Shown: positions 1-64,000 of the stretch, in pieces
How the letters are laid out: each line of letters opens with the position of its first letter
How positions within the stretch are numbered: position 1 is the first letter of the stretch
Source of the DNA: Halichondria panicea
Lineage: Eukaryota > Porifera > Demospongiae > Suberitida > Halichondriidae
Reading direction: 5' to 3'
NCBI RefSeq assembly: GCF_963675165.1
Contig: NC_087390.1
Coordinates: 2,494,001-2,558,000 of the forward strand
DNA: 64,000 bases
Program-made: the position numbers and the translations under genes
The notes under the pieces: model-generated
What the model saw: only the letters and a program-made list of their open reading frames with translations
What the model was told of the DNA's origin: nothing
The model's database searches: none

Positions 1-830
1 TTGCCAGGGGAATGGTAAGATGCAGATTCAGTCTACACTTTTGTGTGTCATTAGGAGTAGATAATCTTATCTACTCCTAATGACAATAACTATTGTTTTA
101 TTGTTACAGATGAGCGAGTACTTACAGAAGGAATGTCGCTTACAATCATTTACGTGCACTGTTGCTAATTGCACGTTTAAGGTCTGTGTAGTCCTGGTTT
201 CTTTCCCCTATTAAATTACTATTCATTTGTATGAATACTATAATTATATGCAATATGGTGTACAGTATCACTGCTAAGCTATACTAACACACGTATACAG
301 GGACATATTGACAGGGACTGTCTAGCATACCCGTGTCACTATGCCACATACATTGGCACACATATAGCCTTCAGTTTAATCTTGTCTAACATCTTCATCT
401 CAGCATACTATCGTAGTTCCAACAGTCATGCACTTGAATCCAACAAAGCAGTAATTTAATTTCGCTAATTTCCTTTATTTCTGCAGGGTAGATCTGTCAT
501 CTACTTCCAAGCAACTCCAGGAACACGAATCCAAGGGCGTGGTGTACGTTTCATTTAAGATGTGTGAGCAAGACTGTTGATGAGCTCAAGAACACCAGTG
601 CCCTACTCGCTCGCTGTGTGCCTCAATCAACCACTAAGAAACTTGCTACTGAGAAGGACAAAGCTTTAAGCCAAGCGGTGGCAGACATAACTGGATGGAA
701 AGTTGAAGCCAGGTGTCTTTCATCTGCAAGAAGTCGCTAATGAAATGGGTGTAACATTGCAAACCGTATCCTACGATGGAAAGTTCGTTCGCCTGAAGTA
801 TTACGATGGAAGGTATGGATTGAAACCTAC
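1..830 (+). pseudogene. Decayed TRAF copy (3' half), truncated at window edge
   Basis: This stretch matches, in inverted orientation, the intact TRAF gene at 19475-22204. Position 1-15 is the end of its zinc-finger exon 5 with the splice donor. Positions 111-182 match exon 6 (MSEYLQKECRLQSFTC against MSEHLQKECRLQSFTC). Positions 487-830 match exon 7, the linker and the start of the MATH domain. The copy is broken: extra bases are inserted near 495 and 548, about 30 bases are lost near 690 in the coiled-coil region, and the similarity stops just after the first MATH strand. No open frame runs through it. More of the copy may lie left of the window. Confidence 0.85.
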
Positions 831-1242
831 ACCGGCATGCATATGTTGGCATGTAGCCTATATAGCGCCTCTGTTCTATATCCTAGGCACTACCCCCCCC
901 CCCACACACACACATACACACGAGTTAGTTATTTACTACTGACTGGCGTGTAACATCTTTGGACTGAGAGGTGGACCTGAGCAGCAGAGGAATAGGTCAG
1001 AGTTAGTGCCAACTGGTCGCAAGTATATAAAAACTGTTTTTGGCCATTCGCTCTGTTAGTGATTCCTTTGGAACCGTGAGTTATCGCTCTGAGTTCTAAG
1101 TTTAACGAAAATAGTTCATTATGATTCCATGGTTTAAATTGTTCTACCGTACTGTTTGTTGTCTATTGTTGTATGCAAGTACACCAGAATTGCTATCTAT
1201 AGTCGTGTACAATGTCGATCATTCCTAAGTCTTCATGTACAG
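831..1242. other. Intergenic, no gene seen
   Basis: No coding exon was recognised here. It contains a C-run followed by a short CA tract (about 892-920) and a TATATAAAA-like string near 1024, neither tied to a convincing start codon. Confidence 0.5.
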
Positions 1243-1565
1243 GAGACTGCAAAGGAGATTTGACAGACCTACACTACTTCGATGGTCTGGCTAACCAGGA
1301 TGAGACTGTACGACTGACTATAGGTATGTTGAAAGATGTGCAAACCACAGCTAGATACTCCCACAGACAATGCAGAGGGGAGAGGGTCGTTGGTGGCATT
1401 GACCCCACCACTGGAGCTGTGCATTCGTTAATAGTCACTCACTTTAATACTATTAAAGTGAGTTTTAACCTGTTGTGCACTATCATAAGTATCGTTTGTA
1501 CCGTGCTGCAGGTGGAAGAGTGTCATTGTGAGCTGGATCGAATGGATCTGAGCCAATTTTGTAAT
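1243..1565 (+). pseudogene. Broken copy of MINDY4-like 3' exons
   Basis: Three exons of the neighbouring MINDY4-like gene are repeated here in the same order. The first (about 1243-1325) encodes DLHYFDGLANQDETVRLTI but carries a 4-base insertion after 'gatttgac' compared with the copy at 2601. The second (about 1366-1437) lacks about 7 bases and its 3' end is scrambled. The third (from about 1513) has a 5-base insertion before the expected stop. The intron between the second and third exon still reads as an uninterrupted 'tcgtttgtaccgtgctgcag', which is the empty site for the element inserted at 2847 in the other copy. Confidence 0.8.
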
Positions 1566-1910
1566 AATTATTGTATAATTTTTTATAACATCATTCAGTA
1601 TTCATGGCTTCCCCAGCAATAATCAATATGGGACAATATATAAAGGCTAGGCCTAGCCTAGCGCCTAGTGCCTGCAGAAAGAATACATGCATCGGGAACA
1701 GCAGAACGAATGTTAGATAGGGCCAAGGGCGTATACATAAAGCATCTCTAAAGGCTGACTTGTGGAGAGCAAAACCGTGGATCTCAATTGGCCGAGCTGT
1801 TAGCCAGATTGAAGCCCCTTTCTCCTGAGAGAGTTCCATGCTTCTTTGAAGATTGTCTGAAACTTTGCTTTTTAAATGATTATGACATCACTTACAAACA
1901 TAGTGACACA

Positions 1911-2160
1911 AATGGGGGGGGAATACATGCATAACGAAGTCGCTGGTTTTCTAATAACAAATGAATTTTGTTTCTTACAGCTACGTTTGAGAGGTCTGAG
2001 TAAACAGAGTGAAATAGGTTTGCTATTGAATGTAGCACATGGGGGGGGGGGAATACATGCATAACGAAGTCGCTGGTTTTCTAATAACAAATGAATTTTG
2101 TTTCTTACAGCTACGTTTGAGAGGTCTGAGTAAACAGGGTGAAATAGGTTTGCTATCATT
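1911..2160 (+). repeat. 130-bp tandem duplication of a MINDY4 exon
   Basis: A G-run, about 60 bases of intron and the beginning of the MINDY4-like exon occur twice, offset by 130 bases (first copy from about 1914, second from about 2041). Over more than 110 aligned bases I see one substitution (cagagt against cagggt) plus a change in G-run length. The first copy of the exon breaks off after 'tttgctat' and lacks the rest of the exon and its donor, so only the second copy can be spliced normally. Confidence 0.85.
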
Positions 2161-3996
2161 ATTTGAGCATTACCAGTCTTGTAAGGTATAGGGGAAGGTA
2201 TTTAGGGTGTAGCTATGCACTCATTTACCACACCTGTACACACGGATGGGTACACCCATCACACCCACCCTCCCCCCACAGGTTGGGAGTAATTACAAGG
2301 ACCCGGCTGTCTATCCTATATGGGTGATCTGCAGCGAGAGCCACTTCTCAGTGCTGTTCTCTCATGAGAGATTGCTCCTTGAGAATCCGTAAGTTAAGTG
2401 CTAAAAGTCTCTCTGTACAACTTTTCTATTCATGGTAAAAGCTATTGAGATGTATATACTTGTATAGAAGAAATTGAAAAAATGAGAGAAGACTTACTTT
2501 GCTATTCAAAATAATTATGTGCATTATTCATTTTACGGTGCTATTGTTATGCCGGAAATGCTATTATGGCTCAGCCTATAATTCTTCCATATCAATGCAG
2601 ACTGCAAAAGAGATTTGACCTACACTACTTCGATGGTTTGGCTAACCAGGACGAGGTCATACGACTGACTATAGGTATACGTTGAGAGATGTGCAAACCT
2701 CAGCTAATGTAATAGTTCCTCTCACAGACAATGCAGAGGGAAGAGAGTCGTTGGTGGAGGATGGATTGACCCCACCATTGGAGCTCTGCATTCGGACTAA
2801 GTGAGTTTTAAACTTGTTGTGTACTATCGTAAGTATCGTTTGTACTTAGCCTCGATCCCAGGCCGAGTTTTCGCTTTTATAACGGTTAGGCGAACAACTG
2901 GGCCTGGTACTAGTTGTCTGCGCATGCGTCAGTCGTTCGTCAGATTCTGACGAATGGATATTCTCGTTCACTTTCGTGACATTTATATTCGTGTACTATC
3001 GTGTACTAGAAGTCAGTTCCCGTTTTATCATTATTGGAATCGATTGGAATGGCTCTTAGCTGAAGCTTCTCTCTTCTCTGAAGCTTATTCTGAAGACTGA
3101 ACAACAAGGGAAGAGGTATAAAGCTTTGTCAAGCTTGTTAAGGTCAGATATTTTTGTGTGGGCCCTATGGATGGCTATGCTATCAAGTCTTGTTCATGTT
3201 TGGCAAGATCTACCGGTACGTATAGTTTCATCATTAATATGGTGGATCAAGTGAAGAGTGTGAGCTAGAGAACTTGGTGCTGCCATCATCAGCTCGTCGA
3301 CAATGACACTATAACCGAGAAATTTAATATGTATAGATCTACACGTATTTAAAATGTCTACTTCTCTGTACAGGAGCAATGGCTAATATCCAGCTATCCC
3401 AACAGTGCTCCTCTTGGCTATACTAACGGACGAGACTGGACAGTTTGAGGTAAGGGTTTAACCGTCTTTGGTTTCTTTTAATATTGTCCTATACTCACAG
3501 GACTGGAGTATGACCTGCTCATTCGAGCGTTGCTGGGTAGCTCAGAGACATCAAGAGAATCTACGTTTTCTCAAGCAATGAGTTACGAGTTGGGGCCTAG
3601 AATCAGAGAAGTCCAGCAGCCTGCTAAATCTTTTTGAAACGTAATTTGAAGGCATTCAATCATCTTGAAGTTGCCCTGGGTCACTGTAATTGTGCTGCAG
3701 CACAACTGGCAACTCCACAGGCCTTTGTGAAGCAGCTCCCTATGTGCATCTTTTGTGTACTCACTCTGTGCATTTTCTGTGTACAAATTTCTATTATTGA
3801 TTTATTAAATATTTTTGCCGACCACAAATATACAATGAAAATTTGACGCATGCGCAGACAACTAGTACCAGGCCCAGTTGTTCGCCTAACCGTTATAAAA
3901 GCGAAAACTCGGCCTGGGATCGAGGCTACGTTTGTACTGTGCTGCAGGTGGAAGAGTGTCACTGTGAGCTGGAATGGATCTGAACCAATTTTGTAG
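2111..3996 (+). CDS. MINDY4-like deubiquitinase, 3' exons only
   Basis: Five exons join in frame: 2111-2185, 2282-2388, 2601-2674, 2728-2800 and 3948-3996 (125 codons plus stop). They encode the C-terminal part of the MINDY/FAM188 family, which removes Lys48-linked ubiquitin chains. Recognisable blocks are GEIGLLSLFEHY, PIWVICSESHFSVLFS (containing the family's catalytic His), FDLHYFDGLANQDE and LTPPLELCIRTKW, ending in SWNGSEPIL and a stop, very close to the end of vertebrate MINDY4. The N-terminal part with the catalytic Cys was not found upstream; that space holds broken partial duplications. Either the 5' exons lie left of the window, or this is a stranded 3' fragment. A 1.08-kb transposon sits in the last intron. 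Confidence 0.75.
2847..3928. mobile_element. 1082-bp non-autonomous DNA transposon, TAGCC family
   Basis: The ends are inverted repeats of roughly 80 bases beginning TAGCCTCGATCCCAGGCCG and ending in its reverse complement. A 10-base direct repeat CGTTTGTACT flanks it on both sides (2837-2846 and 3929-3938). The homologous intron at about 1495-1512 lacks the element and has one copy of the target, so the insertion boundaries are visible directly. No transposase-like frame is seen inside. The 9-10 bp target size in this family fits Mutator-like elements, but the superfamily is inferred. Confidence 0.9.
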
Positions 3997-4089
3997 TTAA
4001 TATGTTTTTGCTAGTTTGTATAATTCATGCATAATTATGATAATGTGTGTGTGCAGTATACCGGTAACTAGTATAGTATACAGTTGTAC

Positions 4090-4155
4090 TAGCCTCCTTC
4101 ACCGCCCCAGGCCGCACTTCCCTATATCGGGAAGTGCGGCCTGGGATCGAGGCTA
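4090..4155. mobile_element. 66-bp palindromic TAGCC-family mini-element
   Basis: It starts TAGCCTCC, ends GATCGAGGCTA, and its two halves pair almost completely around a short centre (GCCGCACTTCCC against GGGAAGTGCGGC). Flanks CAGTTGTAC (4081-4089) and AAGTTGTAC (4156-4164) match at 8 of 9 bases, consistent with a slightly decayed 9-bp target duplication. It shares its ends with the elements at 2847 and 58801. Confidence 0.75.
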
Positions 4156-4305
4156 AAGTTGTACTAGACTATTCATGATCGAGTCACGAGTCTATGACAT
4201 CATTCCAATTATAGACACTTGTACAAGTACATGTGGTATAAAAGGTGGACACGTACTTGGGCCTGCAGAAAAAATAGACCAATCTTAGCCTATAAACAAA
4301 AACTG

Positions 4306-8268
<3,963 letters not shown>

Positions 8269-8548
8269 GTAAGGCTTCATTTATACACCCATGTATGTCA
8301 AATTAATTATTTCATAGGGAAATGTCTGGTAGTAAACGCACAAGATACAAGAACATATCTTTGAAGATACATGCAAGATAATTGAAGTCACCATGCAGAT
8401 CACCAAAAGACTATGTCTATAATTATATGCAATAATTATATAATTATAACATCATTATCATTTATGTATTTGAATTTTGCAATGTGCAGTGCCTTTATTT
8501 TTTATGAATCATGCAAAACTACAAAAACTGAATGTTCAGATAATCTAC

Positions 8549-10108
8549 CTATCTACTATTGTTCATGGTGACCACAGTCGTGTAGAGGGGCTTGTTGAGG
8601 GAGTAAGTGTCCACCACCACACAACGAAACAGTCGGTCATACTGAGTGCGACCCTTGTCCAATTGGAAGAAGAAAATGACCAACGGAATCACCAGACTCA
8701 CTGTACTCTTGAAGAGAGAGCGTCCCATACACCTGTATAATGTGTGGGTGGAAGGGGGATATTGTAAAAAATTTCATAAGTTGATATATATAGCCTTGAT
8801 CAAAATTTAATACAGCATGCAACTTGAAATTACAGGAAATTACTATTGCACTCACAATGGGAATGAGATGTTTCCAGCAGGCTCTACCTTGATAGAATAA
8901 CCGGGGAAGGTCCGAGTGAGGGAGGGGGGAGTGGCACATCGCCACACCCTTAGTCCCATCAGCCACTTTCCAGGGGTACACTTGACGACACACAGAAGCA
9001 GTGCCTGAGGGCAGAAGTCAAGAGAGAAAAAATTAAGAAGTGGTTTCTATGAGTGGCTAGGACTGCCTACGAGGGACATGTACAAGCTCGTAGTGGCCAG
9101 GTAGTACCCATGTCCCAAATAAACAATTGTGTAATACAACCCCATAAAAGACCAATGGGCAAAACCTATTGTAAAAACATAACAGTGTCTACTGACGTAC
9201 CTCTAATGAGATGTGGATAGCTCTGTGTAATAGAGTCGAGTACAGGAACAGTAAGAGAGTGTCCCTAGCATCAGTCAGATCCTCAAGAGTCATGTCGTCC
9301 CACATGTCCGGACCCTCGAAAATCAACTCGGGTACTCTATGTGTGTGTGGGGGGGAAACTCTAAATTAGTGATCGAATAATAATAGTCCGACATAGAGCT
9401 CAAGTACACATGTCGTATATAACAGCACTTTGCTACACATGTACCTAATGCTATGTGAAGCCTAAGTATATTACACTTGACAATGTACAATTTAATATGA
9501 TAGAGACCTGCTTATACCTGTAGTCCACATCAGGCAGGTAGAATCGGAGCAACAGTCCCACCAACAGAGTGTCTATCAGCTCAGCTACGCCACGCCTCCA
9601 CAGGGGAGCAATACAGCTCTCATAGCCTACATTGTAAAGGAAAGTGGATGATGAAAAAGACAGGAATGCAATTTCAGATTTATGTGAAAAGAGATGTACC
9701 TGAAATAACTCTAGTGCGTATTCCAGGTGTAATCTGAGGCCTAACAAATGGGTTCATTCCAATGTTCATATTCAACGGAGGGGGAGCCATTGATGGTGGT
9801 TGCTGTCCAGTTCCGGTACCAGGAGCCCCATTCAAATGTTGATTGAATGATTGGTGATGTACGCTGTTCCAAAATGAGTACTGTTGCCACCACAGATTCC
9901 AATACAGCCAGTTCACAACATCAAACTGATTGCCTGTATTTTAGTAAATATTTGTGTGCATTCTTATGATACTTTGTTTACCATTAATAGATTTCTCATT
10001 CTCATATCTCGATCCACTCACAGAGGCCCCACCTAGACCCTCTCCACTAGCACTGCTTCTATCTTTAGTAGTCTTTGTGTCCATTTCCCTGTCCATTGTT
10101 ACAGACAT
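8549..10108 (-). CDS. FAM8A1: FAM8A1-like RDD-domain membrane protein
   Basis: Six exons on the minus strand: 9982-10108, 9700-9933, 9518-9626, 9201-9336, 8856-9004 and 8549-8732. They total 939 bases, a clean 312-residue frame, shorter than the human protein. The N-terminus is low-complexity, followed by a Trp/Tyr-rich segment (VNWLYWNLWWQQYSF). The RDD membrane domain starts at APLWRRGVAELIDTLLVG, continues through TPGKWLMGLRVWRC and ends in a hydrophobic segment (STVSLVIPLVIFFFQ) with DKGRTQYDRLF. In vertebrates FAM8A1 is an ER membrane cofactor of the HRD1 ubiquitin ligase in ER-associated degradation. Its start codon lies only 83 bases from the divergent TTLL4 start. Confidence 0.88.
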
Positions 10109-10191
10109 ATCTGGTAATGATCATCAATTCACTTCAGGGTCGCTGGACTTATAAGTAATTTATTAGTACTTGTTAGCAGCTTGTCAATTAC
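10109..10191. promoter_or_regulatory. Probable bidirectional promoter, FAM8A1 / TTLL4
   Basis: Only 83 bases separate the start codons of two divergent, multi-exon, conserved genes. Both transcripts must start here or in unrecognised 5' exons inside the other gene. No TATA-like string is evident. Confidence 0.5.
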
Positions 10192-13100
10192 ATGATCACC
10201 ATGGTTACGCTGTTTCAAGTAACAAGCAGAGAACAAGAAGAACAAGCTCATGCAGCCGAGTTTGAGCTAATAGTGGCGATGTTCAGTGATCACTACATCA
10301 GACAACGGGCTGCAAGCTACAGAGGCTCTAAGAGGGACCCTCCTACACATGCAGAAAGTACCCTATCCCCACCTGGTTCAGCAGCAGCAGCAGGCCTTGG
10401 TTGCAAGTCAAAGATTACACTCTCTCAAAAACAGCAATTATTTATACCTCCAAACGTCAAGAGCCATTTGAACTCCAGACGATGCTCGAATGCCGCTGGT
10501 GCACAGAAGATTAATCCAAGGCAACCTCCATCAAGTCAACAGAGACACAGTGTACCTACGGTAATGATGAGCACTAGACTGCCTGTTGTGTACAGTCCAC
10601 GTCATTCCCTCTCCACTGGATCACGTACGAAAAAAAGTTCTTCAAGTCCATCAAAACCCAACTCTTCAAGTCGACCAAGTTCATTGAAACCTAACTCTTC
10701 AAAACAATTTCCCTTTGTTTTGCACAGAGATAGTTACGATGTTGATCATAGTCCCAGAATGTCTCTATCTCCTAAAAAGCGCTCAGCAGATAGTAAGTGC
10801 CATACTTCTGGTGCCAGCTCTACAAGCACAGACTCCGTTAGAGCACAGTCAATCCACTCCTATCTGTACGATTCTGCACGACCAGGTATGTAATGTCCAT
10901 CGGTCAATTTCTTGTTAATTATTGGTCTAAATGAAGCTACATTAATTTTACGTAAATATGAATAATCATCGTTCGCATATGCATGATGCACTCTGCACCT
11001 TCCATATCACTACACTCCCATTGCCTTCTTTCAGCTGGCCTGTACTGTACACTCTTACTAGTAGTAGAGCATAATCGGTGCATGGAGTTTCTACTGGCAG
11101 AATTACACATTAATAAAGAAGGCAATGGTATCCATAGAATACCCCCTTTGTTTGTCATTCAGGTCCCCGGAGGAGAGTGTCACAGGGAGCATCCATATCC
11201 ACTAGTAGCCGTTCGTCCAGCTGCTCCAGTAAGGGTCGTAGGGAGCCGTGGAGGAAGATGTCGCACACCTTCTGTATGGGAGAGGGTCTCATGCTGGAAG
11301 GTATGTGAATGTATATATGTGACAGGCTCTGGGAAAACCAGACTATTGGAGCAGACTAAAATTTTGGTGATTAATGTACCAAGTGATAGAGCAGAGCATT
11401 GCCTACACAATGATATGCTTAGTGTTCACATACCTAGTTTCATACCCAAGTCATGCGCGTTGGAAACTCGAAGCCGTAAAATGTAGTATCGAGAAAAACG
11501 GCTCTCAAAGATTGCTTAATTAGGAAAAATAAGGTAATAGCGAAAGTTTGGACGAAGCGTTTCGATGGAAAGAGTTGGATTTAGAGCATCAGATTTTACA
11601 GAGAGGTAGTAGAAGGACTGTAGATACTTATACATCAATAACATTTTATTTGAGATTTTATAGTGTAGGCATAAATTTAGCTGTAGCTCAATACTAAATT
11701 CTGCTCCAATAATCTGGTTTTCCCAGAGCCTGTCACATATTATTATGCTCAAATTCCCAATAATTATTATGCCTTGCGATGGGCCAATTTAGACGCCTCA
11801 ATTGTTATGACTATTCTAAATTATGTACGCAGATTGAATAAGCAAAACTTATCTCTCAGAGTTTGTAGAATGTGATTATTACAGAGATATTTTCACCTCT
11901 TCAGATGACGACACGTGCAGCTATAGTGGTATAGGCTCGGTGGAGGACAGTGAGAGCTACATGGACAGCTGTAGCAGGGACTATACTGAAGCTGACCTCG
12001 ACGACGACCTCACCGACCTTGACAACAGCGATAACGAGACGCCATTCAACGTCTCAAGTCACCAAAGTCATGATACACTCACCTTGGTACAATCTGTGAG
12101 TGGGGAGTCTGACATGGAACCATCAAAGGGGAAGAATCAAGCAGCGCCAGTCAATTATGCCAGTGACGAGTTGGTGGCTGAGGTTGAGCGGAGAAGAAAG
12201 AAAGATTTTGGGCAAACAGAATCGACTGAATCTCTCCGCAAACAATATCGAATCACCTCCTTGCTCATTAGTCCTACCAAGAAGACAAGTATTGGACCTC
12301 CTTTAGTTGAAGTGGAAGAGCCATTGGAATCGAAACCTATCAGCACAGATTCCCTAGAACAATTACCAAACAATTCAGGGCCTCTGAGTGAAACCACCCC
12401 AACCACACTGACCTGTGATGATGGAGAAATGGACCGTCATTGCACTCCTACTTCCTCACCTTTGACCCCCAGCATGTTCCCAGACCACCTCCCCCATACA
12501 ATACATTTTCCACTACAAGACGAGCCGTGTGAGTACACTATAGTTATGCATATTGTATGTGGCGTACATTAGTTTGTCGTTCATACTGTAACTATTCCAT
12601 TGATAAAATTCTATTAACCCCTGCAGACACCCCCCTGCCGAAGGAATCCCGTGCCCTGCTCAAATGGAAGGTGTGCAGCCTCACTCCCAACATCGTCAAG
12701 AAATGCATTTCCAGAGTGGGATTCACCAAGATTACCAGTGAGTACCGCAGCACGCATCTCCTTTTAAATTAGTTTGCAGTTTTAGGTTGCAGAATGAATC
12801 TCTTTTAGTGCTGCAGTATGCATTTCCTATTAGTGCCGCAGCATGCATATCCGTTAGTGTCCATGGGTAACGATTGTGCGTACAGACTGATATATGTGTT
12901 GATACTTTTGCACAGAGGGTTCAGCATGGTTAGGCTACTGGGGCAAGCACATGAAGGTGGAGTCCTTTCGGCACCTCAGAGAATATCAAAAGGTAAATAT
13001 ATAATTATGAATGCATGTCTGTCTTTCACAATAATTCTTACAAAAACACCCAGTTCAACCACTTCCCTGGGACGTTTGAGATTGGCCGCAAGGATCGACT

Positions 13101-16100
13101 CTGGCGGAATCTCTCTCGTCTCCAAGCGAGGGTGGGCAAGAGAGATCTTGACTTTGTACCACATACCTACGTCCTCCCTCAAGACACAAAGTTGCTCAAG
13201 AAAGTATGGAACGAGAGTGCCAAACAGAAGTGGATACTCAAACCAGTAAGAGTCATATGAATGTTGTGCATGGGAGGGCTATCAGTGCATGTACACAAGT
13301 TACAGAGGATGATTTAAACTTTTGACTAGCAATCAATGTGTACTATATGTATATACGGGTAATACAGTCATAGTCAACTGCCTTTGTTATTCTGTTTGTG
13401 TAATTTAGGTGCATACGTACATGTATACAGTCAAGCGTTAACTCTTGATACAGTTTATGGTTACCATAGCCGCAAATTAAGTTTTCTCTGAACATTCCCC
13501 ACAACTTTACTGAAACCTTCCTTCATGGAACTTGACCGACCTCAAAGCCTCTAAAGACAAGTTTCCCTTGTAAAGTGGCCAGCTAGTTCTGAGTAACATT
13601 TGTTATGATTTCCCCTATGCAGCCTGCAGCTGCTCGCGGTATCGGTATTCGAGTGGTCAGTCATTGGGGACAAATACCAAAGAGAAGACCGGTAGTGGTG
13701 CAAAGGTGAGCCCTTACCAAACTCAATAAGATTACAACAGGTACAGGTGTACCTGTGAAATTGTAGTACACATACAAATCTACGTACATGTACATTCTAG
13801 CTGTACTTCGGTGAGAGTGTGCATACATGCAAGAGGCATGCTCTCTCGTAGTTGATGTTCCAAAAACCACCTCACATACTTCTTCATACTTTCCAGATAC
13901 TTATCAGACCCATACCTGATCAATGGCAGCAAGTTTGACCTGAGAATATACGTGTACGTCTCGTGCTATGATCCTCTCAAGATCTACGTGTTCAAAGAGG
14001 GACTGGCTCGGTTTGCCACGTGCAAGTACTCCTCCGCCATGAAGCACCTCTCAAACAGATTCATGCATCTCACCAACTACAGGTATGATTATAGTTTAAG
14101 GTCGCCATAATTCCCAGTTGCCTTTCAACCATTATTACCATTACATCAGGGAATTATTTTATGCTGAGCTCATAAAACTTAATTATTGCTACAACAAAAT
14201 TTAGCTCTAGCTAGCGCATGAATATTAAATGGGATCTATTATTATAGGTTGCTCTATTAAAATTCTTTGGTTGGTTGGTTCACAGATTTACGCCTGTTTA
14301 CAATTCGCTTTTTCCTGTCTATGTCTCCCTCCAGCATCAACAAACAGAATAGTGAGTTCACACCCAACACTGATGAGACAGTCTGCCAGGGTCACAAGTG
14401 GGGGCTCCTAGCTCTGTGGCGCTACATGAAGACAGAACTCGGAGTGGACACGGACAGTGTGTGGCAGTCCATCACTGAGCTGGTCGTTAAAACCATCATC
14501 TGGTGAGAAGCAACTGCAATGTTCTATTGAGATAACCAAGCTATTATAATAGTATGGTTAAGAGTGCAATATGGGATTAATAGCACGAGTAACAAGCAAT
14601 GGCAATTAAGGCTTCTAATTGCTTGTTTATGAGTGCAACCTTGCCAGTGCTTGTTATGAGTGCATTATTGCACACAACGTTTATTATGCCGCGTCCGAAA
14701 ATTAAAGCTGCAGAGAACTGTATCACAAATTATGATTAGTATGAAAATAATACGTTGTATTGACAGCATGCAATTACTGGTAATAGGGGATTAATTGCTG
14801 TACACTCTCCAGTCACTAATAGGACATCATACGATTATAATAATTATTGTAATTATACTGGCCTGCATTGCATGTATTTTACCGTAAGATAATTTATAAG
14901 GATTTCAGAAAATGCGGGAAGAATAAAACATGTGATTTCAGTACTAGCTCGACCTACATGTACTGAACATGTAAAATTAATTATGCATGTACAACGGGAA
15001 AAAAGACGTTGATTCTGAATATATCTACATGTACATGTACATGTAGCTTTTGTCTCTCCATTGCATGACGGATTTGTAATTACACTATACATGTACGTAT
15101 AAGGTTGCTTGGTAGCAAATGTATCTTTAATGGAGTGTTGCAATGCACACGCACTCACATGCACTCACACGCACTCACATACACACACAGTTCTGAGCCT
15201 TCTGTGGTCTCTAATGTAAAGGCCAATGTCAGGACCCCATACAGCGTCCACGAGTTGTTTGGTTTCGACGTCATGTTAGATCGCCGCCTGAAGCCATGGA
15301 TATTGGAGGTGAACATCTCACCCAGTCTACACTCTCAGTCTCAACTGGACGTCAACATCAAGGGTCAGCTGGTGAGGGATCTATTCAACATCACTGGCTT
15401 CACCCTGCCTACCAGAGAGCAGCTCACTGGAGAGTAAGTACATGTACAGCTGCATTGACCAATTATTCACCCCCAATATACTGGAGTGGTGTATAGTAAT
15501 TTTGCTTGAAAGTGATTGTCATGGTGTCTAAATGCTCTTGTAGGCAGTCGTCGGTCCGCTACAACCTTACAACAGAGGAGAGAGCAAAGGTAGGCATATG
15601 CTGTCACAGTGATGACTTAGTCATAATTGTTTGTGTGGTACAAAGTGTAGTAAACATGTTGACGCACATGTACGTAGGGCTGCATGATAAACAATGGGTC
15701 TTTGAACCCTCTTAATTAAACTCTCTGTGAACCAAATGCAGATTCATAATTGTGGTGTCATAAATTTAATTAGACCTTGTTTGATTACACAGCACTCTGC
15801 GTTTATTCAACGAGGCCTTCAAATGGTGAGTACATGTATAAAATCTAATTGTGCTGCACAAAATGCTAGCAGTAATTCATTGACTTCTGCCCCCTCATTT
15901 GGAATTGTTTGTTTACTCGCAACAACCCTCCCCCCCCAGGACGTTTCATACAATTATTGTGTTTACATGCCTATAACATTCCAGACGACTGCATGCATGC
16001 CACGAAACAATACAATTTCGCTCTGTGTACAGGTTGATAGGTCTAAGGTGGTCGACTCTCTGACAGCTGATGACCTCCACGTGATAATGCAAGCTGAAGA

Positions 16101-16755
16101 TGAGGTGCATGCATATGGTTACACTGCATGCGTGCGTACACACTATAATTATACAGTATATTGTAATACATTGTACTGCCCGGATGCATGCTGTGGTACT
16201 TACAGTTCCTATACATGTTTGTACAGTCTACAGTACAGTGTGCATACTCCTCGACCAATACTCCCCTTCCTTCAGCTTTCTCGCTGTGGAGAGTTTGAGC
16301 GTGTGTTTCCATGCAGTAACTACAACAAATACAAGAAGTTCTTTGAAGTGGAGGTAACTAATAAATAAATGTAGTTTTTTGTACATTTTTGTATACATGT
16401 ACATTTGTAGTTGTGTGTATACGTCTGTAATTAAATTCTGTAAACAAACACATACTGCTATGACTATGTATGACCATCTCTATGTACACAGAGGTACTAC
16501 AATGTGCTATTAGGAGAATGGACTGCCAAATACCAGAGATGCTTTAAGAAAGGTAAACAATCGCTATCCACTCACACTACTACTGCCATGGCTTTTACTG
16601 CATGGTCAGCTATAGGTTGTTGCATGCATGGTGTCAGATTACTAAGTCTTTACTGTTATAATAACTGTCACTTTTTTTTAATACATGCAGGAATGTCCCT
16701 ACTTCAGAAGCAAGCAAAACTGTTAGCTAAACAATTAAAAAAAGACTTGAAATGA
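10192..16755 (+). CDS. TTLL4: Tubulin polyglutamylase TTLL4-like
   Basis: Sixteen exons: 10192-10885, 11163-11300, 11905-12528, 12627-12737, 12916-12992, 13054-13245, 13623-13705, 13897-14082, 14335-14502, 15191-15433, 15544-15589, 15793-15825, 16033-16104, 16276-16353, 16492-16552 and 16691-16755. They sum to 2871 bases, 956 residues. The first three exons give a Ser-rich, disordered N-terminus with an acidic stretch. The TTL ATP-grasp domain follows: NHFPGTFEIGRKDRLWRN, KWILKPPAAARGIGI, GSKFDLRIYVYVSCYDP, RFMHLTNYSINK, GHKWGLLALW, ELFGFDVMLD and LEVNISPSLHSQS, all typical of TTLL4. The enzyme adds glutamates to tubulin and some other proteins. A second in-frame ATG at 10201 has a better context (ACCATGG) and an in-frame stop lies at 10174, so the start is at one of these two. 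Exon 12 is only 33 bases. Confidence 0.93.
11315..11740. mobile_element. 426-bp inverted-repeat element in TTLL4 intron 2
   Basis: Arms of about 42 bases pair at the two ends, beginning ATATGTGACAGGCTCTGGGA and ending in the complement. They include CTCTGGGAAAACCAGA and TATTGGAGCAGA with one mismatch. The element fills most of intron 11301-11904. No target duplication is clear beyond short AT-rich sequence. Confidence 0.75.
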
Positions 16756-16841
16756 CTTATTCAACAGTTAATTTTGTGGCAAATCAAATGTATGTAGTGT
16801 TTTGGTACATGAGAGTGTTAATTGACTTGTGACCATGAAAT

Positions 16842-19100
16842 TCAATAATTCAAGTAGGCTCGGTAATTGTTTGAACGAGTCTTCTTCTTCTGGACTGCTT
16901 CAATCACAAGCTTTCGTTTGTATTCTCTCCACTTGATGGTTTGAATATAGCTCTTCAGTGCAGCTTGTCGTGTGGGATAGAACTCCATTGCTGCATTCTT
17001 CATACTCACCAACGTCTTCCAGCGGTCATAATTCTTAAACACCGTCTTGTTTACTTGGAGTATCTCCACTTTCATGTTTGAGATGACGCTCGTTCCCTCT
17101 CTCCCCTCCCCTACTCCGAAGTAGTCACCCGGTCGTAAGGTGCGTATAATCCACCATCTGATTACTCGTCGACTATCGCCACTGTTGATTGGTCGGTAGC
17201 CTGAGTGACGGTGATTGTGAGTACAGTCTGGTTTTGAGTCAGGAGATTGTGGTAGCTTTTCCTTGGTAATTAAATGAACTTGTGTACTGTTCTTAATGCT
17301 CTCAAGTAGATACACTTTTTCCGCCACAATACAAGTACCTTTGACAATGAAGAACACTTTATCGGGAGGTGAGCTTAAGTCTTTCAATATGAGGGTATCC
17401 GATGGATACTCGATAAGCACTGACCCTTGTATAGCAAAGCGCAGGTAGGTTGGATTCCATAAACAAAACAAATGGTGGTTCTTCAAATACTCCGTACGGG
17501 TATTCCATTCCCACTCATGATTTTTCCTCAACACTTCATCGTAATCTGGTTTGTCTATTTTCAAGAATTCGCAGTCCTCGTTACACACAATTGTTGCCCT
17601 CCTCCTGTCATTGTGAAGGAGTGCCAGTTCTCCAAAGCTGGCCCCCGCTCCTAGCTCACCGATAATCATGGTTTGCTTCTCTCCCGTCTTCTTGTCTTCC
17701 TCCTGCATTTCGACAACCACATTTCCGGAGAGAATAAAATAAAAATTAAATCCAATGTCCCCCTGTCTTATCACCACTTGCCTCCTCTTGAAGGACTCGT
17801 AGTAGAGCACTCTCGCTAGTTCCTTTCGGACGTGGATAGAGTAGCGATCGAAACACTTGAGACGGCTAGTAAACTGATGTATATACTTGAGCTCTTCATC
17901 TGTCCTATTGAAGGACGGTTGCATGAGGATAATCTTAGCTATCAGTGATAGTCCACCGTACGATTTCTGATTAAAGGCACCCAGATTGAAGGTAAGTCTT
18001 TGTGTCTCCTGATCGATTGCAGTTGGCATCATAGTCTTGAGATTTTTTTCAGCAGTTTGTAATCTCTTCTCCCATATTACCTTGTTCTTAACTTGAAATG
18101 CAAATCTCTTAAAGCGTAACTTGTGATTAACATTTTCTTCACTCGGTTCCTCCCTCAGCTCCGAAATGTGCTGTATAGATTTGTGGTGTTCAATTTTACT
18201 GCCAGATAGTGTACAGGTGTTGCTCTCTTCAGCCCCAATGGCACTGCCGTTCATCACCCTCTCTAGGATATGAGGAAACGGGTTTGCGATGCTGGAGCTA
18301 CGTCTGCTTGGGGTTTGCTGCATTCCAAATAATTCCTTTGAGGTCACACTATGCATGTGCCTTTCAAGGATGTGAGGGATCGGGTTTGGAAGGAGGCTTG
18401 AGTTACGTCTGCTTGAGGCTTGCTGCATTTCAGATAATTCCTTGCTGTTCATCAGCTGAGAGGTCACACTATGCCTGTGCCTCTCAAGGATGTGAGGGAT
18501 TGGGTTTGAAAGGAGGCTTGAGTTACGTCTGCTTGAGGCTTGCTGCATTTCAGATAATTCGTTGCTGTTTGTCGACTTAGAGGTCACACTATGCCTGTGC
18601 CTCTCAAGGATGTGAGGAATCGGGTTTGGAAGGCTGGAGTTACGTCTGCTTGAGGCTTGCTGCATTTTAGATAATTCGTTGCTGTTCGTCGACTTAGAGG
18701 TCACACTATGCCTGTGCCTCTCAAGGATGTGAGGGATCGGGTTTGAAAGGAGGCTTGAGTTACGTCTGCTTGAGGCTTGCTGCATTTCAGATAATTCCTT
18801 GCTGTTCATCAGCTGAGAGGTCACACTATGCCTGTGCCTCTCAAGGATGTGAGGGATCGGGTTTGGAATGAGGCTTGAGTTACGTCTGCTTGAGGCTTGC
18901 TGCATTTCAGACAATGCCTTGCTGTTCATCAGCTTAGAGGTCACACTATGCCTTTGCCTCTCAAGGATGTGAGGGATTGGGTTTGGAAGGCTGGAATTAC
19001 GTCTGCTTGGGGCTTGCTGCAGGCTAGACCCAGAATTTGCAATGGAGGGTGGTGGTCCAGTTGAGATGAAATTGGAAGGGTTGATTTCAGACGCAGCCAT
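16842..19100 (-). CDS. Cyclic-nucleotide-binding-domain protein with RRNSS repeats (CNBD2-like)
   Basis: This is one uninterrupted 752-residue frame in a neighbourhood of intron-rich genes. I take the ATG at 19100, which has G at +4. Residues 27 to about 300 are seven repeats of 34-40 residues built from SRRNSSL, NPIPHILERHRHSV and a variable tail. A basic region (RFKRFAFQVKNKVIWEKRL) precedes the first cyclic-nucleotide-binding domain (about 390-510). Its phosphate cassette reads SFGELALLHNDRRRATIV, with the Glu and Arg that hold the cyclic phosphate intact. A second domain is recognisable but its cassette (DYFGVGEGREGTSVI) is degenerate. The layout resembles CNBD1/CNBD2 proteins, known from sperm. 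RRNSS fits the consensus for cAMP/cGMP-dependent kinases, whose regulatory subunits also place such a motif before tandem binding domains. The 3' end converges on TTLL4 with 86 bases between stops. Confidence 0.85.
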   Translation of the reverse strand: MAASEINPSNFISTGPPPSIANSGSSLQQAPSRRNSSLPNPIPHILERQRHSVTSKLMNSKALSEMQQASSRRNSSLIPNPIPHILERHRHSVTSQLMNSKELSEMQQASSRRNSSLLSNPIPHILERHRHSVTSKSTNSNELSKMQQASSRRNSSLPNPIPHILERHRHSVTSKSTNSNELSEMQQASSRRNSSLLSNPIPHILERHRHSVTSQLMNSKELSEMQQASSRRNSSLLPNPIPHILERHMHSVTSKELFGMQQTPSRRSSSIANPFPHILERVMNGSAIGAEESNTCTLSGSKIEHHKSIQHISELREEPSEENVNHKLRFKRFAFQVKNKVIWEKRLQTAEKNLKTMMPTAIDQETQRLTFNLGAFNQKSYGGLSLIAKIILMQPSFNRTDEELKYIHQFTSRLKCFDRYSIHVRKELARVLYYESFKRRQVVIRQGDIGFNFYFILSGNVVVEMQEEDKKTGEKQTMIIGELGAGASFGELALLHNDRRRATIVCNEDCEFLKIDKPDYDEVLRKNHEWEWNTRTEYLKNHHLFCLWNPTYLRFAIQGSVLIEYPSDTLILKDLSSPPDKVFFIVKGTCIVAEKVYLLESIKNSTQVHLITKEKLPQSPDSKPDCTHNHRHSGYRPINSGDSRRVIRWWIIRTLRPGDYFGVGEGREGTSVISNMKVEILQVNKTVFKNYDRWKTLVSMKNAAMEFYPTRQAALKSYIQTIKWREYKRKLVIEAVQKKKTRSNNYRAYLNY
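18280..19025 (-). repeat. Coding tandem repeat, ~117 bp x 7
   Basis: Seven in-frame units encode the SRRNSS...HILER...HSVTS module of the CNBD protein. Units 2 to 5 are nearly identical, while the last (nearest the binding domains) and the first are more diverged. This is the pattern expected when unequal exchange renews the centre of an array. Confidence 0.9.
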
Positions 19101-19474
19101 CGAGATGCGCCCAGGCACTTCTCTCCAACTTAACTGTAGAGATTCTAAAATTAGCCCTATAGCTGGCAGCTAGAGTCTTTACCATGAAAGCGTACGTAGC
19201 CATAGAGATATATTTTTATACTCCAGCATCAAAACAACTCTTACATGAAAATAGCACAAAACTCAAAGACTAGATCTATAGTCTAGTATTGTAACAAACA
19301 GCAAAGATATTGGGAAAACTGGCACACAAAATCAGAGGCATCTACTAATCTAGCTAGCCATTTATTAATTTTTGTGTTCAAGATTGGGCTGTAGATATCA
19401 TTCCGCAGTCAAAACATTGTGAAACCTTCCGAGATATCAACACGAAGCAATAATTATAATCAAAGTCAGAGAAT
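19101..19474. other. Short intergenic spacer
   Basis: This 374-base spacer separates the stop of the TRAF gene from the start of the CNBD protein, both on the minus strand. It would hold the TRAF 3' end and the CNBD promoter. I see no repeat or further exon in it. Confidence 0.5.
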
Positions 19475-22204
19475 TTAGTAGATACTTTCAAGTCCGATGA
19501 GGTCCACCTTGCATTTGAGGAACAAGGTATCATCCTTGACGTAGGAGACGTTGTCAAGGACAGAAACGAGGGCGAATGTGGGACAACCTGAGGCAACGTT
19601 CATCTCATTGCGTGGTCTCTGGAATGATGAGGAGGTTGGTTCAGGACGGAACGATTGGACAATGTCCCGCTGCTTGTTCTGGTCCACCAAGGTCAGATTG
19701 ACTGCCTGTCTGAACGGCCAGGGGAGGAGGGCATCGTATTCCCCTCGCATTAGGGTGATAAAGAATGATAAGTGGGTGCCCTTCCCAGAACCATCGCCAT
19801 TCATGTAGAGCCTTAGACAGAGCTTGTATCCATGGCGACTCGTATAAAATGGAGCAGAATACAGAGATATAGTTTTCCCACTTCTAGCTTCGTTTCTTCT
19901 TCGCAGTACTTCAGGAATCTTCCAAATGAATTTTCCATCGTAGGTTGTAGCTTGTACGGTTTGCAATGTTACACCCATTTCATTAGCGGCTTCTTGCAGA
20001 TGAAATACAGCTGGTTCCAATTTGTCTGTGATATTGTCTCCCATTGTTTTTAATTTTTCAGTTATATCCGCCACCGCTTGGCTTAAAGCTTTGTCCCTCT
20101 CAGTAGCAAGTTTCTCAGTGGTTGGTTGAGGCACGCAGCGAGCGAGTAGGGCACTAGTGTTCTTGAGCTCATCAACAGTCTTGCTCACACATCTTAGATG
20201 AAACACCACGCCCTTGGATTCGTGTTCCTGGAGTTGCTTGGAAGTACCCTGCAGAAATAAAGAATTAAATGGAAAAATAGAAAATCACCAAAGAAAAGGC
20301 TGTGTTGGATTCAAGTGCATGTAGCTAATTTCGACGTACAAAACATTCAATCTCAACAATTTGGTAGAGATTTAAGATTACGCTTAGATGAAGATGCTAG
20401 ACAAGCAAAATTTATTAAACTGAAGGCTATATACAGGTACGTCAATGGCATAGTGATACTGGTATGCTTATAGTATTCATACAAACGAATAGTAATTTAA
20501 TAGGGGAAATAACCAGGGGCTGCACAGACCTTAAATGTGCAATTAGCAACAGTGCACGTAAATGATTGTAAGCGACATTCCTTCTGTAAGTGCTCGCTCA
20601 TCTGTAACAATAAAACAATAGCTAGTACATGCATATATTGAGAAAATTTGACACACAAAAGTGTAAAAAACCACTTAAAATCTGAATCTGCATCTTACCA
20701 TTCCCCTGGCAACTTTGACTCCACATTTGTTGCCACACTCGACCGCAGATGCAAGACAGTCCCTGTCAATATGTGCCTGTACGTGTGGTAGGTAGCTTAG
20801 CAGTGATACCGTACCACATTGGCATACCGTAGACATACGTTCCTGTATGTTTCTTTACAACACACACAGAAATTCAATTTAGTCAATAGGATTATTTTCC
20901 ACACAAATTAACCCAAATTCAATATAGTGTTAATACTAATGATTTAAGTCTACTGTTACTATTATAGAGCTACATACCTACCTGTATATTGCCTCTGGCC
21001 ATTGAAATCCCACACAGATGACACGACACTTGCTGGTAGTAGCACTGCTGTCTATGGACCTCCACTTGCTCTCGGGGCAACATTACCGAGCAACCACTGT
21101 TCGGACACTTCACCATCCCAAACTTGCAATCCCCCTCGTGGCTCTAAAAGTGGTTGAGGTAGAATGATATTAAGGAAATAAAACGGAAAAGAAATAAACA
21201 CAGCTTTGTATAAGAGCAAACTGGGTGGTTACCAAAGCTGCAGTCAGGGTGACTAATGACATTTTAAACAGCTCTTTAATTATACCACACCTATGCTCAG
21301 CAATAGGGTGTGAAGTTGGTGTGCAACTTCACACCTTATGACACTGCACTATAGATAATCTATAATTTCCTCTACCTCAAGGTTCTTACAGAGGCCCTCC
21401 CAGGGACAGTCTTTGTTGGAGCATTTCGCAGTCACGTTGGCAGCTTCTACTTCAACGGCTTTGTCTCGAAAACTCTGTTACAACATTTAATATAAAAAGG
21501 AGAGTTCACAATTACTGCTACATAACTAATCTATGTAAGACATTTGACGCACAATTATTAGCTAGCATAGCCAATTAGCAAAATTGAAGCATGAATTTGT
21601 GTATACAAAGTACGTTACCATTTTTGCAACAAGAAAACGAGCTACCGTTTTTCATCTAATTACAGCGCCAAATAAATTATTGCTGGGGCTTAGGTAGAAA
21701 TTATAATGCGCCCTTAAATCGAGGCTATAATTATGTAAAATTGATCTATGATATATATAACCGCACGCCTCGTAGAGCTAGTAGTATAATATTGCTCAGC
21801 CCCAAACTAGAATTATTTTTTCTTGTTCTATTTCAGTGTGTACCACTGAAAAATCATAATTAAGTCTTTGTGGTGCGCTGTAACTAGAAGATGGTTGCTA
21901 GCGCTATCAAGTAAATCAGCTAGATCTACGATCAGCAGCTTTATACTAAAAACATGCCTCAGGTAGAATTATCATTTCATGGCACACTGGACACAGTATC
22001 TCTCTTTCCCCTTTCTCCCTGCACAAATTACAAAAGCACATGCATTTTATGATAGTGGGTGGTACATGGTATACTAGGCAAGCCCACGTACCTCTCAGTG
22101 AAACAGGCTCCACAGAGCCTGTCCCCACACGTTGCCTGCCTTGGGTTGGTACCACTGATGAGATACTTAGAGCAGAAGATGCAGCGAATATTAGTTCCAC
22201 TCAT
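19475..22204 (-). CDS. TRAF family protein (RING, TRAF zinc fingers, MATH)
   Basis: Seven exons on the minus strand: 22092-22204, 21947-22018, 21376-21472, 20982-21143, 20699-20842, 20530-20601 and 19475-20248. They sum to 1434 bases, 477 residues. The RING runs from IRCIFCSKYL through ATCGDRLCGACF to ILCPVCHEMI and is complete. TRAF zinc fingers follow (CSNKDCPWEG, CKFGMVKCPNSGC, CYYQQVSCHLCG, CLASAVECGNKCG, CRLQSFTCTVANC), then a coiled coil and a full MATH/TRAF-C domain beginning TYDGKFIWKIPEVLRRR and ending in YVKDDTLFLKCKVDL. TRAFs are trimeric adaptors and ubiquitin ligases downstream of TNF- and Toll-type receptors. The exon 2/3 junction uses the second of two adjacent AGs. Broken copies lie at 1-830 and 24438-24560. 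Confidence 0.92.
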
Positions 22205-22566
22205 TGCATGATATGCAGAGGGTAGGCTTTTCTCTCAAAGAGCTAGAGAACATCAAATCACTGTAAACTATCTAACCACCACATCTATTCTGCGCTTGCG
22301 CGCATCCGGTATTCATTAGTTGTTATGCCACCCACACCCACACCTGCACCAGACAAAAATAGTAAATAAGTAGAAAACACAATAATAATTATAGACTAGA
22401 TCTAGTATCGTGCATAAACTGTCTTATAGATCTATACTATAAGTTATAATTATAGACGTAGATCTAGCACTTGTCTATAGATGGTCAAAATGCTATATAG
22501 TAAACACGACATACTTGATTCTTGACTGCAGCGTCACTATAAGAAAGCTTTAGCTCGTGGGCCTTG

Positions 22567-22700
22567 GTTTGTGATTAGTGAGGGGGTGCTCAGCACAATA
22601 GCAGCAGAACCGCCTATACCGTTCGGTGAATAATGTTTTTGACTGAATGGTACTTGCTCTGGAGGCTCGGTCACATTGTAGTGCACCGAGGTACACTACA
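22567..22700 (-). pseudogene. Fragment of a caspase linker exon
   Basis: About 130 bases match the 3' part of the caspase A linker exon at 25893-26033 in the same orientation. Shared strings include 'gtgagggggtgct' and 'gactgaatggtacttgctctg'. Substitutions and frame-breaking changes are scattered through it and no caspase-domain exon follows, so it is a relic of another family member or of a local duplication. Confidence 0.8.
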
Positions 22701-23363
22701 TCATAATTATTGATAGGTCAGGGTGTTTGAGAGAAAGGGGTTTCGTGTACACTTTGTGCGTTAGTTTGAGATCACCACTTCTTAGAGGCTTTCAATGTCT
22801 TGGCTAGTTCACTGTAAACAAAGTTTATATGGATTTTTAGTAACCTCAGTAAAATTTGAAACAGGTATTTCACTACCTTTTTTTTTACAGTGTTCCACTG
22901 TCTGTTTCTGTAACAATTTTAGATAAGTTCTTCAGCTTTTCCGTATCCAATCGTGTGATGAGCATTTCCCTGAGGCACTCTGTTCGGCAATTTGCCTTGA
23001 GAATAATCATTATTATGATGACAGACTGAGACGCAGAGCCAGACCAATATAGTACGTACCACCACTTGTTCAAGGCAGGGTATAGAGGTTGTCCAGCAGC
23101 TCAGATGTGTTGTTCGGTTGTATAGGACTGTTTCTTTTGAGGACATGACTGCTTCGAAGTTGAAGGCCTAGGTGCATGCAAATCGTGCAACGTTTGGTGT
23201 TGCGAGGGGGGTAGTTGACACTTGTCTTTGTTTGGCAGTTGATCTCGTGCTCATTGACTTGCCTATATAAAGTTGGATCATAAACAATCTGTACAATGCT
23301 GTAGATTTATTTGTATAGCAGCTGTGGTTGACTCACGAAGACTATAATTATACACTTCCCTTA

Positions 23364-23640
23364 TCAGTACGAAAAGGTTACTTCACCAAAGAACTTAATA
23401 ACTTCTATACTGGTTTTTGTCCAGAAGCAAGTGAATCCACAAAGGATAAGGCAATCTTCTGGACTGTTTCCTCCCTGCCTTGCAGTGCGAGCAAGAATGG
23501 TTGCCAGAGGTCCATGCATAAGGTCCTCCTCTGTGACACAGTCCATGCAATACATATGCAAGCAAGGGACTCTCCCATGCAGCTTTGTTTAGATCATGGT
23601 ACACACTCATGCAGAGTCACTGACTCAAAGAGAAAAGCTC
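23364..23640 (-). pseudogene. RING-like segment, decayed copy
   Basis: The minus strand shares blocks with the segment at 23867-24070 (a 'gcatggactgtg' Cys motif and 'ctgcaaggcaggga'). The Cys spacing is broken and the frame shifts. I read it as a decayed relative of the neighbouring segment; parent gene unknown. Confidence 0.4.
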
Positions 23641-23866
23641 ATAAATAGTAAGCACTGACCCTCATCATAGTCTCGTGGACCAGCCAATATATTCAGGGTC
23701 TGGGTCCGCGAGACTACCCTCATCATATCAGTGAGTAATCTCACTGTATGAAAACAAGTATGGCATAAAAGACACCCTCATATAAGATTAGAAAGCACCT
23801 CAATGTTTGAAAACACATCCTCATTGAAAATTTTGCAGTCACCCTAATTTGACCTAATAATTATCA

Positions 23867-24070
23867 CATCATACATTTGGGGCATCTTCGGACTGTGTTC
23901 CCTGCCTTGCAATGCAAGCAAGACACACATGCAGCATGGTTGCAAGAGGTAGTGGTTGCTTCCACGTCTTTGCCACAGTCCTCATGGCAATAGATAATGG
24001 TTGGGTTTGCCCGGTAGCAGACAATGAGCAAGTCATCACCCAGAACTTGGAGTTGAGCGGATGACCACAA
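23867..24070 (-). pseudogene. RING-like zinc-binding segment
   Basis: The minus-strand frame includes YCHEDCGKDVEATTTSCNHA, then ACVSCLHCKAG and VRRCPKCMM before a stop. The Cys/His order resembles a RING finger with a final CPxC, but the first pair is C-x3-C instead of C-x2-C and no neighbouring exons were found. It may be an isolated exon of a RING gene or a relic. Confidence 0.4.
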
Positions 24071-24437
24071 CTCAACTCAAACGAAGACTCTTGAGGAGAG
24101 AGACCAACTCTTTCAATGACAATGAGAATGGAAGGACTGCCATTTGCGAAACAACAACAAAATACTTTGCTATAAAAGACAAAAAAAATACATATACACT
24201 TCGCAGGGGAAACAATGGTTCGTTTGTGAGTCTATATACATTTGTACAGCACGCAAGATGATAGTCTAAGGAAGGGTATACACAGTATAATTTGAAGTAA
24301 GAGATCAACTGAGGAATCATCTTTGTTTGCCGGCAGAATTGATCATGAACATGATATGCTTCAGTTATCACAATGCATTATGGAATGTTAACATAATTAT
24401 TTAGTGCATGGGGGGGGGGGGGGGGGGGGAGTGGTGG

Positions 24438-24560
24438 TTCTAGCATGCAGGTATCAATCAGGCTCCATACAGAATCTGTCCCCAAACGTTGCCTGCCTTC
24501 AGGCTTGGGTTGGGAGATACAGTTCCCAATGAAGGATAAGATTTGAGGGTAGGTTTCGAT
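24438..24560 (-). pseudogene. Decayed TRAF RING exon
   Basis: The minus strand matches the first exon of the intact TRAF gene around 'aaggcaggcaacgt.tggggaca' and 'tggagcctg'. The key Cys codons are lost or shifted, and no downstream TRAF exons follow. Confidence 0.6.
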
Positions 24561-24726
24561 CAGTGTGGGTGAACCACCAACAATTAACATAACACATAAT
24601 CATGAATATTAATAAAATACCATCTAATGAAACATAATTATAAATTCACGCACTACATGTATATAAAATATACAACATATAATCTATACCTGCATCAGTT
24701 CTGCACTCGTTAAGAACTCAAAAGTG

Positions 24727-27700
24727 TCAGAAGAAAACTTGAGCTCGAAGTCTAGTGGTTGTTTCGGGAGCTTGCTTGAAATACAAGTGACTATAATCAG
24801 TGCCCACCTTACAGCGGACCTTGGTCATGATGGCCTCCAGCGATAAGACACTGCTGTACATACACAATGCTTTACAAAGCTCCGATATATACCACGATCC
24901 GTGTTGCAAATCCCTATAGGCAACATGACCGGGTGGAGTAGCATAAGCAAATATGAAATCGGCTACATCCGGAATCACACCATCAGCTTTAATCTGTTCG
25001 TTTTGTGTGATTTCCGGGAAGGAACGAAGAATAAATTTTCCGAGAATACTCCCCTCTGGATTTTGCCCGCTTGGACCATCACAGTCAATATCTTCACGTT
25101 CAACATCTACTGAGTTGTCGTTACCTCCGTCAGTTGCCACCATGAAACATTGCGTAGGCCCTCTGCACGCCTGGATAAAGAACATTTTGGGTTTACCTCT
25201 CAGACCAGGACAGTTACGAGCACGAAGATACTGAGTGAGTTCATAAATATCAACAGGCTGGCTGTCTGAGCCTATAAGGTTGCCATTGTCACCATGAGTT
25301 AGTATGCAACACACGAAGCTGTCGTAGTTCGAATGCTCTCTTTCTTGAATGTTGGCAAAAAGGGTACACATTTGGGCCTTGGTGAGGTCGTGGTAGGCCT
25401 CAACATTGAAGCCAAGATAACGAAATGTCATGGTGAGGTTTCGTTCATCCAACTTTGTGCCTTTTCGAGTATCGTGTTTCTTAAAATTTTCATTATTGAT
25501 GATCACTGCCAAACCATGGGGCTGTTTTTCCATTGAATACTTTTCTTCGTGAATCGACATTGGGTTTTCTCCCAGGAGAGGTGAAACGAGACCAAAACTG
25601 AGGCGCACACTTTTGTGCTTGACTTCTCCTCGTATACATGCTCCACAGCAATCAAAATGAAGTTTTTCACCATCGGCCATTGTTCTAACGGTTTTTTGGA
25701 CATGTTCGCTGTAGCTCAATGGTTGTGCATCTGTAGGGATAGGAAAAGGTTCAATAATCTGTAGTCTATAGCTTTAACAAATCATAATAAAGATTGTACC
25801 TTGTGTTTCCTGGTGGTGAGTAGAAGAAGGCTCCACTGGAAACTGGGTCTGCTGGACTTCCTGTTGATCCTGAGAATCTTCGAGCGATTCGGGCGAGCAT
25901 TGATTTGTGGTTAGTGAGGGGGTGCTCTGCACAATAGCGGAAGAACCGCCTATTTGGTTTGGTGAGTAATGTTCTTGACTGAATGGTACTTGCTCTGGAG
26001 CCTCGGTCACACTGGAGCGCATTGAGGTACACTGTTCAGGTTCTTCGATGTTAGCAGCTGGAATCAGTTGGGGCATGTTTTCTTTGAGGTCTTTCTTGAG
26101 ATCGTGCTTGATGGGTGAGGCACTAGCCATGATATTTTGTGGGGGGGAGGCATGTGGAGGTTGCTGCCGAGCTGTGCTTTGTTTAGGACTTCCTTGGATG
26201 GTGGACGGAAGTATCCTTAAATCCTCGGGCTTATTTGGCAATACCAAAGAGTTATTTTCCAACCTGTCTACAGTTTTGTGATATGTAACAGGAGGCCCAT
26301 TCTCCGCCTTGTACATTCCTCCCTGAGTTTGATGAATGGCAAAACTCGTGTATCCTTCTTCAGAACTTGCACTTGCAACAGCTGGTGGCTTGGTCGCGAC
26401 ATATTCATTTGTATCTTCGGGAATAACTCGTCGATTTGCTTCAGTTAGAATTGGTAGTCTCTCACAATCACGGTCCATACTTTGATCACTCCACTCAGTA
26501 TCAGTCATGCTTGTATTTAAATGGGGGTTCCGAATGATATTCGGTGGACTTTCACCAGGAATAGCTGGCAACACGTCTCCACTCGCATTTGGGGGGTAAA
26601 CAGGAGCACTAGAATATTTCCCATGGGTTGCACGGTATCGATCGTCGACATGAACATGCTCTCTGGGGGGGTTATCTGTCGGTAGTGACAAATTGCCTTG
26701 GAACTCACTAGCATACGTGCTCAGTGATGATTGTGGAGTTGTGGCACTTGTAGTTTCGTCGTCGTATCCATCTTGTTGATATTTCGTCGAACTGTAGACA
26801 TCACGATTTTCTCTTGCACCAAGATGTCCATGTTCAGCACCCATGACAGGGAGATTAGGAGAAGGAAAGGGAACTGTGTTTGAGGGGTTGCTGAAGATCG
26901 AGGACTTGAGACCACTAACACTACTTGTCGAGACATCATCATCGAAGCTACTGTACTCGCTGAGTGTAGAGCTACCCACGCTTGTTTGGGTACCGAGTGA
27001 GGAATTCATTGCTGTGGCGAGAGATTCGTTATCTCTAGATAATGGTTGCTGATTGGGGTCTTGTGGTACTTTTGGTTGTTGATTGTGGTTTTGTGGAGGA
27101 GTACCACTTTTTAGTTGGCGCTGTCCTCGTTGCTGTTCCAACACATTTGCACCACGCTGGCCAACAAAAGCATCTTGCTGTTGCTCATTTAAAATTTCGT
27201 GTCGTTTGTCAGCTTGAATAAACTTTTGCTGATTGATTGTCTGAGGGATAGCGGTCTTAGGGGTTATTGGAATTCCAACACTCATTTCAGACATTTTGCT
27301 AGCAATGTGAAATACAGCAGGGTCATTATGCGATTGTTCATACTGCTGATCTCTTCTGGGTTCATATGCCGCTCCACGAATTGGTGTCACTTCTGTTTCA
27401 CGGTTTGTAGGGCCACGTGAAGCTAGTGGAACAGTTCCTTGAGTATTTGGAGTACTAGTGGGTTGTTGATGTTCCACATTTGGGGATCTTTGAGAGGAAA
27501 GTGGACCCCAAACACGACGTGAAGAAGGCGGGCTCTGATCAGGAGTACTTTCAGTAGTTACAGAATCGGGTATATCCATATTCCGGGGAGTATTGAGGCC
27601 AACAATCCTAGAACGTCCTCCAGGTATGTTTTCTTGGTAGTTCTCGACAGTAGTAAAAGTTTGAGATAGTTGCTGACTTGCTGCAATCGTTGGTTTCGAT

Positions 27701-29080
27701 TGATTTTGGGTGAAGCCCTCAGATCGTGTCAGTTGTGGAGAGTAGTAGGCACCGGCCATTGTTGATGGCTGCTGGTTTGGAACTCCAGCTAGATCCATGT
27801 TGTGAAGCCGGGTAGAATAGCCAGTAATCATCTCCGTACGAGGGGTTTTCTTGCCTTGGTGTGATTGAGATTCACCTTGATGAGGCTGCTGATAATCATC
27901 TTGCATTCGTCCGTGCTGTCTATGTGAGCTCGCATGAGGTACGGGAGGTTGGGTTCCGAGGTTGGGCTGCGGTGGTACACGAGTAGCCATTTTCTGATAA
28001 TGTGTGTAGCATGGGTCACGTTGTTGTGCTTGATGATCGTACTGTGGATGAGGTTGTGGATTGTGTGAATGGTCATGCCAGGAAGTTGGGGGATTTTCAA
28101 TACTTCCTGCTGGCTCATTAATAGGAGCTAAACATCTTCTTTGCACGTTTTTACGATCAGAGGGGTTCGGATAGTATCGTTGCTGAGGAGGTCTTTGAAA
28201 ATTGCTAGGAACTGGGGTGTGGTGTGGCTGGGAATCAGTATATAGTGGAAGATTCTGATACACGTTTTGCTGCAATGGTGTAGGAGCAGTCGAATGATGC
28301 GAATGGTCGTGTGGATGATTACAGGGGGGTGCAGCTGGGGTTGGGGGTGCGGAACAACGACGTTGCGGATCGTGTAAACTGCGAGCCACTTCCTCTTGAT
28401 TTCTCTTCATAGTAACGTCCACGAACGATCTTGACGATTCTTCAGTGGAAGGTATTTTTTTTGAGGTCCCCACTGTGAGGAAAAAAGTTAAAATTAACAC
28501 CAAGACAAAACCAAAAACATTAGTTAATAGGCATGCATTATCACCATGGTGATAATAGACATTGTCAGGAGCGCAGGATGGATACAAGCAGTTAACATAC
28601 ACTTACATCCATGATTTGCAGCAATTTTCTTAGCAAGCCTATGGTTGTTACCCCCCATGGAATTGCTGACAGCAGCGATAATGTTCCTCCAAGTGGGGTG
28701 TCCAAATTTATCGGTGTCATGGTTCCCCAGCACGTACTCGTCCAAAACCGCCTGCAAGCCTTGCCTCTGCTTGTACCTGTAATTGTCCTGTAGCTGTTTC
28801 ATCATTCCACGCGCAATACCGAGAGCACATCCAAACAAAAAAAACTCTGAGGCTATGCCATCAAGTTCGCTGGCAGCACTTACAACATCATCTTCATCTG
28901 TTTGTTGCATGTGCGTGTGTTGGGAGCAATGGGGGGGGGGGGGGGGGGGGAGGGGGGTAAACATCACTCTCGGCTATATAAAAAGCAGTGAGCCCTACGT
29001 ACGTACGTACCTAGAATACTGTCATCCACCTTCAACAAATCTATGTCCTTGACTCGGTCCTTATTATTTTTCTTGCTCAT
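24727..29080 (-). CDS. Caspase A: death-type domain, long disordered linker, caspase domain
   Basis: Four exons on the minus strand: 29011-29080, 28607-28897, 25800-28472 and 24727-25730. They sum to 4038 bases, 1345 residues; every junction is phase 1 and in frame. Exon 2 encodes a death-type domain (GHPTWRNIIAAVSNSMGGNN, then LAKKIAANH). Exon 3 is about 890 residues rich in Pro, Gln, Ser and Thr, with no recognised fold. Exon 4 is the protease: CCILTHGDNG has the catalytic His (about 1157) and FFIQACRG the catalytic Cys (about 1200). HDTRKGTKLDE and VAYRDLQHGSWYI carry the Arg residues that bind the substrate Asp. Most animal caspases are 300-550 residues, so the linker is exceptional. A DIPDS motif near residue 420 could be a self-cleavage site. 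Probable role: death-domain-triggered cell death or immune signalling (inferred). Confidence 0.92.
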
Positions 29081-29583
29081 CTTGATCTTCAAAAGACCAA
29101 CGTTTATAGTAGAGAAGAGAGTGCTTGATGGCACAGGAGGAGCTACATGAAGCTAGCTAACTGGTCTACTGAAGCGCTACGTTATTCAATAATCATAATT
29201 TATTATGCATATGCAACAACCCATGTTTGGTATACGGTAGACTCTATAATTGTGTTTGGGTAACCCCCCTCCCCCCTAAAACATAATCAGCTGACTACAC
29301 GTATCTAGGGCCAAGGGGTAATTGATCCAAAACACTAACATACGTACTGTACATGTCAGTGTTTATAATCAGTTGACCTACATGTATATAAGTCGTTACA
29401 AAATAGATCAACGTACTATAGCTAAATGTAACAAATTGTATCAGCCAAAAAACAAAGTGCATCATACAAAACATATAAAGTGACTATTATAATTGTGTAC
29501 TAGAGTCTACTCTACAAAAACGATCTACAGAAACACACAAATCTTATAAGTTCACAAACTACACTCTATAAAATTACATAAGT
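29081..29583. other. Spacer between caspases A and B
   Basis: These 503 bases hold the presumed caspase A promoter and the 3' end of caspase B. I see AT-rich sequence and repeated TACATGTA-type strings only. Confidence 0.4.
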
Positions 29584-34513
<4,930 letters not shown>

Positions 34514-34733
34514 CTTGATCTAAAAAGCATTCCTTTTACAATGCTAGCCTGCTATATATATATAGATCTAGCTAGATCTTTTCTTGGTTGCCCATAGCCG
34601 GCCTGCCTAGCGCCTGTTAGCCTGAAAATCATTATTACGCAATGTCATGTGGCTCTTTTGCATACTTAGGGAATTCCCTACTTTGTTCCCACACGTACTT
34701 ACCTACAATCCCAATCCAAGCATCCAAGCAGAA
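34514..34733. promoter_or_regulatory. Head-to-head intergenic region, caspases B and C
   Basis: Start codons of two divergent caspase genes are 220 bases apart. The gap should contain both promoters unless 5' exons lie elsewhere. It has a run of TA/GATCTAG-type sequence near 34554-34580 and no recognised motif. Confidence 0.5.
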
Positions 34734-37700
34734 ATGGCTGACCTGAAGTTGGAGAATGTTGATAACAGTGAACTAGGTGAGTAATTATGTATGCAATTTA
34801 ATATCTCCTTAGTTGAATCCCTCTCAATAATTATGCAGACATAGAAGATCTAGTGGATGTTCTAGAAGCCATGGAGGACGTCGCTGTTAAGTACAAACGT
34901 ATCGGAGCTGCTCTCCGTATTAAAAACGGGGAGCTACAGATTATTGAGAAACAAAATCGCCACGATCCGAAGGCTGGTCTCAGTGCAGTCCTTGAAAATT
35001 GGCTCAATCTCAACTATTCGGCAAAGAGGGGGGAAATCCAACAGCCCCCGTCTTGGCGTAAGGTGGTGGAAGTCGTTGCCAAGAGCGTTGCGGGAGGTAA
35101 CCACGCTTTGGCCAGGAAAATAGCATCCGATCACCCATATATACGTGAGTTTAATCAGTGCATGTTCTTTAAGTGGTTGTCTTGTACCAGTACATACATG
35201 TACATGTACATATATCTTGTACCTTAATTAAGTGGCTATCATTGTTTTAACGTCCTGGTATTCCAGAAGCTTATAATGCGCTGTACTTGCAGTGTATGGC
35301 GAGCTTATGTCTAAAGCTTGTATTTATGGTGTAGACAGTCTATTATACGTGTGACCTTAATCATGTAGTTATCTACATAACGTATAGCGGGTATATTTCG
35401 AGGGTATAAATTTTCGCGGATGTGCTTTTAGAAAGGTTTTTGCAGATTTCATTTTCGTGGAATAGCGTCTTTTTTGCAGCATGCATGCATGAAATTAAAT
35501 TTGCGGTTATAAATGTTCGCGGTTCATGCCTAATTCGCGAAAACCACGAACATTTATACCCTTGAAATATACCCTCTATACGGTAATCAAATGGAGCACA
35601 ATTCACTTATCCACTCACACACACACCCACACAGGTACTATTGGCCCCCCAGTTGTCAACACTACCACTACAGAGGAATTATTAGGACCCACAGAGGAGG
35701 TCTCTCTACCGTCCAATCAAACGGCTTTTATGCCGTCGGCAATGGCCCTCCCACAAGAACAATCGCACAATCTGTCCAGTGACATGGAACGTGACATGGC
35801 AGGCCTCAATATTTCAGCAAATCCTGCTAATCAAGTGGCTAGTACTGGCCAGCCGCATGAATGCTGGGAGGAGGAGGGTCAAGCTCGAACAAATACTACT
35901 GAAGTAAAGAAAGCACTGAGGTTGGCAAACAATCAAGATAGCCCGAGCATTCAGTCACAGCCACAAGCTACACCATCGAGCACCGTTTATCAGAGCAATG
36001 TCGCTGAAGAGAACAATAGAACATTCTCAAATGTGCAACAACCGCCAGTCAACAATCCTCAACCGATGGAATATCCCCTGCAGAGTATGACCCACAACGA
36101 GCACCCCCAGCAACTACCCCCCACAGAGGCCGTGATACCTACCTCCCCAGCAGCACTACCTGGTCCAGATAGCGAGCTGGCCGGTGTACATGCTCCACGT
36201 AGACAGGACACAGTTGCTGCTCAGCCTACTGACGAGGGTGTTTGTACTCAGTTGTTGATTACGCCCACCGGTAATGTACGCCGGACTGTGGCTAACAAAG
36301 ACGAACTCGACTCACCTTCAAAACCTATGCCAATTTCAATAGTAAATAATCCTATCCCCCCTTCAGCTCATGAGAAACAAGCCCCAGCATCGTTTGAAGA
36401 AGCTAACACTGCTAATACAATTTCACAAGGCTCGAGTCAAACCTTTGTACAACATCAACCACCTCCAGCGCACGGTGAGCCGCCTGTCTCAAGCTTATCT
36501 CAACCACAACAGCTACGCACGGTTTTATGCGGTGGAGGACAGCACCAAGTGATGAACAATCAGCAACCTCAACCAAGTGAAATGCCCCCAAGACCTCCAC
36601 CTCTTCAACAGGCACCTTATCAACCGAACACCCATTACAATCCGGTGTATTTGCATGGACAGCCTAACCCACAATTTAGTATGCAACCCCAGCATCCGTA
36701 CAATCTACAACAAAGCACAATGATGCCACAGCAGCAATTGTACATGCATCCACCCACAAGTCTACCCTTCCCTCAGTCGTATCCAGCTCAATGGCAATCA
36801 CAAGTTCCTTTTGGCCAATACCATCCCTGGAATCAGCCTTACCCTGGCTATGGCTACCCTATACCTCAACCACATCCACTTCAATACCCTCAAAACATGC
36901 AAGCTGGACCTCCTAACATGCAAGCGGGACAACCTAACATGCAAGCGGGACAACCTAACATGCAAGCGGGACAACCTAACATGCAAGCGGGACCTTATAA
37001 TATGCAAACAGGACCTCATAATATGCAATTTGGACCTCCCAACATGCAAGCAGGACCACCTACTACTGGTAATCAGTTTGTACCACCCTCCTCTCAGATG
37101 CAGCAGTCAACACCTGCTACAGTGATCCAACACATGCCTGGCGCTATGACGGAGACTTCTGGTCCTCAAGCTACAGCCGAGGAAAAAGTTGGAACACCTC
37201 AGGAAGAGATGAGCAGGGACAAAGGTCAGTTTAAAATGTGCATTAATCAACGTTTTAATTTTTTTTTTCGGTAGGCGAAGTTCATTTAGAGGCGGCAATC
37301 GTACACATGAACGACGGACAAGTCTTGACAGATCGTGGTAAACGAGTCACTCAATACGATCCGTTTTCGAGAGAAAAGAAATTCTTTAAAATCAGGCTAA
37401 CTTGTTGTGCAGCAGAGCCCCAAAGAACTGGACTGGAAAGATATCAAGTACCTGATAATGAAAAGTACGATATGACAAATTTCCCTCATGGGATCGCTGT
37501 GATTATCAACAACAAGACATTTAAGAGCGAGCAGTGTCGATATGGTACCGATGTTGACTGTAGAGATTTGGTTCTGACTTTTCGTTACCTTGGTTACATT
37601 GTACTCGAGTACAAAGATCTATCTGCTAAAGAGATCCATGAAGTCATCGACAAAGTACGCACCCTAGATGATCTCAAGTACAATAAAGAACGTATTCGTG

Positions 37701-38224
37701 ATCATTCAAAATTTGACAGCTTTGTGTGTTGTATTTTGAGCCATGGGGAGAACGGAGTGGTATACGGTATCGACAGCACGAAGGTTCAAATTACACACTT
37801 AACCTACAAACTCAGAGCTGACGTTTGTCCGTCATTGGCTAAAAAACCGAAACTATTCTTCATTCAAGCATGTCGAGGCCCTCAAGTTGACGGAGGCAGC
37901 GATAGCGATGATTTTTTGATAGCTAAAAAAGATGAAACTGAATTTTCTGCAGTTACTGATGCTTCAGTATCTAAAGTTGCCGATTTTTTCGTTGGTTATT
38001 CCACATCAGCCGATTTCGTTTCTTTCCGTGATAAGGAAAAAGGGACTTGGTATATTTGGGAGCTGTGTGATGCGCTCTGCTCCCTCAGCACCAGTCGACC
38101 CCTGAGGGACATAATGGACGTGGTACATGAGAAAGTGAACACTGAACATTCATTCTGTGAACACAGACAAGCTCCCATCTACGAAACAAGCCTCAGGAAG
38201 AAAATATTTTTCTGGACATTGTAA
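34734..38224 (+). CDS. Caspase C: death-type domain, disordered linker, caspase domain
   Basis: Four exons: 34734-34776, 34839-35144, 35635-37224 and 37275-38224. They sum to 2889 bases, 962 residues, phase 1 throughout like caspases A and B. Exon 2 encodes a death-type domain (YKRIGAALRIKNGELQII ... PSWRKVVEVVAKSVAGGNH). The 530-residue linker is Pro/Gln-rich, with a run of NMQAGQP heptads near its end. The caspase exon has CCILSHGENG (His about 803), FFIQACRG (Cys about 846), CRYGTDVDCRDL and FVSFRDKEKGTWYI, so the catalytic and Asp-binding residues are present. It differs from A and B by an insertion in the large subunit (RTLDDLKYNKE) and a short large/small-subunit linker. It is transcribed away from caspase B and converges on PEN-2. 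Confidence 0.92.
35380..35585. mobile_element. ~205-bp CCGTATAGCGGG-family element
   Basis: It begins CGTATAGCGGGTATATTTCG and ends CTCTATACGGTA, with further internal pairing (GGGTATAAAT against ATTTATACCC). It fills the intron before the caspase C linker exon. Related copies are at 4746-5663, 40295, 50766 and 54592. Confidence 0.7.
36895..37055 (+). repeat. 21-bp coding tandem repeat in caspase C linker
   Basis: About eight units encode variants of PNMQAGQ. The central units are identical in DNA sequence; outer ones drift to YNMQTGP and HNMQFGP. It lies at the C-terminal end of the disordered linker. Confidence 0.9.
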
Positions 38225-38427
38225 TTTATTATAATAATATTATGGCATATCCTGGTTATTTATAATTATAACAATTATACTTTTTGTATATCGTAGATCA
38301 ATTTTATGTGAATAGCTTATAGAGTGATTTTGTATACAATCTTCTGACATTTATAATTATATTGAAAACGTCAATTGCACTGATATGAAAAGTGAACAAC
38401 AATATTATAACACACACGTACACAACG

Positions 38428-38727
38428 CTATGCTCTACCATAGGGCACAACAAGAGAGATATAGTCTCCACCCACACCCCAGTTAACTCTCTGAGTCTGA
38501 TACACCACGGTCCATCCGACCACCAGCAGAGTCCAAATCACCACTCCCAGTAGAGACGCTAGTACGTAGCGGCGAATAACAGGGTGGGTGGGTTTTGTTA
38601 TGAAGGCACGCTTGAAGAACCACACCACGTTGACCAGCCACACAAACGGGAGAAGGAACCAGCCAATTTTGAAGTATCGTTTGCATATCTTGACTCTCTC
38701 GTCATCTGAAACTCTGTCTAGATTCAT
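38428..38727 (-). CDS. PSENEN: Gamma-secretase subunit PEN-2
   Basis: A 99-residue frame in one coding exon. It begins MNLDRVSDDERVKICKRYF, aligning with the human PEN-2 start, followed by hydrophobic segments (FLLPFVWLVNVVWFF and LLGVVIWTLLVVGW) and the conserved WGVGGDYISLVVPYG tail. PEN-2 is the smallest subunit of the presenilin complex and is needed for its maturation. A longer in-frame start at 38748 exists, but the sequence there looks like a splice acceptor (tgtatgcag), so a 5' untranslated exon is likely upstream. It converges on caspase C, 203 bases between the ends. Confidence 0.93.
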   Translation of the reverse strand: MNLDRVSDDERVKICKRYFKIGWFLLPFVWLVNVVWFFKRAFITKPTHPVIRRYVLASLLGVVIWTLLVVGWTVVYQTQRVNWGVGGDYISLVVPYGRA

Positions 38728-39291
38728 TGTTGATTGGACTTCCTGCATACAGTACAGAAAACAACTTTATGAACATTAATAATTACATATTTCAGCGGTT
38801 ATGACAACAGTTTACCGTCTAATATTTAGTCTGTAACATACATACATAGAAAAGTATACCAACCTTCTGTACTGTAGCTCAGAAAACGGTAAATAAGAGC
38901 AAAACAAGAAACTTCTTGGCACTTGGCAGCACTGGAGACCACGCCTTTCTTTCTATTGTAGCTAGAAGGCGTGGTCTAGAGTTCAGTGAGAAGGTTAAAA
39001 GGTTAAACTATGGTTAAACGTATCTATAGCAAAATTTTCCACTTAATGCACACAACCACACACGTGGTTGGTTACCCCGTAATACAGTGACTATCATCCC
39101 TTCTCCTTTGTCAATACATTCTAGGTGAGTTCTGACTTGTATACATACTGCTCCATTAAATACTCCATTAATTTCTGCATAATTATAACACTACCTCCAT
39201 TTGTAGCCCACACTCTATTATCCTCCCACCCATGCATAACGTGCAGTCATACACTGTTGTACACACCTACGTACTTGCAGGCTAGGTAGTA
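38728..39291. promoter_or_regulatory. Divergent intergenic region, PEN-2 / EFTUD2
   Basis: 564 bases separate two divergent conserved genes. It holds a hairpin-forming pair (ACCACGCCTT at about 38939 and AAGGCGTGGT at about 38967). It probably also holds a PEN-2 5' untranslated exon. Confidence 0.4.
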
Positions 39292-56542
<17,251 letters not shown>

Positions 56543-57119
56543 ACTCACTTTATTGTAGAAAAATTGTTAAGCCGACTTATACAGATTGATGAGGTAAGCA
56601 GTTGAAAGGTTTCAGAGTGTAGAACAGCCAGGGTGGAAAGTGGTTGTTTGATACAATGATAAAAAAAAATTATATACAACTTATTGTGAGGGTAGGGATA
56701 TATTTTTTAAATTATAACGGTACATGTATCTAGGAATATACTTCTTAGAGTTGTTGTGTATTACTGGCTTTTGTACGGGTGGGGTAAGCATCTTTTGGTA
56801 GCGGCGAAGTCTCGCCCCTTCCGATAGAGAGGCTGTACATACTGGACAGGTGATTAGTAATTGCATGGCCCCAATCAAGTTGGTGGGTATATGCACTCCT
56901 CTCCCCGTGATGTTAAGGCTTATACTGATGTCATTATACTGTACACTACAAGAACTTAAGCAAGCAGAGAACTGTGGGTGGGCCTTCATTCAAGTTGGTC
57001 CGTTTTGAGGCTGTTTAGTTAACGGTCTTTACCCAGTACCGTGTAAAGTGCAGATGGATGCCGGTGAGAACCACACTGCAGGATCAGAGCTGCTGCGCTG
57101 ATGATGGAGGATGATCGAG

Positions 57120-57250
57120 GAGGACTCAAATCTTTACCCACTCCCTTCTAGTGTACAGTAGTCAGCAGGTGTGTGTGCTGGGTGAGAACTACACACGGAG
57201 GATATAATGAGGAGGACTCTCACAGGTCAGTGATTGCATACGTGTGTCTT
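57120..57250 (+). pseudogene. Orphan decayed copy of EFTUD2 exon 16
   Basis: The segment matches 49110-49225, including the upstream 'tctttacccactccct' and downstream 'ggtcagtgattg'. Within it 'gtgtgctgggtgagaactac' is preserved, but a frame shift and a lost block break the coding. It sits about 0.6 kb past the real stop codon. A second, weaker echo may lie at 57060-57115. Confidence 0.85.
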
Positions 57251-57679
57251 GTTAACTCTTGCAGTTTCTGCTTAATACCTATTAAATATGAGATGAGATG
57301 ATTATATGGACAAATCTACCCGTAACTAAAACACTCAGTGGGCAAGCGACCGCGAAGCGAGTAAATAATGTACACAACTTCATTAAAGAGCGTTTTGATT
57401 CGACCGAGTGATGTACGATACTAACTCACTAGTACGGGGCTCACTTCGCTCTCCCAATAAAGTATCATACTTCTTCTAAAAGAGGTCCCCTTCTAATAAG
57501 GCGCCACCTGGAGATTTCTCCCATAAGGCACCATATGAATTCTTTTGCTATTTCTTGTTTTGCATACACTAGCCTCAAAAACATAATTATTAACTTATTT
57601 AGAAGAAATATACGGTAAAAAAGGAGCACTTTATAGTTTGCAAATCCACTGATCAAAATCCAAGAGATCGTGGCTATAT

Positions 57680-57815
57680 AGAAGTTGTTAGTTTTCATCG
57701 CATTGCAACTGTTGAGCAGTTACAGCTGGAATACACACACATGCACACAGTCAGCTTTAATTACCGTATATTCCCCATTCCTCGTGTGGCTACGCCTTGA
57801 AGCGTAATCATTTAC
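57680..57815 (-). repeat. ATGCCTCGAGG repeat, partial, inverted
   Basis: The reverse complement of the repeat's first part: 'cgcattgcaactgttgagca', a short CA tract, and 'gtgtggctacgccttga'. Confidence 0.75.
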
Positions 57816-57986
57816 AGTATACATGTTCATCAGTAATTGTCATCAAAGGTATAATAGTTCAATTAAAGCTGTTTTTCGTTCACAGTATACATTATATAGT
57901 GCATGTGCATGAGCAGAGTTGTGTGGTGCTATTATTGACCTTAGCCTGCGTGGTGCTTTAGGTTGTCTAACTTGTCTTTATAGGTT

Positions 57987-58330
57987 GAGCAGTTGTGTGG
58001 TGCTATTATTGACCACGTACAGCCTTAGGTTTATGTGAGCAGTTGTGTGGTGCTATTGTTGACCACGTACAGCCTTAGGTTTATGTGAGCAGTTGTGTGG
58101 TGCTATTGTTGACCACGTACAGCCTTAGGTTTATGTGAGCAGTTGTGTGGTGCTATTGTTGACCACGTACAGCCTTAGGTTTATGTGAGCAGTTGTGTGG
58201 TGCTATTGTTGACCACGTACAGCCTTAGGTTTATGTGAGCAGTTGTGATGCTATTGTTGACCAGTACAGCCTTAGGTTTATGTGAGCAGTTGTGTGGTGC
58301 TATTGTTGACCACGTACAGTACATAATGTG
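57987..58330. repeat. 50-bp minisatellite, seven copies
   Basis: Units begin GAGCAGTTGTGTGGTGCTAT and end CTTAGGTTTATGT, at 57987, 58037, 58087, 58137, 58187, 58237 and about 58284. Four are nearly identical, the sixth is shortened and the last is cut off. A diverged relative lies just upstream at about 57913. Confidence 0.92.
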
Positions 58331-58470
58331 GTGTACAGTTAAATGCAAGCTAGCTGTGTAAAAAGAAGCTAAATAGTGCATGCACGGTTACTAAATCTAG
58401 AGGGGCAAACCAACACACCATGCCAATTCTTTGACGGTTTGTATACTTAGCTACATGCATGACTGTATAT

Positions 58471-59081
58471 AATCCGACTAGAAAAACATTTGCAATGTGA
58501 AAAATTGCTAGGATTGGCCAGGGGAACCACAAAAAAGCGTGGAAACAAGAAATCCGACGAGAGCATAACTCCAATCCGTTACAACGTCAATCACATGTAC
58601 TGGTTGTTTTCCCGGCCAATAGTTATAATATAAATACGCAATTTTTACTGGTGGGGTGATGACCACTCCTTTTATTATACATCCATTTTGGAATGTGCGC
58701 ATATAATTATGATGATTTGTGATGAATTGATGTTCCTAATACATGCAGTGTTGAGAACAGGTACACACAGTCCATCCATGCGTAGTAACATGCACGGACC
58801 TAGCCTCGATCCCAGGCCGAGATTTTATAAAAGCGAAAACTCGGCCTGGGATCGAGGCTAGCACGGACCGTACTGGTGACCTGCATGGAATGATGTGGTG
58901 GATGGAAGCTGGTAGAGATGGACCTGGAACACAGTCTATATACTATGTATTGTACATGTTCATGACGTTGTAACGGATTGGAGTTATGCTCTCGTCGGAT
59001 TTCTTGTTTCCACGCTTTTTTGTGGTTCCCCTGGCCAATCCTAGCAATTTTTCACATTGCAAATGTTTTTCTAGTCGGATT
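58471..59081. mobile_element. 611-bp element with ~118-bp inverted arms
   Basis: The left arm begins AATCCGACTAGAAAAACATT and the right arm is its reverse complement, so both arms encode the same apparent peptide in opposite directions. Arms run 58471-58588 and 58963-59081 and are almost identical. No target duplication is obvious. The spacer contains the TAGCC mini-element at 58801. Confidence 0.85.
58801..58860. mobile_element. 60-bp TAGCC-family mini-element, nested
   Basis: It starts TAGCCTCGATCCCAGGCCGA and ends with the reverse complement, leaving only a short centre. GCACGGACC flanks it exactly on both sides (58792-58800 and 58861-58869), a 9-bp target duplication. Its ends match those of the 1082-bp element at 2847. 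Confidence 0.93.
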
Positions 59082-60047
59082 CCCTTTCTTTTTCAATACA
59101 AGTGGAACATCAAGAGGCAGTACAGAAGTTCAAGAAGAGAAGACAGGACTAATCAGATATCTTCTCGAATATCTCTGGACTTAATTAATAATTATACTGA
59201 GTTGATATTATGTTGAATTTGTGAATCAGTATTAAATGACAGCCATTTTAAGAGCATGATATATATAGCCAGTGCATATAGCATGCTTGTCAGAGAAAGG
59301 GAGCTAGAGCTGAACAGTGTGAAGAAAAGCAACACCTCAGGCTCTGGAAAAGCACTGCACTGATTTTAGGCGCACGGTTTCTTAGCCACGCCTATGTGCA
59401 ATTGCTGAGTCATTAAAGATGGCGGAATTGTCTAGGTAAGAGAAATAGAGACTGAGAGGTCATCTGCCTCGTGGAAGCAATCGCAAATCTGAAGAAGCGC
59501 TTTGTAATCCAGGTTGTAGCCGTTTGGAAACCCTGTGCAGAATGTCCTGGAGAGGGCTGTACTTGGAGTAAATGCTGGGCAAGAAACTTACTCACTTACT
59601 TACTTACTTAGTCAGTCAGACAAAGAGCGGTGAAACGTCGAAATAGGGCAATTTTTAAAATGACAATATTCATACATTTAAAACGTTCATGGATTATGAA
59701 ATGAGAGATACAAAGAGAGAAAAGGCTAAATAAACTATCTGTCCATTCAGTTTCTTGATGTGGACTTTCCCTGCAGAGATAGAACAGTTTGAACATGAGT
59801 CAAAATAATTGAAATATTGCTAAACACGGCAAACCCACTGCCAATCCTATGTAAAACCTACTGGTTTTACTAATCTTCAATCTTATATCATTCTCTATAA
59901 TTTTTGGTTATCTTATAAATAAAATTAAGGTGCATGGGGACGAAATATGTGACAGATATAATAATCGTATAGCGTGACATTTTCGAGGGGCTTAATTTTT
60001 TCGCTGTTTTTGTGGGTTAGCAATCCTACACGAAAATTAAGTCCACG

Positions 60048-60142
60048 AAAATTGCTTTTTAATTAGCTATAACGTGCAAAATTAAAGGCGTGTCTTAAAT
60101 CTACATGTAGATCTATACATTTTTTCATTGCAATGCACCCCA

Positions 60143-60204
<62 letters not shown>

Positions 60205-60723
60205 TGAGGAACATGATAGCTGTGTAAGCTATAGCCTAGCTGTGTAGGGTCAAGTGATAAATAATTCCCTTTTAGTGGCTTGTGGTCAAATGTTAATTGG
60301 GATATGAATACTATAAATTCACTCTCTCATACGGGTGCAGTGGAGCATTGAGCATTATGCCAGCCTAATAGGCAACAAGTCGTGGCTAGACTGAGTATAT
60401 ACGTATGGAAAGTGCTAGTAGTACTGTTGACTTTTTTCTAAGATCTCTTTCACCAATAATACTTCTTTAGAAAATTATATAGAAGCGTCTGTGATGTTGC
60501 AGTATAATTCTCGTTGATGATTTTGAGACTAATGGGTAAGAATTAAAGACTAATAGGTACAATGCATGAGACTTGGAGACTATGCAAAATTTTTAGCATA
60601 ATCTGTACAAGTACTCTATACATGCTATAAAATTGCTTTTTAATTAGCTATAACGTGCAAAATTAAAGGCGTGTCTTAAATCTACATGTAGATCTATACA
60701 TTTTTTCATTGCAATGCACCCCA

Positions 60724-60781
<58 letters not shown>

Positions 60782-61213
60782 TGAGGAACATGATAGCTGT
60801 GTAAGCTATAGCCTAGCTGTGTAGGTTCAAGTGATAAATAATTCCCTTTTAGTGGCTTGTGGTCAAATGTTAATTGGGATATGAATACTATTAATTTAGA
60901 AATTCACCCTCTCATACGGGTGCAGTGGAGCATTGAGCATTATGCCAGCCTAATAGGCAACAAGTCGTGGCTAGACTGAGTATATACGTATGGAAAGTGC
61001 TAGTAGTACTGTTGACTTTTTTCTAAGATCTCTTTCACCAATAATACTTCTTTAGAAAATTATATAGAAGCGTCTGTGATGTTGCAGTATAATTCTCGTT
61101 GATGATTTTGAGACTAATGGGTAAGAATTAAAGACTAATAGGTACAATGCATGAGACTTGGAGACTATGCAAAATTTTTAGCATAATCTGTACAAGTACT
61201 CCATACATGCTAT
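60048..61213. repeat. ~581-bp direct tandem duplication
   Basis: Two copies follow each other with an offset of about 581 bases (for example 'attgctttttaattagc' at 60051 and 60632). Each contains a CA tract (60146-60202 and 60726-60779). Differences are few: CA length, one 10-12 base insertion near 60892 and scattered single bases. This indicates a recent duplication. No reading frame of note. Confidence 0.9.
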
Positions 61214-62395
61214 AAATTACATGGATATGAAACGACGGTAGTTTCCGGTGTTTTGGCTGTCCCACTCATTGCATCGGATGTAGCGGAAGTTTACAGTATA
61301 GTATACGATTATTCCAAATAAAAATGGCTACTCGAAGAGAGTCACTAGTTGTTCAGCACTGAGAGCGTTATTTGAGAGAGTTTTGACAAATTTATGACTG
61401 AGAATAATGATGATGGAGGCTCTAAGATAGCCTTGAGTCATGACAAGGATGCATTTTACATGTATATAGATCTCAGAATTTAATATAGATTCTACTACAA
61501 TTATTATACATGAATGAATGACAAGTATGCTTGGCTGTCGTAATTGTTGACATGGAGTAGAGGCTTTGAACTCAAACGACATGGACAGTGGACATCACTT
61601 TCTCATGTCGTTCTTTTGCCGGTCAATGAATGGTTTTCCTTCTTTCTTAATCTCGCCAACTTCTTTTTTCTTGTGAGCCGAGAGTCTGGCTGTAAAAGAA
61701 AACATAAATGAAGTCAACAGCATGACACTGTAACATTACGAAAGAATAATCTCTAGCTACTTCAGTTCATAATAATTATAAATCAACCTCATTGAAGGTG
61801 AAAAACATATAGTACATTTCGTTGATTTCTAGCCACAATGAGACAACTGCAATACTAAAACCTTCTGCAAGACATGAAGATGCCTTTGAACTACCTGATA
61901 AAAACAATTGTAGGCATTGAAGGTTGATGGTCATATAAATTAAGTGACACAAAGAGACCTACTTGACAGCACCTATTGTGACAATTTATCCAGAAAGTTA
62001 CGGCAGATACAAAACCAAACCATATGGAAGACACAACAATATATATTAGCTAACTGCTTGATGTAAAACAAACACAGCAATCCTCTTATAAGCCAAGACT
62101 TCGAGTCACAAAGGTTGAAACACACATTTTACAGTAAAACATTTATAAACATAAAATAACATAAAGCTTTAATCAGCTGTAAAAGCACTAAGCGAGCTAA
62201 TCATGGACAAAACTTACTTTAGATAGTTAGTTGCAGAGTCAGTCGTGTTTTAGTTGAATTTGCAGCTCTTTTCATACAGCTATAGCTCTTTTTTCAACTC
62301 TGTCTAACTCATTGACAGCGTGGCAATGAGTGTCCCAGAAAATGTCCGCATACTAACCGTAAACTACGGTCGTTTCATATCCATGTAATTTATAG
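61210..62395. mobile_element. ~1.19-kb element with inverted ends
   Basis: The left end CTATAAATTACATGGATATG, continuing AAACGAC, pairs with the right end. Similarity extends inward about 80 bases with gaps (GTCCCACTCATTGC against GGCAATGAGTGTCCC). Internal frames are short and unrecognised. Confidence 0.75.
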
Positions 62396-62399
62396 TATC

Positions 62400-62520
62400 T
62401 ATGAGTACTCTGTGGTTTATTGTGGCTTATAATTATGGGCAATGCGTGGCTGTACAAGTACTCTGTGGTTTATTGTGGCTGTGTAATGAGATTCATTTAT
62501 GGGCAATGCACGTGATTATG
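62400..62520. repeat. Short tandem duplication
   Basis: 'agtactctgtggtttattgt' plus 'ggct' and 'atgggcaatgc' occur twice about 55 bases apart. Confidence 0.75.
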
Positions 62521-62640
62521 GGGATTGCCCAGTGTTTTACAAGTAAAACTCTCACATTCAGCATGTTTTACAGTTGGTATAAAAAGTGTGATCAGTGTTT
62601 AGCCCTTGCCTCATCCCCTGGCTGAGTTGTCTATCCTAAA

Positions 62641-63006
62641 ATGGACTTCAACCAAGACCAAGCATCAATGGAGCTTAGTTTGCAAAGCACTAGAGATGCC
62701 AGTCTCTCCATAGAATGCAGTGAGGCACCAAGCAGTTGTTCTGAGCTGGTGATTGGACTGCAAAACACTACCAAAGTCTACACTTGCACTGTTGCTCCAA
62801 GATTACAAGCTACTGTTAGCTTACCCATGCAAGTGCAAGCTACCCAGCTGATCACAAGAGCTGTTGATTATCGATCTAAGCTTGTCACTGGACTGGAAAA
62901 CTGTATCAAGTTGGTTCGATGCACTAAAGTAGTGCAACAAGAGACTGACTGCACTGCAAGTGCAGCGATGACACTGGCTAAAAGAGACATTCTGATTCGC
63001 CGATAA
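62641..63006 (+). CDS. Cys-rich small ORF, paralogue of the ORF at 52822
   Basis: A 121-codon frame beginning MDFNQDQASMELSLQSTR. It is homologous along its length to the frame at 52822-53205 and ends at the same position. There is no signal peptide and no recognised domain. It is followed directly by similar non-coding sequence and then by the ATGCCTCGAGG repeat, so both copies may travel with a larger repeat unit. Confidence 0.35.
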   Translation: MDFNQDQASMELSLQSTRDASLSIECSEAPSSCSELVIGLQNTTKVYTCTVAPRLQATVSLPMQVQATQLITRAVDYRSKLVTGLENCIKLVRCTKVVQQETDCTASAAMTLAKRDILIRR

Positions 63007-63194
63007 CTGTGCAAAAAAATATTTGTCGTTTTCCTTTATGTTTTACAGTACTCTTTTCTGCATCTGTGCTTTTTCATGACTGTCAGTGTATTAATATTGT
63101 TGTTATTGCCATTCCTGACCTCCGAGAACGTTATCGGTTGGCACTTGATATAAGACTCACCTTGACACTAGAAACCGTGGAAGGAACTATTATT

Positions 63195-63915
63195 ATTATG
63201 CCTCGAGGCGTAGCCGCACGAGGGATACGACTGTGTGTGTGTCTGTCTGTGTGTGTGTGTATTCCAGCTATAACTGCTCAACGGTTACAATGCGACGAAA
63301 ACTAACAGCTTCTATAGGCTTCTAGCCACGTTCTCTTGGATTTTGATTCGTGGATTAGCAAACTAAAGCTTCTTTCTCGAGTTATGGCTAGTTTGACTCA
63401 CATTGAAGGCTGTTGCAGTCTCTTCAGAATCTTTCATAGCATCATCTGTTCGCACAAACTTTCTATTCAACTTATGAGTTAGCCTTGCACTTAAGCGCTA
63501 GCTTTTTGTTAGCTACAAGAGTTAGAAAGAGCTGCTAAAGAAGCTAGCTATTTTAGTAGCCATTGTTGATTGAACTTGCAGACACACCCCTATTCCTGGA
63601 TGTAGATCTAATGCGCATGCGCGCTCAATACCACGTGTAAGAGAATCCATTTTGCAGAATCAGAATCAATTTTCTTCTTTGTTGAGGTCCAGGTAAGCCA
63701 CAAACCAACCTTTTCTACATTATTTTCAATTTGTATTATTGTTACTGTGTTTAATGTTCATTTAATTGCTAACACCTATTTTGTCAATTTGAAATCATAA
63801 TTATTGCAAATTATTGCAAATTATTAACCTTTCTATAACACTCTAATACTTTTGAGCGAAAGCAAAAACATGGCGAGAGGCATTAGCACAGCGCCAGCTT
63901 GAACACTAGTTATTA
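63195..63915. repeat. ATGCCTCGAGG repeat, long copy
   Basis: It runs from ATGCCTCGAGGCGTAGCCGC through a GT/CT tract and 'tgactcacattgaaggctgt' to 'acatggcgagaggcattagc' and 'gaacactagtt'. Start, middle and end match the copy at 51352-52175 closely. Confidence 0.8.
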
Positions 63916-64000
63916 TTATATATTGCTTAGCTATATTCGGGAGTCTTATATCAAGTGCCAATCCCATTATTAGTACAAAACTGATTCGTGATTAGAGCCC

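Follow-up and report, generated by a model that had tools for sequence, protein, structure and literature searches.

Three neighbouring genes that each join a death-type domain to a caspase through a giant linker are confirmed, by sequence analysis and structure prediction, in the window, a 64,000-nucleotide stretch of the genome of the sponge Halichondria panicea. The explanation that we regard as probable is that these three paralogues are initiator-type caspases that are recruited through their death domains, carried on a very long flexible tether and freed at an Asp-Gly junction.

Gene models and the protease

The adjoining genes g1, g2 and g3 were rebuilt from the sequence as predicted four-exon models (Table 1). 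All three close exactly, at the 1345, 1420 and 962 amino acids that a preliminary description had given, and all nine introns are of the GT...AG type and in phase 1. The gap between g2 and g3 may be a shared promoter.

Table 1. Features of the three caspase genes, in positions of the window.
Feature	Position	Strand	Basis
g1 exon 1: start codon and KDIDLLKVDDSIL motif	29011..29080	-	gene model
g1 exon 2: death-type domain	28607..28897	-	34% identity to g3; family alignment and HMM
g1 exon 3: 891-residue low-complexity linker, phase 1-1	25800..28472	-	open frame, shuffles, charge-hydropathy, no Pfam match
g1 exon 4: caspase catalytic domain, residues 1012-1345	24727..25730	-	PF00656, PDB matches, motifs
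g1 predicted site of prodomain removal, Asp-Gly dyad RTMAD|G	25669..25674	-	junction statistics, alignment
g2 exon 1: start codon and KDIDLRNVDDTTL motif	34447..34513	-	gene model
g2 exon 2: death-type domain	33835..34122	-	
g2 exon 3: 958-residue low-complexity linker, phase 1-1, internal tandem duplication	30872..33745	-	
g2 exon 4: caspase catalytic domain, residues 1077-1420	29584..30617	-	PF00656, motifs
g2 predicted site of prodomain removal, Asp-Gly dyad RPCED|G	30547..30552	-	junction statistics
Gap of 220 bases between divergent g2 and g3 start codons	34514..34733	.	coordinates
g3 exon 1: start codon and NVDNSEL motif	34734..34776	+	gene model
g3 exon 2: death-type domain	34839..35144	+	
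g3 exon 3: 530-residue low-complexity linker, phase 1-1, 8-copy 21-base repeat	35635..37224	+	
g3 exon 4: caspase catalytic domain, residues 647-962	37275..38224	+	PF00656, motifs
g3 predicted site of prodomain removal, Asp-Gly dyad VHMND|G	37313..37318	+	junction statistics

Exon 4 matches PF00656 with E values of 6.6e-56, 1.2e-53 and 6e-48 in g1, g2 and g3 (190, 182.6 and 164 bits; Pfam cut-off 21.4). A PDB sequence search with the g1 protease returned caspase-3 as the best match and caspase-8 as the next. All three proteins hold the His (LTHG/LSHG), the Cys (QACRG) and both substrate-pocket Arg motifs, which we take to be the catalytic pair and the Asp pocket; the motif check thus upholds the earlier statement that these residues are intact. 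On domain score, catalytic motifs and the subunit processing step, the predicted proteins belong to the caspases (Peptidase C14A).

Asp steps are found where a caspase would be processed. Of 65 scored sequences, 58 have Asp-Gly/Ser/Ala at the prodomain junction, among them g1-g3, against 30.3 expected by shuffling, and the aligned Asp-Gly is invariant among g1-g3; g2 has two further D-S/D-G steps 7 and 10 residues upstream of the dyad. Before the small subunit the same step is present in 97 of 101 sequences (54.3 expected). It was parsed by script as KADG in g1 and g2, and in g3, where the script stopped early, it was found by eye as VTDAS ahead of VADF. The Asp-Gly dyads are predicted to be the sites of prodomain removal. 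Within the linkers, D[GSAN] was counted 7, 5 and 3 times in g1, g2 and g3 against 11.3, 10.6 and 2.5 expected (lower-tail p = 0.081, 0.025 and 0.77), which is suggestive of an avoidance of self-cleavage sites in g2 only.

The death-type domain and its relatives

The reading of exon 2 as a death fold relies on the structure predictions of g3 and g2 and on relatives, and not on the Pfam Death score. The Death family (PF00531) scores 19.6 bits on g3, below its cut-off of 22.6, and has no match in exons 1-2 of g1 and g2, where other families match at chance level (E 0.21 and 0.28). Since the cut-off was missed, the domain is called death-type and is not filed in PF00531. The AlphaFold2 models of exon 2, of moderate confidence, have six helices in g2 and seven helical pieces in g3, the first two adjoining. 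Both superpose best on solved DEATH domains, and the first 20 (g2) and 21 (g3) listed structural entries, a second look at Foldseek matches, are or contain DEATH domains. A DEATH-type fold is therefore predicted for g2 and g3. The exon 2 of g1 is probably also a death-type domain, as it is similar to g3 (34% identity over exons 1-2) and falls within the family alignment and our own family HMM.

A CARD prodomain was rejected, as Pfam CARD has no match in exons 1-2 and CARDs rank lower among the structural matches. Pfam DED likewise has no match in exons 1-2, which makes a DED prodomain less likely; no DED alignment is among the structural rows listed for the g2 and g3 models, a second look at Foldseek matches, and this proves nothing. 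The death-type prodomain of the preliminary description is thus borne out for g3 and g2, whereas the proposed profile check of exon 2 gave only the sub-threshold score on g3. With a death-fold prodomain on a caspase, predicted for g2 and g3 and supported by similarity for g1, the three would be initiator caspases.

Among 16 proteins that were read, four (P0185, P0150, P0203 and P0216) have a caspase joined through a linker to a death-type domain, with 100-206 residues between the death domain and the protease core. Ephydatia muelleri EMCRGX_G004616 (P0185, 551 aa) shares this order and the Asp-Gly junction with g1-g3, and bears the motif VDDTILGEDD, whose VDD is common to g1 exon 1; its death-type domain scores below the Pfam Death cut-off (E 0.017) and its spacing is 206 residues as opposed to 600-1032 in g1-g3. 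The 'Caspase-8' of Geodia barretti (P0150, 433 aa) has the same organization with a spacing of 100 residues; Pfam Death again falls below cut-off (E 0.13), and Pfam finds no DED despite the name. In four of five relatives, Death is the sole non-caspase family that Pfam lists, always below cut-off.

Giant relatives were sought with the caspase part of g3, which gave 100 matches among 1334 candidates (~529-1683 aa), none named as sponge and the longest of 936 aa; their absence is weak evidence, because P0185, although in the size range, was missed by the same search. Residues 1-120 of g3 gave nothing at E up to 10 against 366 candidates, and P0185 was missed here too. No relative was found in the scanned prokaryotic genome contigs and viral contigs.

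The same genome holds further caspases. On contig C11, a 387-aa frame (L017, with a near-identical copy L018) combines a death-type domain (Pfam Death E 0.21; own family HMM E 1e-4) with a caspase, as in g1-g3. A death-type exon also lies upstream of the caspase frame, on the same strand, in L014, L016, L019 and a second L017/L018 gene; none was found in L015. The C11 caspases differ from g1-g3 in forming a separate caspase clade (support 100/100), and their linker length is known only for the 387-aa frame. Pfam Death is the best-scoring family in three of five paralogous exons of this genome, the other two being without a match, and no domain was recognised by eye in two stretches behind the C7 paralogous exons. 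A caspase on contig C10 (L013) resembles g1-g3 in its death-fold prodomain and Q/P/S-rich linker, but the prodomain is DED-DED (Pfam E 1.8e-28); its linker, of roughly 340 residues, has a coiled-coil-like stretch (by eye). Possible partners are numerous: at least 148 Death matches (150 of 503 candidates scored) and at least 102 NACHT matches (102 of 265) were counted, and at least six NACHT matches, by hand count, have a same-strand Death match upstream within 2.2 kb. DEATH-NACHT receptors thus appear to be present.

Type I metacaspases, which are not Asp-specific, belong to a different protease family and have a zinc-finger prodomain. One of them, Arabidopsis MC1, is like g1-g3 in that a predicted disordered prodomain precedes a caspase-fold protease; this prodomain and the 360 loop are reported to mediate stress-granule recruitment and release (PMC10473220). 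Hydra caspases with an N-terminal Death Domain, which can be compared with g1-g3 by description only, are reported (PMC4715348). Bivalve caspases are also reported to have a death domain in the prodomain, where it follows two DEDs (PMC7836458). The insect caspase Strica has a long low-complexity Ser/Thr-rich prodomain, and the accessible portion of its description does not mention a death domain (PMC4924790). A death-domain caspase with a giant linker was not found among the titles and abstract openings listed from the open-access literature, where a query aimed at this very combination returned no paper, nor in the available parts of PMC8195603, PMC3196919, PMC9798719, PMC2246300 and PMC3591282.

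Two earlier statements must consequently be revised. That known initiator caspases carry CARD or DED is not supported in view of P0185 and P0150, and that no caspase of this layout is described was too strong, as the four relatives, the 387-aa frame and, by published description, Hydra share its basic form. Since other sponges have this form with much shorter chains, the combination of domains appears to be already known, and the linker length appears to be the unusual, new part; the proposed look at other sponges thus recovered the architecture but far shorter linkers.

The giant linker and what it may do

Exon 3 is 2.7, 2.8 and 1.7 times as long as the protease exon in g1, g2 and g3, so that the factor of two to three given earlier applies to g1 and g2 and not to g3. 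Its longest open frames run to 890, 957 and 529 codons, whereas 200 dinucleotide shuffles of each stretch gave none longer than 231, 223 and 223, respectively. It is of low complexity and scores as disordered by charge-hydropathy, which agrees with the giant disordered linker described before; Pfam found no match in exon 3 of g1.

The readings that compete here are not all mutually exclusive, nor do all of them exclude a death-domain-recruited caspase on a tether. That the linker has no dedicated role, being repeat-expansion sequence tolerated between conserved domains in proteins that function as short-linker sponge caspases do, is given slightly less than an even chance. Between g1 and g2 the caspase exons are 50% identical, but the linkers share short weak matches only (best E 0.01), and the four relatives make do with short spacings. 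The g2 linker has a tandem duplication of 152 and 161 residues (94 of 146 aligned residues identical; dN 0.21, dS 0.42, dN/dS ~0.5), and the g3 repeat lies at 36894-37062. None of nine motif types was significantly enriched in the three linkers (27 tests); the smallest p, 0.016 for a TRAF2/3-type motif in g3, fails over that number. Nevertheless, none of the three paralogues has lost its very long linker, the reading frame is uninterrupted for as many as 957 codons, dN/dS remains under 1, and the g1 linker showed no long repeat. Phase separation, scaffolding and delayed activation, as suggested in the preliminary description, are possible roles. It is improbable that the linker serves as a module for condensation or scaffolding through which the zymogen becomes concentrated, by analogy with the disordered regions of type I metacaspases: low complexity, disorder and the stress-granule precedent of MC1 (PMC10473220) would fit, but the linkers are not strongly prion-like, with at most 19-21 Q+N per 60 residues, and lack motif enrichment.

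Exon 3 might instead be an alternatively spliced cassette, the common form being a compact death-domain caspase of ~430-460 residues and the giant form a regulated variant. In-frame skipping is possible, as phase 1 introns flank the exon in all three genes and its lengths (2673, 2874 and 1590 nucleotides) are all divisible by 3, and compact relatives exist; however, exon 2 is also phase 1-1, so the symmetry is not specific to exon 3, and we consider this reading rather unlikely. Least credible, to the point of being very improbable, is that the models wrongly join separate genes or reflect an assembly error. Internal exons of 1.6-2.9 kb are unusual, but exon order and phases are alike in the three genes, which bears out one gene each at the level of sequence. 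Moreover, the annotation gives P0185 and P0150 as one protein each, P0203 and P0216 look, from their proteins, like single reading frames, and the 387-aa frame unites both domains.

For death-domain-recruited caspases on a tether, the following course is proposed. The death domain would bind other death domains, for example of DEATH-NACHT receptors or adaptors, and so gather the zymogens, whose protease domains would dimerise and then cleave themselves, both at the Asp-Gly junction and between the subunits; the mature protease would thereby leave death domain and linker behind. The linker would act mainly as a flexible tether that lowers the local protease concentration around the death-domain cluster and extends the reach of the protease domains, so that the activation threshold should exceed that of short-linker relatives. 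In-frame tandem duplication may account for at least part of the linker's growth (g2, g3), and the linker could be skipped in frame. More speculatively, and with little likelihood, a single skippable giant exon sets the tether length, and variation in splicing or repeat length tunes the cell-death threshold, possibly via linker-driven condensation.

In the best-known animal pathways, caspases reach death receptors via separate adaptors. The three genes add genomic evidence that sponge caspases can themselves carry a death-type domain. As this genome has both giant-linker genes and a compact frame for a death-type caspase, how tether length affects activation would be directly testable, and the junction motif offers a testable candidate cut site.

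Gene models and predicted cut sites

The genes g1, g2 and g3 of Halichondria panicea (genome of 131 Mb in 39 contigs) each consist of a start exon, a death-type domain exon, a low-complexity linker exon and a caspase exon. The preliminary description held that the models close exactly, and a rebuild from splice sites on both strands indeed gave 1345, 1420 and 962 residues; every one of the nine introns is GT-AG and in phase 1 (9/9). g3 lies on the plus strand, g1 and g2 on the minus strand, and the start codons of g2 and g3 are 220 bases apart. In all three, exon 4 encodes a caspase domain with a Pfam score far over the cut-off, and the catalytic residues claimed to be intact are present: the His, the Cys and two pocket Arg motifs. 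Compared with g1, the caspase of g2 is 50% identical and that of g3 43%. When g1, the sole query, was searched against PDB sequences, caspase-3 came top and caspase-8 next among the best 60 of 219 matches. The observation of three giant death-type caspases is real. Length changes in the TG run of g2 intron 1 could affect splicing.

The g1 caspase exon as query gave 516 matches, of which 120 are listed. Together with g1–g3 these make 123 sequences, and 65 were scored for a junction ahead of the protease, 11 being without the core motif and 47 too short. In 58 of the 65, Asp-Gly/Ser/Ala occurred 20–65 residues ahead of the point where the examined stretch ends, against 30.3 expected from shuffling, and Asp-Gly proper in 55 by hand count (e.g., VSVDGG, VSADGG, IVPDGG, IETDGG). 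In the same 123 sequences, with 22 skipped, Asp-Gly/Ser/Ala stood at most 22 residues ahead of the small subunit in 97 of 101 (54.3 expected); g3 is counted among the 97, its motif parse having ended early, and in both cut-site counts the related sequences are not independent of one another. Judged from sequence, cutting at the Asp-Gly junction is predicted.

The exon 3 linkers

Exon 3 encodes 891, 958 and 530 residues in g1, g2 and g3. Its reading frame stays open for 890, 957 and 529 codons; in 200 shuffles of each, the longest frame reached 231, 223 and 223 codons, respectively. The linkers had been called disordered, and by charge-hydropathy all three whole linkers did fall on the disordered side (3/3), and the six death-domain and caspase parts were classed as ordered (6/6). 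Of the 51-residue linker windows, 721/841 (g1), 700/908 (g2) and 402/480 (g3) were on the disordered side; since caspase-exon windows also scored as disordered (86/284, 133/294 and 47/266, respectively), the method is coarse. The g2 linker contains a tandem duplication with units of 152 and 161 residues, identical at 94 of 146 aligned residues (dN 0.21, dS 0.42), and the g3 linker has a 21-base unit repeated eight times. No direct repeat of at least 30 bases was found in the g1 linker, and similarity between the linkers of g1 and g2 is limited to short, weak matches (best E 0.01).

Relatives and earlier descriptions

The caspase part of g3, searched against proteins of about 529–1683 aa, gave 100 matches among 1334 candidates, most with a DED; the longest of the 100 is 936 aa, and none bears a sponge name. 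Because this search overlooked P0185, an Ephydatia muelleri protein of 551 aa, giant relatives may still exist. Among the 120 listed matches to g1, two are named sponge proteins, from Geodia barretti and E. muelleri. A death-type domain, linker and caspase were found in 4 of 16 inspected matches. With the domain end placed by eye, the distance from death domain to protease core is 206 (P0185), 100 (P0150, from G. barretti), 158 (P0203) and 141 residues (P0216) in these relatives, and 961, 1032 and 600 residues in g1, g2 and g3. The closest listed matches, such as P0101 (77% to g1) and P0107 (94% to g2), begin near or inside the protease exon.

A caspase tree was built from 43 domains, namely the three window genes, 24 hand-chosen from 220 collection proteins and 16 frames of the same genome, leaving out two identical rows and one short row. 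P0101 sits next to g1, and P0105 and P0107 next to g2, each with 100/100 support; the g1/g2 split therefore predates the split from those relatives. Six frames of contig C11 form a clade apart (100/100), and g3 and several other rows are long branches of unsure placement. On C11, loci L017 and L018 (1.83 and 1.84 Mb), 9.7 kb apart, each contain death-type caspase genes as a divergent pair, with caspase domains identical between copies, reflecting either a recent duplication or an assembly effect. Locus L013 on contig C10 encodes a DED-DED caspase that contains a linker rich in Q, P and S together with a coiled-coil-like stretch.

The layout had been thought undescribed. This stands for the linker, as no caspase combining a death-type domain with a linker of more than 500 residues was met in the open literature searched, but not for the death-domain prodomain, already in print for Hydra caspases (PMC4715348). 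Bivalve caspases in which a DD comes after two DEDs have also been described (PMC7836458), and Strica has a long, Ser/Thr-rich prodomain (PMC4924790).

Death-domain context and possible recruitment

Further features of the window
Feature	Position	Strand	Support
Frame like TRAF-type MATH by eye	6652-7089	+	without Pfam match over cut-off
Death-domain frame	7215-7559	+	Pfam E 0.00017, just under cut-off
Death-domain frame	7923-8306	+	Pfam E 1.6e-8
Cyclic-nucleotide-binding protein	16842-19169	-	E 1.6e-22
TRAF-type MATH domain	19475-20284	-	PF21355 E 7.3e-48
26-base tandem repeat with TGTACA palindromes, g2 intron 3	30677-30800		
TG x136 in g2 intron 1, reaching exon 2 splice acceptor	34124-34395		

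The two Death-domain frames lie about 16 kb from the caspase genes, and three more Death matches occur on the same contig within 26 kb outside the window start. The TRAF-type MATH domain is about 4.4 kb off the caspase cluster. The cyclic-nucleotide-binding protein carries, by eye, an N-terminal unit like MQQASSRRNSSLxPNPIPHILERHRHSVTS several times over. On contig C4, loci L035, L036 and L042 have exons of this death-type subfamily; the one in L035 is followed, in the same orientation, by a frame resembling Lipase_3 (E 0.00036, marginally below the cut-off), and L036 and L042 have frames that look like it by eye.

Matches in the genome numbered 148 for Death (150 of 503 candidates scored) and 102 for NACHT (102 of 265 scored). 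Across 14 control genomes, a Death signal appeared in none and a NACHT signal in 11, over its cut-off in three. By hand comparison, a Death match lies on the same strand within 2.2 kb upstream of at least six NACHT matches, four of them on C15 and two on C10. An N-terminal DEATH domain is reported in 25 of 126 bona fide NLRs of Dysidea avara, and DEATH-bearing NLRs reportedly predominate in Amphimedon queenslandica (PMC12909245). When sponge receptor, FADD and CASP8 death-fold parts were assayed, the adaptor was supersaturable, not the receptor or effector (PMC13012725).

It is conceivable that receptors of the DEATH-NACHT type could directly recruit a death-domain caspase. A hand estimate from polymer scaling puts the drop in effective local protease concentration at about fifty-fold if the spacing grows from 100 to about 960 residues, and the giant-linker form should therefore fire less readily.
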